The position numbers were made by a program, and so were the translations under genes. This document shows, piece by piece, positions 1 through 64,000 of a stretch of 64,000 nucleotides of DNA. How positions within the stretch are numbered: the first letter of the stretch is position 1; every line of letters begins with the position of its first letter. Origin of the DNA: Ignavibacteria bacterium (lineage in GTDB: Bacteria > Bacteroidota > Ignavibacteria > Ignavibacteriales > Melioribacteraceae); NCBI GenBank assembly GCA_009773205.1, contig WPAE01000003.1, forward strand, positions 62,001-126,000. The letters are read 5' to 3'. The notes beneath the pieces are model-generated. The model was given only the letters and a program-made list of their open reading frames with translations, had not been told where the DNA came from and made no database searches.

Positions 1-3000
1 CAACAGATTTTTGGGAGTATGATTCTGATTATAAATCTATAAGAAGAAAAAAGAATTTTTATAGTAAAAAAAATTTTTACTGGCTTACTTTTGCAGGTGT
101 TAATGGAAAAAGAATTATTGATAAACCTTCCTTAAATGCTGCAAATGCTGCACAGCAAACTTCAACAAAATCTTTTAGAGTTTACGAAAAAGACAGTGTG
201 AACCTTGGCTTTACAGGCAGAGAATATTTTGGTGAGCAGCTAAGCTCAAGTTTAAGAACTAGAACTTTTATTAATTCTATTAACGGCTGGGTAATTGGCT
301 CGCCAATTGAATACAAGATAAGAGTTGCACATACTTCTACATCAACTACTAGGTATAGAATTGAAGAGAGCGGCAGCCAGATATATACTAATTCAATATG
401 GGGAATTGACCCGCATTATGATTACGGCGGAGAAGATACAGCAATTACTACTTACCGAGGAGGTATAACCGATGAACGGAGTGTACTAAGAATTTCTTTG
501 CTAGATCCATCTGCAAATGCAAAGATGTATTTAGATTATATTGAAATTTCTTACAATAGAAATTTGCGTGCAGTTAACGATAATCTTCTAGTTTTCTCGA
601 AAGATACTACGGCAGTGCTTGATTATACATTTACAAATTTTTCAAGCGGTGCAATACAAGTTTTTGATGTAACTGATTTTACTAATGTAAAATTAATTTC
701 CAACTCGGTTATAAGCGGAGGGCAGGCGCGTTTTCAGGCATCTGAAAAAGCCGGTAATGCCAGCAAGTACTTGGCTGTAACTGCCAATGCTTACAAAGTA
801 CCAACAAACGCAGTTAAAGTTGATAACTCTAACATTAGAGGAACAGTTGCAGGAAGTGAATTAATTATTATTTCTCCTAAAGAATTGAAAACGCAGGCAG
901 AGCGTTACTTAAAATATCGTAGTTCAGAATCTCCTAATAAAATGACCGCTCAAATATTTTATGTAGATGAAATACTGAATGAATTTTCGGGCGGTGTTCT
1001 TGATCCGATGGCAATTAGAGATTTTATTAAATTTGCTTACGATACCTGGCAGGTAAAGCCATCTTATGTTTTGCTTTTTGGCGATGGATCCTTCGATTAT
1101 TTGAATACTGTAAAAAATAATATCAATTTTATTCCTACTTATCAAACTCAAGAGTCTTTGAACGAAATATATTCATATACTTCTGACGATTATTACGTTA
1201 GAGTTTCTGGAGATGATTACAAAGCAGATTTAGCAATTGGCAGAATTTGTGTTCAAACTACTAAAGAAGCCGATATTGCAATTGATAAAATTATCAGCTA
1301 TGAAACAGTTAAAAGTAAAGGTGATTGGAGAACAACAATTACTTTAGTTGCAGATGATGGTCCTACAAGCGATAGCGATGATGGAAGTTTGCATACAAGC
1401 CAATCCGAAACCATTGCTAATGAAATTATTCCTAAGTATTTCTTTCAGAACAAAATTTATCTTGTTGCATATCCAACTGCTTACGTTGGATTAGGAAGAA
1501 GAAAGCCTGAAGCAAACAAAGCCATAATTAATGCTATTAATAATGGAACTCTTGTGTTAAACTTCGTTGGGCACGGAAGTCCTGAACTTTGGACACACGA
1601 AAACGTTTTTGAAAAATCAACTTCAATTCCGCAATTAACTAACTCAAAATATTTCTTCTTAACTGCTGCTACTTGTAATTTTGGAATGTATGATGATCCG
1701 TTAGTTCAGAGTTCTACAGAAACAATGATGAATATGAAAGACGCTGGAACAATTTTAGCTTTTACCGCTGCTCGTGTAGTTTTCTCTCAAGACAATGCGG
1801 AGCTAAATGATTCTTTATATAAAAATTTGTTCCGCGTAAAAGATTCTGATAATAAACCGATAAGAGTTGGTAAGGCTTACTTTCTTACTAAACAATACAA
1901 TGTTAGCAGAGAAAATGATGAAAAGTTTCATTTATTTGGCGACCCAACAATTAGGCTAAATTTACCGGCGCTTCCTATTGCAATTGATTCTATAAACGGC
2001 AAAAGCGCTTCATCTCAAATTCAGATTAGTGCATTAAGTAAAGTAAGAATTAAAGGCAGTGTAAGAACTTACGAAGGGAAATTGAACCCGCTAAATGGCG
2101 AAGTACTTTTAACAGTTTATGATTCTGAGAGAAGTACATATTACCAAGAAATGTTTTTTACCGTTAAGCAGCAAGGTGGTTTAATATTTAAGGGAAGCGC
2201 GTCTGTAACAAATGGCATTTTTGAAACAGATTTTGTAGTACCAAAAGATATTTCTTACGAAAACAAGAAAGGTAATGTAGTTGCATATTTTTCTAATGCT
2301 GCGGTGGATGGAATTGGTTACACCGATAATATCATAGTTGGCGGTACAGACCAAACAACAGCTAACGATAATAAAGGTCCCGAAATCGAAATCTTTTTTG
2401 ACGACACTAATTTTGCTGGTTCTTACTTGGTTAATCCTAATTTTACTTTGATTGCAAAGTTGAAAGACCAGACAGGCTTAAACACAACCGGAACAGGAAT
2501 TGGACATAAGTTGGAAGCAATTATTAATGATGATCCTGCTAACACTTATGATCTTACAAACAGCTTTGTTGGTGATCTAAATTCCGGCGGTAAATCTGGT
2601 GTGGCTAAATATAGTTTTAATTCGATGGCACTTGGTGATTATAAAGTAAAAGTTAAAGCGTGGGATGTCTTCAATAATCTTTCAACTCAAGAATCTGCCT
2701 TTACTGTAGTATCAGACGAAAAGGGGATTGTAGTTCGCGACGTTTTCAATTATCCTAACCCGATGACATCATCAACTACTTTTACTTTTCAGCATAATTA
2801 TAATTCTTCTTTTAATGTGAAAATTAAGATTTACACTATTGCAGGCAGATTAATTAAAACCATCGAACAAACCAGTCTGTTTGATAAATTTGTTAAGGTA
2901 GATTGGGATGGCCGAGACGAAGATGGAAATCAGTTAGGAAACGGCACCTATCTTTACAAATTAACTGTAGAATCTTCGGACGGAAGTTTTAAAGACAATA

Positions 3001-3029
3001 TACTTGGCAAACTTTCCGTTATAAAATAA
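1..3029 (+). CDS. porU: Type IX secretion system sortase PorU (C25 gingipain-like), 5' end outside window
   Basis: The reading frame is open from base 3 to the stop, so the gene starts upstream of the window; the GTG at 198 is internal. PorU is the outer-membrane cysteine protease that removes the C-terminal sorting signal of type IX cargo and attaches the cargo to the cell surface. A C25 peptidase domain fills the middle of the protein. The catalytic dyad is visible: His in the motif VGHGSPELW (codon at 1572) and Cys in AATCNFG (codon at 1674). The last 90 or so residues form an FlgD-like Ig domain resembling a sorting domain (YPNPM ... GNGTYLYKL), as expected because PorU keeps its own C-terminal domain. 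porV follows after 34 bases with GGAGG before its start. Confidence is high from motifs and the porU-porV neighbourhood. Confidence 0.9.
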   Translation, partial: TDFWEYDSDYKSIRRKKNFYSKKNFYWLTFAGVNGKRIIDKPSLNAANAAQQTSTKSFRVYEKDSVNLGFTGREYFGEQLSSSLRTRTFINSINGWVIGSPIEYKIRVAHTSTSTTRYRIEESGSQIYTNSIWGIDPHYDYGGEDTAITTYRGGITDERSVLRISLLDPSANAKMYLDYIEISYNRNLRAVNDNLLVFSKDTTAVLDYTFTNFSSGAIQVFDVTDFTNVKLISNSVISGGQARFQASEKAGNASKYLAVTANAYKVPTNAVKVDNSNIRGTVAGSELIIISPKELKTQAERYLKYRSSESPNKMTAQIFYVDEILNEFSGGVLDPMAIRDFIKFAYDTWQVKPSYVLLFGDGSFDYLNTVKNNINFIPTYQTQESLNEIYSYTSDDYYVRVSGDDYKADLAIGRICVQTTKEADIAIDKIISYETVKSKGDWRTTITLVADDGPTSDSDDGSLHTSQSETIANEIIPKYFFQNKIYLVAYPTAYVGLGRRKPEANKAIINAINNGTLVLNFVGHGSPELWTHENVFEKSTSIPQLTNSKYFFLTAATCNFGMYDDPLVQSSTETMMNMKDAGTILAFTAARVVFSQDNAELNDSLYKNLFRVKDSDNKPIRVGKAYFLTKQYNVSRENDEKFHLFGDPTIRLNLPALPIAIDSINGKSASSQIQISALSKVRIKGSVRTYEGKLNPLNGEVLLTVYDSERSTYYQEMFFTVKQQGGLIFKGSASVTNGIFETDFVVPKDISYENKKGNVVAYFSNAAVDGIGYTDNIIVGGTDQTTANDNKGPEIEIFFDDTNFAGSYLVNPNFTLIAKLKDQTGLNTTGTGIGHKLEAIINDDPANTYDLTNSFVGDLNSGGKSGVAKYSFNSMALGDYKVKVKAWDVFNNLSTQESAFTVVSDEKGIVVRDVFNYPNPMTSSTTFTFQHNYNSSFNVKIKIYTIAGRLIKTIEQTSLFDKFVKVDWDGRDEDGNQLGNGTYLYKLTVESSDGSFKDNILGKLSVIK

Positions 3030-3063
3030 ATTATAGTAAATAAACCCTTGGAGGAACAAATTA

Positions 3064-4272
3064 ATGAAAAGAATCTTTATGCTGATGATTGTGTGTGCAA
3101 TGATATTTTCAGCAAATGTTATTAAAGCTCAGGGAGAAGCGGCGGTACCATTTTTAATTTTAGCGCCAGATTCACGTGCAGGCGGCTTGGGAGAATCCGG
3201 CGTTGGTTTAGCCGATAACTCATCTGCAATCTTCTGGAACCCGGCGGGCATTGCTTTCTTAACCGGTTCGGAAGTAAGCATTACTCACAGCAATTGGCTG
3301 CCGCAATTTAACCTGGATATTTTTTACGATTATGCAACTTACCGTCAATACATAGATGAACTTAGCGGAAGTGTAACAGCCAGCGTAACATATATGAACT
3401 ACGGAGAGTTTGTACGTACTCTTTCTAACTCGCCGGAACCAGTTGGAAAATTTCGCTCTTTTGATGCAGCTCTTACTTTAGGATATGCAACAAAATTAAG
3501 CAGCGATTGGGGCTTGGGGTTAAACTTTAGACTTATCCACAGTAGATTAGCAGACCAGCCTACAGAACAAGAACAAGGTTCGGGTGTTGCTACTTCGGTC
3601 AGCTTCGATATTGCTGCAATGTGGAGACCTACAACTTTCAACATTCCCTTTGTTGGAGATTTCGGAAATATGTTTAGTGTAGGAATTAATCTTAGCAACT
3701 TGGGCCCAAAAATTTATTACATTGATCAAGCTCAGGCTGATCCAATTCCAACAAATTTTCGGTTTGGTTTTGCAGTAAAGCCATTTGCAGATGAGTACAA
3801 CTCACTTACTTGGACTTTAGACTTCAGTAAATTACTTGTTGATAAAGGCAAGGCAAATATTAAAGATGGAATTTTAGGGCAAGACACAACAACTGCCGGA
3901 GAACCGACCAAAAGAAAAGACTGGTATCAAGCAATTTTTACTGCGTGGACAGATCAATCACTTGGAGAAGAGTTGAGAGATATAGTTACTTCTACAGGCT
4001 TAGAATACTGGTACGGTAACATGAATGAAGGCTTTATGTTTGCTCTAAGAGCCGGTTTGTTTTATGAAGATCCGGCATTTGGCAACAGAAAATTTATGAC
4101 ACTCGGCGCTGGCATTCGATACGATTTATACGGATTTGATTTCAGCTACATAACAACAGATGTATTTAAAGGAAGCGAAAACCATCCGCTATCAAATACT
4201 TTGCGGTTTACGCTTTCTATGAATTGGGGCGCCAAGAGCGAAACTACTATGGGTTTTCCAAGAGGCATCTAA
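3064..4272 (+). CDS. porV: Type IX secretion outer membrane protein PorV (LptO)
   Basis: PorV is an outer-membrane beta-barrel of the FadL-like fold that shuttles type IX cargo from the translocon to PorU. The 402-residue protein starts with a signal peptide (about residues 1-22, ending ANVIKAQ). It then has the conserved N-terminal segment of the PorV/PorQ family (ARAGGLGE-like DSRAGGLGESGVGLADNSSAIFWNPAG), followed by alternating amphipathic strands to the C-terminus. A GGAGG ribosome binding site lies 6-10 bases before the ATG. It sits directly behind porU, the usual pairing, and 6 bases before the next gene, which suggests one transcript. Confidence 0.88.
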   Translation: MKRIFMLMIVCAMIFSANVIKAQGEAAVPFLILAPDSRAGGLGESGVGLADNSSAIFWNPAGIAFLTGSEVSITHSNWLPQFNLDIFYDYATYRQYIDELSGSVTASVTYMNYGEFVRTLSNSPEPVGKFRSFDAALTLGYATKLSSDWGLGLNFRLIHSRLADQPTEQEQGSGVATSVSFDIAAMWRPTTFNIPFVGDFGNMFSVGINLSNLGPKIYYIDQAQADPIPTNFRFGFAVKPFADEYNSLTWTLDFSKLLVDKGKANIKDGILGQDTTTAGEPTKRKDWYQAIFTAWTDQSLGEELRDIVTSTGLEYWYGNMNEGFMFALRAGLFYEDPAFGNRKFMTLGAGIRYDLYGFDFSYITTDVFKGSENHPLSNTLRFTLSMNWGAKSETTMGFPRGI

Positions 4273-4278
4273 TATAAA

Positions 4279-7200
4279 ATGAAAAACTTAATTGGTTTTC
4301 TAGTTTTTGTAATTGGATTGGGCAGCATTACTGCCCAGTCTTTTAATAAAATCTATCAAACACTGCCAAACCAAGTGCAGAGATATTCTTATTCAGATAC
4401 TCTAAAAATACTTGCTGTTATGGTTGAGTTTCAAGAAGATAAATATGATGCAACTATTGGCACTGGTAAGTTTGGCTCGCATTATACTAAGTCTTATGGC
4501 GATACAATTCTTGATCCGCTGCCGCACAATGCCGAGTATTTTTCCGATCACTTATTGTTTGCTAAAAATTATTTCAGTAAAGTTTCTAAAGGCAAGTTAA
4601 ATATTGCTTACAAAGTTTTACCCGAAGTTATTACAGTATCTAAAACAATGAGAGAATATGTGCCGGGATATAAATCCAAAGACCTTACACCGCTTGGTAA
4701 ATTCTCCGAAGAAGTTTGGAAACTTGCTGATCAGAAATTTTCGAATGTGAAGTTTTCTGAATACGATTTGTTCGTAATCTTTCATGCCGGAGTTAGCAGC
4801 AGCTTAGATTTAGGAACTTTCTCTATTGATAGAAATATGCCTTCGCTTTATTTAAGCAATGCATCGTTAAAAACAATTTTTGGAAATAACTTTTCGGGCT
4901 TTCATACTAAAAACGGTATAATTAAAAATTCTCTTATTATGCCGGAAACAGAATCTCGCGAGCAGACTTTTATTGATAACTCAGTCGGGTTGGTACAAAT
5001 AACAATTAATGGCGGGCTTGTTGCAAACATTGGCAGTCATTTGGGACTGCCGGATTTGTTTAATACTGAAACAGGTAAAAGCGCAATTGGAAGATTTGGT
5101 TTAATGGATGGACAAGCCATTGTTGCTAACAATGGAATGTTTCCGCCAGAACTTTCACCCTGGGAAAAAATTTATCTTGGCTGGGAAGAACCAAAAGAAA
5201 TTTCTATAAAAGGTGGAAAAATTAATATTTCTGCAAGGCAAACCGCTGCATTAAATGATACTACTTTATTAAAAGTGCCAATTAGTTCAAAAGAATATTT
5301 TCTTATAGAAAACCGACAGCAAGATGCAAAGAACGATGGTTTGATTCTGACTATTAAAAAGAGAAACCAGATTTATAAGAAGACAATTCAAAAAGATACG
5401 AGCGGGCTATTCAATTTTCAGCCGACAGATATAAAAGGCGGGGTTGTAATTGATGTTGATGAATTTGATGCTGCCGTGCCCGGAAATGGAATTGTAATTT
5501 GGCATATTGATGAAAACATAATCAATTCAACAATAGCTGAAAACAAAATCAATGCTGACTTATACAAGAAAGGCGTTGATGTAGAAGAAGCTGACGGCAT
5601 CCAAGATATTGGCGAAACTTTTAGTTCTGTCTTTGGAGCGTTTATTGGTGAAGGTGATAAGTATGATTTTTGGCATAAAGGTAACAAAGCAAAATTATAC
5701 AAGAATAGTTTTTCGCCAGGCAGCAAACCAAACACAAATTCAAACAATAATGAAAATAGTCTTGTTTCAATAACTTCTTTTTCGAGTCTTGGAAATAAAA
5801 TGAGTTTCCAAGTTTCAAAGGAATCTGATTTTTTAAGATTGGTTTCATCCAGAAGTCTAAATCTTGGCATTAGTACTAGAATGCTTTCTGCAAATCAATC
5901 GTCAAAAAACTCTCATTTCATTTTAATTAATAACAGCGAACTTTTTGTTTATGATCTAGCAGGAAATTTAATAAATAATCAAAAGAATTTTTCGGATGTT
6001 CAACCTATTGTATTTGAAAACAACGATGTGTTTTATGTTATTGGTTATAAAAATAGATATGGAATTAACATTTATAGTCTTCAACAAAACGGCATTTCTT
6101 CTTTTAAATCTGTTAAGTTTTTTGCTCTTGAAGGAGTTCAATTACTTTTATCAAAAAATAACACTGAGCCAAAATTAATTTTAGGATTACCGGGCACATA
6201 TTCACTTAACGAAACAAGTATCTTTTCAATTTCGCTTTCTGAACTTCTGGCATTAGAATTAACTTTCCCAAAGCCATTCCCATGGAAATATCAATTATTT
6301 TCATTTAACGAAAAAATACTTGGGTTTGCAAATAACGAGAACTACTTAACAATATTTACTGATATTAAAATTTATTATTTCGATTTAGATTCAAGAAGAA
6401 TAATTACCCAAACTCCTGTTAGCCCCGGAATTGTACATGCGGTTTCAACTATTGATAAAGATGGTAATTATTTTACTGTAGCTTTAACTGTGAGCAACAG
6501 ATTTGTAATTATTAAAAATGGTAATGTGATTAATAATATTTTTGCTAGCACAAAAAATAGTTTAAGCAAATTTATCATTGGCGATTTATTTCAAGATGGG
6601 CAGAATTACATAATATATAAAGATGGTAATTCACTACATGCAATTAATTCTAACGGTATGCTGGCTAAAAATTTCCCTATAGTTTTATCGCAGGAAATTT
6701 ATAACGAACCATTATTATGCGATTACAATAAAGATGGGAAAAATGACCTTATTGTGCAAAGTGCAAATGGTAACACATTTCTAATAACTCCAAATCAGTC
6801 AAAAATAAATGGCATAATACCTTTCGTTAATAGTTTAGCTATTGATCCAAAAATAATTATTGTGTCAAGACAAAATAATGATGGAAAAATTATTCCTCAT
6901 TTAATTTCCATTGATCAAAAAGATATGAACATTTTCCAATTTAACAGTGAGCAAGGAGAAACTGTTTGGGCTGGAGAATTTCCAAATAGTTATAATAATT
7001 ATTTTATTAAGGCGCCAAATTCCAAAAATGCTGTTCCAGATTTCTTTCCAACAGCCAAAGCTTACAACTGGCCAAATCCGGTTTACGGAAGTTCTACAAA
7101 GATTCGTTATTACGTTTCGGAAAACTCTACTGCAACAGTTAAAATTTTTGATTTAGCCGGTGAACTTGTAACAACATTAACCGGAAACGCTGTTGGCGGA

Positions 7201-7326
7201 ATGGATAACGAAATTAATTGGGAAGTTGAAAAAGTTCAAAGCGGAGTTTACTATGCTAATCTTGAAGTTATTAGTTCAAGCGGTAAATCTGCAAACAAAA
7301 TAATTAAGATAGCGGTTATTAAATAA
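4279..7326 (+). CDS. Secreted M6-family metalloprotease homologue lacking the zinc motif, with type IX sorting domain
   Basis: The 1015-residue protein has a signal peptide (about 1-19). A region of about residues 40-310 resembles immune-inhibitor-A (M6) peptidases, with the segments AVMVEFQ, NYFSKVSKGK and LGLPDLF, and the C-terminus is a type A sorting domain (WPNPV ... SGVYYANLEV). In active M6 enzymes the helix before LGLPDL carries HExxH. Here the aligned five residues are Ala-Asn-Ile-Gly-Ser (residues 249-253, bases 5023-5037), so both zinc-binding histidines and the catalytic glutamate are absent. The frame is intact over 3 kb, which argues against simple decay. It lies 6 bases after porV and 3 bases before the next gene. 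The middle third (about 560-900) looks like repeat-rich beta structure. Its role is unknown; an adhesin or a structural part of the surface complex is inference. Confidence 0.75.
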   Translation: MKNLIGFLVFVIGLGSITAQSFNKIYQTLPNQVQRYSYSDTLKILAVMVEFQEDKYDATIGTGKFGSHYTKSYGDTILDPLPHNAEYFSDHLLFAKNYFSKVSKGKLNIAYKVLPEVITVSKTMREYVPGYKSKDLTPLGKFSEEVWKLADQKFSNVKFSEYDLFVIFHAGVSSSLDLGTFSIDRNMPSLYLSNASLKTIFGNNFSGFHTKNGIIKNSLIMPETESREQTFIDNSVGLVQITINGGLVANIGSHLGLPDLFNTETGKSAIGRFGLMDGQAIVANNGMFPPELSPWEKIYLGWEEPKEISIKGGKINISARQTAALNDTTLLKVPISSKEYFLIENRQQDAKNDGLILTIKKRNQIYKKTIQKDTSGLFNFQPTDIKGGVVIDVDEFDAAVPGNGIVIWHIDENIINSTIAENKINADLYKKGVDVEEADGIQDIGETFSSVFGAFIGEGDKYDFWHKGNKAKLYKNSFSPGSKPNTNSNNNENSLVSITSFSSLGNKMSFQVSKESDFLRLVSSRSLNLGISTRMLSANQSSKNSHFILINNSELFVYDLAGNLINNQKNFSDVQPIVFENNDVFYVIGYKNRYGINIYSLQQNGISSFKSVKFFALEGVQLLLSKNNTEPKLILGLPGTYSLNETSIFSISLSELLALELTFPKPFPWKYQLFSFNEKILGFANNENYLTIFTDIKIYYFDLDSRRIITQTPVSPGIVHAVSTIDKDGNYFTVALTVSNRFVIIKNGNVINNIFASTKNSLSKFIIGDLFQDGQNYIIYKDGNSLHAINSNGMLAKNFPIVLSQEIYNEPLLCDYNKDGKNDLIVQSANGNTFLITPNQSKINGIIPFVNSLAIDPKIIIVSRQNNDGKIIPHLISIDQKDMNIFQFNSEQGETVWAGEFPNSYNNYFIKAPNSKNAVPDFFPTAKAYNWPNPVYGSSTKIRYYVSENSTATVKIFDLAGELVTTLTGNAVGGMDNEINWEVEKVQSGVYYANLEVISSSGKSANKIIKIAVIK

Positions 7327-7329
7327 ACG

Positions 7330-10300
7330 ATGAGAAAACTAATATTAATATTCTTTCTTTCACTGACGCCGCTTATTGCGCAGTACAATGAATATAATCC
7401 CGATTACACTTGGCTTACAATTAAAGGGAAGTACGTGCGTGTTCATTATCATGAAGAAGCAGAACGCACAGCTCGAGTTGTTGCGAAAATTGCAGATGAA
7501 ATTTGGGAACCAATTACTTCGCTTTATCAATATGAACCAGAAACGGTGGATTATATAATTAAAGACATAGATGATTTCTCAAACGGCGCTACATTTTTTT
7601 TCGATAACAAAATTGAGATTTGGGCTTCCTCACTCGATTTCGATTTACGCGGAACTCATAACTGGCTTCGCAATGTAATCGCTCACGAGTTTACTCACAT
7701 GGTTCAGTTACAAGCGGGAATGAAGGTTGCGCGCACACTTCCGGTTTTCTATTTACAGTTCTTAAATTACGAAGACAAAAGGCGCCCCGATATTCTTTAT
7801 GGTTTCCCAAACTTTATAGCTTCATATCCAATTCCAGGTATTAATGTACCGTCTTGGTTTGCAGAGGGAACAGCACAATATATGCGCAAAGAGTTTGGCT
7901 ACGATGATTGGGACACTCACCGCGATATGATTCTAAGAAGTTACGCGCTCGAAAACAAAATGCTTACTTGGAATCAAATGGGAGTTTTTGAGAAAAATAG
8001 TTTAGGAAACGAATCTGTTTACAATTCCGGTTTTGCTTTAACTAATTACATCGCTCAGAAATATGGTGAAGATAAACTTCGGGAGATCAGCAAAAAACTT
8101 GGCAAGCTTACAATTTTTACTATTGATGATGCCTTTGAAGAAGTACTTGGCAAAAGTGGAAACCAGATTTATGATGAGTGGAGTAATTTTCTAAAAGAAG
8201 ATTATAAGAAGAGAACCGAAGCTGTTCTTACAAATAATATTAAAGGTGAAATGATTGCTTCTGTTGGCTTTGGAAACTTTCATCCTGTTTTCTCTTCTGA
8301 TGGATCGAAGATGCTTTATATCTCCAACAAGACAAATGATTACATGAGTCTTTCTTCTTTGTTCTTATATGATTTCAAAACAAAAACAGAAAAGCGTGTT
8401 AAAACAAAAGTCCGCTCAACTGCTGCTTTTGTACCCGGAACAAACAAAGTTGTTTACGCTAAGCTCAGCGATGAAAATCCAAAATGGGTTAGCATTCACG
8501 ATCTGTACATTTATGATTTAGATTCTGAAAAAGAAACAAGATTAACTAACGGTTTAAGAGCAAACAACCCTACAGTTTCTAACGATGGGAAAAAGATTGC
8601 TTTTATTTTTCAGAAAGATGGAACTGTTAATCTTGGTACTGTTGATATAGACGGAAAAAACTTCAAGCGGCTAACTTTCTTTGAAAATGGGGAGCAGTTA
8701 TACAATCCTAAATTTACCGCCGATGACTCTCAGATTTATTTCGATTTCTCGATTAAAGAAAATAGAGACATTGCAAAAATTAATGTTGATGGCTCCGCTT
8801 ATGAATTAGTTACTACTTCCGAAGCTGATGAAAGAAACCCATTTTTAACAAAAGATAGCAAACTTTATTATTCAAGTGATGAGAGTGGCATTTTCAATAT
8901 TTATTCTGTTGAACTTAAAACTAAACTGAAGAGGCAGCTAACAAATGTAACCGGCGGAGCATTAATGCCTTCTATTAATGATAAAGGAGAAATTGTTTAT
9001 AGCGGATACACTGCCGATGGTTACAAAATCTTTTTAATCAAACCAGATGAACAATACAAAGTTGATTCGGCGAAAAAATATATTAGCTTAAATAACCCTC
9101 CGCTCGATACAGAAAAACCAAATGGCGATATAGGAAAATTTAATATAGCGGCGTTAAGAAATTATGACGATTCGAAAACGCCTGAGTATTCAATTGAAAA
9201 ATATTCCGGCTTCTTTTCTAAACTTAGCGTACTGCCTTTTATTCGTTATGATAATTACAGTACTTTTAATTCCGGGTTAGACAGAATTAAACCGGGTTTA
9301 TATGTTGCTTCAAGCGATATTCTGAACCGTTATTCAATTTTTGGAAGCGCTTCAATCAATAGAAAACTTGAGCGTGACTTGTTTCTCCAATTTGCTTACA
9401 GAGATAAACTGCCTTTGCTCTACAATTTAGGTTTGCACCCAGAAATTGGCTTAGAACTTTACAGCGTAAGCCGCGGAACAAACATTGATTTAAACTTCGG
9501 AATTGATTCTACTTTTATTCCACCGCGTATTGATTACAAAATTCCCGCTGAAGTATTTTACAGCTTGTTCGAGTTCAACATTGTTGCAAAACACAAACTC
9601 TTTTCGGATGCAACTATGCTTGAAGGAAGATTTATCTTCAGTCAATATTCTTCAGAACTTGGCAGCTTTATTATTCCCGAAAGCAACAATACACTTTATC
9701 CAACATCAAGCGATAAATATTATATAGGAAGAGGACTTCAGCTAAAGTTTACTCACGAGCAGATTATTCCTACTATTGATTCTGATATAAATCCGGTTGG
9801 CAGAAAAATTGAGCTAAAGTTTGATTACGAGTTTAACCGTTTTAACAACGAAAATAATTACGTTGTAGTTGATGGAATATTGAAACCGCTGTATAACGAT
9901 TTCAGATTTCCTAAGTTAGAACTGAATTGGAAGGAGTTTATTTCTCTTGGAAGAAACCATACCTTTAACGCTCAAATTCGTGCAGGTGCGATATTTGGTC
10001 CACAAGTACCGGACTTTTTCGATTTCTATCTTGGCGGATTGATCGGAATGAAAAGTTATCCATTTTATTCTGTTAGTGGAAACGAAATTGGCTGGTTAAA
10101 TCTTACCTACAGATTTCCTCTTTTCAAGAATATTGATACACGTTTAGGTCATTTGTATTTAGACAAAATTTACTTTTCTGTTTATGCCGATTATGGAAAC
10201 GCATGGAACGGCGCATTTCCTAAAATGAAAGATTTCAAGAAGGGAATAGGCGGTGAGCTTAGAATAAAACTAAACTCATTTTATATTTTCCCTACAAGTT

Positions 10301-10419
10301 TATTTTTCAACGCTGCTTATTCTTTTGATGAGTTCGGCAAAACTGTTCGCGGAGAAGTAATTAAATATGGCAAAGAATGGAATTTTTACGGCGGAATTCT
10401 ATTCGACTTCAGTTTCTAA
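7330..10419 (+). CDS. HEXXH peptidase / PD40 beta-propeller / outer-membrane barrel protein
   Basis: The 1029-residue protein begins with a signal peptide (about 1-18). It then has a gluzincin-like peptidase domain with HEFTH at residues 119-123 and a downstream WFAEG with Glu179 as the likely third zinc ligand. Residues about 270-590 carry TolB-like PD40 propeller repeats (for example HPVFSSDGSKMLYIS and NPTVSNDGKKIAFI). The last 400 residues alternate hydrophobic and polar positions like an Omp85/BamA-type barrel and end in phenylalanine (FDFSF). Similar proteins are often labelled TolB or Tol biopolymer transporter, but the peptidase motif makes that label incomplete. It starts 3 bases after the M6 homologue, so it probably belongs to the porU-porV transcript. 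Confidence 0.7.
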   Translation: MRKLILIFFLSLTPLIAQYNEYNPDYTWLTIKGKYVRVHYHEEAERTARVVAKIADEIWEPITSLYQYEPETVDYIIKDIDDFSNGATFFFDNKIEIWASSLDFDLRGTHNWLRNVIAHEFTHMVQLQAGMKVARTLPVFYLQFLNYEDKRRPDILYGFPNFIASYPIPGINVPSWFAEGTAQYMRKEFGYDDWDTHRDMILRSYALENKMLTWNQMGVFEKNSLGNESVYNSGFALTNYIAQKYGEDKLREISKKLGKLTIFTIDDAFEEVLGKSGNQIYDEWSNFLKEDYKKRTEAVLTNNIKGEMIASVGFGNFHPVFSSDGSKMLYISNKTNDYMSLSSLFLYDFKTKTEKRVKTKVRSTAAFVPGTNKVVYAKLSDENPKWVSIHDLYIYDLDSEKETRLTNGLRANNPTVSNDGKKIAFIFQKDGTVNLGTVDIDGKNFKRLTFFENGEQLYNPKFTADDSQIYFDFSIKENRDIAKINVDGSAYELVTTSEADERNPFLTKDSKLYYSSDESGIFNIYSVELKTKLKRQLTNVTGGALMPSINDKGEIVYSGYTADGYKIFLIKPDEQYKVDSAKKYISLNNPPLDTEKPNGDIGKFNIAALRNYDDSKTPEYSIEKYSGFFSKLSVLPFIRYDNYSTFNSGLDRIKPGLYVASSDILNRYSIFGSASINRKLERDLFLQFAYRDKLPLLYNLGLHPEIGLELYSVSRGTNIDLNFGIDSTFIPPRIDYKIPAEVFYSLFEFNIVAKHKLFSDATMLEGRFIFSQYSSELGSFIIPESNNTLYPTSSDKYYIGRGLQLKFTHEQIIPTIDSDINPVGRKIELKFDYEFNRFNNENNYVVVDGILKPLYNDFRFPKLELNWKEFISLGRNHTFNAQIRAGAIFGPQVPDFFDFYLGGLIGMKSYPFYSVSGNEIGWLNLTYRFPLFKNIDTRLGHLYLDKIYFSVYADYGNAWNGAFPKMKDFKKGIGGELRIKLNSFYIFPTSLFFNAAYSFDEFGKTVRGEVIKYGKEWNFYGGILFDFSF

Positions 10420-10428
10420 TATTTATCT

Positions 10429-10466
10429 GTCATTCTGAAAGCACAGTAGGCGATGAAGAATCTCAC
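10429..10466. repeat. Dispersed repeat fragment
   Basis: The 38-base segment begins TGTCATTCTGAAAGCACAG and ends GAAGAATCTCAC. It lies in a 70-base gap between two genes. From memory, similar TGTCATTCTGA...GAAGAATCT sequences are dispersed in genomes of this group. No second full copy was found in this window, so the call is tentative. Confidence 0.35.
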
Positions 10467-10491
10467 TGTTAAAAAGTAAATATGAGTTTGC

Positions 10492-11379
10492 ATGAAAAAC
10501 TATTTGATGATATTAATTGTATGTCCTTTCTCTTTTGCCTATTCTCAAAATATTGAAGTAAGCAATCTTCAACTCAGCGGCGTTCTTGCTTTAGATTCCA
10601 AAGTAAGTTCTGTTAAAACACAGCATACAAAATATAATTCTCCACTTGAAGATAACGCTGCAAAGAAAAGCCCGCTTCTAGCCGCTGGTTTATCGCTTAT
10701 ACTTCCCGGCGCAGGCGAGTTCTACAGCGAAAGCTATCTAAAAACCGCTATTTTTTTAGCCGTTGAAGCTGCGGCTATTATTGTTGGTCTGTCTTACGAA
10801 AAGAAAGGAGATGATCAAACAATAGATTTCCAAAATTTTGCTGATAAACATTGGAGCGTAATACGTTACGCAAAATGGGTAACTAACCCCGTGAATGCAA
10901 AAAAGATTAAAGCTGATATTAATTTATCTAACTACAATGTTTTCTTTGCAAACGGAAAAGTAAACTGGAATGAACTTAATAAATTAGAATCCGATCTTGG
11001 TTCATATTTTTCTCATAGGTTACCTTTTTACGGCGAGCAGCAGTATTACGAATTGATTGGCAAATATCCTCAATACAATGTTGGCTGGGATGATTTTGGC
11101 GATGAAAACACTCCATTTGAATACAAGGCTGATAGAAGCAACCTTACTAAAAAATTTGTTTATTATTCTGTGGAAAGAGGAAAAGCTAACGACTACTATA
11201 ATGTTGCATCAAAAGCCGTATTGGTTGTTTTTGCTAACCACATTATCAGCGCTGTTGATGCGGCATGGTCGGCACATTCTTTTAACAAGAATATTCAGAT
11301 GCAAGCAACTCTTGAAAAATTTCAGAGCGGGTTTACTTCGTATTACTATCCTCAGTTAAATTTACAATACAGATTTTAG
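10492..11379 (+). CDS. DUF5683-like secreted or membrane protein
   Basis: The 295-residue protein has a signal peptide (about 1-19, ending FAYSQ). It also has the segment SPLLAAGLSLILPGAGEFY (about residues 62-80) followed by a hydrophobic helix, the pattern seen in DUF5683 proteins of Bacteroidetes. The C-terminal half holds a second hydrophobic stretch (KAVLVVFANHIISAVDAAW) and ends in a strand-like segment. Function is not known. der starts 12 bases downstream, so the two may be co-transcribed. The family assignment rests on the SPLLAAGLS...PGAGEFY motif only. Confidence 0.55.
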   Translation: MKNYLMILIVCPFSFAYSQNIEVSNLQLSGVLALDSKVSSVKTQHTKYNSPLEDNAAKKSPLLAAGLSLILPGAGEFYSESYLKTAIFLAVEAAAIIVGLSYEKKGDDQTIDFQNFADKHWSVIRYAKWVTNPVNAKKIKADINLSNYNVFFANGKVNWNELNKLESDLGSYFSHRLPFYGEQQYYELIGKYPQYNVGWDDFGDENTPFEYKADRSNLTKKFVYYSVERGKANDYYNVASKAVLVVFANHIISAVDAAWSAHSFNKNIQMQATLEKFQSGFTSYYYPQLNLQYRF

Positions 11380-11391
11380 GACACAAACTTA

Positions 11392-12705
11392 ATGAGCACA
11401 CCTTTAGTTTTAATAGTTGGAAGACCAAACGTAGGGAAATCTACTTTATTTAACCGCTTAACACAAAGCGAAGTGGCAATTGTTGATGATGTTAGCGGCG
11501 TTACACGCGACAGAAATTACGGCGATGTTGAGTGGAATGGAAAAATTTTTCGCGTAATTGATACTGGCGGTTACGTACCAAACACGGAAGACTTATTTGA
11601 AGTTGCCATTCGCGAGCAAATTGAAATTGGCCTGCACGAATGCGATTTGATTCTCTTTATGGTTGATGGAAGAACCGGACTTACTCCAATTGATATTGAA
11701 GTTGCAAGCATTTTACGCAAAGCTTCAAAACCATCTTACTTGCTTGTAAACAAAAGCGATACTCCAAGCTACGAAATGTATAAAGGTGAATTTTATTCAC
11801 TTGGGTTTAAAAATATTTTTGATGTATCTGCTCTTAACGGAAGAAATCTTGGCAATCTTCTTGATGATATGCTTTCTAAAATGAAATTCCCAGATGAAAA
11901 TGAAGAACGTGATAAACGGCTGCATCTTTCGATTGTAGGAAAACCAAATGTTGGAAAGTCTTCTCTTGTTAATGCGCTGTTAGGTTACGATAGAAGCATC
12001 GTTACAAATATTCCTGGTACTACAAGAGACAGCATAGACTCAGTGTTAAAGTATTACGGCGAAGAAATTGTTCTTGTTGATACTGCCGGACTTCGTAAGA
12101 AAACGAAAGTAAAAGAAAATATAGAATTCTTTTCTAATGTTAGAACTTACAGGGCTATTTGGAACTGTGACGTGGCTATTCTTCTTCTTGATGCAGAACT
12201 TGGCGTGAACAATCAAGATCAAAAAGTTATTCAAGAAGTTATCAGAAGAAGAAAAGGTTTAATAATTGGCGTTAATAAATGGGATTTGATTGAAAAGGAT
12301 ACCAATACAGCAAAAAAATATGAAGATGCAATTAAAGCAGAAATTGCAACTGCAGATTTTGCACCTGTTATTTTTATTTCGGCGCTAACAAAACAAAGAA
12401 TTTATAAATTGATTGATCTTGCAAAAAAGATTTATGAAGAAAGAGCTAAGAAAATTACTACCAGCGAATTGAACGATGTTTTACTGCCAATTATTCAAGA
12501 AACGCCGCCGCCTGCAACTCCAACCGGCAAAGAGGTTAAGATTAAGTACATTACTCAAGTTGGAGATCATTACCCAATTTTTCTTTTCTTTGCAAACGAA
12601 CACAAGTACATTCCAGAATCTTACAAACGATTTCTAGAAAGGCAGATCCGCAAGTGCTTTGGCTTTGAAGGAGTGCCAATAACAATTGGGCTTAGAGATA
12701 AATGA
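11392..12705 (+). CDS. der: Ribosome-assembly GTPase Der (EngA)
   Basis: Der is a double GTPase needed for 50S subunit maturation. The 437-residue protein shows two complete G domains. The first has GRPNVGKST (residues 10-18), DTGG and NKSD; the second has GKPNVGKSS (about 183-191), DTAG and NKWD. A C-terminal KH-like domain follows (about 350-437). Length and domain order are standard. The stop codon TGA lies inside the first bases of a repeat copy (AATGAGCC at 12701), so the end of the reading frame may have been set by that insertion. Confidence 0.97.
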   Translation: MSTPLVLIVGRPNVGKSTLFNRLTQSEVAIVDDVSGVTRDRNYGDVEWNGKIFRVIDTGGYVPNTEDLFEVAIREQIEIGLHECDLILFMVDGRTGLTPIDIEVASILRKASKPSYLLVNKSDTPSYEMYKGEFYSLGFKNIFDVSALNGRNLGNLLDDMLSKMKFPDENEERDKRLHLSIVGKPNVGKSSLVNALLGYDRSIVTNIPGTTRDSIDSVLKYYGEEIVLVDTAGLRKKTKVKENIEFFSNVRTYRAIWNCDVAILLLDAELGVNNQDQKVIQEVIRRRKGLIIGVNKWDLIEKDTNTAKKYEDAIKAEIATADFAPVIFISALTKQRIYKLIDLAKKIYEERAKKITTSELNDVLLPIIQETPPPATPTGKEVKIKYITQVGDHYPIFLFFANEHKYIPESYKRFLERQIRKCFGFEGVPITIGLRDK

Positions 12706-12936
12706 GCCGAGTCTAACCCGCATGCCTCTTTAGACTAAACATGGCGGGCAGGAAAATTCATTTTTGGGCATCTCTAAAAATATCAATTTCCTTTGCGGGC
12801 TTTCCTTTTTCTTTGTGTTCTTAGCGTGAAATATTTTAAAACAAAAGTTTTTAGAGGTGCCCTTTTGACAATTTATGGTTACGATGTAAGTCGAAAACAA
12901 TGTTTTTAATAATGATCATGGCTTTTTAGAGTAGGA
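12701..12936. repeat. MITE-like repeat family 2, degenerate copy, interrupted by repeat family 1
   Basis: The outer part AATGAGCCGAGTCTAACCCG (12701-12720) and the inner part (12886-12935) match, in inverted order and with few differences, the copy at 14971-15089. The inner arms share GTAAGTCGAAAACAA, TTTTTAATAATGATCATGG and TTTTAGAGTAGG. Between the two parts lies an unrelated 97-base family 1 element (12766-12862), which looks like a nested insertion. The left edge overlaps the stop codon of der. No gene was found between here and dsbD. Confidence 0.75.
12766..12862. repeat. MITE-like repeat family 1, copy 1
   Basis: The 97-base element has terminal inverted repeats GGGCATCTCTAAAAA and TTTTTAGAGGTGCCC (14 of 15 complementary). 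The interior shares ATATCAATTTCCTTTGCGGG and GAAATATTTTAAAACAAAAG with copy 2 at 21113-21220. It codes for nothing visible. The four bases on each side are TTTT, unlike the TTAA around copies 2 and 3, so this copy may be older. Confidence 0.8.
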
Positions 12937-13157
12937 TCGTAAATAAAAGGATTTCTTTTAGTAGAAATTGTTTATTCATCTATGAACCACACTTTTCGGT
13001 TAAATATTGAAATGCCACGTAAAGCATTGCGAAAGATGTAACCATTAACAATTTGTAGCATCATATTAACACAGTAAATTTTGAATAATTGTATATTTTT
13101 AAGCAGTTGATAGCCAATTATAATTGTCTTAATAGTAAAAATATTTTAGAGGTGTGG

Positions 13158-14948
13158 ATGTCTAGCAAGAGTATATTAAAGTATCTTATTGCAATTTTCT
13201 TTTTAGCTGTTCAAGCAGGATTTGCCCAGCCCAAAATTGTAAGTATTAAGCTCGATAATAGCTTAGTTAAAGCCAATGCTGGAAGTGAAGTAAAAGTTGT
13301 ACTTATTGCTGCAATAGAAAAAGGCTGGCATATTAATTCCCACAAACCTAACGACGAGTTCTTAATTCCTACTACGGTTGTTTCTGGCAACAATGCTTTT
13401 CCAATTTCTAAAATAGTTTTCCCTAAACCAATGGAATTAGAACTATCATTTTCTGATAAGCCTGTCTCTGTGTTTGAAGGGGAAACGAAGATCGAACTTA
13501 CTTTTAAAATTGATAAAAATGCAAAGACAGAAAAAGTAAATATCCCTATCGAATTTGGTTATCAAGGTTGTAACGATCAAACTTGTTTGCCTCCTACAAC
13601 TGATAAAATTAATCTTACTCTTGACATAACGGAATATGCTTCAGGTGCAGAATCTGCTTTATCAAACCAAGCTGCTAATGATACAGCTTCGCAAGAGCAA
13701 GTAAATTCTTCTGAGCAAGCCAAGCAGTATGTTCCCGAAGAGAATAAAGCTGATGAAGATGTTTCTGCTTTTGAAAGCAGAGGTTTGTTTTTAAGCCTTC
13801 TTATTGTTTTTCTTGGCGGATTAGCACTTAACCTAACACCCTGCGTTTATCCGCTCATCCCTATTACAATTGGCTATTTTGGCGGACAGACAGAAGGAAG
13901 AACAAGCAAACTTTTTATGCTTGGACTTTTTTACGTACTAGGATTAGCAATTACATATTCTATTGTTGGAGTAATTACAGCATTAAGCGGCGCAATGTTC
14001 GGTGCTTTACTTCAACAGCCGGTTGTTATTCTTTTCATTAGTTTAATTTTTGTTGCTCTTGCGCTCAGCATGTTTGGCGTTTATGAATTTAAATTGCCCG
14101 ATTCTTGGGCTGCAAAAGTTGGTGGCGCTAAATCCGGTATTACGGGCGCTTTCTTTATGGGTTTAACAATGGGAATTGTTGCTGCTCCTTGTATTGGGCC
14201 TTTTGTTCTAAGTTTAGTAACTGTTGTTGCCGCTAAAGGTGATGCAGTTTATGGGTTTGTTATGTTCTTTACTTTGGCGCTTGGTCTCGGGCTGCCTTAT
14301 TTGTTTTTAGCTTTATTCTCTGGCAAGTTAAAATCTTTGCCGCGGGCTGGTTTGTGGATGGAAGCTGTTAAGCGCATTTTCGGATTCATTATGATTGGAA
14401 TGGCACTTTACTTTGCCGGACCTCTTTTGCCAAAAGTTGTTAATAGTTACCTGCTTCCTTTTTACGGAATTATTGTAGCAATATTTCTATTCTTCTTTGA
14501 TAAAACAGCAAACTCAAATAAAGGATTTAATAGATTCAAAAATGTTTTCTCAGTTGTCATAATTGCTGTTTCGATCTATGCCATACTGCCCTCAAAAGGA
14601 ACTTCTATAGTCTGGCAGCCGTTTGAGCAAAGCGCTTTTGATAATGCCAAAGCATCAAATAATAAAATTATAATTGATTTTATGGCTGATTGGTGCATTC
14701 CTTGCAAAGAATTAGACGCTCAAACTTTCTCAGATCAAAAAGTAATTGAGGCTTCGGCAGATTTTAAAACATTTAAAGCAGATTTAACTCAAACCGGAAG
14801 TGAAACTACAGAAAAATTAAGAAAAGAGTTTAATGTAATTGGCGTTCCTACTGTTTTAATTTTCGATTCAAATGGAAATGAGCAGCAAAGGATTACCGGT
14901 TTTGTTAATGCCGAAGAGTTTTTGAAAATACTTAATGAAATAAAATAA
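13158..14948 (+). CDS. dsbD: Thiol:disulfide interchange protein DsbD
   Basis: DsbD carries electrons from cytoplasmic thioredoxin across the inner membrane to periplasmic thiol proteins. The open frame extends back to 13089, but the ATG at 13158 is preceded by AGAGGTG and gives a normal signal peptide (MSSKSILKYL...GFAQ), so 596 residues are proposed. Domains in order: a periplasmic N-terminal domain with the Cys pair of GCNDQTCLPP; eight or so membrane segments with LTPCVYPLIP and APCIGPF carrying the transmembrane cysteines; and a C-terminal thioredoxin domain with WCIPCK. All three cysteine pairs are present. The gene stands alone between two copies of repeat family 2. Confidence 0.93.
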   Translation: MSSKSILKYLIAIFFLAVQAGFAQPKIVSIKLDNSLVKANAGSEVKVVLIAAIEKGWHINSHKPNDEFLIPTTVVSGNNAFPISKIVFPKPMELELSFSDKPVSVFEGETKIELTFKIDKNAKTEKVNIPIEFGYQGCNDQTCLPPTTDKINLTLDITEYASGAESALSNQAANDTASQEQVNSSEQAKQYVPEENKADEDVSAFESRGLFLSLLIVFLGGLALNLTPCVYPLIPITIGYFGGQTEGRTSKLFMLGLFYVLGLAITYSIVGVITALSGAMFGALLQQPVVILFISLIFVALALSMFGVYEFKLPDSWAAKVGGAKSGITGAFFMGLTMGIVAAPCIGPFVLSLVTVVAAKGDAVYGFVMFFTLALGLGLPYLFLALFSGKLKSLPRAGLWMEAVKRIFGFIMIGMALYFAGPLLPKVVNSYLLPFYGIIVAIFLFFFDKTANSNKGFNRFKNVFSVVIIAVSIYAILPSKGTSIVWQPFEQSAFDNAKASNNKIIIDFMADWCIPCKELDAQTFSDQKVIEASADFKTFKADLTQTGSETTEKLRKEFNVIGVPTVLIFDSNGNEQQRITGFVNAEEFLKILNEIK

Positions 14949-14970
14949 AGAGTTGGATAATTTTTTTGTA

Positions 14971-15089
14971 TTAATGAGCCTACTCTAAAATCCATGATCA
15001 TTATTAAAAAAGGTTGTTTTCGACTTACCCGCCCAACCCTCCATAAAACGGCGGGCGTACAAGATGGCGGGTTAGATTCGGCTCATTAA
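14971..15089. repeat. MITE-like repeat family 2, intact copy
   Basis: The 119-base element has perfect 10-base inverted ends TTAATGAGCC (14971-14980) and GGCTCATTAA (15080-15089); the similarity continues imperfectly for 8 more bases. The ends begin and finish with TTAA, which could be the target duplication. The centre holds a GC-rich palindromic stretch with CGGCGGGCG and GGCGGGTT. It lies 22 bases behind the dsbD stop. The second copy is at 12701-12936 in the opposite orientation. Confidence 0.82.
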
Positions 15090-15175
15090 TTACTAAAACC
15101 GAATAAAGAAGTTAAAAACGACGCGGTTTTTTTATGATTGATAATGATAATCATAAATGATTCGCGTTCTTTCTT

Positions 15176-15331
15176 TTAGCAGTCGCATTTTATTTTTTGA
15201 GTAAGTTCGCATCCTGAACATCCGTTACAGTCAGATTTTGCCTTCTTCATCTTCAAGTTTCTATACAATGAATAAAGCACATAACTTATTGTAATCAAAA
15301 TAATCGCTAATACAAGAAAGTCTTGATTCAT
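15176..15331 (-). CDS. FeoB-associated Cys-rich membrane protein
   Basis: The small protein of 51 residues has one N-terminal membrane helix (LVLAIILITISYVLYSLY) and a cysteine-rich tail with CNGCSGC and a final CDC. This is the pattern of the FeoB-associated Cys-rich family (FeoC-like in position, unrelated in fold). The ATG at 15331 is preferred over the upstream in-frame start at 15373 because it follows the feoB stop by 10 bases without overlap. The cysteines may handle ferrous iron at the FeoB exit; this is inferred from position. Confidence 0.8.
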   Translation of the reverse strand: MNQDFLVLAIILITISYVLYSLYRNLKMKKAKSDCNGCSGCELTQKIKCDC

Positions 15332-15341
15332 AAATGCCTTT

Positions 15342-17837
15342 CTAAAAAATTGAACCAATTTGATAAACAGCAAAAGCTGCTAACCAAGCGAGAATAGTTG
15401 TATAAACCATTGTAAATACAGCCCATTTCCAATTAGCTTCTTTCTTTATTGCAGCAATTACTGCTACGCATGGAAAGTAAATTAAAATGAAAAGCATTAG
15501 AGAATAAGCAACTAATGGAGTAAAAACTTTTTCTCCAATACGCGGACCGCTTGTGAATGCTTGCTGCTGAAGTTTAGTACGCAAATTAGTCGAAGTTTCA
15601 TCTGCTTCCATATCCGATTGGTAAAGAACGCCCATTGATCCAACTACAATTTCTTTTGCCGCTAATCCGGTTAATATACTTACACCAATTTTCCAATCCC
15701 AGCCTAATGGTTGAATAACTGGAACAATCATGTGACCTAACTTACCGATGTAGGAATTTTCCATGCGTTCGGATTCTTTGTCAATTTCAATTTGTGTTAG
15801 CTGCTCTTCTTTTTGAGTTTCAGTTAAAGAATTGTTAGACGAAACTTTTTCGCTTAGCTCATCATAATTGATTGAATATTCTACTTCACGCGGAAAATAT
15901 CCCAAAGCCCAAATTATAATTGATGCAGTAAGAATTACGGTTCCCATTTTTGTAAGATACTGAATGCTCTTACTCCACATGTGAATTAATGTATTTCGTA
16001 AAGTAGGAATTCTATAAGGAGGAAGTTCCATTACAAATGGAACATCTTGTTTAGCAAAAAATATTCTCTTAAAAAGTAGAGCAGCTAAAATTGCGAGAAG
16101 AATTCCTATCAAATAAATTGAAAGAAGAACCAATCCTTGATTTTGAGGAAAGAATGCCGAAATAAATAAAACGTAAACGGGCAGACGTGCGCTGCAAGAC
16201 ATGAAAGGAATAATTAGCATTGTAAGAATTCTGTCTTTTCTATTTTCGAGCGTACGTGTTGACATAACAGCAGGAACATTACAGCCAAATCCCATAATAA
16301 GTGGAATAAAAGATTTGCCGTGCAACCCAATTTTATGCATCAACTTATCCATAATAAAAGCGGCTCTTGCCATATATCCTGTATCTTCCATTAAAGAGAT
16401 ACAGAAGAAAAGAATAAGAATGTTAGGCAAGAAAATTATTACTCCGCCTACACCGCCTATAATTCCATCTATAATTAAATCGTGTAAAGACCCATTCGGA
16501 AAAATACTTGAAACTAAGCTGCCCAATACTCCAATGCCGGCATCAATCCAATCCATTGGATAGCTGCCAAGCGAGAATGTAAGCTGAAACATCAGCCATA
16601 AGAAAACTATGAAAACCGGAAAGCCTAAATACTTGTGTGTAAGAATTATATCAATTGCATGACTTTTCTGTCGGCGGTTTAACTGCTTTTGAGCATAAGT
16701 CTCTTTTAGAACACCGCTGATAAATCCATATTTAGCATCGGCTATTATTGTATCTGATTTCTCCTTAAACTCTTTTTCAAGTTTCGTAATTTCTTTTTTA
16801 GCTGCTGCAACCATTTCTTCTGTTTTAGGTAAAGCAGAAAGCAGAGCATTAAAAGATTTATCATTCTCTATTAGTTTGATTGCTGCGTAACGCGGGTAAT
16901 ACAAATCGCTTAAATGAGAGTTCTTCTTTATTAATGTAGTTAACCGCTCTAAAGATTCCTCTAAATTTGTTCCGTAATTAATCTGTGCGTTTCTGGAAAT
17001 CGGATCATTGTTTTCGTAAACGTCAATTACTTTTCTAATAAGTTCTTTAATTCCTTCTCCTTTAGAAGCAACAGTTGTAACAATTGGGATACCGATAATC
17101 TTCCCAAGATTTGCGTAATCAAGTTTATCGCCTTTGTTTTCAAGCTCATCATACATATTAAGTGCAATCACAACATTGATATTCATATCCATCAACTGTG
17201 AAGTAAGAAATAAATTTCTTTCAAGATTAGAAGCGTCAATTACATTTACTACTACATCTGGCATCTTTTCGGAAATATGTTTTCTCACAAAAAGTTCTTC
17301 TGGAGAATATTCCGAAATAGAATAAGTACCGGGCAGATCTGTAATATTTATCGTGTATCCATCTTGAGTTAAGTGAGCTTCTTTTGTATCAACAGTTACT
17401 CCGCCGTAGTTGCCAACACGCTCATGCTTTCCGGTAGCATAATTAAATAATGTTGTTTTACCAGAATTGGGATTTCCTACAAGAGCAATGTTTATAGTGT
17501 GAGTTTTAACTACAACACTTTGCTCCATAGAAGGGTAAGTAATACTTCCTTCAAAAGAAGTTTCTGTTACAGTGGATAATTCATCAGAGTGAACAACTTC
17601 AATTAGCTCGGCTTCACTTCTTCTAAGAGAAACTCTGAATCCGAGTATTTCGTACTCGATTGGGTCTTGAAGAGGAGCGTTCTTAATTACTTTTACAGCT
17701 TTCCCTTTAACAAAACCCATTTCGGTAATGCGCTTGCGGAAAGCTCCGTGTCCTTTAACTTTCGTAATTATTCCAACTCCATCATTGTGAAGATCGGATA
17801 GGTGTAAAGTTTCGATATTTGATTCTGAATATGTCAT
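15342..17837 (-). CDS. feoB: FeoA-FeoB fusion, ferrous iron transporter
   Basis: FeoB imports ferrous iron through the inner membrane and is driven or gated by its cytoplasmic GTPase. The protein (831 residues from the ATG at 17837; the longer frame uses a TTG at 17855) starts with an SH3-like FeoA domain (about residues 10-85). The G domain follows with GNPNSGKT, DLPGTYS and NMYDE. The membrane part has the two gate-like segments including GFGCNVPAVMSTRTLENRKDR and CSARLPVY. Fusion of FeoA to FeoB is common in Bacteroidetes. The start lies one base after the stop of a porin remnant, so the transporter was probably translated behind that porin. Confidence 0.95.
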   Translation of the reverse strand: MTYSESNIETLHLSDLHNDGVGIITKVKGHGAFRKRITEMGFVKGKAVKVIKNAPLQDPIEYEILGFRVSLRRSEAELIEVVHSDELSTVTETSFEGSITYPSMEQSVVVKTHTINIALVGNPNSGKTTLFNYATGKHERVGNYGGVTVDTKEAHLTQDGYTINITDLPGTYSISEYSPEELFVRKHISEKMPDVVVNVIDASNLERNLFLTSQLMDMNINVVIALNMYDELENKGDKLDYANLGKIIGIPIVTTVASKGEGIKELIRKVIDVYENNDPISRNAQINYGTNLEESLERLTTLIKKNSHLSDLYYPRYAAIKLIENDKSFNALLSALPKTEEMVAAAKKEITKLEKEFKEKSDTIIADAKYGFISGVLKETYAQKQLNRRQKSHAIDIILTHKYLGFPVFIVFLWLMFQLTFSLGSYPMDWIDAGIGVLGSLVSSIFPNGSLHDLIIDGIIGGVGGVIIFLPNILILFFCISLMEDTGYMARAAFIMDKLMHKIGLHGKSFIPLIMGFGCNVPAVMSTRTLENRKDRILTMLIIPFMSCSARLPVYVLFISAFFPQNQGLVLLSIYLIGILLAILAALLFKRIFFAKQDVPFVMELPPYRIPTLRNTLIHMWSKSIQYLTKMGTVILTASIIIWALGYFPREVEYSINYDELSEKVSSNNSLTETQKEEQLTQIEIDKESERMENSYIGKLGHMIVPVIQPLGWDWKIGVSILTGLAAKEIVVGSMGVLYQSDMEADETSTNLRTKLQQQAFTSGPRIGEKVFTPLVAYSLMLFILIYFPCVAVIAAIKKEANWKWAVFTMVYTTILAWLAAFAVYQIGSIF

Positions 17838-17838
17838 A

Positions 17839-18006
17839 TTAAAAAATGATTCCAAATCTAATAAAAGCGGCTAATGAATTGTCTAAGTTTTTTCCGCTTC
17901 TAGCTGGATTTATTATGTACTGAAAATCGGGTTGAATGAAGAAATTCTCCATCAAAGTTGATTTGTAAAACACTTCAATTACTGTTTCGCTTTCCTCGAA
18001 TCTAAC
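17839..18006 (-). pseudogene. C-terminal remnant of an OprB-type carbohydrate porin
   Basis: The minus-strand frame of 55 codons ends with a TAA one base before the feoB ATG. It contains SETVIEVFYK, QPDFQYIINPA and a final strand ending RFGIIF. This matches the end of OprB-family porins (ETxxExYY...QPDxQYIxNP...LRxxxxF). A stop codon (18007-18009) closes the frame upstream, and no signal peptide or barrel start was found in the preceding 180 bases. The remnant suggests that an outer-membrane porin once preceded feoB in this transcript and was mostly deleted. Confidence 0.72.
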
Positions 18007-18101
18007 TTAACACGCTAGAACAAAAGCGAAACTGTTTGAACTACAACTCACTATTTATATATAACCACGTTTTTCTTTGGCAAGTTCTATATTCATAGTA
18101 A

Positions 18102-18181
18102 TTAATCTATCGGCTTCTGAAGAGTAGTTCAATCACTAAAAAGAGGGAATTTGTAATGTAAAATCCCTAAAAGTAGGGATT
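18102..18181 (-). promoter_or_regulatory. Promoter A upstream of the porin remnant and feoB
   Basis: On the minus strand an ATTG (18130-18133) is followed after 20 bases by TAGATTAA (18102-18109), close to the Bacteroidetes consensus TTG-N20-TANNTTTG. Upstream lie a pyrimidine tract and a perfect palindrome AATCCCTA-4-TAGGGATT (18162-18181). The same arrangement with the same spacing occurs in promoter B (18547-18624). The -7 box matches 6 of 8 positions if both N are allowed. Confidence 0.55.
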
Positions 18182-18186
18182 GGTAA

Positions 18187-18522
18187 TCAATTCAAGCTTA
18201 CTTTATAACTGTCGGTAAAGTACATTCGATTATTATTGAGTTTAGGAAACAGAAGAGTTTTAAGCTCATTTAGCTCTGCAATTGAGAGCAGTACATTTAT
18301 GTTTTTACTATTAACAGAAATAATAATTTTTCTGCTAAAAACTGATCTGGCGTTTTTGGAGTGCCAGTATTTGCCATCTATTTTACCAACATAATCTGCA
18401 AAAGCATGGTACTCATCATCGGTAAATTTTATAAATAGATTATTGAACTCAAGAAATATTTTATTGCAGTTTGTACATATAATTATTTTTCCATTTGCGG
18501 TATGGTTCAATGTTTTGTTCAT
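18187..18522 (-). CDS. Small conserved protein with CxxC motif, possibly DUF6686 family
   Basis: The 111-residue protein has CTNCNKIFLEFNNLF near the N-terminus (Cys at about 16 and 19). This resembles the CxxC-plus-FNN/GFGN segment of a small Bacteroidetes family that I associate with DUF6686. The rest is mixed alpha/beta without further motifs. It has its own strong promoter (promoter B) and sits between a LuxR-type regulator and the Feo genes. A role in iron or nitrosative stress is suggested only by position. The family name is from memory and should be treated as moderate. Confidence 0.55.
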   Translation of the reverse strand: MNKTLNHTANGKIIICTNCNKIFLEFNNLFIKFTDDEYHAFADYVGKIDGKYWHSKNARSVFSRKIIISVNSKNINVLLSIAELNELKTLLFPKLNNNRMYFTDSYKVSLN

Positions 18523-18546
18523 AGTAATACACCCGATTGTTAATCC

Positions 18547-18624
18547 AAATGTATTTTTCGCTTTGTCTTAGTTCAATCACAAAAAAGAGTGAAAATATAT
18601 TAGCAAATCACTACTAATTGGGAT
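18547..18624 (-). promoter_or_regulatory. Promoter B with shared upstream operator, driving the CxxC protein
   Basis: On the minus strand ATTG (18575-18578), a 20-base spacer and TACATTTG (18547-18554) give a full Bacteroidetes-type promoter 25 bases before the ATG at 18522. The plus-strand tract at 18570-18594 matches 18125-18149 in 23 of 25 positions (TAGTTCAATCAC then A-rich GAG). A degenerate version of the palindrome of promoter A (AATCACTA...TGGGAT) stands at the same distance. The repeat points to a common activator or repressor. Confidence 0.7.
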
Positions 18625-18627
18625 GCA

Positions 18628-19239
18628 CTAATTTTTATAATCTTCCAAGAGTATAATTTTGTTAGAAATGGCGTAAATAGTTAAACCGGCTTGGCTTTTA
18701 ATTCCGGTTTTCTGAGATATGTTTTTACGATGACTGATTACAGTATGAATGCTAATGTTTAGATGATCTGCAATCTCTTTATTTGAAAAACCTTTAATGA
18801 TCTGTTTCAAGACATCAATTTCTCTATCAGAAAGAAGCTCTTGTTCATCTTCAAGAGAAAGATGATTTTCGTTGCTGCTTATATTTGTTAGTTGTTTAGA
18901 AATTGATTCGGCTGAGTCTGTGATGTTAATAATTCTATCAAATTGAGAAAGCAGATTATGATCGAAGAAATTATAAACAAGAGCAACCCAAATAATTGCG
19001 GGAAAGTTTTTCTGTATCGAGGCAAACTCTTTATTCTTATTCTGTATAAGAGTAGGATTTACTATTGCTAAATCAAACCTGCCGTGCGCTGCATGGTTCT
19101 GAATTTCACTTAAACTATCGGTTCTAATTAAATGAAAATGATGCCCCGATTTAGAAATTATGTTAGAGATACCTTCAAACACAATTAGCGAAGGCTCAAA
19201 GACAACAATATTTGTGCTTGGCTTATTCACTGCATTCAA
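18628..19239 (-). CDS. LuxR-family regulator with degenerate receiver domain
   Basis: The 203-residue protein has an N-terminal receiver-like domain (about 8-125) and a C-terminal LuxR helix-turn-helix (about 138-200: LSDREIDVLKQIIKGFSNKEIA then SIHTVISHRKNI). The receiver lacks the usual acidic pair at the end of strand 1 (VVFEPS). The expected phospho-acceptor Asp is Asn in AIVNPTL. Phosphorylation is therefore unlikely and another signal may control it. Its start overlaps the hemerythrin gene by 17 bases, so the two are translationally coupled. It is a natural candidate to bind the shared sequence of promoters A and B, which is inference. Confidence 0.8.
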   Translation of the reverse strand: MNAVNKPSTNIVVFEPSLIVFEGISNIISKSGHHFHLIRTDSLSEIQNHAAHGRFDLAIVNPTLIQNKNKEFASIQKNFPAIIWVALVYNFFDHNLLSQFDRIINITDSAESISKQLTNISSNENHLSLEDEQELLSDREIDVLKQIIKGFSNKEIADHLNISIHTVISHRKNISQKTGIKSQAGLTIYAISNKIILLEDYKN

Positions 19240-19939
19240 TTTGGCTTACAAGTGGTATTAATATGGTCTCTTCGATTATAGAGTGAATATTCAAGTCGTT
19301 CTCTAGTTCGCACAAACATTTGATTATTTTTCTTCTAATTACTCTATCGTTTTCTACAGGAACGTGTTTTAGTAAAAGTGCTTTTAAGTCATTCAGCTTA
19401 GATTCAATATCTGAATGATGCTCTTGATATTCATTAACCGAATATGGCTCTAGTTTTTCTTCTTTGCCTCCAATTTCGTTTTTTAACAGTTTGTTGAAGT
19501 ATGGAAAAGCTACGCGGTTTTCGTAATGAAGATGCTCTTTAACTTCGTTGAAGTATTCATCAAAGAACTTTTCAATAAGCTTTATCTCTGCTGAGTTATT
19601 TTGTATCTGAAGCTGTTCCAAATAACTTCTTATTTCCGGGTATTTTTCATTTTCGTAATAATTGTGGCTGTTCTTAAGAAATTTAATAATCGCCGCCATA
19701 TCATCGCGCGTTAGGTTTTGCTGCTCTGTTGGCTGGAATCCGTTGTATAGGTTTGCTATCAAAATAAACAGATCTTCATTTATATTACTTGCTGCGCATA
19801 ATTGTTTTACTGTCTTTTCATGTACTATAAAATCAATCTCTAAATGCTCCATTAACAAAAGCAAATTCGGATTCTCAAAAACCAAGCTGGAAATTTTCAT
19901 TTCCGGCTTAATATAATTCCCTTTACTAAGATTACTCAT
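19223..19939 (-). CDS. Hemerythrin HHE-domain protein, RIC/ScdA-like
   Basis: Proteins of this type carry a non-haem di-iron site and repair iron-sulfur clusters or sense oxygen or NO. The 238-residue protein has an N-terminal region (about 10-80) in the position of the DUF542/ScdA_N helix domain, with a Cys at about 48. A four-helix hemerythrin domain follows, with iron-ligand candidates in SHNYYENEKYP, EHLHYENRVAFPYF, EYQEHHSDIE and NIHSIIEETILIPL. It is the first gene of the iron/stress block and overlaps the LuxR regulator, so it may serve as the sensor of that regulator. Confidence 0.8.
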   Translation of the reverse strand: MSNLSKGNYIKPEMKISSLVFENPNLLLLMEHLEIDFIVHEKTVKQLCAASNINEDLFILIANLYNGFQPTEQQNLTRDDMAAIIKFLKNSHNYYENEKYPEIRSYLEQLQIQNNSAEIKLIEKFFDEYFNEVKEHLHYENRVAFPYFNKLLKNEIGGKEEKLEPYSVNEYQEHHSDIESKLNDLKALLLKHVPVENDRVIRRKIIKCLCELENDLNIHSIIEETILIPLVSQIECSE

Positions 19940-19962
19940 TTTCTATTCGCTGTTATTTGTGG

Positions 19963-19994
19963 CAAATATAAACAATATGAAAGTATGTTCCAGA
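19963..19994 (-). promoter_or_regulatory. Bacteroidetes-type promoter of the hemerythrin gene
   Basis: On the minus strand TCTG (19991-19994), 20 bases and TATATTTG (19963-19970) fit TTTG-N20-TANNTTTG with one mismatch. The box ends 23 bases before the ATG at 19939. Confidence 0.65.
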
Positions 19995-20079
19995 TTGTAG
20001 CGTACTTTATTCAAAATAAATTTGTAGAGCGCAAAAGTAACGGGATGAACAAGCAACGTTCCTGCTAAAAAGCTGAGCC

Positions 20080-20137
20080 GTAAATACGCCATACCCGTTT
20101 AGTCACAGTCTAAACGAGGCTGATATTGCGAATTTAC
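20080..20137. repeat. Imperfect palindrome over the trpA stop codon
   Basis: Outer arms GTAAATACGC (20080-20089) and GCGAATTTAC (20128-20137) are complementary at 9 of 10 positions, and inner arms CGTTTAG (20096-20102) and CTAAACG (20110-20116) pair fully. The right arm contains the trpA stop codon. A shortened relative of the inner part (CCTCTTTAGACTAAAC) lies at 12725-12740. It may act as a transcript end for the trp operon, but there is no U-run on the minus strand. Confidence 0.6.
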
Positions 20138-20931
20138 TTGCAAGATTCGCTTAATTGCTCAATTATCTTTAGCGTTTCATTTCTTTCTTCTTTCATCAGC
20201 AAAGATTTCATTACTCGGCTTCCTACAATTACACCGTTACAGAACGGTGAGAAGCGTTTTACATCTTCCGGCTTTGAGATGCCGAAGCCGATCATCATTT
20301 TATTCTTTTCGAGAAGGGAATAGGTGCGTTTAATGTTCGCAATAACAGAATCATCGAAAGTATTTTTTACTCCAGTTGTGCCGGTAATACTTACACAATA
20401 AACAAATCCGCTGCTGGCTGCATCAATCCTTTTAATTCTTTCTTCCGATGATGTTGGAGTGGTGAGAAGAATAATATCCAGTCCTCGGCTCCGCTCGGAC
20501 TGACTGTTTGAATTAAAAAAGGAATTGTATTCTTCGAGAGGAACATCCGGAACGATTAATCCTTTAGCACCAGAGTTTGCGGCATCAATAAGAAAGTTTT
20601 CAACACCATACTTTTTAATTGGATTAGCGTAACCCATAAGAATAATTGGCTTGGAAGAATACATGCTAATCTGCTCTGCATAGTTAAGAACATCTTTGGT
20701 ATTTACTCCAGAATCAAGAGCTGATTTTGAAGCCGCTTGAATTACGTGTCCATCGGCTAACGGATCGCTGAAAGGAATTCCAAGCTCAAGCAAATCCGCT
20801 CCAGAATCTAGAACTGATTTAGCGAGATCAACAAAATTATTCTTCTCTGGAAATCCGGCAGTTAAAAATATGGAAAGCGCTTTGCGGTTTCTTTTGTTAA
20901 GTGAATCAATAAAGTTTGAGATGTAGCTCAT
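20134..20931 (-). CDS. trpA: Tryptophan synthase alpha subunit
   Basis: TrpA cleaves indole-3-glycerol phosphate to indole and glyceraldehyde 3-phosphate and passes indole to TrpB. The 265-residue protein shows LELGIPFSDPLADG (catalytic Glu in that segment), the loop LIVPDVPLEEY and the phosphate-binding end GFGISKPE. An in-frame repeat (bases 20482-20504) encodes the residues SQSERSR in the surface segment after PLEEY; see the separate entry. It is the last gene of the operon, with a separate ribosome binding site (AAGGA) and 389 bases after trpB. Confidence 0.95.
   Translation of the reverse strand: MSYISNFIDSLNKRNRKALSIFLTAGFPEKNNFVDLAKSVLDSGADLLELGIPFSDPLADGHVIQAASKSALDSGVNTKDVLNYAEQISMYSSKPIILMGYANPIKKYGVENFLIDAANSGAKGLIVPDVPLEEYNSFFNSNSQSERSRGLDIILLTTPTSSEERIKRIDAASSGFVYCVSITGTTGVKNTFDDSVIANIKRTYSLLEKNKMMIGFGISKPEDVKRFSPFCNGVIVGSRVMKSLLMKEERNETLKIIEQLSESCK
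20482..20504. repeat. Dispersed 23-base repeat inside trpA
   Basis: The plus-strand motif starts TCCTCGGCTCCGCTCGGACT and ends GAC. It matches 21071-21093 at 22 of 23 positions. Its reverse complement is read in frame as SQSERSRG within trpA. It falls between the PLEEY loop and the following strand, where length variation is tolerated in the family. Confidence 0.75.
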
Positions 20932-21070
20932 TAATATTCCTTGTTAGTCATTCTCAAAATATAATTGTCATTTCTTGCATGCCCGATCTTTTCTGGCGGG
21001 TCTGCCGCGCATTTTTAGCGTGGCAAAGCCGAGAAATAAAATCATAAAGTCCTATGCTTCAACACATTCG

Positions 21071-21093
21071 TCCTCGACTCCGCTCGGACTGAC
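21071..21093. repeat. Dispersed 23-base repeat, second copy
   Basis: This intergenic copy of the motif found inside trpA differs at one base. A more distant relative (CTTCGACTCTGCTCAG) starts at 21303, immediately before the trpB stop codon. Confidence 0.7.
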
Positions 21094-21251
21094 TTTATCC
21101 GATTGTTTCTTGTTAAGGGGACCTCTAAAAATATCAATTTCCTTTGCGGGCTTTACTTTTTCTTAGCCCCGCTTTGCGGGTTGAAATATTTTAAAACAAA
21201 AGTTTTTAGAGGTTACTTAAGTGATTCTATAAAGTTTGAGATGTAGCTCAT
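21094..21251 (-). pseudogene. Decayed 5' copy of trpA interrupted by a repeat
   Basis: On the minus strand the ATG at 21251 and 11 codons (MSYISNFIESL) repeat the start of trpA, including the leader with AACAAGGAATATTAATG. The copy breaks at CTTAA, where the 108-base family 1 repeat is inserted. It resumes after the repeat with TTAACAAGAAAC, which matches TTAACAAAAGAAAC in trpA. Similarity ends at about 21094. The repeat adds a stop after codon 12. It is therefore a duplicated trpA fragment, later hit by the repeat at a TTAA site. Confidence 0.8.
21113..21220. repeat. MITE-like repeat family 1, copy 2, with TTAA target duplication
   Basis: TTAA stands at both ends (21113-21116 and 21217-21220). 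The inverted ends contain ACCTCTAAAAA and TTTTTAGAGGTT. The interior matches copy 1. Because it splits a trpA-like sequence, the insertion point and the TTAA duplication can be read directly. Confidence 0.85.
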
Positions 21252-21320
21252 TAATATTCCTTGTTAGCCAGTCTCAAAATATAATTCTTCAATTAAGACT
21301 CACTTCGACTCTGCTCAGTA

Positions 21321-22508
21321 TTACATTGACTTTATAATTGTAGCTAAATCTTTATCGCCGCGCCCGCTAACGTTTACAATTACAACTTCATTTTCATTTG
21401 TCTTGGGCATAAGAACTTCAAGATGTGAAACTGCATGCGCACTTTCGAGTGCAGGAAGAATCCCTTCTAACTTTGTAATCAGATTTATTCCATTCAAGGC
21501 TTCATCATCAGTTGCGGAAAAGTACTGAACACGATTAATATCTTTTAACAATGAGTGCTCTGGTCCAACTCCAGGATAATCAAGTCCCGCAGAAATAGAA
21601 TGTACCTCAGAAACTTGCCCGTTAGAATCTTGAAGCAGATAAGTATTCATCCCTTGAAAAATTCCCGGCTCGCCTAACGTTAAAGTAGCGCAATGTTTAT
21701 CTGTGTTAATTCCATAACCGGCGGCTTCTATGCCTAGCAGTTTTACAGATTCATCATTTACAAAAGGGTAGAAGATTCCCATTGCATTAGAACCGCCGCC
21801 TACGCAGGCAACAATATAATTTGGCAAACGGTTTTCAACTTTCAAGATTTGTTCTCTCGCTTCAATACCTATTATTGATTGGAAATCGCGAACAATCATA
21901 GGATAAGGATGCGGGCCAACTACAGAGCCGATGATGTAGTGAGTATCATTAACGTTAGTAACCCAATCTCTAATAGCTTCGTTTGTAGCATCTTTAAGAG
22001 TTTTGCTTCCGCTTGAAACGGGGCAAACTTCTGCGCCAAGAAGTTTCATTCTAAAAACATTCAACTTCTGCCGTTCAATATCTGTTTCGCCCATGTAAAT
22101 AACGCATTGCAAGCCAAATTTTGCGCATACTGTTGCTGTTGCAACTCCATGCTGCCCAGCGCCGGTTTCTGCAATTATTTTTTTCTTTCCTAAACTTTTG
22201 GCTATGAGAATCTGACCAATTGCATTGTTAAGCTTATGTGCCCCGGTATGGCAAAGATCCTCACGCTTCAAATAAATTTTTCCTTTCCCAAAATGTTCCG
22301 TTAATCTTTTAGCGAAAGTTAGTGGCGTTGGTCTTCCATTATACTCGCTTTGAAGGCTGCTGTATTCCAGAAGAAAATCTTTGTCTTCCTTAAGATGTTC
22401 ATAATTTGCTTCAAGCTGTTCAAGCGCTGGTATTAATGTTTCGGGAACGTACTTGCCACCATAAATTCCATATTTTCCTCGCTTATCTGGATAATTGTAC
22501 TTCTTCAT
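21321..22508 (-). CDS. trpB: Tryptophan synthase beta subunit
   Basis: TrpB joins indole and serine to tryptophan using pyridoxal phosphate. The 395-residue protein has the PLP lysine in [12 protein letters not shown], the indole-channel segment [13 protein letters not shown] and the phosphate loop [10 protein letters not shown]. Length is normal. Its ATG overlaps the trpF stop by four bases (ATGA), so it is translated coupled to trpF. A gap filled with repeats and a trpA fragment separates it from trpA. Confidence 0.97.
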
Positions 22509-23131
22509 TCTATCTCTTTTTTTCGTAGTTGATTCAGTACTTTGAAAAACTCTCGCACTTTCTTTTCATTCTTCTTGCCAGATTCAGATTCAAGAGAAGA
22601 AGAAATATCAACTGCCTGCGGTTTTATTTTAGTAATTATATGTTCAATATTTTCTGATGAAATTCCGCCGGCTAAAACTACTTTGCCTCTAAGTTCAAGA
22701 GGAATCGTATTCCAGTCGAAAGTTAACCCTGTGCCGCCAATTACTTTATCGGAAAAAGTATCTAGCAGAATTGAGCAGCCTGAATACAAACTGAAAGCGC
22801 TAAAATTAAAATTACGTTTTACACGAATTGCTTTAATAACAGGATGATTCACTTTGTTAATATGAAACTGGTCTTCATCACCGTGAAGTTGAACGTGTGT
22901 CAAGCCAATTGATTGAGCAATGTGATTAATGGTAAGTGGCTGCTCATTAACAAAAACACCAACTTTAGAAATAAAAGCCGGAAGTTCGCTTATAATTGAA
23001 AACGCTTCCTCGTAATTAATATTACGTATGCTTCGTTCGTAAAAAATAAATCCAAGTGCATCAGCTCCAAGTTCACAGCAGAGAAGAGCATCTTCAAGGT
23101 TTGTAATTCCGCAAACTTTTACTTTAGTCAT
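22505..23131 (-). CDS. trpF: Phosphoribosylanthranilate isomerase
   Basis: TrpF converts phosphoribosyl-anthranilate to CdRP by an Amadori rearrangement. The TIM-barrel protein (208 residues from the ATG at 23131) has KVCGITN with the catalytic Cys, LHGDE, the catalytic Asp in LLDTFS and the phosphate-binding LAGGIS. The ATG at 23131 overlaps the trpC stop as ATGA and is preferred over an in-frame start four codons upstream. Confidence 0.95.
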
Positions 23132-23916
23132 TTTACACACCACGCTTTAAATTGAGAAAGATTTTTTTTAATATGTTGCGACCTTATAAAATGTTCTCCA
23201 ACCAAAACGGCATTAATTTGAGAACTTTTTATTTTGTCTAAAACTGCCCGCGATGTAATCCCGCTTTCGGAAACAACTGTTACACCATTTGGTATATTAT
23301 CGAGCAAATTGAGTGTTGAGTTAATATCTACGGCAAAAGTCTCCAAGTTGCGGTTATTTATCCCAATCATATCGTTTAATTTAAAGTTGACCTTTGCAAT
23401 CTGACTTTGTGAATGAAACTCAAGCAGAACTTCGAGACCTATTTCCTTAGCACAGTGTGTAAGCTCGGTAATCTGGTTTTGGGATAAAGCTTCGCAGATA
23501 AGAAGAACAGCATCAGCGCCGAATGCCTTTGCTTCTAATATCTGGAATTCGTCTATTATAAAATCTTTTCTGAGCAGTGGAAGTGTTTTGAATTTTGCGA
23601 TGCCGCTTAAGTAACTTATATCTCCTTGGAAAAATTTCTGATCAGTCAAAACGGAAATTGCGTTTACTTCACTCTCAATGTAGGCTTCAGCAATTTTAAG
23701 ATGATTGAAATCTTCAATGAGTATTCCTTTGCTTGGACTAGCTTTTTTTATTTCTGCTATTACTGAAATGAAATTTTCATTGTTTATTGCTTTTGTAAAA
23801 CTGATTGTTAATTCATTAAAATATTCTTCACTTTCGAATGAAGAACGAGAAAACTTTTGCCTTAACTTTTTAACTTCTTCACTTTTTACTGCCAATATTT
23901 CGGAAAGGAAATTCAT
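23128..23916 (-). CDS. trpC: Indole-3-glycerol phosphate synthase
   Basis: TrpC closes the indole ring from CdRP. The 262-residue barrel has IAEIKKASPSKG with the catalytic Lys and Glu, LLRKDFIIDEFQ, INNRNLETF and the final VVSESGI. It overlaps trpD and trpF by four bases on each side. Confidence 0.96.
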   Translation of the reverse strand: MNFLSEILAVKSEEVKKLRQKFSRSSFESEEYFNELTISFTKAINNENFISVIAEIKKASPSKGILIEDFNHLKIAEAYIESEVNAISVLTDQKFFQGDISYLSGIAKFKTLPLLRKDFIIDEFQILEAKAFGADAVLLICEALSQNQITELTHCAKEIGLEVLLEFHSQSQIAKVNFKLNDMIGINNRNLETFAVDINSTLNLLDNIPNGVTVVSESGITSRAVLDKIKSSQINAVLVGEHFIRSQHIKKNLSQFKAWCVK

Positions 23917-24935
23917 GAATATTTTTCTCCAAAGTTTTTTAACGAAATAAACTTCTCAAATGCTCTGCCGGAAAGTATTGATTCTTCAGCAATGTTTTTG
24001 CACTCAACTAAATTATCGGATAAGCCGGCAACATATAAAGCCATTGCCGCATTAGCAGCTACAACAGAAAAAGCCTCATCCTTGTTTTTATCACGAAGTA
24101 TTGAAAGAAAAATCTCGGCGTTAGTTTCTATAGAATCACTTTTTATTTCTTGCGGATCTATTTCTGAAAGGCTGAATGTGCTGCAATCCACTTTGTACTC
24201 TTTAAGCGGAACTCCAGAATTGTATTCGTAAATGTTTGTAACACCGGAAAGTGAAATCTCATCGAAACAGTTTTCTGTTGAAAGGAAGATAATTCGTTCC
24301 ATTTCAAGATGATTAACTGCTTCCGCCATTAACTTTGCTGCTTTGTTGCTGAAAACTCCAACCAATTGTTTTTTGGTCCCCGCTGGATTTGTAAGTGGTC
24401 CGAGAATATTAAAAATAGTTTTGATGCCGAGATCGCGTCTAACATCAGCGGCAAATTTCATAGCCGGATGATAAACAGGAGCAAATAAAAATGCGATGCC
24501 TACTTCGTTAAGTGCATGTTCTGTTAATTCCGGCTTTAGATTAATATTTACTCCAAGTCGAGTTAGTACATCTGCGCTTCCGCTTTTGCTTGATACTGAA
24601 CGGTTGCCATGTTTAGCAACGTAAACTCCAGCGCCAGCAACAACAAAAGCTGTAACGGTTGAAATGTTAAATGAGTTTGATCCGTCGCCGCCGGTTCCGC
24701 ATACATCAATTGTGTTTTTAGATTGAGATTTAACTTTCAAACTTATCTCTCGCATTGCTTTAACAAACCCTGCAACTTCTTCCGGAGTTTCGCCTTTGGT
24801 TTTTAGCGCAAGCAGCAAACCGGAAATTAGTGAGTTGTTGCATTCACCATTCATTATATACTGCATTACTTTGTGCGCTTCATCAAGCGATAGATTATTT
24901 CCTTCCGAAATATTTTCTAAATATTCTTTTATCAT
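23913..24935 (-). CDS. trpD: Anthranilate phosphoribosyltransferase
   Basis: TrpD attaches phosphoribose from PRPP to anthranilate. The 340-residue protein shows the PRPP loop DVCGTGGDGSNSFNIST, KHGNRSVSSKSGSADVL and FNILGPLTNPA. It stands alone rather than fused to TrpG and overlaps trpG and trpC by four bases each. Confidence 0.96.
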   Translation of the reverse strand: MIKEYLENISEGNNLSLDEAHKVMQYIMNGECNNSLISGLLLALKTKGETPEEVAGFVKAMREISLKVKSQSKNTIDVCGTGGDGSNSFNISTVTAFVVAGAGVYVAKHGNRSVSSKSGSADVLTRLGVNINLKPELTEHALNEVGIAFLFAPVYHPAMKFAADVRRDLGIKTIFNILGPLTNPAGTKKQLVGVFSNKAAKLMAEAVNHLEMERIIFLSTENCFDEISLSGVTNIYEYNSGVPLKEYKVDCSTFSLSEIDPQEIKSDSIETNAEIFLSILRDKNKDEAFSVVAANAAMALYVAGLSDNLVECKNIAEESILSGRAFEKFISLKNFGEKYS

Positions 24936-25498
24936 AGCTCTAACCAGTTCTTAATTAACTGCAAGCCTGCTTTTGTTAAAATTGATTCTGGATGAAATTG
25001 AATTCCCTCAAGTGGAAATATTTTATGCCTAATTCCCATAATAATCTCATCTTCTGTCTGGGCGGTAATTTCCAGCGTTTCCGGAATGCTATCTTTTGCA
25101 ATTATTAAAGAATGGTACCTTCCAGCAGAGAAATTCTGTTCAACATTTTTGTAAATAGTTTTTCCATCATGTTTAATAGAAGATGTTTTCCCGTGCATTA
25201 AATATGGCGCATTGGTTACTACCGCATTAAAGCAGTGCCCAATTGTTTGATGACCGAGACACACTCCAAGTATGGGAATTGTTGAGCCAAGCTGTTTTAT
25301 AACTTCTTGAGAAATACCAGAGTCTTCTGGTGTTCCCGGACCTGGAGAAATAACAATTTTATTCGGGATTAACTGTATAATCTCGCTTACGGAAATTTTG
25401 TCATTTCTCTTTACAATTATATCATCCGTAAAATTTCCGATAAGTTGAACAAGATTGTATGTGAAAGAATCATAATTATCAATTACTAAGATTTTCAT
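24932..25498 (-). CDS. trpG: Anthranilate synthase glutamine amidotransferase subunit
   Basis: TrpG releases ammonia from glutamine for TrpE. The protein (188 residues from the ATG at 25498; a TTG codon lies just before it) has IDNYDSFTYN, SPGPGTP, the nucleophile Cys in GVCLGHQ and the HPES ending of the triad. It overlaps the end of trpE by 20 bases. This family can also serve 4-amino-4-deoxychorismate synthase; no other pabA was seen in the window. Confidence 0.95.
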   Translation of the reverse strand: MKILVIDNYDSFTYNLVQLIGNFTDDIIVKRNDKISVSEIIQLIPNKIVISPGPGTPEDSGISQEVIKQLGSTIPILGVCLGHQTIGHCFNAVVTNAPYLMHGKTSSIKHDGKTIYKNVEQNFSAGRYHSLIIAKDSIPETLEITAQTEDEIIMGIRHKIFPLEGIQFHPESILTKAGLQLIKNWLEL

Positions 25499-26957
25499 CA
25501 ATTACCTCGGCGCATTTAAGAGCACTTACTAAAACTGCAGATTTGTTTTTAATTTCTTTTAGTTCAAGTTCTGGAATGCTATCGGCAACAATGCCAGCTC
25601 CGGCTTGCCAGTAAATCTTTTCTTTAGTAACAAATAAAGTTCTTATGGCAATACACATATCAAGGTTGCCGCTAAAATCAATATAGCCAACAGCGCCTGC
25701 ATAAACACCGCGCTTTGTTTTTTCATAGTGGTTAATTATTTGAATAGCTCGAATTTTTGGTGCACCGCTAACCGTTCCAGCAGGGAACGATGCTTTAAGT
25801 GCGTCTATACAATCAGCATTATCTTTTAATTTTCCTTCAACTCTTGAAACGATATGCATAACATGAGAAAAACGGTTTATTTTCATTTGCTCGCTAACTT
25901 GAACTGTGCCTAATTTACAAATTCTTCCAAGATCATTCCGGGCTAAATCAACTAACATAATATGCTCGGCAATTTCTTTTGGATCGCTTAGCAATTCTTT
26001 TTCAAGTAGCATATCTTCTTCTTCACTTTTGCCGCGTCTCCTTGTCCCCGCAATTGGTAAAATCTCGGCATTGCGGTTTTTAACTTTTAACAAATCTTCC
26101 GGCGAAGTACCTATTACTTTGAAATCATTTTCAAATTCCATGTAATACATATATGGAGAAGGATTAATCATTCTCAAAGCGCGGTAAACATTAAAGCTGT
26201 CGCCGCGGTAATCGGCTTCAAATCTTTTTGAAAGAACAACCTGGAACACATCGCCGGCGTGGATGTTTTTCTTTGTGTATTCAACAAGATTTAGAAATTC
26301 GGCTTCTGCTCCTTCTGTAATTCCGTGTAGTGAAGAAGTGAAATCTGATTTATACTGCAAATCATTATTTAATGTTTGCTTTAAGGCAGCAAGTGTTGCT
26401 TTCGCAGAATCATACTTGCTATTGAGATTTGATTTGTCATTACAGTCCACATTTGTGATGAGAATTATCTGATGCTTGAAATGATCAAACACAATAATTG
26501 TTTTGTACAAACCAAAAACAGAATCGGGAGAGATTCCCTTCCTAAATTCATCGTATGGAATTACATCTTCAATTAATGAAATATTATCGAAGCCAAAAAA
26601 TCCGACTAAGCCGCCTGTAAAGTAGGGAAGACCATCTATTGTTGGATGTGCATATTCAGAAACTCTTTTTTTTAAGTAGTCAAATATGTTCCCTTCAAAA
26701 GTATTTTCAGCAGAGCTGGATTTTATTGTAATCAACCCGAAATAATTCGAGATAATTTCGGCAGGGCTTACTCCAATAAAAGAATAGCGTGCTAATCTTC
26801 CAATTCCTTCTACAGATTCTAAGAGAAATGAAACATTATCTTTTTTGCGAATTTTAAGATATGCTGTAACTGGTGTTAATAAATCTGCTGCAATACGTTC
26901 ATAAACTGGAACGAAGTTAAAGCTTCTTGCAAGTTTTTCAAAATTTTCAAAAGTCAT
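25479..26957 (-). CDS. trpE: Anthranilate synthase component I
   Basis: TrpE makes anthranilate from chorismate with ammonia from TrpG. The 492-residue protein has the feedback-site segment LLESVEG near residue 45, the chorismate-binding blocks PIAGTRRRG, AEHIMLVDLARNDLGR and FPAGTVSGAPK, and the final GAGIVADS. It is the first structural gene of the operon, 12 bases after the AAAGGAAA ribosome binding site that follows the attenuator. Confidence 0.96.
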   Translation of the reverse strand: MTFENFEKLARSFNFVPVYERIAADLLTPVTAYLKIRKKDNVSFLLESVEGIGRLARYSFIGVSPAEIISNYFGLITIKSSSAENTFEGNIFDYLKKRVSEYAHPTIDGLPYFTGGLVGFFGFDNISLIEDVIPYDEFRKGISPDSVFGLYKTIIVFDHFKHQIILITNVDCNDKSNLNSKYDSAKATLAALKQTLNNDLQYKSDFTSSLHGITEGAEAEFLNLVEYTKKNIHAGDVFQVVLSKRFEADYRGDSFNVYRALRMINPSPYMYYMEFENDFKVIGTSPEDLLKVKNRNAEILPIAGTRRRGKSEEEDMLLEKELLSDPKEIAEHIMLVDLARNDLGRICKLGTVQVSEQMKINRFSHVMHIVSRVEGKLKDNADCIDALKASFPAGTVSGAPKIRAIQIINHYEKTKRGVYAGAVGYIDFSGNLDMCIAIRTLFVTKEKIYWQAGAGIVADSIPELELKEIKNKSAVLVSALKCAEVIDENLSN

Positions 26958-26968
26958 TATTTTCCTTT

Positions 26969-27040
26969 AAAGCAAAAAACCCTTCTCAGTGTTCTAAGAA
27001 GGGCTGAATTAAAAATCTATTAACCGAAAATCACTGAGTA
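26969..27040 (-). promoter_or_regulatory. trp attenuator: antiterminator and terminator
   Basis: On the minus strand the terminator hairpin pairs CCCTTCTTAG with CTGAGAAGGG around an AACA loop (26980-27003, one U-G pair) and is followed by six T. The sequence CTCAGTG (27032-27038, at the end of the leader peptide frame) can instead pair with CACTGAG (26985-26991) inside that hairpin. Ribosome stalling at the Trp codons upstream would favour the second pairing and let transcription continue into trpE. Confidence 0.88.
26974..27003 (-). terminator. Attenuator terminator before trpE
   Basis: A ten-pair stem with a four-base loop is followed by TTTTTT on the minus strand. It lies 17 bases before the trpE start, where a transcript end can only be regulatory. 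Confidence 0.9.
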
Positions 27041-27117
27041 AAACTGATATTTGTATTTCGCCACCACCAGCAATTGTTAGTTAAAGCAATTACGATATTT
27101 ATTTTCTTTGGTTTCAT
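27031..27117 (-). CDS. trpL: trp operon leader peptide with three consecutive Trp codons
   Basis: A 28-codon frame (ATG at 27117, TGA at 27031-27033) precedes the attenuator. It begins MKPKKINIVI and contains Asn-Asn-Cys-Trp-Trp-Trp-Arg at residues 14-20. Tryptophan is rare, and a TGG triplet run just upstream of a terminator is the hallmark of ribosome-mediated attenuation. The stop codon overlaps the antiterminator strand. The frame is too short for routine gene calling. Confidence 0.9.
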   Translation of the reverse strand: MKPKKINIVIALTNNCWWWRNTNISFTQ

Positions 27118-27125
27118 TTTAGGTG

Positions 27126-27157
27126 CTAAAATAGTTAAATATTTTAAAAGTTATCAA
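27126..27157 (-). promoter_or_regulatory. Promoter of the trp operon
   Basis: On the minus strand TTG (27155-27157), 21 bases and TATTTTAG (27126-27133) match the Bacteroidetes promoter with one mismatch. Transcription would start only a few bases before the leader peptide ATG at 27117, as in known attenuated operons. The 200 bases between this promoter and the cysteine synthase stop show nothing further. Confidence 0.6.
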
Positions 27158-27362
27158 CATACCAAGAATATAACTAACTCAATTTGATCGCTTGCAACAA
27201 TAAACCATTAACTTGAGTGACTAACGATTTGGTTTCACAGATAGTAACAATCATCATCTCAGATTACGCCGTAATTCCAAACCAGGAAAATAGACCACCT
27301 GAATATTATAAGCTAAATTTAGGATACTCAAGTTCAAGCGGCATATTTTTTTTACATACAGA

Positions 27363-28472
27363 TTATTGTCCCGTAATAAATTTTGAACATATCTCATGCT
27401 TAATATCATCATCACATTCAGCGCACTCGATAGAATCAAAACAAGTTTGGCAAACTCTCTTAAATGCTTTTACGCTAAGCAGGTTGATGCGCGGCGAAAG
27501 AAAGTCTGGCTTGATTGGTTCATCGTTGAACAAATCAGTACTCAAATATTTTTTATTATCATCTGGAAAGACTGTAACAACAGTCGAATCTTTTCCAAGC
27601 TCATTTTGTACTTTTAATGCTCCAATAAAATTAGCGCCCGAAGAAATACCAACACCCAAGCCAAGCGTAGATGCAAGTTTTTGCGCCATCAAAATCGAAT
27701 CTCCATCATCTACCGAAACTACATGATCGAGAGAACTCAAATTTAAAATGGGTGGAATGAATTCATCAGAAATACCTTGAACTCTGTGCTTTCCAACTTT
27801 ACAACCTGTTGAAAGAGTTGGAGAATTGGATGGTTCTAATGGATATAATTTTATATGTGGAAATTTTTCTCTCAAATAACTTCCTGTTCCCATAATTGTT
27901 CCGCCCGTTCCAACGCCGGCAATAAATGCATTTGGCGCTAATTTATGATATCTCATTTGCCAATGTATTTCCATGCCGGTAGTTTTGTAATGAGCTTCAC
28001 AATTGTCCTCATTAACAAACTGACGCGGCAAAAAAGAGTTTTCGGTTTGTTCTGCTAATTCTTCTGCTCTTTGGATGCTTCCCAAAAATCCACCTTCTTC
28101 TTTGCTTATTAGAATTATTTCCGCACCAAAACTTTTAATCAAATTAATTCTTTCTTTGCTTAACCAATTAGGCATAAAAATTACTACTCTATGACCAAGA
28201 GCTTTACCAAGTGCAGAAAAGGAAATTCCTGTATTTCCGCTAGTTGCCTCAATAATTACAGAATTGGGCTTTAGAATGCCTCTTTCTTCAGATCTTTTTA
28301 AAATATTGTAAGCCATTCTATCTTTAATACTGCCGGTCATATTTAAATTTTCTGCTTTTGCGTAGAGAGTTCTTTCTTCGCCATTATAATCGAGTGTTAT
28401 TTCAAGCATTGGCGTATTGCCAATAAGATGCGAAAGGTTTTGTATTGCAGTATTATGAGAAACGGTATTCAT
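27363..28472 (-). CDS. PLP-dependent cysteine synthase family protein with Cys-rich C-terminus
   Basis: Enzymes of this fold-type II family make cysteine from O-acetylserine and sulfide or act as cystathionine beta-synthase. The 369-residue protein has IGNTPML, the PLP lysine in [11 protein letters not shown], the substrate loop [10 protein letters not shown] and the phosphate loop [12 protein letters not shown]. After the usual core (about residue 310) it has an extra tail with CQTC, CAEC and one more Cys, which could bind a metal. That tail is unusual for CysK and separates it from the plain form. It is a single gene; a family 1 repeat lies upstream. Confidence 0.85.
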
Positions 28473-28530
28473 ATTTTCCTCTTTTTAACGGTGGAAAAAA
28501 TATGAATTTTATTAGAATAATCTATTTGTT

Positions 28531-28634
28531 TTAAGGACACCTCTAAAAATTAGTATTTCAAAAATTTTAACGCGGAGTTCGTAAAGAAAAAGCAAAGTCC
28601 GCAAAGGATATTGATATTTTTAGAGGTGCCTTAA
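28531..28634. repeat. MITE-like repeat family 1, copy 3, inverted
   Basis: The 104-base element is flanked by TTAA on both sides (28531-28534 and 28631-28634). The ends read TTAAGGACACCTCTAAAAA and TTTTTAGAGGTGCCTTAA. The interior in reverse matches copies 1 and 2 for ATATCAAT(A/T)TCCTTTGCGG and then diverges. It lies between the cysteine synthase start and the rpoD terminator. Confidence 0.82.
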
Positions 28635-28639
28635 GAAAC

Positions 28640-28668
28640 AAAAAACCCCGATTGATTTTCGGGGTTTT
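28640..28668 (-). terminator. Terminator of rpoD
   Basis: On the minus strand AAAACCCCGA pairs with TCGGGGTTTT around a seven-base loop and continues with T residues. It begins directly after the rpoD stop codon. Confidence 0.88.
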
Positions 28669-28671
28669 CTA

Positions 28672-29532
28672 TTAGCCTAAATAAGCTTTTAAGTTTTTGC
28701 TTCTGTTTGAATGCCTTAAACGTATGAGAGCCTTTTCTTTAATCTGACGAACACGCTCGCGTGTGAGATTTAATTTTTCACCAATTTCTTCCAAAGTTAG
28801 CGAATGCTCCTTTCCTAAGCCAAAGTACAAGCGGATAACTTCAGCTTCTCGTTCTGTTAAAGTAGAAAGTGAACGTTCAATTTCAGCCTTCAAAGATTCT
28901 TTCATCAGAGTATGATCCGGAGAGGGCTGATCTTCATTTGGCATAACATCCAACAAGCTGTTGTTGTTATCATCGCTGTGTGCAAAGGGTGCGTCCATAG
29001 AAATATGACGTCCGGCTATTTGCATAGCATAGGTTACATCGCTAACATCCATATCAAGTTGTTCGGCAATTTCTTCTGGACTGGGACGTCGTTCGTATTC
29101 CTGCTCTAACTGGCTAAGAGCTTTGCCCATTTTGTTTAAAGCGCCAACTCTGTTTAATGGCAATCGAACCATTCTAGATTGTTCTGCAATTGCCTGCATA
29201 ATAGATTGCCGTATCCACCAAACCGCATAAGAAATAAACTTGAATCCACGTGTTTCATCAAACCTTAATCCGGCTTTAATTAAGCCTAAGTTTCCTTCGT
29301 TAATCAAATCGCCAAGAGGCAATCCTTGATTTTGATACTGCTTTGCAACGCTAACAACAAATCTTAAATTAGCTTTTGTTAATTTATCGAGGGCAGCTTT
29401 TTCCCCTTTTTTGATACGTATTGCTAATTCGATTTCTTGGTGCGGATTCAAAAGATCCACTTTTCCTATTTCTTGGAGATACTGGTCTAACGATTTACTT
29501 TCTCTGTTTGTAAACTGCTTTGTGATCTTCAA
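28672..29532 (-). CDS. rpoD: Primary RNA polymerase sigma factor (RpoD/SigA, Bacteroidetes type)
   Basis: The 286-residue factor lacks region 1.1 and begins close to region 1.2 (DQYLQEIG), as primary sigma factors of Bacteroidetes do. Region 2 has [30 protein letters not shown] and YAVWWIRQ. Region 4 ends with [25 protein letters not shown]. The start is a TTG with GGAG ten bases upstream. This factor would recognise the TTG/TANNTTTG promoters seen elsewhere in the window. The 270 bases upstream are AT-rich and show no clear feature. Confidence 0.95.
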
Positions 29533-29804
29533 TTCTTAAATTCTCCTACAAATTTTAACTTACTTATATCTATTTTTTTTATTTTATACAATGCAATTGC
29601 AATAAGAGTTTACTCTTATGCACTTTTTTTTAATGATTTAATAAACCAAAATGATACTTTACTGAGTAGATAGTTTCTATCGCAGATTTCCGGTTTGTAT
29701 TTATAATAATCACCATAGCAAATATAAAAAAATGGAAAATTATTAGCTATAAAATTTTTTAATAGAACAACTTACAAGATTTGCTTAAAAATAACGCAAT
29801 TCTA

Positions 29805-30470
29805 TTACACCAAACATAGCTCGGCGGTTCCTTTTGATGAGGTTTTTTTAGTTGTTTTTATTAGTTTCGAATTTATTCTAGTGCTTTTGGAGACTAATCC
29901 TTTATCTTTTGCATAATCATAAAGCATAGAAAAGAGCATTTTTCTTGCCCTGTGAAGTCGTGATCTAACCGTTCCAATTGGACAATCTATAAAATCTGCA
30001 ATTTCTTCGTAAGTGTAGCCTTCCACATCGCTTAAGAACACTATAGTACGAAAATTATCTGGTAATTTAGAGAGTGCATTAGAAATTTCATCATCGAGCA
30101 CATCATTAAAAGCATCGCTTTGATAATGCTGAGTTTTTACATCACCTTCTCTTACATTTTCGTAAAAATTTTGAATGTCCTCATAATCTACCTTGTTTGG
30201 TTCTTTAGCGCTCTTGCGGTAGGTGTTAATAAAAGAATTTTTCATTATTTGAAATAACCAGGCTTTTATATTCGTCCCTTTTTCAAATTTATCGAAAAAT
30301 CTAAATGCTTTCATCAAAGTATCTTGTAATAAATCATCTGCGTCATCTTGGTCATTTGTCATTTTTAGAGCAAAACTCTTTAATGCATCAATTTGAGGAA
30401 TCACTATTGTATCAAATTCAACATAAGTTGCTGTCGCTTTGGGACCCAACGAATTAATCGAATTTTTCAT
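29805..30470 (-). CDS. ECF-type RNA polymerase sigma factor
   Basis: The 221-residue protein has sigma-70 region 2 (DADDLLQDTLMKAFRFFDKF, then TNIKAWLFQIMKNSFINTYRK) and region 4 (LPDNFRTIVFLSDVEGYTYEEIADFIDCPIGTVRSRLHRARK). There is no region 3, which defines ECF factors. A basic tail of 30 residues (INSKLIKTTKKTSSK) is extra. No anti-sigma factor lies next to it, so its control is not evident. Confidence 0.93.
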   Translation of the reverse strand: MKNSINSLGPKATATYVEFDTIVIPQIDALKSFALKMTNDQDDADDLLQDTLMKAFRFFDKFEKGTNIKAWLFQIMKNSFINTYRKSAKEPNKVDYEDIQNFYENVREGDVKTQHYQSDAFNDVLDDEISNALSKLPDNFRTIVFLSDVEGYTYEEIADFIDCPIGTVRSRLHRARKMLFSMLYDYAKDKGLVSKSTRINSKLIKTTKKTSSKGTAELCLV

Positions 30471-30615
30471 ATTTTCCTTTATTGGATGATTTATCTTAAT
30501 AACAAGATGTAGTTTTTAGAAGTTCAATACTTTTATGGTTCGTTTCAAAATAAAAGTAACAGTATGATTTTAATAAAAATATCTTAATTTGGCGCACTTA
30601 AAAATCGGAGATAAA

Positions 30616-31230
30616 GTGAAATTAAAACCATTATATATTTATTTGGGAATTTTTGTAGTATTTGTTGCAGCAGTAGTTTTCTTTTCAGGCGTTACTAAAC
30701 AGGCTAATACTCCAGGCGCATTAAGTGAAGGCGCACAAATGCCAGATGACGATATTCACAGCAGTATGAGAACGCGCGGCGATGGAGAAACTCCTGGAAA
30801 GGATAATGTTATGCATGAGATGGTTGAGAAGATGAATGCATTAAAAATGGCTGTTGAGAAGAACCCAAATGATACAGCTAAAGTTAGGGAATATGCCGAT
30901 TTACAGATTACACACAATCCTGAGGAATCAATAAAGCTCTATGAAAGTATTTTAAAGATTGATCCTAAGCGTACAGATATTTTGCTTCAGATGACATTTA
31001 CATTTTACAATATTGGTGAAGTAGAAAAAGCAATCGAATATAATAATAAGGTATTGAGCATAGATAAAAATAATCTTTTCGCACAGTATAATGTAGGTGG
31101 TTTAGCACAAGCAAAAGGTGATAACAAAAAGGCAATTGCAGTTTGGAAAGAACTTGTTAAAAAATATCCCAAAACAGAAGTTGCGCACATTGCCGAGCAA
31201 GCCATCAAGCAAGTTGAACAAGCTAAATAA
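30616..31230 (+). CDS. Membrane-anchored TPR protein
   Basis: The 204-residue protein starts with one membrane helix (about residues 7-27: YIYLGIFVVFVAAVVFFSG). After a linker come TPR-like helices (about 75-195, for example NPEESIKLYESILKIDP and AIEYNNKVLSIDKNNLFAQYNVG). The GTG at 30616 is chosen because GGAG stands seven bases before it; the frame itself is open back to a TTG at 30589. Its partner is unknown. It is convergent with the universal stress gene. Confidence 0.75.
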   Translation: MKLKPLYIYLGIFVVFVAAVVFFSGVTKQANTPGALSEGAQMPDDDIHSSMRTRGDGETPGKDNVMHEMVEKMNALKMAVEKNPNDTAKVREYADLQITHNPEESIKLYESILKIDPKRTDILLQMTFTFYNIGEVEKAIEYNNKVLSIDKNNLFAQYNVGGLAQAKGDNKKAIAVWKELVKKYPKTEVAHIAEQAIKQVEQAK

Positions 31231-31258
31231 TTTGTTAGAAAAAGAGCACGTAGAATTA

Positions 31259-31717
31259 TTATTTTTTGAAGCGAAACCCTTTGATCGGCTCTCGTAAAGT
31301 AAGTACTGGGCAAGGTGCTTTTCTTACAACTTTCTCTGCGGTAGAACCAAATAACAAGTGTTCAACTCCAGTATGTCCGTGAGTAGCAATAATAATCAAA
31401 TCAATATTTTCTTCGTTTGCAGTATCGTTAATTTCTACAAAAGGTTTACCCGTTTTAATAATTGTTTCTATTTCAAGTCCGTTATCAATTTCTGCTGCAA
31501 GCCGTTTTAATTCTTCCACCGCACGAGAGGTTAAGTCTATATCTGATGATGGAATTGCTATTTGCCCCATAGAAAAATCTGCTGGGTAAATCATAGGCTC
31601 AACAACATAAATTAGAAAGATTTTAGCATCGAATTGTTTAGCAAATTGTGCAGCGTATTTTAACGCGGTTTTAGAGTAGTCTGAAAAATCAATAGGAACC
31701 AGTATTTTCTTAATCAT
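31259..31717 (-). CDS. Universal stress protein (UspA family)
   Basis: The 152-residue single-domain protein has the Usp start KKILVPIDFSDYSKTALKYA and the ATP-binding ending GHTGVEHLLFGSTAEKVVRKAPCPVL. GGAGG lies before the ATG. It follows the cNMP-binding gene by 11 bases, so the two probably share a transcript. Confidence 0.93.
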   Translation of the reverse strand: MIKKILVPIDFSDYSKTALKYAAQFAKQFDAKIFLIYVVEPMIYPADFSMGQIAIPSSDIDLTSRAVEELKRLAAEIDNGLEIETIIKTGKPFVEINDTANEENIDLIIIATHGHTGVEHLLFGSTAEKVVRKAPCPVLTLREPIKGFRFKK

Positions 31718-31728
31718 TGCTGCCTCCG

Positions 31729-32256
31729 TTAGTTTTTTTTCATTTGTTTATACAACTGAAAATAATCTTGGTTCAAACTTCTTAGCCTAATTGCTATAAT
31801 TTGAGATATTCCTTTTAAAATTTTAATTCCTTCTTTAGGATTATTTTGAATAAAAGCATCAAGATCCGGTTTAAATATCACTATAACTCGAGTCTCTTCT
31901 AAAGCAATGGCCGTAGCAGAACGACGCTCATCATCTAACAGTGCAAGTTCTCCAAAAAAATCTCCACGGCTAAGTTTTGTTAAATCCCAACTATTTTTTT
32001 CTTCCTCCTGTCTAATCACTACTTGTCCGCTAATAATAATGTACAACCCAGTGCCTGGGTCACCTTGATGGAAAATCAGTTCATTGGGATGATAAATGCG
32101 GTTATGCATCAGTTTAGTAATTGCTTTGAGATTTGTTATGGTCAAATCATGAAAAGGAGGCATTGAAAGCAAAACTTCTTCAATGTTACTTTTTTCAGTT
32201 TTTGTTTTAAAAAGATTATTCCAAAAACTGTTTTTAGAAAAGATTTCTTTAGACAT
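31729..32256 (-). CDS. Cyclic-nucleotide-binding domain protein without DNA-binding domain
   Basis: The protein of 175 residues from the ATG at 32256 (AGGAG seven bases upstream; a longer frame overlapping hisA is not used) consists of one CRP-like nucleotide-binding beta-roll (about 30-150). The phosphate cassette GDFFGELALLDDERRSATAIA has the Glu and Arg that bind cAMP in active members. There is no helix-turn-helix, so it is probably a sensor or a subunit that acts on another protein. It lies between hisA and a universal stress gene. Confidence 0.82.
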   Translation of the reverse strand: MSKEIFSKNSFWNNLFKTKTEKSNIEEVLLSMPPFHDLTITNLKAITKLMHNRIYHPNELIFHQGDPGTGLYIIISGQVVIRQEEEKNSWDLTKLSRGDFFGELALLDDERRSATAIALEETRVIVIFKPDLDAFIQNNPKEGIKILKGISQIIAIRLRSLNQDYFQLYKQMKKN

Positions 32257-32266
32257 ATAATAACTC

Positions 32267-33019
32267 CTATGCAAATATTCCCGCTTCGGCAACTCTCCAA
32301 ATTTTTTGGCAGGGAAATTTGTTTTCGTAAAGCGCTCTGCCAATAATAACAGAATCAATGTAACTACTTGCTTCTTTTTGCAATCTTAGCAAATCTTGTG
32401 AATTTCCAACGCCGCCGCTGTGTGTAACTTTTGTATCAGCTGCTTCTGCAATTTGTTTGGATAGTTCGATGTTTGGACCCGAAAGCATTCCGTTTGTGGT
32501 TACATCTGTTACAACAATTCTCGTGGTGCCGCAAGACTTCAAAAATTTTGCATATTGAATAGCGCTTAGATGTGTTCTAGTTTGCCTGCCGCGTGTAACA
32601 ACTTCTCCATTAACTACATCAATAGCAGAAATTACTTTGTTTGGTGTGTATTTATCTAAAATCTTAATAAACTCCCTAGGGTTTTCAAAAGCCATTGAAC
32701 CAATAACAACTCTTGCAATCCCAAGTTCAAATGCTTCAACTGCATCATCATAGTTTCTAATTCCACCGCCAAGTTCTACAGGAATGATAACCGATTCGCA
32801 AATTTTTTTTATTACATCAAAATTTACACGAGTGTGATCGTGTGCAGCATTGAAATCTACTACGTGAATACACTTGGCATTTTCGGCGCGCCATATCATT
32901 GCCATTTCTACTGGATCGCTTTTATATTCGGCGCAGCCAAGCTCTGGAATCCCTTGTACAACTCTTACGGTTTTTTGGTCTTGAATATCAATTGATGGAA
33001 TTACTAAAATCTTTGCCAT
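32267..33019 (-). CDS. hisA: HisA, ProFAR isomerase of histidine synthesis
   Basis: HisA catalyses the Amadori step on ProFAR. The protein (250 residues from the ATG at 33019) is a TIM barrel with the catalytic acid in VIPSIDIQD, a second Asp in VVTDVTTNGM and the phosphate loops VELGGGIRN and HSGGVGN. No other his gene is nearby, so the pathway is dispersed in this genome. A true trpF exists in the trp operon, so a dual PriA role is not needed. Confidence 0.88.
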   Translation of the reverse strand: MAKILVIPSIDIQDQKTVRVVQGIPELGCAEYKSDPVEMAMIWRAENAKCIHVVDFNAAHDHTRVNFDVIKKICESVIIPVELGGGIRNYDDAVEAFELGIARVVIGSMAFENPREFIKILDKYTPNKVISAIDVVNGEVVTRGRQTRTHLSAIQYAKFLKSCGTTRIVVTDVTTNGMLSGPNIELSKQIAEAADTKVTHSGGVGNSQDLLRLQKEASSYIDSVIIGRALYENKFPCQKIWRVAEAGIFA

Positions 33020-33163
33020 TATATGCAATTCTTTTAATTATAATGTGAAAGATAAAAATCTTTTATCAATAGAAATAGAGGAATAGTGTAAAACTAACAT
33101 TGCGAGTAAAGCTATAACTTTTATAATGAGCAAAAAGAAATCGGCGGTAATTATTTTCGAAAG

Positions 33164-33436
33164 TTACTCAGCAAACATTTTCATTTGTTCGTACAGAGCA
33201 GCTGCAGTTTCAAAATCGAAGCGGGTTCTTATTAAAAATGCTTCGTCGCGGTCTTTGGCTTGTGGTGGTTCCAGTTCCCATTCCATATTGGAGTTAAAAA
33301 CAAGGTTTTTTTCTGAATCAATTATAGCCCATTTGCCTATACCGTTTTTGTAGGATTTCATAACAAGATGAATTTTTCTATCTAAAGCGAATTTTAACGC
33401 TTTATCAAACCACTGAGCTTTTTCTTGATCTGTCAT
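33164..33436 (-). CDS. Hypothetical protein of 90 residues
   Basis: The ATG at 33436 starts TDQEKAQWFDKALKFALDRKIHLVMKSYKNG. The protein is rich in charged and aromatic residues, predicted alpha then beta then alpha, with no signal or membrane segment. I do not recognise the family. The opposite strand also has an open frame (33126-33353), but this strand has a more protein-like composition and a defined start. Confidence 0.6.
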   Translation of the reverse strand: MTDQEKAQWFDKALKFALDRKIHLVMKSYKNGIGKWAIIDSEKNLVFNSNMEWELEPPQAKDRDEAFLIRTRFDFETAAALYEQMKMFAE

Positions 33437-33542
33437 ATATTTCACTAATCTTTTTATTAATAATCGGAAAAATTGCATTTTTGTTTAGTTTTGCAATTAT
33501 TTTACTAATCTTGACTTTCCACCCTTAAAACCTCATATTTGA

Positions 33543-34382
33543 ATGTATATGGTTAAAAATTATTCCTTAATAGCCTCAGACGGCGAAAAATTGCGGGTAA
33601 CAACTTTTTGTTCTCTGCAAGAAAAATCGAACAAAACACTTGTCTTTGTACACGGATTCAAAGGTTTTAAGGATTGGGGTTTTGGTCCTTACATAGGAGG
33701 CTATTTTGCGGATAAAGGTTATTCCGTAATTTTGTTTAATTTTTCACATAACGGAATTGGTGAAAACTTAACGGAGTTCACTGAGTTTGATAAATTTGCG
33801 AAGAATACATTTTCGCGAGAGATTAGAGAATTAAACGAAGTACTAGATGTTGTTAGAAATGGTTTTTTTGAAGAGATTTCGAGCGATTCTAAAATTGGAA
33901 TTTGTGGGCACAGCCGCGGCGGGGCTATTTCGCTGCTTACTTCTTCCCAAAGAGATGATGTTAATGCTGTTGCTGTTTGGGCTTCGATTGCTAAATTAGA
34001 TAGATATAGCCAACGGCAAAAAGAAGAATGGCGTAAAAATGGTTCTTTTGATGTAATGAATTTGAGAACTAAGCAAATTATGAGTTTGGGTGTTTGCCTT
34101 CTTGATGATATTGAACTGAACTCAAATGATTCTTTGAATATTGAAAAAGCGGTCAAAAACTTAAATAAGCCGCTTCTTATTGCTCACGGTGTACAAGATT
34201 TAGCTGTATCAATTGATGAAGCTGAGTTGATTTACGGTTGGTCGGATAAAAGCAAAACTGAGCTTTACAAGATTTACGGCTGCGGGCACACTTTTGACGT
34301 AGCTCATCCGTTTGCCGGCACTACTAAAAATTTTGAAGATTTATTGGAAACGACAGATAGATTTTTTTCTTACAAAATTTAA
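33543..34382 (+). CDS. Alpha/beta hydrolase (dienelactone-hydrolase-like)
   Basis: The 279-residue protein has HGFKGFKDWG (oxyanion region), the nucleophile elbow GHSRGG with Ser124, Asp in HGVQDLAVS and His in GCGHTFD, which complete the triad. The substrate is unknown. A CATATTTG box with TTG 20 bases upstream ends at 33541, so the second ATG (33549) may be the real start of a nearly leaderless transcript. The gene ends 12 bases before the Fe-S oxidoreductase. Confidence 0.8.
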   Translation: MYMVKNYSLIASDGEKLRVTTFCSLQEKSNKTLVFVHGFKGFKDWGFGPYIGGYFADKGYSVILFNFSHNGIGENLTEFTEFDKFAKNTFSREIRELNEVLDVVRNGFFEEISSDSKIGICGHSRGGAISLLTSSQRDDVNAVAVWASIAKLDRYSQRQKEEWRKNGSFDVMNLRTKQIMSLGVCLLDDIELNSNDSLNIEKAVKNLNKPLLIAHGVQDLAVSIDEAELIYGWSDKSKTELYKIYGCGHTFDVAHPFAGTTKNFEDLLETTDRFFSYKI

Positions 34383-34394
34383 TTTCGAATATTG

Positions 34395-36389
34395 ATGGAA
34401 CTTAAAAACTTTTTATTTATCCCGATCTTTATTACGGCAATAGCTTTTTTTGCAGTAAATGTTAAGAGAATTATTGGATACATTAACCTTGGTCAGCCGG
34501 AAAATAGGTTTGATAACCCCGGCCAGAGAATTAAAAATTTATTAAAAATTGGTTTGGCACAATCTAAAATTTTAAGAGAGCCTGCAGCGGGATTTATCCA
34601 CGTTGCTATTTTCTGGGGCTTTCTGCTTTTTCTTGCAGCGGTTTCGGAATCAATTCTGCAAGGATTTTATTCACCATTTACATTGGAGTTTTTAGGTCCA
34701 ATTTTTTTGTTAATTACATTCACTCAAGATATTTTTGGATTGTTTGTAATTGTTGCAGTTGTTTGGGCGTTGTACCGAAGGTTCATTCAAAAAGTAAAGC
34801 GCTTAGATGTGGAAGGACACAAATTTGATGCAGCGTTCATTCTTTCCATGATAATTGTAGTAGTGATTTCGATGTTTGGCCAAAGTACAGCTCACATTAT
34901 TGATAAAAGTTTTCAACTCAGCGCTTGGGAATTTCGCCCAGTTTCTGTTTGGCTGGCAAACGCATTTTTTATTGATGGTACGTCTGCCTCTTTATTTTTC
35001 GAAATATTTTGGTGGATACACATCTTAACAATTTTCACTTTCTTAAATTTTCTTCCATACTCAAAACATTTTCACGTTGTAACTTCGCTGCCTAATGTTT
35101 ATTTCAAAAAGATTGGTAATCAGCAGAACGCGCTTAAAAAACTTAATCTCGAAGATGAAAATCTAACTCAATATGGTGCAGCAGATATCGAGCACTTGAG
35201 TTGGAAGCAGCTTTTAGATGGTTACACTTGTACTGAGTGTGGAAGATGTACAGCTTCGTGCCCGGCTGCAACAACCGGTAAAAAACTTTCTCCCCGCGAA
35301 ATAATTGTTAGCATTAGAAAAAGAACGGAAGAGAAAGCTCCATTGATGATTGCTAAAACTCCAAACGATGATGAAGTTATGCAGAACTCTATTGTTCATA
35401 ACTATATAAAGGATGAAGAACTTTGGGCTTGCACAACTTGCATGGCTTGTGTTTACGAGTGTCCAGTAACAATAGAGCACATTGATTCAATTGTTGATAT
35501 GAGAAGAAATCTTGTTTTGAATGAATCAAACTTTCCAAATGAATTAAATGCTGTTTTCAAGAACTTGGAAACTAATGGAACGCCTTGGTCTTTCAACGCG
35601 CAAGATAGAGCTAATTGGGCTGAAGGAATGAATATTAAAACTATGGCTGAAAACTCAAATACTGAATACTTGTTTTGGGTTGGCTGTTCCGGTTCATTTG
35701 ATGCACGCTATCAAAAAGTTTCTAAGGCGTTTGCAGTTTTAATGCAGAAAGCAAAAGTGGACTTTAGAATTCTTGGCGTTGAAGAACAATGCAACGGCGA
35801 TACTGCAAGAAGATTAGGCAACGAGTATCTCGCACAAATGATGATGCAGGCAAATATTGAAACACTAAAAGGTTATGGTGTAAAGAAAATTGTAACCGGA
35901 TGTCCGCATTGCTACAATTCCCTGAAGAATGAATATCCGCAGTTTGGCGGAAACTTTGAAGTTGTTCATCACACAGAGCTTATTACCGATTTACTGAAGC
36001 GTGGTAAATTAGAATTGAAAGAAGAAGCTATTAATTCTACAATAACATATCATGATTCTTGTTATTTAGGCAGATATAACGATATTTACGATTCGCCGCG
36101 CGATCCGCTGAAAATGATTAATGGTGCTAAAGTAGTTGAAATGGATAGAAATAAAGATAAAGGATTTTGCTGCGGCGCTGGTGGCGGAAGAATGTTCTTA
36201 GAAGAAACCGAAGGAACACGCATCAATGTAAACCGCGCAGAAGAAGCAGTAAAAACAAATGCAGATACTGTTGCAGCAGCTTGCCCTTTTTGCATGACTA
36301 TGATGGCAGACGGAATTAAAACTTTAGATAAAGCTGAAGATGTACAAGTAAAAGATGTAGCAGAAATTGTTTTAGAAAACATTAAATAA
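34395..36389 (+). CDS. Membrane (Fe-S) oxidoreductase, heterodisulfide-reductase-like (HdrD/GlcF type)
   Basis: The 664-residue protein joins three parts. An N-terminal membrane domain of about six helices resembles the gamma subunit of respiratory nitrate reductase. Two 4Fe-4S motifs follow: CTECGRCTASCP (Cys 279, 282, 285, 289) and CTTCMACVYECP (Cys 346, 349, 352, 356). Two CCG domains at the end contain GCPHCYN, HDSCYLGR, CCGAGGG and CPFCMTM. Such proteins move electrons between the quinone pool and a soluble partner; the partner is not encoded next to it. The ATG at 34395 is preceded by a TTG codon that can be ignored. Confidence 0.88.
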   Translation: MELKNFLFIPIFITAIAFFAVNVKRIIGYINLGQPENRFDNPGQRIKNLLKIGLAQSKILREPAAGFIHVAIFWGFLLFLAAVSESILQGFYSPFTLEFLGPIFLLITFTQDIFGLFVIVAVVWALYRRFIQKVKRLDVEGHKFDAAFILSMIIVVVISMFGQSTAHIIDKSFQLSAWEFRPVSVWLANAFFIDGTSASLFFEIFWWIHILTIFTFLNFLPYSKHFHVVTSLPNVYFKKIGNQQNALKKLNLEDENLTQYGAADIEHLSWKQLLDGYTCTECGRCTASCPAATTGKKLSPREIIVSIRKRTEEKAPLMIAKTPNDDEVMQNSIVHNYIKDEELWACTTCMACVYECPVTIEHIDSIVDMRRNLVLNESNFPNELNAVFKNLETNGTPWSFNAQDRANWAEGMNIKTMAENSNTEYLFWVGCSGSFDARYQKVSKAFAVLMQKAKVDFRILGVEEQCNGDTARRLGNEYLAQMMMQANIETLKGYGVKKIVTGCPHCYNSLKNEYPQFGGNFEVVHHTELITDLLKRGKLELKEEAINSTITYHDSCYLGRYNDIYDSPRDPLKMINGAKVVEMDRNKDKGFCCGAGGGRMFLEETEGTRINVNRAEEAVKTNADTVAAACPFCMTMMADGIKTLDKAEDVQVKDVAEIVLENIK

Positions 36390-36418
36390 CAACCAATCAC
36401 AAATTATAAGGAGGAAGC

Positions 36419-36619
36419 ATGAACCAGAAATTTTTAGACCTTATCGAGTTTATTAAATCACTCGAACCAGATGTGGAAAAATTCTACACTAAAGGTCAAT
36501 CGGCAGCCGGAACACGTTTGAGAAAAGGATTGAGCGAGTTAAAGAAAAAAACTCAAGACTTGAGAAATGATATTCAGGCTGTTAAATCAGACCGCAAAAC
36601 TTCTAAAGACGGAAATTGA
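36419..36619 (+). CDS. Histone H1-like small protein
   Basis: The 66-residue protein has the pattern EPDVEKFYTKGQSAAGTRLRKGL followed by lysine-rich helices (ELKKKTQDLRNDIQAVK). It resembles the short histone H1/Hc1-like proteins of Bacteroidetes, thought to bind DNA. An AAGGAGG ribosome binding site stands before the ATG, and a strong terminator follows. It is probably co-transcribed with the oxidoreductase or highly expressed on its own. Confidence 0.78.
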   Translation: MNQKFLDLIEFIKSLEPDVEKFYTKGQSAAGTRLRKGLSELKKKTQDLRNDIQAVKSDRKTSKDGN

Positions 36620-36640
36620 TCCGAACTGAGTTTTGCTTAG

Positions 36641-36676
36641 TAGGTTGGGTGAGAAATTGCCCAGCCTATTTTTTTT
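36641..36676 (+). terminator. Terminator behind the histone-like gene
   Basis: AGGTTGGG (36642-36649) pairs with CCCAGCCT (36660-36667) and is followed by an A and eight T. Confidence 0.88.
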
Positions 36677-36724
36677 GAACAAAGGAAAATAAGATTAAGA
36701 ATAAGTGGAAGCTTAATTTCGATT

Positions 36725-37867
36725 TTGAAGAGCATAATTATAATAATGACAATTGCTTCGGTTTCTTTTTACTCATTTTCGCAAATGACAGGAGAGAAGC
36801 AAAAAGAAATTGTAAAGCGCAAAACCGTTTCATTTTCGTTTGTAGGCGATTTGATGTGCCACTCTCCTCAGTTTGAAGCTGCTCGTGTAAACGCGGATAG
36901 TTTCGACTTTCGCCCGGCTTTCGACAAAGTACAAGAAATTTTGTCCACAGCAGATTTTACAATCGGTAATTTGGAAACTGTAAATGGCGGAAAGGAATTA
37001 CGTTATTCCGGTTATCCAATGTTTAATACTCCGGAAGAATATTTAGCCGCTCTTAAAGATGCGGGATTTGATGTACTTATTACTTCTAATAATCATTCTA
37101 TGGATAGAGGAGTAAGTGGAATTAACAAAACGATTGACAATCTGAATAAATATGGACTGCTAAGTTTTGGAACTTATAAAACAGAACAAGATCGTGATTC
37201 TATTTTGATTATAGAGAAGAACGGAATTAAGGTAGCATTGTTAGCTTACTCTTACGGACTAAATGGAAATAATCTTCCAAAACAAAATGAATATGCTGTT
37301 AATCTGATTGATACTTTGCTAATTCAAAAAGATGTTTTGAAAGCAAAAGAGAAAAGTTCTGATGTAGTAATAACATATTTTCATTTTGGAGAAGAATATC
37401 AGCGAGAGCCAAGTGTCTTTCAAAAAGAAATTGCAACAAAAGCAATTAAGTACGGAGCGGATATAATTATTGCAAGTCATCCACACGTCATTCAACCTAT
37501 AGAGTTTTTTGAAAACACGAACAGCAAATTAGATCAAGGATTTACAGCTTTTTCTCTCGGTAATTTCTTTTCGAATCAAAGATGGCGTTACTCCGATTGC
37601 GGTGTGGTTTTGAATTTTACAATAGAAAAAATTAACAACAAGTTAATTCTTGATACAGTTTCAATTGATCCGGTATGGGTTTCAAAAGAAATGGTTAGAG
37701 GAAAATATATTTTCAAGATTTTACCTTCTGATACTTCAAGTAATGAAACGTTTCGAGATTTGAACAAGACGGAGCAAACAAAGTTATTGCAGAGTTACAA
37801 GGACACACAAGAAATTATGAATGCAGTAAAAAACTTCAAACAAAAAAACTCACTGCAAATCAATTAA
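36725..37867 (+). CDS. CapA-family metallophosphatase-like protein
   Basis: The 380-residue protein begins at a TTG (MKSIIIIMTIASVSFYSFSQ, a signal peptide). It has the CapA/PgsA fold markers FVGDLMCH, NLETVN, TSNNHSMDRG, YFHFGEEY and SHPHVIQ. CapA proteins take part in poly-gamma-glutamate or other capsule polymer export in some bacteria, but many family members are phosphatase-like enzymes of unknown substrate. No capsule gene is adjacent, so a polymer role is not supported here. Confidence 0.8.
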   Translation: MKSIIIIMTIASVSFYSFSQMTGEKQKEIVKRKTVSFSFVGDLMCHSPQFEAARVNADSFDFRPAFDKVQEILSTADFTIGNLETVNGGKELRYSGYPMFNTPEEYLAALKDAGFDVLITSNNHSMDRGVSGINKTIDNLNKYGLLSFGTYKTEQDRDSILIIEKNGIKVALLAYSYGLNGNNLPKQNEYAVNLIDTLLIQKDVLKAKEKSSDVVITYFHFGEEYQREPSVFQKEIATKAIKYGADIIIASHPHVIQPIEFFENTNSKLDQGFTAFSLGNFFSNQRWRYSDCGVVLNFTIEKINNKLILDTVSIDPVWVSKEMVRGKYIFKILPSDTSSNETFRDLNKTEQTKLLQSYKDTQEIMNAVKNFKQKNSLQIN

Positions 37868-37905
37868 TTTTTATTTTTGCAGTTGTATAAAAGGTTATTC
37901 TCTTA

Positions 37906-39099
37906 ATGAAAAATAAAGCTTCACTTTCTGTTATCTTCATTACAATTTTTATTGATTTGATGGGCTTTGGAATTCTAATTCCAATTCTTCCAACTTTTGC
38001 AAGCAAACAATTAGGAATTTCCGATCTCGGTATTGGAGTTATAATAGCAATCTATTCTTTAATGCAGTTTATATTTAATCCAGTATTTGGAAGACTTTCT
38101 GACATAATTGGAAGAAGACCTATAATGCTTGCAACACAATCTTTGACTGTTGTTGCATATTTACTATTTGCTCTTTCAAATTCTTTCGAATTACTTTTAA
38201 TATCACGTTTACTTGCCGGACTTGGCGGAAGCAACATTGGTGTAGCTCAAGCTTACATAGCCGATATAACTTCAAAAGAAGAACGTTCTAAAGGAATGGC
38301 AATTATTGGGGCTGCTTTTGGGCTTGGTTTTGTTTTTGGTCCGGTAATTGGCGCCGTGTTATCAAAATACAGTTATTCGGTTGCAGGTTTTGGTAGCGCT
38401 GCTTTTTCTTTTATAGCGCTTGGGTTTGCTCTTTTTATGCTGCCGGAATCTCTTAAAGAAAAAAAGAGCGCAGAGAAATTTCAATTCCGTGTTTTTGATT
38501 TTGCTTTCACAAAGAAAATTGTTTTGCATTCTTCTGTTGGGTTCTTAATTGTTCTTTTTTTCTTTATAATATTTTCTGTAGCTAATATTTATGGCACTTA
38601 CTCGCTGTTAGGATATAGAGTTTTTCATTTTACAGATCAACAAAACGGTATGCTGTTTGGCTTAACAGGAATTGTTGGTGTTTTAATTCAAATTGGATTA
38701 ATCCGGACACTTACAAAAAAGTTTTCAGATAGAACGATTGTTCTTATAGGTTTAGTATTTACCGTAATTGGATTAGCATTTATTCCGTACGGTGGAAATT
38801 TTTTAGGTGAAGCTATTGTGATTTCTATACTTGCGGTTGGGACCGGAATCTTACAGCCAATAATTCCTTCAATGATTTCAAAGTATTCTCCTGAAAATCA
38901 ACAAGGAGCAATTCTTGGAGTCAATCAATCAATATCTGCCTTTGCGCGTGTATTAGGCCCGCTTTGGGGCGGATTTTCTTTTCATTACATCGGATATCAA
39001 TTTCCGTTTTTAACTGGCGCATTTTTCACGCTACTAATATTAGTTGTGTCGTATTTCAAACTTGATCCTGAAAAAATGAAAGCGAAAGAAAATGTTTAA
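37906..39099 (+). CDS. MFS transporter, TetA-like
   Basis: The 397-residue protein has 12 predicted membrane helices, the DLMGFGILIPILP start of the TetA/DHA1 family and the loop motif GRLSDIIGRRP. It is probably a drug or metabolite exporter driven by protons; the substrate is unknown. Its end overlaps dus by eight bases. Confidence 0.85.
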   Translation: MKNKASLSVIFITIFIDLMGFGILIPILPTFASKQLGISDLGIGVIIAIYSLMQFIFNPVFGRLSDIIGRRPIMLATQSLTVVAYLLFALSNSFELLLISRLLAGLGGSNIGVAQAYIADITSKEERSKGMAIIGAAFGLGFVFGPVIGAVLSKYSYSVAGFGSAAFSFIALGFALFMLPESLKEKKSAEKFQFRVFDFAFTKKIVLHSSVGFLIVLFFFIIFSVANIYGTYSLLGYRVFHFTDQQNGMLFGLTGIVGVLIQIGLIRTLTKKFSDRTIVLIGLVFTVIGLAFIPYGGNFLGEAIVISILAVGTGILQPIIPSMISKYSPENQQGAILGVNQSISAFARVLGPLWGGFSFHYIGYQFPFLTGAFFTLLILVVSYFKLDPEKMKAKENV

Positions 39100-40093
39100 T
39101 GTTGGCAAAATAAATATTGATAAAGCTTTGCTGCTTGCACCAATGGAAGATGTTACAGACATCGCTTACAGAAGATTATGCAAAGAACTTGGCGCAGATG
39201 TTGTCTATACAGAGTTTGTTAATTCTGATGGATTAATTCGTTCTAATAAGAAAACAGAAAAGAAACTCGAGATTACAGACCAAGAGCGTCCGGTTGGAAT
39301 TCAAATTTACGGCGGCAATTTAGAACCTATGGTTGAAGCAGCTAAGATTGCAGAAACACGCAATCCCGAAATCATTGATATTAACGCTGGCTGCTGGGTA
39401 AAAAAAATTGCAGGTCGCGGTGCTGGTGCCGGACTTCTGAAAGATATTTGTTATTTACAAACAATGATTGAATCAATTGTAAAGGCTGTCCAACTTCCAG
39501 TAACGGTTAAAACTAGAATTGGCTGGGATACAACTTCCATAAATATTTTAGAAGTAGCTAAGCGAATTGAAGATGCTGGCGCTGTTGAACTAACGCTTCA
39601 TTGTAGAACAAGAGCGCAAGGGCATAGTGGTGATGCCGATTGGAGCTGGATTCCTAAAGTAAAAGAAGCTGTAAAAATTCCGGTGGCTCTTAACGGCGGC
39701 GTATTTTCTGCACAAGATGTTAAACGTGCTTTTAATGAAACTAACGCAGATGCTGTAATGATTGCGCGCGGTGCTATTGAACATCCTTGGATTTTTAGAG
39801 AAGCTAAACAGTTGTTAAATGGAGGAACTGCTCATCAAGTAACTCCAAATGAAAGAATTGAAACCGCGCTGAGGCATTTAAGATATTCTCTTGAGATTAG
39901 AGACGTACGCGGTGCAATTATTCCTTTTAGAAAGTATTACGCCGGTTACTTAAAAGGGTTGCACGGAAGTAAAGAAGTTAGGCAGAAATTGTACCAACAG
40001 TTAGAATATGCACCGATAGAAGAAATTCTATATAAATATTTAGACGAGTTGAAAAATCACGAAGCCTTGCCAAATACAATCAATGGAGAATAA
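39092..40093 (+). CDS. dus: tRNA-dihydrouridine synthase (DusB-like)
   Basis: The enzyme reduces uridines in tRNA using FMN and NADPH. The 333-residue TIM barrel shows LLAPMEDVTDIAYRRLC, the catalytic Cys in DINAGCWVKK, LHCRTRAQGHSG and LNGGVF. The residue after the catalytic Cys is Trp where most DusB have Pro. It overlaps the transporter upstream and ends 1 base before apt. Confidence 0.93.
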   Translation: MFNVGKINIDKALLLAPMEDVTDIAYRRLCKELGADVVYTEFVNSDGLIRSNKKTEKKLEITDQERPVGIQIYGGNLEPMVEAAKIAETRNPEIIDINAGCWVKKIAGRGAGAGLLKDICYLQTMIESIVKAVQLPVTVKTRIGWDTTSINILEVAKRIEDAGAVELTLHCRTRAQGHSGDADWSWIPKVKEAVKIPVALNGGVFSAQDVKRAFNETNADAVMIARGAIEHPWIFREAKQLLNGGTAHQVTPNERIETALRHLRYSLEIRDVRGAIIPFRKYYAGYLKGLHGSKEVRQKLYQQLEYAPIEEILYKYLDELKNHEALPNTINGE

Positions 40094-40094
40094 A

Positions 40095-40619
40095 ATGAAT
40101 TTAGAAAAACTGATACGCGATGTTCCGAACTTTCCTAAAGAAGGAATAATATTTAAAGACATAACTACACTGCTAAAAGATTCAACCGGGCTAAATGATA
40201 CAGTTAATGCTTTGTATGATTTTGCAAAGGGAAGGGGAATTACAAAAGTTGCAGGAATTGAATCACGCGGATTTATTCTGGGTGGCGCGCTTGCGCAAAA
40301 ACTAAATGCCGGTTTTGTACCAATTAGAAAACCAAATAAGCTTCCGGCAGAAACAATTTCTGCATGTTACGAACTGGAATATGGAACAGATAAAATCGAG
40401 ATTCACAAAGATGCTATTGTTCCCGGCGATATAGTTCTTTTGCACGATGATTTACTTGCAACAGGCGGAACAATGGAAGCTGCAATAAAATTGATTGAAC
40501 AATTAGGCGGCGAAGTGGTGCAGATATCTTTTATCATTGAACTGGATTTTCTAAACGGAATAGAGAAACTAAAAAAATATGATGTAAAGTCGCTAATCCA
40601 TTACAGCGCAGAATTATAG
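40095..40619 (+). CDS. apt: Adenine phosphoribosyltransferase
   Basis: Apt salvages adenine to AMP with PRPP. The 174-residue protein has IRDVPNFPKEGIIFKDIT, GIESRGFILG and the PRPP loop VLLHDDLLATGGTM. The ATG at 40095 has GGAG six bases before it and is preferred over an in-frame ATG four codons upstream (40083). Confidence 0.94.
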   Translation: MNLEKLIRDVPNFPKEGIIFKDITTLLKDSTGLNDTVNALYDFAKGRGITKVAGIESRGFILGGALAQKLNAGFVPIRKPNKLPAETISACYELEYGTDKIEIHKDAIVPGDIVLLHDDLLATGGTMEAAIKLIEQLGGEVVQISFIIELDFLNGIEKLKKYDVKSLIHYSAEL

Positions 40620-40671
40620 TTGACCATAAAACTAACTTTATTTAGTTTGTACCTGACGAAAGGAGAATGGG

Positions 40672-40899
40672 ATGCAATTAAATGCTATTATAGAAAAAGA
40701 TGAAAATGGCTACTTTGCATATATACCCGAACTTCGCGGCTGTTTGAGCCAAGGTGATAGTTTTGAAGAAGCTTTGCAAAATATACGCGAAGCGGCACAA
40801 CTATATGTAGAGAGTATGAACGAAGAAGAAAAAACTTCACTAATGGCAAAGTCGTTTTTTATTGCCCCAATAAGTATCCAACCTTTAAAAGCAATTTAA
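40672..40899 (+). CDS. hicB: HicB-family antitoxin
   Basis: The 75-residue protein has the HicB partial RNase-H-like fold: IIEKDENGYFAYIPELRGCLSQGDSFEEALQNIREA. It lacks an obvious C-terminal DNA-binding domain. AAAGGAGA precedes the ATG. It is two bases upstream of the toxin gene. Confidence 0.85.
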   Translation: MQLNAIIEKDENGYFAYIPELRGCLSQGDSFEEALQNIREAAQLYVESMNEEEKTSLMAKSFFIAPISIQPLKAI

Positions 40900-40901
40900 T
40901 A

Positions 40902-41084
40902 ATGACTGCAAAAGAAGCTGAGAACTTATTACTCAAAACTGATTTTTTTCTTGATAGACAAAAAGGAAACCACAAAACCTATAAGAGAGAGCTTGAAAGA
41001 ATTGTAATACCTCTCCATACCGGAAAAGATTTACACCCAAAAATTGGAAATGAAGTAAAATCTGCTGTCGAGAAGTCTCGATGA
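40902..41084 (+). CDS. hicA: HicA-family mRNA interferase toxin
   Basis: The 60-residue protein has the HicA double-stranded RNA-binding fold with the catalytic His in QKGNHKTYKR and the ending LHPKIGNEVKSAVE. Its stop overlaps the rsmI start (ATGA), so the toxin lies within a housekeeping transcript. No recombination site like those at 53-55 kb is next to it. Confidence 0.82.
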   Translation: MTAKEAENLLLKTDFFLDRQKGNHKTYKRELERIVIPLHTGKDLHPKIGNEVKSAVEKSR

Positions 41085-41794
41085 ATAATGGTAAATTATT
41101 TGTAGTGGCAACGCCAATAGGCAATTTGGGAGACATAACTTTTCGTGCTGTAGAAACATTAAAATCGGTTGATTTCATTATCTGCGAAGACACGCGCGTA
41201 ACTTCCGTACTGCTTAATCATTTAGAAATTAGCAAGCCGCTTGTTGTGATTAATGCACACAACGAAAGTAAATCCTTAGAAAGAGTTGTAGAAAGAATTT
41301 CTGCAAACGAAAGTGCTGCGCTTGTTTCTGATGCAGGCACACCTTGCATTTCCGATCCGGGAATTCGTTTAGTAAACTTTGCAATTGAAAAGGGAATTGA
41401 AGTAATTGGCATTCCCGGTGCAAATGCTGCAATTATGGCTTTAAGTATAAGTGGTTTGCCTACTGATTCATTTGTTTTCGAAGGGTTTCTCCCGCAGAAA
41501 AAGGGAAGACAGAAGAAACTTTTGCAATTGGCCGAAGAAGAAAGAACAATTGTTTTGTATGAATCAACTTACCGAATTGAGAAGCTGCTGGAAGAGTTAA
41601 AAGAGTACTTGCCAACTCGCCAGATAGTTGTTGGACGAGAGTTAACAAAAAAATTTGAGGAAACATGGCGCGGAACTGCTGGAAAAATTTTAACTGACTT
41701 TGAAAAGAGAAATAAAAAAGGTGAGTTTGTTCTCGTAATTGCACCTCTAAATTGGAAAACAAACTCACCTTTAGAAAAATCTAACGAAAATTAA
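41081..41794 (+). CDS. rsmI: 16S rRNA (cytidine-1402-2'-O) methyltransferase RsmI
   Basis: RsmI methylates C1402 in the decoding centre. The 237-residue protein shows VATPIGNLGDITFRA, ICEDTR, VSDAGTPCISDPG and FVFEGFLP, the standard blocks of the SAM-dependent tetrapyrrole-methylase-like fold. Its C-terminus is shorter than in enterobacteria. Confidence 0.95.
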   Translation: MNNGKLFVVATPIGNLGDITFRAVETLKSVDFIICEDTRVTSVLLNHLEISKPLVVINAHNESKSLERVVERISANESAALVSDAGTPCISDPGIRLVNFAIEKGIEVIGIPGANAAIMALSISGLPTDSFVFEGFLPQKKGRQKKLLQLAEEERTIVLYESTYRIEKLLEELKEYLPTRQIVVGRELTKKFEETWRGTAGKILTDFEKRNKKGEFVLVIAPLNWKTNSPLEKSNEN

Positions 41795-41796
41795 AT

Positions 41797-43146
41797 CTAT
41801 ATTTTATTCAACACATTTCTAATTATTTCTAATCCTTTATCTATCTCTTTTTGAGTTACTGTAAGCGGAGTTCTGAAACGAACTGAACTGCTGCCGCAAC
41901 CAAGCATAATAAGTTTGTTATTGTAAAGTTCACTTAAGAATTTCTTTCTAATTTCGACTGAAGGCATGTCAAACGCACACATTAAGCCTAAACCTCTTGG
42001 ATGAGAAACATATTCCGGAAATTCATTTTGCAAATCTTTTATGTTATTAAGCAGATATTCACCCATAATCTTTGAATTCTCAACGAGGTTATCCTCTTCA
42101 ATTACTTCGAAATTTTTTCTTGAGCGAACCATATCTGTTAAATTGCCTCCCCAAGTAGAATTTATTCTGCTTGCTTTCTTGAATACGTTTTCGGAAATAT
42201 CATCAATACTATTGTTAACCATTACTCCGCATATTTGAACTTTCTTTCCGAATGAAATAATATCAGGCTGAACGTAATGCTCGTATGCCCACATTTTTCC
42301 GGTAATACCAATTCCGGTTTGAACTTCATCATACATCATTAAAATTTCATTTTCGCTACAAATTTCTCTTAACTTTTCATGAAATTCTCTTCGAAAGAAA
42401 TTATCTCCGCCTTCTGCTTGGATTGGCTCAATTATTAAAACAGCAATATCATTTATATTCTCTTTTATAGCATAATAGATTTGATTAATCGCTTCATCTT
42501 CACGAGAAATAATTTTTTTCAAATTTTCTTCAATAGGAAATTTGATTTTTGGGTTTGTTATTCTTGGCCAATTAAATTTAGGGAAGTGAGCGATTTTAAC
42601 CGGGTCTGTGTTGGTTAAAGACATTGTGTATCCGCTTCTTCCGTGAAAAGCTTCTTTGAAATGAATTACTTGATGACCTTTTTCTTCTTTGTAACCGCGA
42701 ATGAAATTTTTACGCACTTTCCAATCGAATGCAATCTTCAATCCGTTCTCTACCGCTAAAGTTCCGCCATCAACAAAAAATAAATGTTTCATAAAATCTG
42801 GTACAGCTACGCGGGAAAATGTTTCTACAAAGTTTGCCATTTGGGTAGTGTAAATATCCGAGTTTGAAGGTTTGTTCATCGCAGCTTCGGCAAGTTCTTC
42901 ACGGAACTCTGGTGTGTTAAGTTTTGGATGATTCATTCCAAGCGGCGAAGAAGCAAAGAAGGAAAAGAAATCCAAATATTCATCGCCGTTTTTTTCATCA
43001 ACCAAAGTTAAGCCAGAACTGCGTTTTATATCTAAAACAAAATCAAAACCATCTACTAACATTCTTTTTCTTAGAGTAGAATGAACTTCGTTTGCGCTAA
43101 TCTTTGTTGTTTCTAATGTATTTTCTTTAAAAGATGTACCCATCAT
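41797..43146 (-). CDS. lat: L-lysine 6-aminotransferase
   Basis: The class III PLP aminotransferase moves the epsilon-amino group of lysine to 2-oxoglutarate. The 449-residue protein has FFVDGGTLAVENGLKIAFDWK, HFKEAFHGRSGYT, IIEPIQAEGGDN, YDEVQTG and the PLP lysine in ISFGKKVQ. The GGTLAVENALK-type block is characteristic of lysine epsilon aminotransferases rather than of ornithine or acetylornithine enzymes. It is convergent with rsmI. Confidence 0.85.
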   Translation of the reverse strand: MMGTSFKENTLETTKISANEVHSTLRKRMLVDGFDFVLDIKRSSGLTLVDEKNGDEYLDFFSFFASSPLGMNHPKLNTPEFREELAEAAMNKPSNSDIYTTQMANFVETFSRVAVPDFMKHLFFVDGGTLAVENGLKIAFDWKVRKNFIRGYKEEKGHQVIHFKEAFHGRSGYTMSLTNTDPVKIAHFPKFNWPRITNPKIKFPIEENLKKIISREDEAINQIYYAIKENINDIAVLIIEPIQAEGGDNFFRREFHEKLREICSENEILMMYDEVQTGIGITGKMWAYEHYVQPDIISFGKKVQICGVMVNNSIDDISENVFKKASRINSTWGGNLTDMVRSRKNFEVIEEDNLVENSKIMGEYLLNNIKDLQNEFPEYVSHPRGLGLMCAFDMPSVEIRKKFLSELYNNKLIMLGCGSSSVRFRTPLTVTQKEIDKGLEIIRNVLNKI

Positions 43147-43355
43147 AATAACCTCACGGAAAAATTTTTAACTAATTGATTATCGAAAAAAAATGGATGG
43201 GTTAAAACTTAGAAGACTTGTTCGAAGCGGGAAGAAAGAAAATTCTTAAGATTTTTTCTGCCCGTAATTTTTGGAAAGTTGATTAAAATTCTCATAATAT
43301 TATCCGTTTCTACACAAAGATAATTATATTTGGTTAGCCTAACAATCTAAAAATT

Positions 43356-43952
43356 ATGAAGTTTAATCAACTCAGATATTCTATCTTACTTATCAGCTCA
43401 TTGCTATTCTGCTATTGTGGCGGCAAACATAGTGCTGAAGACTCTGCTGAAATGTTTTCCTTTGATAAGGCTCTTATTGGTGTTGATGTAAGTGATGAAA
43501 ATCTCGGAATTAAATTTAATCCGCCAATTGATTGGGAATTGATGCCTTCGTCTCTTTCTAAAAAAATGGAAATGCGTATTAGCCCAAGCGATGGGTTTAC
43601 TTATCAGCCTGTTTATGTTTTTTTTAACAAATCTAACAGCTCTGTTTTGAGTGGTGGATTAGTAACATCCAATGATAGCTCTGCTTCTGCAAACAGCATT
43701 TTGAATTTTTATAAAGGATTACTTTCTTCTAAGTACAAAAATTCAAATTTAGTTCTGAATACTTTTATTCATTCGAGAATTTCATTTAATCAAATCAAAT
43801 TCGATCTTGAAAATTTAACCGCTTATAAACTGTTCTTTCAGAACAGCAGAGGAGAAATTGTACAACTTGAATACTCTTTTAGAAAAGATTCGTTAGCTTC
43901 TGTTTTGCCGGAAATAAAGGCTTCTATCGGTTCAATTAGATTGATAAATTAA
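43356..43952 (+). CDS. Putative lipoprotein of unknown function
   Basis: The 198-residue protein has a basic start, a hydrophobic stretch and a lipobox-like LLFCYCGG (about residues 17-24); either Cys could be lipidated. The rest is mixed alpha/beta without a known motif. A perfect -7 box TATATTTG lies at 43325-43332 with no clear -33 element. No family was recognised. Confidence 0.65.
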   Translation: MKFNQLRYSILLISSLLFCYCGGKHSAEDSAEMFSFDKALIGVDVSDENLGIKFNPPIDWELMPSSLSKKMEMRISPSDGFTYQPVYVFFNKSNSSVLSGGLVTSNDSSASANSILNFYKGLLSSKYKNSNLVLNTFIHSRISFNQIKFDLENLTAYKLFFQNSRGEIVQLEYSFRKDSLASVLPEIKASIGSIRLIN

Positions 43953-44088
43953 TTTTTAGTTAGTGCCTGTACTCAGCGGTAATTAATACAATAAAATTTG
44001 TTAGCGAGTCGTTAAGTATTTGAATTTACAAAGAAAAATATCTGCTTTAAAAATTTTAATTTCACTTAAGAAATAGAAAGAGGAAAAG

Positions 44089-44805
44089 ATGAGATTCTGT
44101 TTAAATGTAGATCATATAGCTACTCTCAGAAATGCGCGCGGCGAAGTTCAGCCCGATCCAGTTACATTTGCTTTAATGGCAGAGCAGTTTGGTGTAGATG
44201 GAATTGTAGTTCACTTACGAGAAGACAGACGCCATATTAATGAAAGAGATGTTAGACTGCTTCGAGAACTAATTACAACAAAGCTCGATTTGGAAATGGC
44301 TGCAATTGATGAAATTATTGATATCGCTTGCGACATTCAACCGGAGCTTGCTACAATTGTGCCTGAGCGGAGGCAAGAATTAACAACTGAAGGTGGAATA
44401 AATGTAATTGATAATATTCGCCAAATTAAAAATGCGATAAACAGATTGCACGATGCTGGAATAGCAGTCTCGCTTTTTGTTGAACCTGACATTAACCAAA
44501 TTGATGCCGCCGCACAAATAAACGCAGATTATATTGAGGTTCACACCGGTAATTATGCACGCGCAATAGGCGAAGAAGAACTTTTTGATGAACTTGAACG
44601 CGTTCGTGTTGCCGCTAAACATGCTAAGAAACTTGGTCTTGGTGTTAATGCCGGACATGGGTTAAACTACATCAACATGAAAGAATTTGTTGCAATAACT
44701 GAAATTGATGAAGTGAGTATAGGGCATTCTGTAATTGCCCGCGCTTTGTTTGTTGGCTTAGAACAAGCCATTAAAGAAATGAGAGATTTAGCGAAAAGAA
44801 AATAG
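44089..44805 (+). CDS. pdxJ: Pyridoxine 5'-phosphate synthase
   Basis: PdxJ condenses 1-deoxyxylulose 5-phosphate with 3-amino-2-oxopropyl phosphate to PNP. The 238-residue protein has LNVDHIATLRNARG, GIVVHLREDRRHI, TIVPERRQELTTEGG and GLGVNAGHGLNY. GAGGA lies before the ATG. Confidence 0.96.
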   Translation: MRFCLNVDHIATLRNARGEVQPDPVTFALMAEQFGVDGIVVHLREDRRHINERDVRLLRELITTKLDLEMAAIDEIIDIACDIQPELATIVPERRQELTTEGGINVIDNIRQIKNAINRLHDAGIAVSLFVEPDINQIDAAAQINADYIEVHTGNYARAIGEEELFDELERVRVAAKHAKKLGLGVNAGHGLNYINMKEFVAITEIDEVSIGHSVIARALFVGLEQAIKEMRDLAKRK

Positions 44806-44822
44806 AAGTTGGAAGCAAAATT

Positions 44823-45227
44823 GTGATATACGATTTACGAAGTTTGAGTATGGGAAAAATACGAGAGTTAAAACTTGCGCCTGATATTCTAAATATAACA
44901 AAAAAGTTTGCATTAGATGTTATTCAAATTATTGATACCATGCCGAAGACAAGGAGTGCAAAGGAAATTGCCAAACAGTTGAGGAAAAGCGGTACATCTG
45001 CGGAGCTAATTACATAGCTGCACAAAGATAAAATCTGATTCTGATTTTAGCTATAAGATAAAGATTGTTGAAGAGGGAGCAGATGAATCTTAGTATTGGC
45101 TGAAATCATTTTAAAAGCGTGCATGGTGAAGGATAATATATCATCCTTAGCTGAGTTACTAAAAGAAGCCAATGAATTAACAGCCATCTTTTTTTCAACT
45201 TCGTTTAAAATAAAATTTAAAAAATGA
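44823..45227 (+). pseudogene. Broken four-helix-bundle (IVP / S23 family) gene
   Basis: Three pieces of one family can be read in order. The first (44823-45017) runs from KIRELKLA to RKSGTSAELIT, like the QLxRSGTSxxANY block of these proteins. The second (from 45052, another frame) reads YKIKIVEEGADES-stop-YWLK. The third (from 45126) reads SSLAELLKEANELTAIFFSTSFKIK up to the TGA at 45227. At least two stops and two frame changes separate them. Intact members are called four helix bundle or 23S rRNA intervening-sequence proteins; their function is unclear. This copy is inactive. Confidence 0.75.
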
Positions 45228-45297
45228 TTACTTGTTTTTACTTCCTACTTCGTAATCCCAGATTGTTCTTAATTCTTGCAGCTTCCAAATAATCGTG

Positions 45298-45328
45298 TTG
45301 CTCGGTTATTCATTGATATTTATATTAG
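45298..45328 (+). promoter_or_regulatory. Promoter of the OPT transporter
   Basis: TTG (45298-45300), 20 bases and TATATTAG (45321-45328) fit TTG-N20-TANNTTTG with one mismatch. The ATG at 45393 follows, with AGGAG before it. Confidence 0.5.
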
Positions 45329-45392
45329 ATGCGTAAATAATCGAAGCGTTTTTCCCAGCTTCATCACAACACTCACCAAATAGGAGAAAAAC

Positions 45393-47345
45393 ATGGCGGA
45401 ACAGAAGAAACACATTCCATTTGTTTCCTCAGAAACCAACATGGCAGAATTTACAGTTCGTGCTTTAATAATTGGTTTATTAATGTCGGTTATTCTTGGC
45501 GCTGCAAATGCTTACCTCGGCTTAAAGGCTGGAATGACAATAGCCGCAACTTATCCTGCTGCGGTAATAGGCATGGCAATACTAAGGTTATTAAAAGGCT
45601 CAATTTTAGAAGAAAACTTTGCCAGAACTGTTGGTTCAATTGGAGAATCAATTGCTGCTGGTGCAATATTTACTTTACCCGCTTTTTTCATAGCCGGAAT
45701 TTGGGTGCCATTTTATACTACTACAAATTATTTTATTTCTGTAGCTATTATGATATCCGGCGGCGTGCTTGGAATTATGTTTGTGGCTATGCTTAGAAGG
45801 GTTTTAGTGGAAGATGCAGATTTGCCATTCCCAGAATCTGTAGCAGCAGCAGAAATTCATAAGGCAGGGCAAAAAGGCGGAGCAAGCTCTATGTTCTTGT
45901 TTACTGCTATGGGTATTGGCGCATTAATTAAAGCTCTCGGAATGCTAAAACTTTACGCAACAAGTTTCAAACATCTATTTGTTGTTGGGAATGGTAATCT
46001 TCTTTTTATCTCACCAGATGTTAAACCAGCTTATATGGGTGTGGGTTACATAATTGGACCAAAATTAGCTGCGCTAAATTTTAGTGGTGGACTTATCGCT
46101 TGGGGTTTATTAACTCCAATCATCGCTTATTTCAAGTTTCAGAACATTGAGTTAGCTCCAGATTTTAACTGGATGGATGCTATGTCTCAAGTTTGGAAGG
46201 ATTATGTTAGACCTATTGCTATTGGAGGTATGTTAGTTGGTGCAGGCTTTACTTTATTTAGAATGCGTAAAAGTTTAGGCACTGGAATATCTAGATCTGT
46301 AAAAGATGTTAAGAAAGCTGCTTCAGGTGTACAAACAACCGATAGAATCGAAAAAGACATTAATATTAAATACGTAGCACTAATAATATTAGCTACGTCA
46401 ATTTGTATATTTTTCATTTATAATTACTTTGCGCAAAATATAGGCGCAGCTTTAGTAGCCACATTTGTACTTGTTATAGCAGGGTTTTTCTTCTCGGCAG
46501 TTTCAGGTTATCTTGTTGGTATTATTGGCTCAAGTAATAACCCTGTAAGCGGATTGACAATTTCTACATTAGTTATTGCCGCAGTGTTAATGGTGGCTTT
46601 AGGAATGAAAGGGCAAGAAGGCGTGGCTGCTGTAATTGGTGTTGCGGCTGTAATCTGCGTTGCTGCTGCTGTTGCCGGTGAAATGTTCCAAGACCTTAAA
46701 GCCGGGCATATTCTAGGAGGTACTCCTTTCAAAATGCAAACCGGAAATATTATTGGAGCAATAATTTCTTCTTTAGTTATGTTTTTACCTCTATTAATTC
46801 TTCATGAGGGCGATATTAAAATGGGCGGCACAGGTTTTGGCGGTGAAAATATTCCAGCTCCTCAAGCTTCTTTAATGGCAATTCTATCTCAAGGTATTGT
46901 TGCCGGCAAAATGGAATGGATCTTAATTATAATTGGTATGTTAATGGGGTTTGGATTTATTCTTATGAATGTGAAAAGTCCAATGCTTGTTAGTGTTGGT
47001 ATGTATCTTCCTTTAGGTACTACTTTTGCAATTTTCGTAGGAGGTTTAATTAAAGGACTTGTAGAAAAAATCTCTGAAAAGAAAGGATACAACGATGCTC
47101 AAAAAGCAAGAGTTGAAAACACTGGAATTTTACTTGCAGCAGGTATGATTGCCGGCGAAGCATTAATAGGTTTATTGTTTGCCGGATTTGCGTTCTACGA
47201 TCTTAAATTGTTCAGCATTTTTGCTGAGCCTGGTTTCTTTATCAGCCTTCTAGTTTTTGCTTTTATTGGCTGGTATTTAGTTAGTGTTCCTGTAAAGAAT
47301 GCAGGCAAACCTGATGAACCAGCGCCACCTGCAGTTTCTATGTAA
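45393..47345 (+). CDS. OPT-family oligopeptide or metal-chelate transporter
   Basis: The 650-residue protein has about 14-16 membrane helices and the OPT start FTVRALIIGLLMSVILGAANAYLGLKAGMTIAATYPAAV. It also contains GSSNNPVSGLTI and FQDLKAGHILGGTPFKMQTGNIIG, typical of bacterial OPT transporters. Substrates in the family are peptides or siderophore-like metal chelates; pepD downstream would fit peptide use. A terminator follows. Confidence 0.9.
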   Translation: MAEQKKHIPFVSSETNMAEFTVRALIIGLLMSVILGAANAYLGLKAGMTIAATYPAAVIGMAILRLLKGSILEENFARTVGSIGESIAAGAIFTLPAFFIAGIWVPFYTTTNYFISVAIMISGGVLGIMFVAMLRRVLVEDADLPFPESVAAAEIHKAGQKGGASSMFLFTAMGIGALIKALGMLKLYATSFKHLFVVGNGNLLFISPDVKPAYMGVGYIIGPKLAALNFSGGLIAWGLLTPIIAYFKFQNIELAPDFNWMDAMSQVWKDYVRPIAIGGMLVGAGFTLFRMRKSLGTGISRSVKDVKKAASGVQTTDRIEKDINIKYVALIILATSICIFFIYNYFAQNIGAALVATFVLVIAGFFFSAVSGYLVGIIGSSNNPVSGLTISTLVIAAVLMVALGMKGQEGVAAVIGVAAVICVAAAVAGEMFQDLKAGHILGGTPFKMQTGNIIGAIISSLVMFLPLLILHEGDIKMGGTGFGGENIPAPQASLMAILSQGIVAGKMEWILIIIGMLMGFGFILMNVKSPMLVSVGMYLPLGTTFAIFVGGLIKGLVEKISEKKGYNDAQKARVENTGILLAAGMIAGEALIGLLFAGFAFYDLKLFSIFAEPGFFISLLVFAFIGWYLVSVPVKNAGKPDEPAPPAVSM

Positions 47346-47357
47346 TTAATTAATTCA

Positions 47358-47393
47358 AGAAGGTCATACTAATCTGTATGACCTTCTCTTTTT
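47358..47393 (+). terminator. Terminator behind the OPT transporter
   Basis: AGAAGGTCATAC (47358-47369) pairs fully with GTATGACCTTCT (47376-47387) around a six-base loop and is followed by CTTTTT. Confidence 0.92.
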
Positions 47394-47425
47394 ACTTCAC
47401 TTTTGATTCTACTTTTTAGGTTATA

Positions 47426-47797
47426 ATGAATTTTTTTAAAAGAAGAAAAATCTTAACTAGTACAAGCGCTTTCGATCTAACGCCTCTTAAATTGGCTGCT
47501 CACGAAATTAATGACGATAATTTAGTTACAGTGCTATTTCCAAAATTTGAAAACAAGTTTGCTATAAAATATTTTCAACCAAAACTTAAGTCTCCATTTA
47601 TAAAACTAAAATTGGATGAGTTGGGGAGCGCAGTTTGGCTTGCTATTGACGGAAAGAAAAAAGTTGGCGTTATTGCTAAGGAACTTGTTGAAGTTTTTGG
47701 AGATAAAATAAGACCGGTAGAAGAACGTCTGCCAAATTTTTTAACACAGCTTTATGAACAAAAATTAATAACATTTGAAGAATTAAAAGGAGCTTAA
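47426..47797 (+). CDS. PqqD-like small protein
   Basis: The 123-residue protein contains the PqqD-type segment KLDELGSAVWLAIDGKKKVGVIAKELVEVFG and a following helix to LITFEEL. PqqD proteins chaperone precursor peptides for radical SAM enzymes, but many stand-alone copies exist. No PQQ or RiPP gene lies nearby and pepD begins two bases after its stop. Its role here is unknown. Confidence 0.72.
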   Translation: MNFFKRRKILTSTSAFDLTPLKLAAHEINDDNLVTVLFPKFENKFAIKYFQPKLKSPFIKLKLDELGSAVWLAIDGKKKVGVIAKELVEVFGDKIRPVEERLPNFLTQLYEQKLITFEELKGA

Positions 47798-47798
47798 A

Positions 47799-49259
47799 AT
47801 GGGTGATGTTTTAGGAAACTTAAAACCTGAATTGCTTTGGAAACATTTTGAAGAAATTTGCAACCGTCCGCATCCAAGCCGCCACGAAAAACTATTAGCG
47901 CAATATATTGTTGATTTCGCTAAACAACATAATTTCGATTATGCTGTTGATTTATTTGGCAATATTGTAGTTCGCAAAGCAGCTACACCGGGTAAAGAAA
48001 ATTTAACTCCGGTTGTTTTGCAAGGTCACTTAGACATGGTGCCGGAAAAGAATGCTGATGTTGCACACAATTTTGAAAAAGATCCAATTCAATGTTACGT
48101 TGATGGAGATTGGGTAAAAGCTAAAGGTATAACTCTTGGAAGCGATAACGGAATTGGTGTTGCGGCGGCTTTAGCTGTTTTGGAAGCAAACGATATTGAG
48201 CACGGTCCAATTGAAGCATTGTTTACTCTTGATGAAGAAACCGGATTAAACGGCGCTCAAGCTCTTCAGCCCGGTTTTGTTACTTCGGATATTCTTATTA
48301 ATCTCGATTCTGAAGAAGATGGTGCTTTATACATCGGTTGTTCAGGCGGGCAAAATTCGTCTGTTAAATTCAAATATCAATTAAAAGATGTTCCAGAAAA
48401 AACTGTTGCTTTCGATTTAAGCGTTACCGGCTTAAAAGGCGGGCATAGCGGTTTAGATATTCATGTAGGCAAAGGAAACGCAATTAAATTAATGGTTCGG
48501 TTGCTGCATGAATTGAATTTCAACTATGGAATTCGGCTTGTTTCTTTAAATGGTGGAAGTAAGCATAATGCTATACCAAGAGAAACTTTCGCTGTAATTC
48601 GTGTTGATAAGAAATCGGCTGATGATCTGAAAGGTTATGTAGAACATTATAACGAAATTGTAAAATCAGAATTGGCAAGTGTAGAACCAACTTTAATAGT
48701 TGCTTGTTCTGCCTCAAAATCAAAATCTAAAGTGATGGATAAGACTACAACAAAGAATTTGATTGATTCTCTTTACGCTGTGCCAAACGGCGTTATTAAA
48801 ATGAGCGCCGATATTGAAGGGCTTGTTGAAACTTCTTCCAATCTTGCCGTAGTTGTAACTAACAAAAAGAATGTTGAAGTTACATTAAGCCATCGTAGTT
48901 CCGTAGAAACTGAAAGGAAAGACATCGCTAATTCTGTTGCTGCTTTGTTTAAATTGGCTAAGGCAGAAGTAGTTCAAGGTGATGGTTATCCAGGATGGAA
49001 GCCAGATATTCATTCTCCTGTTCTTAGTGTTATGAAGAGAGTATTCCAAGAAAAATATGGTAAAGAGCCAGAAGTAAAAGCTATACATGCTGGTCTCGAA
49101 TGCGGAATTATTAAAGAAAGATATCCGCATATGGATATGATTTCTTTTGGACCAACTATTTTTGGCGCTCACTCGCCAGATGAAAGAGTGCAAATCAGTA
49201 CAGTAGAAAAATTCTGGGAAAATCTTGTAGCAGCTCTAAAGAATATTCCAGTTAAATAA
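47799..49259 (+). CDS. pepD: Aminoacyl-histidine dipeptidase PepD (M20 family)
   Basis: PepD splits Xaa-His and other dipeptides in the cytoplasm. The 486-residue protein has the zinc ligands in VLQGHLDMV, TLGSDNG, LDEETGLNG, LINLDSEEDG and GAHSPDERV, plus the lid domain with GGHSGLDIH. Length matches E. coli PepD. An AAGGAG site overlaps the end of the PqqD-like gene, so the two are coupled. Confidence 0.94.
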   Translation: MGDVLGNLKPELLWKHFEEICNRPHPSRHEKLLAQYIVDFAKQHNFDYAVDLFGNIVVRKAATPGKENLTPVVLQGHLDMVPEKNADVAHNFEKDPIQCYVDGDWVKAKGITLGSDNGIGVAAALAVLEANDIEHGPIEALFTLDEETGLNGAQALQPGFVTSDILINLDSEEDGALYIGCSGGQNSSVKFKYQLKDVPEKTVAFDLSVTGLKGGHSGLDIHVGKGNAIKLMVRLLHELNFNYGIRLVSLNGGSKHNAIPRETFAVIRVDKKSADDLKGYVEHYNEIVKSELASVEPTLIVACSASKSKSKVMDKTTTKNLIDSLYAVPNGVIKMSADIEGLVETSSNLAVVVTNKKNVEVTLSHRSSVETERKDIANSVAALFKLAKAEVVQGDGYPGWKPDIHSPVLSVMKRVFQEKYGKEPEVKAIHAGLECGIIKERYPHMDMISFGPTIFGAHSPDERVQISTVEKFWENLVAALKNIPVK

Positions 49260-49380
49260 TTAGTTTATTATCTCTTTCTTGCTCTTGCTCATAATCGTGA
49301 TCTTATACAGTTATGTAATATTGTGATGAAGATTAAGAATAAAAGCATGAGCAAGATTGAAATAACTAAAAATTGATTTT

Positions 49381-50640
49381 ATGGAAACAACTTTGAACAC
49401 CAAACCAGAACCTTCTTTTGCGTTTAGATGGATAATCCTTGTTGTCATTTCTTTGGCAATGTTTGGCAATTATTATATCTATGATTCTATAAGTCCGCTT
49501 GCCGATCTTTTAGTTAAGCAGTTAAAATTTACTGATGCCAACATTGGTTTGCTTCAAGGAATTTACAGCATACCTAACATTTTTATGGTGCTGATTGGCG
49601 GAGTAATAATAGACAAATTCGGGACGCGCGTTTCTACGTTTGTCTTTACTACTTTGTGTTTAATTGGCGCTGCAATCACTGCTTCATTCAATGATCTTAC
49701 TATGATGGCAATTGGACGTTTGGTTTATGGTCTTGGCGCAGAATCAATGATTGTTGCAATTACAACAGTTATAGGAAGATGGTTCAAAGGCAGACAGCTT
49801 TCGTTCGCATTTGGATTAAATCTTACACTTGCCAGACTTGGTTCTTTTGCCGCTCTTAACTCTCCAAGCTGGGCAAGCGTGTTTTATGAAACTTATAAAT
49901 ACCCGTTGCTTATTGCTCTTGGTGCCGGCGTTATTTCTTTAGCTATGGCAGTAATTTATTGGGGAATGGATAGCTATGCTGAAAAAAATTACTCATTACG
50001 TCCGGTTCCTAAACAAGACGAAGTTCGTTTCAGCCAGATTTTTGATTTTTCAAAATCTTATTGGTTTGTTGTCCTTCTGTGTGTAACATTTTACTCAGGC
50101 ATTTTTCCTTTCCAAACATTTGCTGTAAAGTTTTTTATGGATACACACGGAACTACAAGAGAAATGGGCGGTTTTCTCTCAAGCATACTCACACTTTCGG
50201 CAATGATTTTAACACCACTTTTTGGATTATTGGCTGATTATATAGGCAAGCGCTCTTTACTTATGATGATTGGTTCACTTATTCTAATCCCTGTCTATTT
50301 AATTATGGCTTATACTCAAGTTTCTCTTTACATTCCTATGGCTATGATGGGCTTAGCCTTTTCTTTAATTCCAGCGGTTATGTGGCCTAGTGTAGCTATT
50401 ATTGTTGATGAATCTAAACTTGGTACGGCTTACGGATTGATGACAATGATTCAAAATATTGGACTTGCCGGATTTAACTTTTTGATTGGCTGGGCAAACG
50501 ATTACAGCAGCGGTTATACTCTTGGTATGTGGATATTTTCTTCTCTCGGTTTTTTTGGTGTGTTGTTCGCTTACTTATTAAGAAAATCTGAGATGAGCGC
50601 GAGCGGACATGGATTAGAGAAAGGTATCGAGAAAACGTAG
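49381..50640 (+). CDS. MFS transporter
   Basis: The 419-residue protein has 12 predicted membrane helices and an N-terminal half with DSISPLADLLVKQL, GGVIIDKFGTR and GRWFKG. The pattern resembles the MFSD1-like or nitrate/oxalate branch. The substrate cannot be told from the sequence. It follows pepD by 121 bases without a clear terminator. Confidence 0.82.
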   Translation: METTLNTKPEPSFAFRWIILVVISLAMFGNYYIYDSISPLADLLVKQLKFTDANIGLLQGIYSIPNIFMVLIGGVIIDKFGTRVSTFVFTTLCLIGAAITASFNDLTMMAIGRLVYGLGAESMIVAITTVIGRWFKGRQLSFAFGLNLTLARLGSFAALNSPSWASVFYETYKYPLLIALGAGVISLAMAVIYWGMDSYAEKNYSLRPVPKQDEVRFSQIFDFSKSYWFVVLLCVTFYSGIFPFQTFAVKFFMDTHGTTREMGGFLSSILTLSAMILTPLFGLLADYIGKRSLLMMIGSLILIPVYLIMAYTQVSLYIPMAMMGLAFSLIPAVMWPSVAIIVDESKLGTAYGLMTMIQNIGLAGFNFLIGWANDYSSGYTLGMWIFSSLGFFGVLFAYLLRKSEMSASGHGLEKGIEKT

Positions 50641-50693
50641 CACTATAACTAAGCGTATTTTTTTATAATACATTTTATTTTATTGAGAAAACT

Positions 50694-51425
50694 TTGATAC
50701 CAATTACCAGAAATATAATCTTAGCATTGATGCTCATCTTCGTTTCAAATTCTAATGCGCAAAAATTTGGGTTTGGGTGTTTGGGACTTAGCGGCTTTTA
50801 CGTCGGAATCTCTGAGCATCACTATAAAGCACAAGGTATCAATAATTATGTAAATACTAATGCTGCGGGTAATCTTATTAAATTAGATGATGAAGTGAAC
50901 TTCAATCTTAGTTCTGGATATAGAATTGGAGCGAATTTTTTCCGTGCTAAGTGGGACCAAGTCTTTATTACTGCTAAAGGATTTTTCCAATTTTTGAAAG
51001 AAGAACACGCACTAAATCCATCTCAAACTTTGCAGCATAAATTTCAGCTTAATATGAACCAATGGGGAGTTGGTGTAGATATTGGCATTCCAATTACTTC
51101 TTTTTTCGATTGGAAAATTATTGAAGGCGGAGTAACATACTATAATTCGGAATTGGTTCAACAGCAGTTTGCAGATAATTCTTTAACTAGAGAAATTAAA
51201 TTTGCACCGGAAAAAGGCAAAACAAGTTACTATGTAGCAACTGGAATAATTGTTCACATAATTCCAGATTATATGAGTTTAGAAGGAACAGCAGCTTATA
51301 ACGTTATGAATATAAATGAGTTTATTCATAACCTACCTGATGTTGGCGGTAGCAAAATTAAAGAGCCTTTTTCTAAATATGGTTTTAGCGGAACTTTCCA
51401 ATTAAATATTAGTTTTCCATTCTGA
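50694..51425 (+). CDS. Secreted protein, probable outer-membrane barrel, unknown function
   Basis: The 243-residue protein starts at a TTG with a signal peptide (about 1-22, ending SNSNAQ). It continues with amphipathic strands such as FNLSSGYRIGANFF and MNQWGVGVDIGIP and ends with NISFPF, a typical outer-membrane terminus with a final Phe. No family was recognised. The aminopeptidase starts eight bases after its stop. Confidence 0.65.
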   Translation: MIPITRNIILALMLIFVSNSNAQKFGFGCLGLSGFYVGISEHHYKAQGINNYVNTNAAGNLIKLDDEVNFNLSSGYRIGANFFRAKWDQVFITAKGFFQFLKEEHALNPSQTLQHKFQLNMNQWGVGVDIGIPITSFFDWKIIEGGVTYYNSELVQQQFADNSLTREIKFAPEKGKTSYYVATGIIVHIIPDYMSLEGTAAYNVMNINEFIHNLPDVGGSKIKEPFSKYGFSGTFQLNISFPF

Positions 51426-51433
51426 GGTTAAAT

Positions 51434-52396
51434 ATGAAAGCAACAAAACTTGACAAAGCTTGCATCATTGCAATAAAAGATTGCATGGGCGCACAAACAA
51501 ACGAATCTGTATTAGTTGTTACTGATGAATTTAAAAACAAAATTGGTTACGCTTTATACAAAAATGCTAAAGAGTTGAAGCACGAAGCCGTTTACTTAGA
51601 GTTCAAATCCCGCGAAATGCACGGGCAGGAGCCGCCGCAGCAAATTGCCGAGATGATGAAACTTTTTGACGTTGTGCTTTGCCCAACAGCAAAATCATTA
51701 ACTCATACTAATGCCAGAAGAAATGCTTCGGCGCTTGGAGCTAGAATTGCAACTTTTCCTGGAATTACAGAAGATATTATGATTCGCGGGTTAAATGCCG
51801 ACTATCATAAAATTGCGGCTCTTACAATAAGGCTAAAAGAAATTTTGGATAATGTTAACTTTGTTCGCGTTACAGCGCCAAACGGAACAGACATAACAAT
51901 GGATATTACTGGAAGAAAAGCTCTGCCAAGTAAAGGCTTGTTCCACAAAAAAGGAGAAAGCGGAAACCTGCCAACTGGCGAAGCTTATTTAGCTCCGATT
52001 GAAGGAAAGTCCAACGGTGTTTTTTATGTAGATGGTTCAATGTCTGGAATTGGCGTAATTAAAGGAAAGCCGATAAAAATTGAAGTTGTTGATGGTTATG
52101 CTATAAACATTACCGGCGGGACGCAAGCTAAAAAGTTGGATGAAACTCTCAACAAATATGGCAAACTTGCCAGAAACATTGCAGAGTTTGGAATTGGCAC
52201 AAACGATAAAGCTAAATTAAGCGGCGTTATACTTGAAGACGAAAAAGTAATGGGTACAATTCACATTGCTCTTGGCGATAACAAATCTATGGGCGGAAAT
52301 GTAGATATTCCTATTCACCTTGATGGAGTAGTTAAGAAACCTACAGTTTATTTTGATGACAATATGATTATGAAAGCCGGAAAATTGCTTATTTAG
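51434..52396 (+). CDS. M29-like aminopeptidase (AmpS/AmpT family)
   Basis: The 320-residue protein matches the C-terminal metal site of M29 aminopeptidases: Glu in LPTGEAYLAP, Glu in NIAEFGIGTN, His in TIHIALGD and the His-x-Asp of IHLDG. The N-terminal half is shorter than in Thermus AmpT (about 410 residues), as in the leucyl aminopeptidase-like COG2309 group. It removes N-terminal residues in the cytoplasm. AGGTTAAAT lies before the ATG. Confidence 0.82.
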   Translation: MKATKLDKACIIAIKDCMGAQTNESVLVVTDEFKNKIGYALYKNAKELKHEAVYLEFKSREMHGQEPPQQIAEMMKLFDVVLCPTAKSLTHTNARRNASALGARIATFPGITEDIMIRGLNADYHKIAALTIRLKEILDNVNFVRVTAPNGTDITMDITGRKALPSKGLFHKKGESGNLPTGEAYLAPIEGKSNGVFYVDGSMSGIGVIKGKPIKIEVVDGYAINITGGTQAKKLDETLNKYGKLARNIAEFGIGTNDKAKLSGVILEDEKVMGTIHIALGDNKSMGGNVDIPIHLDGVVKKPTVYFDDNMIMKAGKLLI

Positions 52397-52422
52397 AAAA
52401 GTAAGATTCTCTCTTTGCTAAT

Positions 52423-52476
52423 GCCCGCTTTTCGTTTTTCTCCGGCCGCGGCTTACGAAACAAGGCGGAAGCGGGC
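52423..52476. repeat. GC-rich palindromic (REP-like) element
   Basis: GCCCGCTT (52423-52430) pairs with AAGCGGGC (52469-52476), with GC-rich sequence between (CCGGCCGCGG). Similar GC-rich words (GGCGGG/CCCGCC) occur at 15040-15072, 53187-53232 and 54003-54040. It stands out from the AT-rich surroundings and lies at the left edge of the cassette array. Confidence 0.6.
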
Positions 52477-52600
52477 TAAGAATAGTTATACTTTTTGCCA
52501 TAAAAATGATATTGAATATTTCGATAGATATGAATACATTAGAACGCAAAGAAACGATAAACATTCATTTTAATAAGCCCATTGGCTTAGAGGTTATTTT

Positions 52601-52843
52601 ATGTCCAAAACAATTACTCTTCGATTAAGCGAAGAGAATTATAAAATCTTTAGAAAGTTAGCAGATAGAGATAACAGACCTATTTCTAATTTTATTGAAA
52701 CAGCAGTCAAAAAATTCATTGAGCACAATGTATTCGTAGATGAATTCGAGATGGAAGAAATTCGCAGTAATTCAGATCTAAATAAAAGTCTGAAGCGTGG
52801 TTTGGTTGATATGAAATCAAAAAAGGGGCGATTTGTTGAGTAG
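52601..52843 (+). CDS. Ribbon-helix-helix antitoxin
   Basis: The 80-residue protein begins with the RHH strand and helices KTITLRLSEENYKIFRKLADRDNRPISNFIETAVKKFI, followed by an acidic tail that would cover the toxin. It overlaps the toxin frame by 11 bases. This is the first unit of the cassette array. Confidence 0.85.
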   Translation: MSKTITLRLSEENYKIFRKLADRDNRPISNFIETAVKKFIEHNVFVDEFEMEEIRSNSDLNKSLKRGLVDMKSKKGRFVE

Positions 52844-53114
52844 TTATCAAATCTTTGAAACCGACGAATTTCTTAAGAAGATTAAAAAAATCTCAAATCG
52901 TGATCAAATCTTCATTGAAAGGAAACTTCTTCAACATATTTATCCTCAGTTAAAAGAAGAACCCCACTACGGTAACAATATCAAAAAATTGATGGACTAT
53001 AAACCTGAAACTTGGCGTTATAGAATTGGAAAATATAGATTGTTTTATGTAATCGATGGGAATGACAAAACTGTATATATTCTATCAATAGATTTGAGAA
53101 AAGACACTTACTAA
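52833..53114 (+). CDS. RelE/ParE-family toxin
   Basis: The 93-residue protein has the RelE fold pattern IFETDEFLKKIKKIS, then KLMDYKPETWRYRIGKYRLFYVIDGNDKTVYILSID. The WRYRIGKYRLFY block is the conserved core. The start is a TTG inside the antitoxin gene. The stop lies 27 bases before attC-like site 1. Confidence 0.85.
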   Translation: MLSSYQIFETDEFLKKIKKISNRDQIFIERKLLQHIYPQLKEEPHYGNNIKKLMDYKPETWRYRIGKYRLFYVIDGNDKTVYILSIDLRKDTY

Positions 53115-53140
53115 ATATTTTGTTAATACTAATATACAAG

Positions 53141-53282
53141 GTATAACCAGCCGCTCAACACTGGTAGAGTTTTTCGGTGAGGCATTCCCGCCAGTAAGAC
53201 GGCAGGCAAGCCTGCCAAACAAGACGGCGGGCAAGTGTGTAATTACAAAGTTGCGTTTACAATACCAAGTTGTTCGTTAAGG
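53141..53282 (+). other. attC-like recombination site 1
   Basis: It runs from GTATAACCAGCCGCTCAACA at the left to CCAAGTTGTTCGTTAAGG at the right (142 bases). The centre holds a palindromic GC-rich insert with GGCAGGCAAGCCTGCC. The outer boxes share TAAC/GTTA. Compared with sites 2 and 3, the right arm has the shared words CAACTT and TAACG when read in reverse. Confidence 0.6.
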
Positions 53283-53404
53283 TTGTAGTTCTAAGAAACA
53301 TTATTGAGCCCACTATAAAAATGTATTTCTGATGAAAAAATGTTTTGATTATTGCTCAAATTCAAAACTCGAAAACTCAATTTGAGGTTTTTTGGAGAGG
53401 ACTC

Positions 53405-53842
53405 ATGAAAATTAGTGATGAACCAATTATTGTTGAACAAATATTTAATTCTTCCATAGAATCGGTTTGGGAAGCAATTACTCAAATTGAGTTAATGAGA
53501 AAATGGTATTTTGATAATATACCGGATTTCAAACCAGAAATCGGATTCAAAACTAAGTTTAACGTAGAAAGCGGTTTTAGAAATTTTGTACATAAATGGG
53601 TAATTACTGAAGTCCAACTTGGTAAAATGATAAAGTATACTTGGGAGTTTGAAGAATATTCTGGTAAATCATCTACGACATTTAAATTATCAAGGCAAAA
53701 TGATTTGACAAAGCTAAAGTTAACGGTTGATGTCCTAGAAAACTTTGAAGGGAATATTCCAGAATTTGAGAGAGAAAGTTGCATTGAAGGGTGGCAATAT
53801 TTTATAAATAACAGACTTAATAAGTTTCTATGCAGCGTATAA
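53405..53842 (+). CDS. SRPBCC / AHSA1-like START-fold protein
   Basis: The protein of 145 residues from the ATG at 53405 (GGAGAGGA before it; the frame is open from 53345) has FNSSIESVWEAITQIELMRKWYF at the start, TYTWEFE-like strands in the middle and a long C-terminal helix with GWQYFINNRLNKFL. This is the fold of AHSA1/SRPBCC ligand-binding proteins. Function is unknown. Its stop codon TAA is part of the GTATAAC box of attC-like site 2. A short A-rich hairpin (AAACTCAATTTGAGGTTT) lies just before the ribosome binding site. Confidence 0.8.
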   Translation: MKISDEPIIVEQIFNSSIESVWEAITQIELMRKWYFDNIPDFKPEIGFKTKFNVESGFRNFVHKWVITEVQLGKMIKYTWEFEEYSGKSSTTFKLSRQNDLTKLKLTVDVLENFEGNIPEFERESCIEGWQYFINNRLNKFLCSV

Positions 53843-54062
53843 CAAGGTCTTCAAGTCCGACCGCTTTAAATAGTTCGGCATTTGTATAATTATAAGGCAG
53901 CGTTGTAAAAGTTAGTTGCTTTTTGAGTGTAGTTAACAAAACGAAATTATAAATAAATATTAGTGTAAGCATCCCGACAGAAAAGTTCAAAGCTGCATTG
54001 CTGCCCGCCTAAAAGATGTCGGGTAAATTCTGGGCGGCGGTTTAGTTGCTACGCCGTTAGGT
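53837..54062 (+). other. attC-like recombination site 2
   Basis: It begins GTATAACAAGGTCTTCAAG, continues with TCCGACCGC and ends GGGCGGCGGTTTAG then CTACGCCGTTAGGT. The right end has the canonical GTTAGGT (GTTRRRY). Words near both ends (CCGACCGC and GCGGCGG) can pair. At 226 bases it is longer than usual sites; a REP-like piece (GCCCGCC...GGGCGGCGG) is included. Confidence 0.65.
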
Positions 54063-54152
54063 TGCAAAATTTAGAGTAAATTATTTTTTGTGAACATTGA
54101 TTGTTTGGGAAGATGTAATTACATTGTAGCCACGATTTATAAAGAGTGTGAA

Positions 54153-54410
54153 ATGAAAACAAAAGTTATAAAAATTGGTAATTCTAGAGGTGTAAGAATT
54201 CCAAAATCATTAATAGATCAAAGTGGCCTCAAAACTGAGGTTGAACTTGAAATTGATCATGGACGAATCATTATTAGTCCAATTTCAAGAAATCGCGATT
54301 CATGGGAGATATCATTTCAAAAAATGGCAAAAAATAAAGATGATATTTTATTGGATAATGATTCTTTATTAAGCCAAGCGAAATGGGACAAAGAAGAATG
54401 GGAGTGGTAA
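54153..54410 (+). CDS. mazE: MazE/AbrB-type antitoxin
   Basis: The protein of 85 residues from the ATG at 54153 (frame open from 54090) has the swapped-hairpin start KTKVIKIGNSRGVRIPKSLIDQSGL and EVELEIDHGRIIISP, followed by an acidic tail. It is directly followed by the toxin gene. Confidence 0.88.
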   Translation: MKTKVIKIGNSRGVRIPKSLIDQSGLKTEVELEIDHGRIIISPISRNRDSWEISFQKMAKNKDDILLDNDSLLSQAKWDKEEWEW

Positions 54411-54731
54411 ATGCTTTCACGTTTTGAAATTCACTATGTTAATCTCGATCCAACTATTGGCAGTGAAATTAAAAAAACCCGCCCTTGTGTAATTATTTCT
54501 CCCAATGAAATGAATCACAATATTGCCACAGTCATTGTAGCTCCACTTACATCAAAGCTACGTAATTATCCCACTCGAATTCCTTGTAAAGTTGGAGGTA
54601 AGCAAGGTCAAATCGTATTAGACCAAATTAGAACTGTTGATAAAACCCGACTGATAAAAAAAATAGATACACTAAACAGAATAACTCAAAGTAAAGTGCT
54701 AAGTGTTTTACAAGAGATGTTTTCAGTATAG
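54411..54731 (+). CDS. mazF: MazF/PemK-type mRNA interferase toxin
   Basis: The 106-residue protein has the MazF blocks IHYVNLDPTIGSEIKKTRPCVIISP, TVIVAPLTSK and GQIVLDQIRTVDKTRLIKKI. All conserved residues of the family (Arg in TRPC, Thr/Ser in PLTS) are present. The ATG follows the antitoxin stop without a gap. Its TAG stop is part of the GTATAGC box of attC-like site 3. Confidence 0.92.
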   Translation: MLSRFEIHYVNLDPTIGSEIKKTRPCVIISPNEMNHNIATVIVAPLTSKLRNYPTRIPCKVGGKQGQIVLDQIRTVDKTRLIKKIDTLNRITQSKVLSVLQEMFSV

Positions 54732-54919
54732 CAAAGCTAACCCGCAACTCAATACCGACCGCTGTGGTTAGTTGTATACCCACCGAAAAGACGACGGAAA
54801 TTTGCAGTTTGTTTTGGTACTGTTTTTGAAAGTGAGAAGTAACCAAATAACATAATCAGTAAATCGTTGTGTTGGCAGCGTAAACCTTTGGCGTCCGCTT
54901 AAAAGCAACGCCGTTATAC
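54726..54919 (+). other. attC-like recombination site 3
   Basis: It begins GTATAGCAAAGCTAACCCGC, contains AACTCAATACCGACCGC and ends GGCGTCCGCTTAAAAGCAAC then GCCGTTATAC. The outer boxes are complementary at 6 of 7 positions. The right end resembles that of site 2 (in reverse both read TAACGGCGT-A/T-GC). Confidence 0.65.
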
Positions 54920-54941
54920 CGCAATAATAAAAGGTGAAAAA

Positions 54942-55472
54942 ATGGAAAAGATGAAAATCTTTTTAATATTGACGATTATTTTTTATAGCATGTCTTTTGG
55001 ACAAGATACTCTTAGCGTTAAAATGAATAATTATTGGAAAGTCCAATTTGAAGCAACTTCTATATTGCTTTCCAATGAGATAGGAGTATTGTATGATTAT
55101 GATTTAACTAGTATGAGAGAAGGCAAATATAGTTTTGGGTTAAGAATAAGCACTGAGTACTATAATCAGATAAGCTTCGATGTAGGCGGTGGTGGGTTTG
55201 ACAAAACATTCTTGGATGTTAATCTATATGGTCGCCATAGTGTTAGAGGGAAGTATTTTACTGTTTCTCCATTTATAGGTTTGTCATTTCATTTACTAAA
55301 TAGCAATTCTTATTCTGACTTTTATTTAATTAAATGGGGTATGGAGTGGGAATACAAAGTGTATAAAGATGTAGTTGGGTTAATGTTGAAATGGGCATTA
55401 TCTATTACCCAAAAAGACATTGGTTACATTGGATTCGGCATTTCATATAAAATAAATAATAGAGTTCTCTGA
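54942..55472 (+). CDS. Secreted beta-strand-rich protein of unknown function (cassette gene)
   Basis: The 176-residue protein has a signal peptide (about 1-20, ending FYSMSFGQ). It alternates strand-like segments such as YSFGLRISTEYYNQISFDVGGGGF and YFTVSPFIGLSFHLL and ends GYIGFGISYKINNRVL, so a small outer-membrane barrel is possible. AAAGGTG precedes the ATG. No family was recognised. No attC-like site was found behind it. Confidence 0.65.
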   Translation: MEKMKIFLILTIIFYSMSFGQDTLSVKMNNYWKVQFEATSILLSNEIGVLYDYDLTSMREGKYSFGLRISTEYYNQISFDVGGGGFDKTFLDVNLYGRHSVRGKYFTVSPFIGLSFHLLNSNSYSDFYLIKWGMEWEYKVYKDVVGLMLKWALSITQKDIGYIGFGISYKINNRVL

Positions 55473-55810
55473 AAAATTGTTTAGGGCAATTGTGAGTCTT
55501 GGCACAATCACTGCCTTCAGGCTGACATCCAATACTCAATATTTTTTTGTCATTGTGAGCGTTCGACTTAGTTCAAGGCGAAGTCCTGTCAAACCAAAAA
55601 ACCAGACTTCCTGCTCGCCGCCTGCGTCTTGCATACGCGTTTGACCGCAGCAAGCGTATCTGGCACACAATGTATTGCAACATAATTTTTCAGAGGACTA
55701 TAAACTTCAATATGCGTTTGCAATCATAAAAACTACATAATGTCTGTTCTAACCATACTAAAAAAACAATTTTCAGTCGTAAATTAGAGTAATGTTTGAA
55801 GTAGCTTAAA
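55473..55810. other. Gene-free stretch with repeat fragments
   Basis: No coding frame with a plausible start was found. The stretch contains a relative of the dispersed TGTCATT repeat (TTGTCATTGTGAGCGTTCGA at 55547-55566) and a GC-richer patch (CTCGCCGCCTGCGTCTTGC, from 55614) with imperfect palindromes. It marks the right edge of the cassette array. Confidence 0.5.
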
Positions 55811-55843
55811 TTTGTAAAAACATTTCACTTTTTACTATATTTG
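55811..55843 (+). promoter_or_regulatory. Bacteroidetes-type promoter of pcrA
   Basis: TTTG (55811-55814), 21 bases and TATATTTG (55836-55843) match the consensus TTTG-N19-21-TANNTTTG exactly. The pcrA ATG follows 24 bases later. Confidence 0.8.
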
Positions 55844-55866
55844 CGCCTCAAAAAAACAAGCCATTT

Positions 55867-58041
55867 ATGAAAACCCTGAACAACCTTAACGTAGATCAAC
55901 TCCAAGCGGTGGAATATAACGCCGGACCTCACATGATTGTAGCCGGCGCTGGTTCTGGAAAAACCCGCGTTTTAACTCACAAAATTGCACTTTTAATCGA
56001 AAAGGGAACAGAGCCTTCTGCTATTCTTGCTCTTACTTTTACCAATAAAGCTGCTAAAGAGATGAAAGAACGAATTAAATCTCTTATTGGCAAAAAAGCT
56101 GAAGAATTATGGATGGGTACGTTCCACTCCATTTTTTCCAAAATGCTCAGAGTGGAATCGGAAAAAATTGGCTACCGTTCTAATTACTCTATCTACGATA
56201 GGGAAGATTCGATTTCACTTGTTAGCAATATTATTTCAAATTTTAACATTAACCTAGAATCTATTACTCCAAACGGAGTTCAGCATAAAATTAGCTATCT
56301 TAAAAACCAGATGATTATGCCTGAAGATTATGAAAAATCATCTGGCTTAACTCCTACGGACAGAAAGTTTGTTGAAATATATACAGAGTACAACAAGCGT
56401 TTGTTTGAAAATAATGCAATGGATTTTGATGATTTACTGCTAAAACCGATTCAACTTTTTAATGAGCATGAAAAAACTCTTGCTAAGTATAAAAAAATGT
56501 TTAAATACATCTTGGTAGATGAGTATCAAGACACAAACATTGCTCAGTATGAACTTCTGAAGATTTTAAGCCCAGTAAAAGATAAAATTTGTGTTGTAGG
56601 CGATGATGCGCAGAGCATTTATAGTTGGCGAGGCGCAGAAATTAAAAACATGCTCAACTTTAAGAAAGATTTTACTGGTTCAAAGATTTTTAGACTTGAG
56701 CAGAATTACCGTTCAACAAAAACAATTCTTGCTGCTGCAGATTCTGTTATCAAGAACAATTCATCGCAAATACCAAAAACGCTGTGGACAGATAACAGCG
56801 AAGGGGAACCGCTTACATTAATAAGAGCTTCTGATGAAAAAGATGAAGCTTTTCAAATTGCTAAAAAAATTAAGAAAGAAGTTACCACAAGAAAAATCTC
56901 TTTAAACGATGTTGCAATATTTTACAGACTTAATTCACAGTCGCGCGCTTTAGAAGATGCACTCCGCCGAGATAAAATTCCATATAAAATTATTGGCGGT
57001 GTAGAATTCTACAGAAGAAAAGAAGTAAAAGATGTTTTAGCGTACTTACGTGTTCTTGCAAATTCGAACGATGAAGAAAGTTTGCTGCGTATCATGAATT
57101 TCCCTCAGCGCGGAATAGGAAATACTTCTATTACAAAAATGATAGCTTTTGCGCGTAAACTAAATTTGTCTTTGTTCAAAACAATGATGCGTGTTTTTGA
57201 AGTGATTGAAGTAAAGGAAAGAATTCAAAAGAATGTTAAACAGTTTAGACTTCTCCTTGATAAATATATTGAGCTGAAAGAAAAACTCTCAATTGGAGAA
57301 CTAACTTCTGCACTGCTGGATGAACTTGGCATTCTTAGAATCTACAAAGAAGAAGGCACTTCAGAATCAATGTCCCGCTACGATAATATCCAAGAATTAG
57401 TTTCTGCTGTGCATGAATATTCTAAATCCAATCCAAAATCTACACTTGAAGATTTCTTGGCTGAAGTTTCATTAATTGCTGGCGTAGATCAGTATGATGA
57501 AAAAGCACACGCGGTTACTTTGATGACTGTTCACAGCGCAAAGGGTCTAGAATTTCCTGTTGTGTTTGTTACTGGATTGGAAGAAGATATTTTCCCATTA
57601 AGCCAGAGATTCGATCAGGACTCCAAAATTGAAGAAGAAAGAAGATTATTTTATGTAGCAGTAACCAGAGCTAAAGAGAAGGTTTACCTAAGTTATGCAC
57701 GTTCTAGATATAGATTTGGAGAAGTTGCTTATCAAAGTAAATCCAGATTTTTAGACGAAGTTGACGAAGCCACTTTAGAAGAATCTGACGGCGGTGGAGT
57801 TAAAAAAGCAGGCCGCCGCAAAAAAGTTTACTACAACGAGTTCTATCAAGAAAGTTTTGAAGATTATGATCAGGACAGAAGGTCTTTGCGCGTTGGCAGC
57901 AGGGTTACACATCAAATGTTTGGTATGGGTAAAATTCAACAGATTACCGGAACAGGTGATATGCAAAGAGTTACAATTTATTTTGAAAAAGCCGGGATTA
58001 AACAATTGCTTACAAAGTTTGCAAACTTGAAATTGGTTTAA
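55867..58041 (+). CDS. pcrA: UvrD/PcrA-type DNA helicase
   Basis: A superfamily 1 3'-5' helicase for repair and replication. The 724-residue protein has all motifs: NVDQLQAV (Q motif), GAGSGKTRVL (Walker A, about residues 26-35), TFTNKAAKEM, VDEYQDTN, GDDAQSIYSWRGA, LEQNYRS, TVHSAKGLEF and VAVTRAKEKVYL. The C-terminal end (about 675-724: VTHQMFGMGKI) is the RNA polymerase-binding Tudor-like tail of PcrA. The phosphofructokinase gene follows after 30 bases. Confidence 0.94.
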   Translation: MKTLNNLNVDQLQAVEYNAGPHMIVAGAGSGKTRVLTHKIALLIEKGTEPSAILALTFTNKAAKEMKERIKSLIGKKAEELWMGTFHSIFSKMLRVESEKIGYRSNYSIYDREDSISLVSNIISNFNINLESITPNGVQHKISYLKNQMIMPEDYEKSSGLTPTDRKFVEIYTEYNKRLFENNAMDFDDLLLKPIQLFNEHEKTLAKYKKMFKYILVDEYQDTNIAQYELLKILSPVKDKICVVGDDAQSIYSWRGAEIKNMLNFKKDFTGSKIFRLEQNYRSTKTILAAADSVIKNNSSQIPKTLWTDNSEGEPLTLIRASDEKDEAFQIAKKIKKEVTTRKISLNDVAIFYRLNSQSRALEDALRRDKIPYKIIGGVEFYRRKEVKDVLAYLRVLANSNDEESLLRIMNFPQRGIGNTSITKMIAFARKLNLSLFKTMMRVFEVIEVKERIQKNVKQFRLLLDKYIELKEKLSIGELTSALLDELGILRIYKEEGTSESMSRYDNIQELVSAVHEYSKSNPKSTLEDFLAEVSLIAGVDQYDEKAHAVTLMTVHSAKGLEFPVVFVTGLEEDIFPLSQRFDQDSKIEEERRLFYVAVTRAKEKVYLSYARSRYRFGEVAYQSKSRFLDEVDEATLEESDGGGVKKAGRRKKVYYNEFYQESFEDYDQDRRSLRVGSRVTHQMFGMGKIQQITGTGDMQRVTIYFEKAGIKQLLTKFANLKLV

Positions 58042-58071
58042 CTATCTAAATAAACAATAGGAGTATATGTA

Positions 58072-59109
58072 ATGAAGATCGGTGTATTGACAGGCGGAGG
58101 GGATGCCCCCGGATTAAATGCTGTAATTCGTGCGGTTGTAAGAAAATGTTTAGCAAACGGACATGAAATGATAGGCATTCGTGAAGGATGGAGAGGTATT
58201 CTAGAAAACAAATATGAAACGCTAGACAGGAATTCTGTTTCTGGTATTTTGCATCGAGGCGGCACTATCTTAGCCACATCGCGAACAAATGTTTACAAGA
58301 CTGAAGATGGAGAAGCAAAAGTTATTAAGAATATGAAAGACAATGGCATTGATGCTTTAGTTGCAATTGGCGGAGAAGACACTTTGGGCGTTGCTTCTAA
58401 ACTTGCTAAAGCTGGAGTTAAAATTGTAGGAGTGCCAAAAACTATTGATAACGATTTAAGCGCAACAGATTTCACTTTTGGCTTTGATACTGCCGTTAAT
58501 GTAGCTACAGAAGCAATAGACAGATTGCATACTACAGCAGAATCTCACAATAGAGTAATTGTTGTAGAAGTTATGGGCAGGCACGCCGGCTGGATTGCTG
58601 CTTATGCAGGTATTGCAGGAGGAGCGGATATTATTCTCGTTCCAGAAATTCCATACGATATTAATGAAGTTTGCGATACCTTACATAAACGGCACGAAGG
58701 CGGCAAGAGTTTTAGCATTGTTGTTGCCTCCGAAGGTGCTGTTGCTAAGAAAAAAGAAGGTGAAGTTGGAATGATTCTTCAAGACCAGAAATTAGATTCT
58801 TTTGGTCATGTTCGCTTAGGCGGCATCGGAAATTTTTTAGCTGAACAAATTGAAAAAATAACCGGTTACGAAACTAGATCAACTGTACTTGGGCATATTC
58901 AACGCGGCGGAACTCCAACTGCTTTCGATCGTGTACTTGGTACGCGCTTAGGTTTTTGTGCCGCCGAATTAGTTGAAGAAAATAAATGGGGTTACATGGC
59001 AGCGCTAAAAGGTACGTCTGTAGTTGGAGTTCAATTAGCAGAAGCTACTGGTGAATTAAAAACAATTGACTTACAATTAATGGATGTTGCTAATACTTTT
59101 TTTGGGTAA
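58072..59109 (+). CDS. pfkA: 6-phosphofructokinase with PPi-type signature
   Basis: The enzyme phosphorylates fructose 6-phosphate in glycolysis. The 345-residue protein has GGGDAPGLNAVIRA, GGEDTLG, PKTIDNDL, VEVMGRHAGW and LGHIQRGG. At the two residues that decide the phosphoryl donor (Gly104 and Gly124 in E. coli PfkA) it has Asp (GGEDT) and Lys (PKTIDND). This pair is known from pyrophosphate-dependent and group III enzymes, so PPi use is likely but ATP use cannot be excluded. Confidence 0.9.
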   Translation: MKIGVLTGGGDAPGLNAVIRAVVRKCLANGHEMIGIREGWRGILENKYETLDRNSVSGILHRGGTILATSRTNVYKTEDGEAKVIKNMKDNGIDALVAIGGEDTLGVASKLAKAGVKIVGVPKTIDNDLSATDFTFGFDTAVNVATEAIDRLHTTAESHNRVIVVEVMGRHAGWIAAYAGIAGGADIILVPEIPYDINEVCDTLHKRHEGGKSFSIVVASEGAVAKKKEGEVGMILQDQKLDSFGHVRLGGIGNFLAEQIEKITGYETRSTVLGHIQRGGTPTAFDRVLGTRLGFCAAELVEENKWGYMAALKGTSVVGVQLAEATGELKTIDLQLMDVANTFFG

Positions 59110-59132
59110 TTATAGTTTCATTTTTTTTATTG

Positions 59133-59158
59133 AGCCGCACATTGATGCGGCTTTTTTT
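59133..59158 (+). terminator. Terminator behind the phosphofructokinase
   Basis: AGCCGCA (59133-59139) pairs with TGCGGCT (59145-59151) and is followed by seven T. The next 300 bases up to 59463 show no gene and no clear structure except an AAGGAG site before the next ATG. Confidence 0.9.
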
Positions 59159-59463
59159 ATTTAAAATTTCTCTGTCTTTAAAGTTTAGTTTTACAAATAT
59201 ATTTGGACTAAACAGCTTTAGAAACGATTGTTAAGTTGTAGGTTTTTAGTAATGTTTTTTATAGTTTGCTATTAGAATTTCGGCGTAAGAGATGTACTAC
59301 TTTCAATCCAAATACAATTTCAATTACCACAAGCTTATTAAGCTATTTATTAAGCCTTGTCCTGATCTTTAAGTAATCCTTTCCTATTTATTTCGTTTCA
59401 GATTCCATTTTTTAATATTTATAAATAACAATAAACTTATACTCTTTTAAAAGGAGAAGCAGC

Positions 59464-60786
59464 ATGTCTAAAAAAAAGAATGTTCTAATAATGGGAGCCG
59501 CAGGCCGCGATTTTCACAATTTCAATGTATTCTTTAGAGATAATAAAGATTACAATGTTGTAGCGTTTACAGCAACACAAATTCCTAATATTGAAGGAAG
59601 AGTTTACCCGGCAGAATTAGCTGGCGAACTTTATCCAAACGGAATTAAGATTTATGAAGAGAAAGAACTTGTTGATTTAATTAATAAACTGAATGTTCAC
59701 GAAGTAGTTTTCTCATACTCGGATGTTCCATTTGAATATGTAATGACGAAAGCATCTATAGTTAACGCGGCTGGAGTAACATTTAGACTTCTTGGCGGCG
59801 AAGAAACAATGTTAAAAAGCACAAAACCGGTTATTGCTGTGCTTGCAGTAAGAACGGGCTGCGGTAAATCTCAAACCTCAAGAAAAATTGTTAAGTTGTT
59901 AGAAAATGCAGGTAAGAAAGTTGTTGCTGTTCGTCACCCAATGCCTTATGGTGATTTAGTAAAGCAAAAAGTACAGCGTTTTGCTACATTAGAAGATCTC
60001 AAGAAGCACGAATGTACCATTGAAGAAATTGAAGAATATGAGCCACACGTAGCTCGCGGAGGTGTTATTTACGCAGGAGTAGATTACGAGGCAATCCTTC
60101 GTGAAGCTGAAAAAGAAGCTGATGTAATTTTGTGGGATGGCGGAAATAACGATATGGCTTTCTTCAAACCCGATTTAACTTTTACAGTTGTAGACCCACA
60201 CCGTCCTGGACATGAATTGAGATATTATCCAGGTAATACAAGTTTACGTTTGGCAGATGTTGCTGTTGTAAACAAAGTTGATTCTGCTACAAAGGAAGGT
60301 ATTGAAGAAGTACATAAGAATGTAAAGCAAGTTAATCCAACTGCAATAATTATAGATGCTAACTCTCCGCTTACTGTTGATTATCCCGAATTAATAAAAG
60401 ATAAAAGAGTTCTTGTAGTAGAAGATGGGCCAACCCTTACACACGGAGATATGAAGTATGGCGCTGGAACAGTAGCGGCACAAAGATTAGGTGCAAAGGA
60501 AATTGTAGATCCTAGACCATTTACAGTAGCTTCAATAACAGATACTTATGAAAAGTACCCAAACATAGGCGTTCTGCTGCCGGCTATGGGATATGGCGAT
60601 CAGCAAATGAAAGACCTTGAAGATACAATCAATAAAACAGAGTGCGATTCTGTTATAATTGGAACGCCAATAGACCTTGGAAGAATCTTAAAAATCAACA
60701 AACCACATACAAGAGTAATGTATGAGTTAGATGAAATTGGAAATGTAACGCTTGAGACAATACTTAAAGAAAAGGGATTATTATGA
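59464..60786 (+). CDS. COG2403 P-loop protein, cyclic 2,3-diphosphoglycerate synthetase-like
   Basis: The 440-residue protein has an N-terminal Rossmann-like domain (NVLIMGAAGRDFHNFN, about 1-120), then a P-loop domain with VRTGCGKSQTSRK (about 135-147), VRHPMPYGDL, DGGNNDMAF, NKVD and GAGTVAAQRLGA. Archaeal members make cyclic 2,3-diphosphoglycerate, a thermoprotectant; bacterial members are not characterised as far as I know. The NKVD motif suggests GTP binding. It overlaps the carbamate kinase gene by four bases and leads an operon with OTCase, so a role in carbamoyl-phosphate or citrulline use is possible. Confidence 0.8.
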   Translation: MSKKKNVLIMGAAGRDFHNFNVFFRDNKDYNVVAFTATQIPNIEGRVYPAELAGELYPNGIKIYEEKELVDLINKLNVHEVVFSYSDVPFEYVMTKASIVNAAGVTFRLLGGEETMLKSTKPVIAVLAVRTGCGKSQTSRKIVKLLENAGKKVVAVRHPMPYGDLVKQKVQRFATLEDLKKHECTIEEIEEYEPHVARGGVIYAGVDYEAILREAEKEADVILWDGGNNDMAFFKPDLTFTVVDPHRPGHELRYYPGNTSLRLADVAVVNKVDSATKEGIEEVHKNVKQVNPTAIIIDANSPLTVDYPELIKDKRVLVVEDGPTLTHGDMKYGAGTVAAQRLGAKEIVDPRPFTVASITDTYEKYPNIGVLLPAMGYGDQQMKDLEDTINKTECDSVIIGTPIDLGRILKINKPHTRVMYELDEIGNVTLETILKEKGLL

Positions 60787-61730
60787 AAAAGATTGCGGTA
60801 GTAGCTTTCGGTGGAAATGCGTTACTGCGTTCGGATGAAGTTGGCACAATTGAGCAGCAAGAAAAAAACACTCTTGAGACTTGTGAACAGCTAATATCAC
60901 TTTTCACTGGAGGTTATGAATTAATTCTTACTCACGGGAATGGACCGCAAGTTGGAAATATACTTCTAAGAAACGAAGCCGGATTTAAGGAATATAAAAT
61001 TCCTAAAATGCCGTTGGATATTTGTGTAGCAGATTCACAAGGTGGAATTGGCTACATGATTGAACGGCAGATGCGTAATGCTCTTAACAATGCTAAAGTT
61101 AAAAAGAATGTTGTTGCTGTTATTACCGAAGTATTAATTGATATAAACGACGAGGCATTTCAGAATCCAACAAAACCGATTGGCCCTTATTATGTAAAGG
61201 AAGAAGCAGATTTGCTTGCAAAAGCAAATGATTGGGTATTTAAAGAGGATGCCCGCAAGCGTGGATGGCGAAGAGTTGTTGCATCGCCAAAGCCTTTAGA
61301 AGTTATGAACAACGAGGTAATTAGTGATTTGGTTGAAAAAGGTCATATTGTAATTGGAGCTGGCGGAGGAGGAATTCCAGTTTATTGGCATAGCGATAGC
61401 GGCTACCTTGAAGCAATTGAAGCAGTTATTGATAAAGATTTGGCCTCGGCAGTACTTGCTATTGAAGTTAAGGCTGACCGTTTTTATATAATTACAGATG
61501 TTCCAAAGGCTTATCTGAATTATAACAAGCCAAATCAAATTCAGTTAGACCATTTAACTGTTGCACAAGCTAAGGCTTATTATGATGCAGGAGAATTTGC
61601 AGCCGGAAGTATGGGACCTAAAATCTTAGCTGCAATTACTTTTGTAGAAAATGGAGGAAAAGAAGCAATTATCACTTGCGCCGAAGAGTTAAACAAAAAA
61701 GACTTCGGTACAAGAATTACTTTGAATTAG
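60783..61730 (+). CDS. arcC: Carbamate kinase
   Basis: Carbamate kinase transfers phosphate between carbamoyl phosphate and ADP, usually to gain ATP. The 315-residue protein has VAFGGNALLR, LTHGNGPQVGN, EAGFKEY, RRVVASPKP, IGAGGGGIPV, DKDLASAVLA and TDVPKAYLNY, the full set of the amino acid kinase fold. Length is typical. It is coupled to the COG2403 gene (ATGA overlap) and followed after 42 bases by OTCase. Confidence 0.95.
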   Translation: MKKIAVVAFGGNALLRSDEVGTIEQQEKNTLETCEQLISLFTGGYELILTHGNGPQVGNILLRNEAGFKEYKIPKMPLDICVADSQGGIGYMIERQMRNALNNAKVKKNVVAVITEVLIDINDEAFQNPTKPIGPYYVKEEADLLAKANDWVFKEDARKRGWRRVVASPKPLEVMNNEVISDLVEKGHIVIGAGGGGIPVYWHSDSGYLEAIEAVIDKDLASAVLAIEVKADRFYIITDVPKAYLNYNKPNQIQLDHLTVAQAKAYYDAGEFAAGSMGPKILAAITFVENGGKEAIITCAEELNKKDFGTRITLN

Positions 61731-61772
61731 ATAATTTATATTCAGATTTACTAATAATTCGAGAGGTTAAAT

Positions 61773-62705
61773 ATGGCAGTAAACATGAGAGGAAAAAGCT
61801 TAATCGAAATTCATCATCTAAGTTTAGAGGAGATTTACCAGATTTTTGATTTAAGCGCAGCACTAAAACAAGACCGTTTAATTGGCAGAAAACATCATGT
61901 TCTAGAAGGAAAAAAACTTGGAATGATTTTCTCAAAACCTTCTACAAGAACTCGCGTTTCGTTTGAAGTTGGTATTTACGAATTAGGCGGAACCGGTTTA
62001 TATTTCAATCAAAACGATTTGCAGTTGAAAAAGAGTGAAAGCGTTTCCGATACAGCGCAAGTTCTTTCTAGATACTTGGATGGAATTATGATCCGAACAT
62101 TTGATCATCAGGATGTAATTGATTTAGCAAAATATGGATCAATACCTGTAATAAACGGATTAACAGATTTGCATCACCCTTGCCAAGTTCTGTGCGATTT
62201 GTTTACAGTTCTAGAAAAGAGAAGAACATTGCGCGGGCTGAAACTTGCTTACATTGGCGATGGAAATAATATGGCTCATAGTTTATTGCATGGTTGTTCA
62301 AAAGTTGGAATGGACATAGCTATTGCATCTCCCTCTGGTTACACTCCTGCAGATTTTGTAGTAAAAGAATCTCAAGAAAATGCAAAATATATGGGAAGTA
62401 AAATTGAAATCTTAGAAGATCCTATTGCAGCCGTAAAAGATGCAGATATAATTTACACAGATGTATGGGCAAGCATGGGGCAGGAAAAAGAAACTGAAGA
62501 GCGGAAGAAAAAGTTTATGAAGTATCAAGTGAACCCAGAGTTAGTAAAACATGCAAAAGAAGATTATTTATTTATGCACTGTTTACCAGCTCACAGAGGC
62601 GAAGAAGTAGTAAACGAAGTATGCGACTCTCCGAACAGTGTAATATTTGATGAAGCAGAAAACAGACTGCATGTTCAAAAAGCTGTTATGGCTTTAGTTA
62701 TGTAG
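61773..62705 (+). CDS. argF: Ornithine carbamoyltransferase
   Basis: The enzyme interconverts ornithine plus carbamoyl phosphate and citrulline. The 310-residue protein has the carbamoyl-phosphate loop SKPSTRTRVSFE, HHPCQVLCDL, the ornithine loop DVWASMGQE and FMHCLPAHRGEE. The DxWxSMG motif supports ornithine rather than another amine. Paired with carbamate kinase it could run in the ATP-forming direction (then called arcB), but arginine deiminase is absent, so the biosynthetic direction is equally possible. Confidence 0.93.
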   Translation: MAVNMRGKSLIEIHHLSLEEIYQIFDLSAALKQDRLIGRKHHVLEGKKLGMIFSKPSTRTRVSFEVGIYELGGTGLYFNQNDLQLKKSESVSDTAQVLSRYLDGIMIRTFDHQDVIDLAKYGSIPVINGLTDLHHPCQVLCDLFTVLEKRRTLRGLKLAYIGDGNNMAHSLLHGCSKVGMDIAIASPSGYTPADFVVKESQENAKYMGSKIEILEDPIAAVKDADIIYTDVWASMGQEKETEERKKKFMKYQVNPELVKHAKEDYLFMHCLPAHRGEEVVNEVCDSPNSVIFDEAENRLHVQKAVMALVM

Positions 62706-62782
62706 TAAACTTTTTTTTGACTTTTTCTTTTATCGCTTAATTTTAGAGCTGTAAAAATTTTGTGGGAGTTGATAAAGAAGCA

Positions 62783-62831
62783 AAATAGCTAAGCTGAGTT
62801 AGAAGTTATCAAAACAGCTTAGCTATTTTTA
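62783..62831 (+). terminator. Terminator behind ornithine carbamoyltransferase
   Basis: AAATAGCTAAGCTG pairs with CAGCTTAGCTATTT (right arm from 62815) around an 18-base loop, and T residues follow. The hairpin lies between convergent genes and may serve both. Confidence 0.82.
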
Positions 62832-62847
62832 TTAATTCGAACATCTG

Positions 62848-63096
62848 TTAAAAATCAAACAGATCTTTCAACATAGATTTTTTACGATGTTTTCCATGTT
62901 TATAATAATCATCATCATATTGTTTAGAGTCTCTTGAACTGTTCATATCATGATTTCTTGGCTCTGCATTTTTTTCAATTAGTTTATCCAACTCTCCTCT
63001 ATCTAACCAAACTCCGCGGCATTTAGGGCAGTAGTCAATTTCAATCCCCTGTCTTTCACTTAACGATAACGCAACATTACATACTGGACAATTCAT
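62848..63096 (-). CDS. Zinc-ribbon protein of the zf-TFIIB family
   Basis: The 82-residue protein has NCPVCNVALS and DYCPKCRGVWLDRGELDKLIE, the two CxxC pairs and the GVWLDRGE signature of the zf-TFIIB domain. The C-terminal half is charged and rich in His, Lys and Asp (DDDYYKHGKHRKKS). Its role is unknown. AAGGAGA precedes the ATG. Confidence 0.88.
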   Translation of the reverse strand: MNCPVCNVALSLSERQGIEIDYCPKCRGVWLDRGELDKLIEKNAEPRNHDMNSSRDSKQYDDDYYKHGKHRKKSMLKDLFDF

Positions 63097-63275
63097 TATA
63101 CTTTCTCCTTAGTTTTTGATTGGTAACATTTTCTACTGAATTACAATAATTCATTCATTTTTAGTTTTGGTTATTTACAATTTCATTCTATTAAAAGTTT
63201 CTTAATTTTCAAATCATGTAGTTTCAGAATTTATGAAAGAAAGCGAAGCCGGGACTTTCATCCCGGCATCAAGGA

Positions 63276-64000
63276 TTATTTTATGAGAAGCATTTTACGT
63301 GAGAGTTTGAAGTTAGGCGTTTTTAGATGATACAAATAAACGCCGCTAGAAATATTTGAAGCATTGAATTTCACATGATACTTGCCGGCTGTAAGTTCTT
63401 CGTTTACAAGCAGCGCTATTCTTTCTCCGAGTATGTTAATTATTTCGAGTGTTACTTCTGTTCTTTCGGGTATGGAGAATTTAATTGATGTAGTTGGGTT
63501 AAATGGATTTGGATAATTCTGTTCTAATGAATACTTAGATGGAACTTCTTCTTCTCTTTTAATATCTGTTGTTACATCATAGATTTTTGTTGGAGCAATT
63601 TGCGAATTTCCAACATTATCACTTGCAAGAACATAGAACTTATATGCGGAGTTTATTTGAACCGGAATGTTAACTGGAGATTTATCAGTAATAGCTGCTA
63701 CAGAAAATGGCCCATCTCCCATAGCCATATAAATAACAACATTTTTAATTCCCGCACCATTGCCGTCACTTCCTGTCCAATTTACAGCAACTTCATTCTT
63801 GCCTGCTACTTTTGTTATTGAAGAAATACTCGAAGTAGGTTTGTCAAAATCAAGGGTGTTGATCGCAATGTTTGTAGTTATCGGTTTATTAATATCGAAA
63901 GTAATATCTGCCTTATTTTTAATCTCTGTTCCGGTGGGAAGATTTGGCTTCAGATTAACAGTAAACTTAACCCAGCCTTCTCCTTCCGGCGGTTTTACGT
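63276..64000 (-). CDS. Type IX-secreted surface protein, C-terminal part; 5' end outside window
   Basis: The minus-strand frame is open from the stop at 63276 to the window edge (about 241 codons seen); the ATG at 63728 is internal. The visible part begins with KNKADITFDINKPI then NIAINTLD, as in DUF11-like repeat proteins, continues with a fibronectin-type segment (SAYKFYVLASDNVGN) and ends with a type A sorting domain (YSLEQNYPNPFNPTTSIKFS ... SGVYLYHL ... KMLLIK). It is a cargo of the PorU/PorV system encoded at the other end of the window. Confidence 0.88.
   Translation of the reverse strand, partial: VKPPEGEGWVKFTVNLKPNLPTGTEIKNKADITFDINKPITTNIAINTLDFDKPTSSISSITKVAGKNEVAVNWTGSDGNGAGIKNVVIYMAMGDGPFSVAAITDKSPVNIPVQINSAYKFYVLASDNVGNSQIAPTKIYDVTTDIKREEEVPSKYSLEQNYPNPFNPTTSIKFSIPERTEVTLEIINILGERIALLVNEELTAGKYHVKFNASNISSGVYLYHLKTPNFKLSRKMLLIK

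Follow-up and report, generated by a model that had tools for sequence, protein, structure and literature searches.

Tandem dyads in promoters beside a hemerythrin-LuxR gene pair: a predicted operator for iron limitation in Ignavibacteria and Bacteroidales

The window analysed here is a stretch of 64,000 nucleotides from an Ignavibacteria-type genome of 4.14 Mb, the closest relatives with a name being MAGs of Ignavibacteria/Stygiobacter. All its genes of interest lie on the minus strand, in a block that runs from a hemerythrin gene to feoB. The hemerythrin gene comes first and overlaps a gene coding for a LuxR-type regulator, an order common to nearly all the loci that we collected. The genes of the block are as follows.

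19223..19939, minus strand: RIC/YtfE-like hemerythrin protein with six candidate diiron ligands, all invariant; 17-nt overlap with luxR
18628..19239, minus strand: LuxR/NarL-type regulator, with a GerE helix-turn-helix and a pseudo-receiver whose acceptor Asp is replaced by Asn
18187..18522, minus strand: DUF6686 protein with a CxxC motif, predicted target of promoter B
17842..18043, minus strand: remnant of an OprB-type porin, found by tblastn
15342..17855, minus strand: FeoA-FeoB fusion, predicted target of promoter A; feoAB lies downstream of the dyads in most relatives
15176..15373, minus strand: FeoB-associated Cys-rich membrane protein

The porin remnant, already recognised by a sequence-only reading of this DNA, is genuine: it corresponds to the C-terminal 65 or so amino acids of an OprB-type porin, is interrupted by one internal stop and is 60% identical to the porin C terminus of another locus, L043 (tblastn). 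Relatives have an intact OprB-type porin of 380-400 aa between the dyads and feoAB; with the window porin reduced to its last ~65 residues, promoter A now lies about 250 bp upstream of feoAB.

Each of the two promoters consists of two tandem 20-bp dyads of the type AATCMCTA-N4-TAGKGATT, exactly 31 bp apart, the proximal one running into a -33 TTG, with a -7 box of the TAnnTTTG type exactly 20 nt further on, as in the aligned relatives.

18162..18181, minus strand: promoter A, distal dyad AATCCCTA-CTTT-TAGGGATT, perfect (8/8)
18131..18150, minus strand: promoter A, proximal dyad ATTCCCTC-TTTT-TAGTGATT, 31 bp from the distal dyad
18130..18132, minus strand: promoter A, -33 TTG, overlapping the proximal dyad; aligned with GATTG in relatives
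18102..18109, minus strand: promoter A, -7 box TAGATTAA, weak, 20 nt after TTG
18606..18625, minus strand: promoter B, distal dyad CATCCCAA-TTAG-TAGTGATT, degenerate (5/8)
18575..18594, minus strand: promoter B, proximal dyad TTTCACTC-TTTT-TTGTGATT, 31 bp from the distal dyad
18574..18576, minus strand: promoter B, -33 TTG
18546..18553, minus strand: promoter B, -7 box TACATTTG, perfect, 20 nt after TTG

The sequence-only reading had noticed two matching segments here, and they are real: TAGTTCAATCAC and the A-tract that follows share 23 of 25 bases (18125-18149 versus 18569-18593). It was also right to call the palindrome beside them perfect in A but degenerate in B. The box of TANNTTTG type that it placed 20 nt on is indeed perfect in B, and is weak in A. 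Its count of one palindrome per promoter has to be revised, as the conserved 25-mer is itself a dyad, and each promoter therefore contains two, the second inside the 25-mer. The elements have the form of a Bacteroidota housekeeping promoter (TAnnTTTG some 20 nt after TTG), with a weak box in A; scanning the sites for E. coli-type sigma-70 promoters gave nothing useful. If transcription starts about 7 nt past the -7 box, the dyad centres would fall near -42 and -73.

For comparison, hemerythrin-LuxR loci were gathered from 16 relatives and from a further set of 46 contigs, almost all of which belong to Bacteroidota. Using a pattern derived from the window, tandem dyads 31 or 32 bp apart were found just downstream of luxR in many loci, in Ignavibacteria as well as in Bacteroidales. 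Among 50 orthologous loci, this pattern was matched at 23/32 or better in 17 at a spacing of 32 and in 5 at a spacing of 31, while the other spacings gave about one locus on average. Most of 40 permuted half-sites recovered 0-2 loci, and two close permutations recovered 13 and 8. The 22 promoters with a spacing of 32 form a gapless alignment of 86 columns, which is rich in information at both dyads, at GATTG and at the -7 box, and has next to none in the DNA between them; the 20-nt distance to the -7 box is fixed across all 22.

A search of the genome with a single dyad, allowing 3 mismatches, gave 63 matches per strand, versus 52 for a reversed control, and was thus uninformative, so that a model with two dyads was needed. 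Such a model (R1) was built from the 22 spacing-32 promoters of relatives, with the window sequences excluded. In the 4.14-Mb genome it placed promoter A first (E = 9.9e-8) and promoter B second (E = 2.7e-7), and the objection that the motif might occur at random across the genome thus fails. The third site (C459:66786-66865, E = 3.6e-6) is unlinked to A and B; downstream of it are genes for an outer-membrane protein (DUF6662) and a small cytochrome c-like protein and, further on, an RND efflux operon. The fourth is weak (E = 0.006) and lies upstream of a TonB receptor gene. Matches below about 22 bits were counted as noise, because genomes devoid of the regulator reach the same level.

The third site has a counterpart in a second genus of the family (G008:C4:200535-200614), with site and promoter identical over 91 nt. 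The genes behind both copies code for the DUF6662 outer-membrane protein and the cytochrome c-like protein, the RND operon further on being metal-efflux-like. Such identity may possibly reflect a recent transfer.

The presence of sites follows that of the regulator. A site at E<=1e-5 was found in 13 of 16 relatives possessing the regulator and in 0 of 16 family members lacking it, in which the best match had an E value of 3.4e-4 (Fisher test, 3e-6, a count that ignores phylogenetic relatedness). The motif is thus kept with the regulator, as had been anticipated from the window. Half of the regulator-bearing relatives (8/16) had supplied a training locus; when trained sites are left out, an untrained site at E<=3e-5 remains in 9 of the 16. 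Among 149 Bacteroidales genomes, a site at E<=1e-4 was present in 41 of the 102 with a hemerythrin of the family and in 2 of the 47 without (Fisher test, 1.6e-6, again ignoring relatedness), a contrast that is unchanged by the at least 3 of the 41 that hold training loci or near copies of them. The remaining 61 of the 102 had no site at this threshold, the model having been trained mostly on other lineages and the filters being stricter. The association extends to a genome (G088) in which the porin-feoAB operon has a site while the regulator sits on another contig. Ignavibacteria without the regulator also lack the close FeoAB type, so inheritance of the whole block could explain part of the co-occurrence in that lineage. 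The same lack defeated a control meant to show that relatives without the regulator keep this feoAB but have no dyads before it.

One genome (G354) has an OprB-type porin and feoAB behind a good site, and no hemerythrin partner was found in it. Either the regulator has been lost or the assembly is incomplete.

The genes behind the sites point to iron. In seven loci they are feoAB, with or without an OprB-type porin gene ahead of them, and in seven others a recurrent pair coding for an outer-membrane protein and an FMN_bind protein. Flavodoxin genes follow the site in three loci, and TonB receptor genes were also found, in one of the flavodoxin loci with an HmuY-family gene after the receptor. 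DUF6686 genes follow in three loci, FecR in one (L176), TetR with a methyltransferase in another (L216), and a protein of DUF438-hemerythrin-PAS_10 make-up in a further one (L228, 489-1730). In three loci (L220, L227 and L271) the genes behind the site are those of the hemerythrin-LuxR pair itself. The names FMN_bind, HmuY, flavodoxin and porin come from Pfam for the members scanned, and from BLAST or visible similarity for the rest. From these sequence predictions, the target set comprises iron acquisition (with feoAB, TonB receptors and the HmuY-family gene) and iron sparing. It resembles the published iron-limitation stimulons of Bacteroides thetaiotaomicron, Porphyromonas gingivalis and P. 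intermedia (PMC10434189). The sequence-only reading had proposed to check for iron, NO or denitrification genes behind the motif; iron genes are indeed there, and a NO/denitrification regulon was rejected, as no nor, nos, nir or hcp gene, or any like them, was recognised among the downstream genes inspected behind strong sites. The proposal of two co-regulated promoters, with feoB and the gene of the CxxC (DUF6686) protein as targets, is supported by conservation and co-occurrence.

In a Petrimonas MAG, one contig (G216:C9) that also has the hemerythrin-LuxR genes contains at least 5 sites within about 40 kb, preceding flavodoxin, TonB receptor, TetR and lipoprotein genes, a sort of "iron island".

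The regulator has a GerE helix-turn-helix (PF00196, E = 2.7e-17, above the cut-off) and a receiver-like N-terminal domain, as have the response regulators of the NarL, RcsB and VraR type. Unlike in these, the acceptor position is occupied by Asn in 35 of 43 family members and by Asp in only 3, and there is no kinase gene within the hemerythrin-LuxR unit. With the acceptor Asp replaced, phosphorylation at that position is unlikely. The sites differ as well: NarL recognises a 7-2-7 site, unlike the dyads of the window type, which have TA at their inner ends (CCCTA-N4-TAGGG).

Its partner has the RIC/YtfE fold, a four-helix bundle, YtfE being the best PDB fold, and shares with the diiron proteins RIC, YtfE and ScdA the pattern of four His and two Glu ligands. 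The six candidates (H92, H136, E140, H175, H219 and E223) are invariant in 39 sequences, with H92 one column off YtfE H84 in the HMM alignment. The protein departs from the RIC/YtfE/ScdA group in three respects: (i) against the TIGR03652 equivalog it scores 52.7 bits, far below the cut-off of 204.7; (ii) the adjacent Cys pair of the RIC N-terminal domain is absent from the alignment, where a single invariant Cys48 is found instead; and (iii) it is always paired here with a LuxR gene. The loss of the acceptor Asp, together with the operon shared with a diiron protein, suggests that the LuxR protein could be gated directly by its partner. The fusion of the hemerythrin protein and the regulator into one protein in P. 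intermedia (PMC10434189) supports a physical partnership of the two.

Gene pairs of this kind have been described before. In CdhR/PG1236-PG1237 of P. gingivalis and BT0519-BT0520 of B. thetaiotaomicron, the gene order is as here, a hemerythrin-domain protein and then a DNA-binding regulator (PMC10434189), and the window pair is of this type, a likeness judged from the published operon description. These operons, which are connected with hmuYR and with iron genes, are induced by iron depletion, 16-20-fold for BT0519-20 and about 7-fold for PG1236-37, and CdhR regulates hmuYR, by a mechanism that the authors of the 2023 paper call unclear (PMC10434189). The window pair differs from them in that it belongs to environmental Ignavibacteria and has feoAB, an OprB-type porin and DUF6686 as neighbours. 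For PG_0686 of P. gingivalis, a make-up of hemerythrin and PAS10 has been reported, like that of the L228 protein, and in a PG_0686 mutant cdhR is raised. We found no description of an operator or of a tandem-dyad architecture for CdhR or BT0519-20 in open PMC papers; the gene pair is already known, and its DNA sites appear to be new as far as that literature shows.

The anatomy of the sites, their conservation, their co-occurrence with the regulator, the classes of target genes, the predicted folds and the ligand residues form the basis for our main reading, to which we give a probability of roughly 77%: sites A and B would be the operator of a hemerythrin-coupled, LuxR-type activator responding to iron limitation, with a local and a genome-wide iron regulon. 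We infer that the LuxR/NarL-type protein from the adjoining gene binds both dyads, probably as dimers; that it may bind here had been proposed from the window, and conservation and co-occurrence now favour it. From these dyads, which are some three turns of the helix apart (31-32 bp) and centred near -42 and -73, it would help RNA polymerase at a weak -33/TAnnTTTG promoter. Its activity would be gated by the RIC/YtfE-like diiron hemerythrin rather than by phosphorylation, the acceptor Asp having been lost. The hemerythrin would presumably report iron supply, or else O2 or redox state via its diiron site. Shortage of iron may lead the pair to switch on feoAB, the porins and receptors of the outer membrane, flavodoxin and DUF6686. 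The observation from which the work started is confirmed, and its interpretation is supported in the main points and sharpened.

A wider claim is more tentative, and we would put it at somewhat less than even: that hemerythrin-LuxR pairs are a main iron-limitation regulator in much of the Bacteroidales and Ignavibacteria, replacing canonical Fur control, with the diiron hemerythrin directly gating a phosphorylation-independent LuxR activator that reads the tandem-dyad operator. In mammals, the ubiquitin-ligase subunit FBXL5 has a diiron hemerythrin domain that reports iron and O2, and controls iron homeostasis. If the wider claim is true, the hemerythrin-LuxR logic would be a bacterial counterpart of this sensing, a comparison of how the systems work alone, as FBXL5 is not a transcription system and the likeness is one of domain type. 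The control of iron uptake in Bacteroidota has been described as poorly known (PMC10434189), and the mode of action of Fur in P. gingivalis is non-canonical (PMC6613475). With a defined operator, a fixed promoter geometry, predicted targets and a candidate regulator that has a diiron partner, the question can be tested directly, and the definition of the operator lets the regulon be predicted from genome sequence.

The same proteins and sites could act in the opposite sense. An iron- or O2-loaded hemerythrin complex on the dyads might block the promoter, which would be freed when iron is short, and the proximal dyad does abut, and slightly overlap, the -33 element. However, LuxR/NarL-type activators classically sit at positions like those of the dyads, with centres near -42 and -73 and on a single face of the helix, the -33 element is cut down to TTG, and cdhR and hmuYR transcripts rise together in a trkA mutant of P. 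gingivalis (PMC9666725). None of these points is decisive; we regard repression as unlikely.

We find it less probable still that another iron-responsive factor, Fur/DtxR-like or CRP/FNR-like (HcpR, for example), binds the dyads, the hemerythrin-LuxR pair being just one of its target operons or a co-inherited neighbour. The targets are as expected of an iron regulator, sites also occur upstream of the pair itself in three loci, and the hemerythrin partner was not detected in two Bacteroidales genomes with sites; but the presence of sites tracks the pair in two lineages, AATCCCTA-N4-TAGGGATT resembles neither the E. coli Fur box nor TTGAT-N4-ATCAA, and the Fur of P. gingivalis binds neither the E. 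coli Fur box nor iron (PMC6613475).

That the palindromes might be RNA hairpins, terminating luxR and the DUF6686 gene, is very improbable. Both lie just past a stop codon, and good folding is predicted for the perfect dyad of A (-9.1 kcal/mol, z = -3.5), but this dyad is the only one of the four to fold as a dyad hairpin, the other three forming none or folding no better than shuffles. No T-run follows the palindromes, and terminators would leave unexplained both the fixed phase to the second dyad and the -7 box and the sites far from upstream gene ends (such as L035 and L071); this reading was rejected. Least credible of all is that one of the promoters was recently copied from the other, as a duplicated intergenic segment devoid of regulatory meaning, since, in spite of the 23 identical bases in 25, identity is limited to the dyads and the -33 element, relatives show the same architecture with different sequence between the elements, and the third genomic site is unlinked; a chance repeat or a copied segment was rejected on the comparative spacing and the genome ranking.
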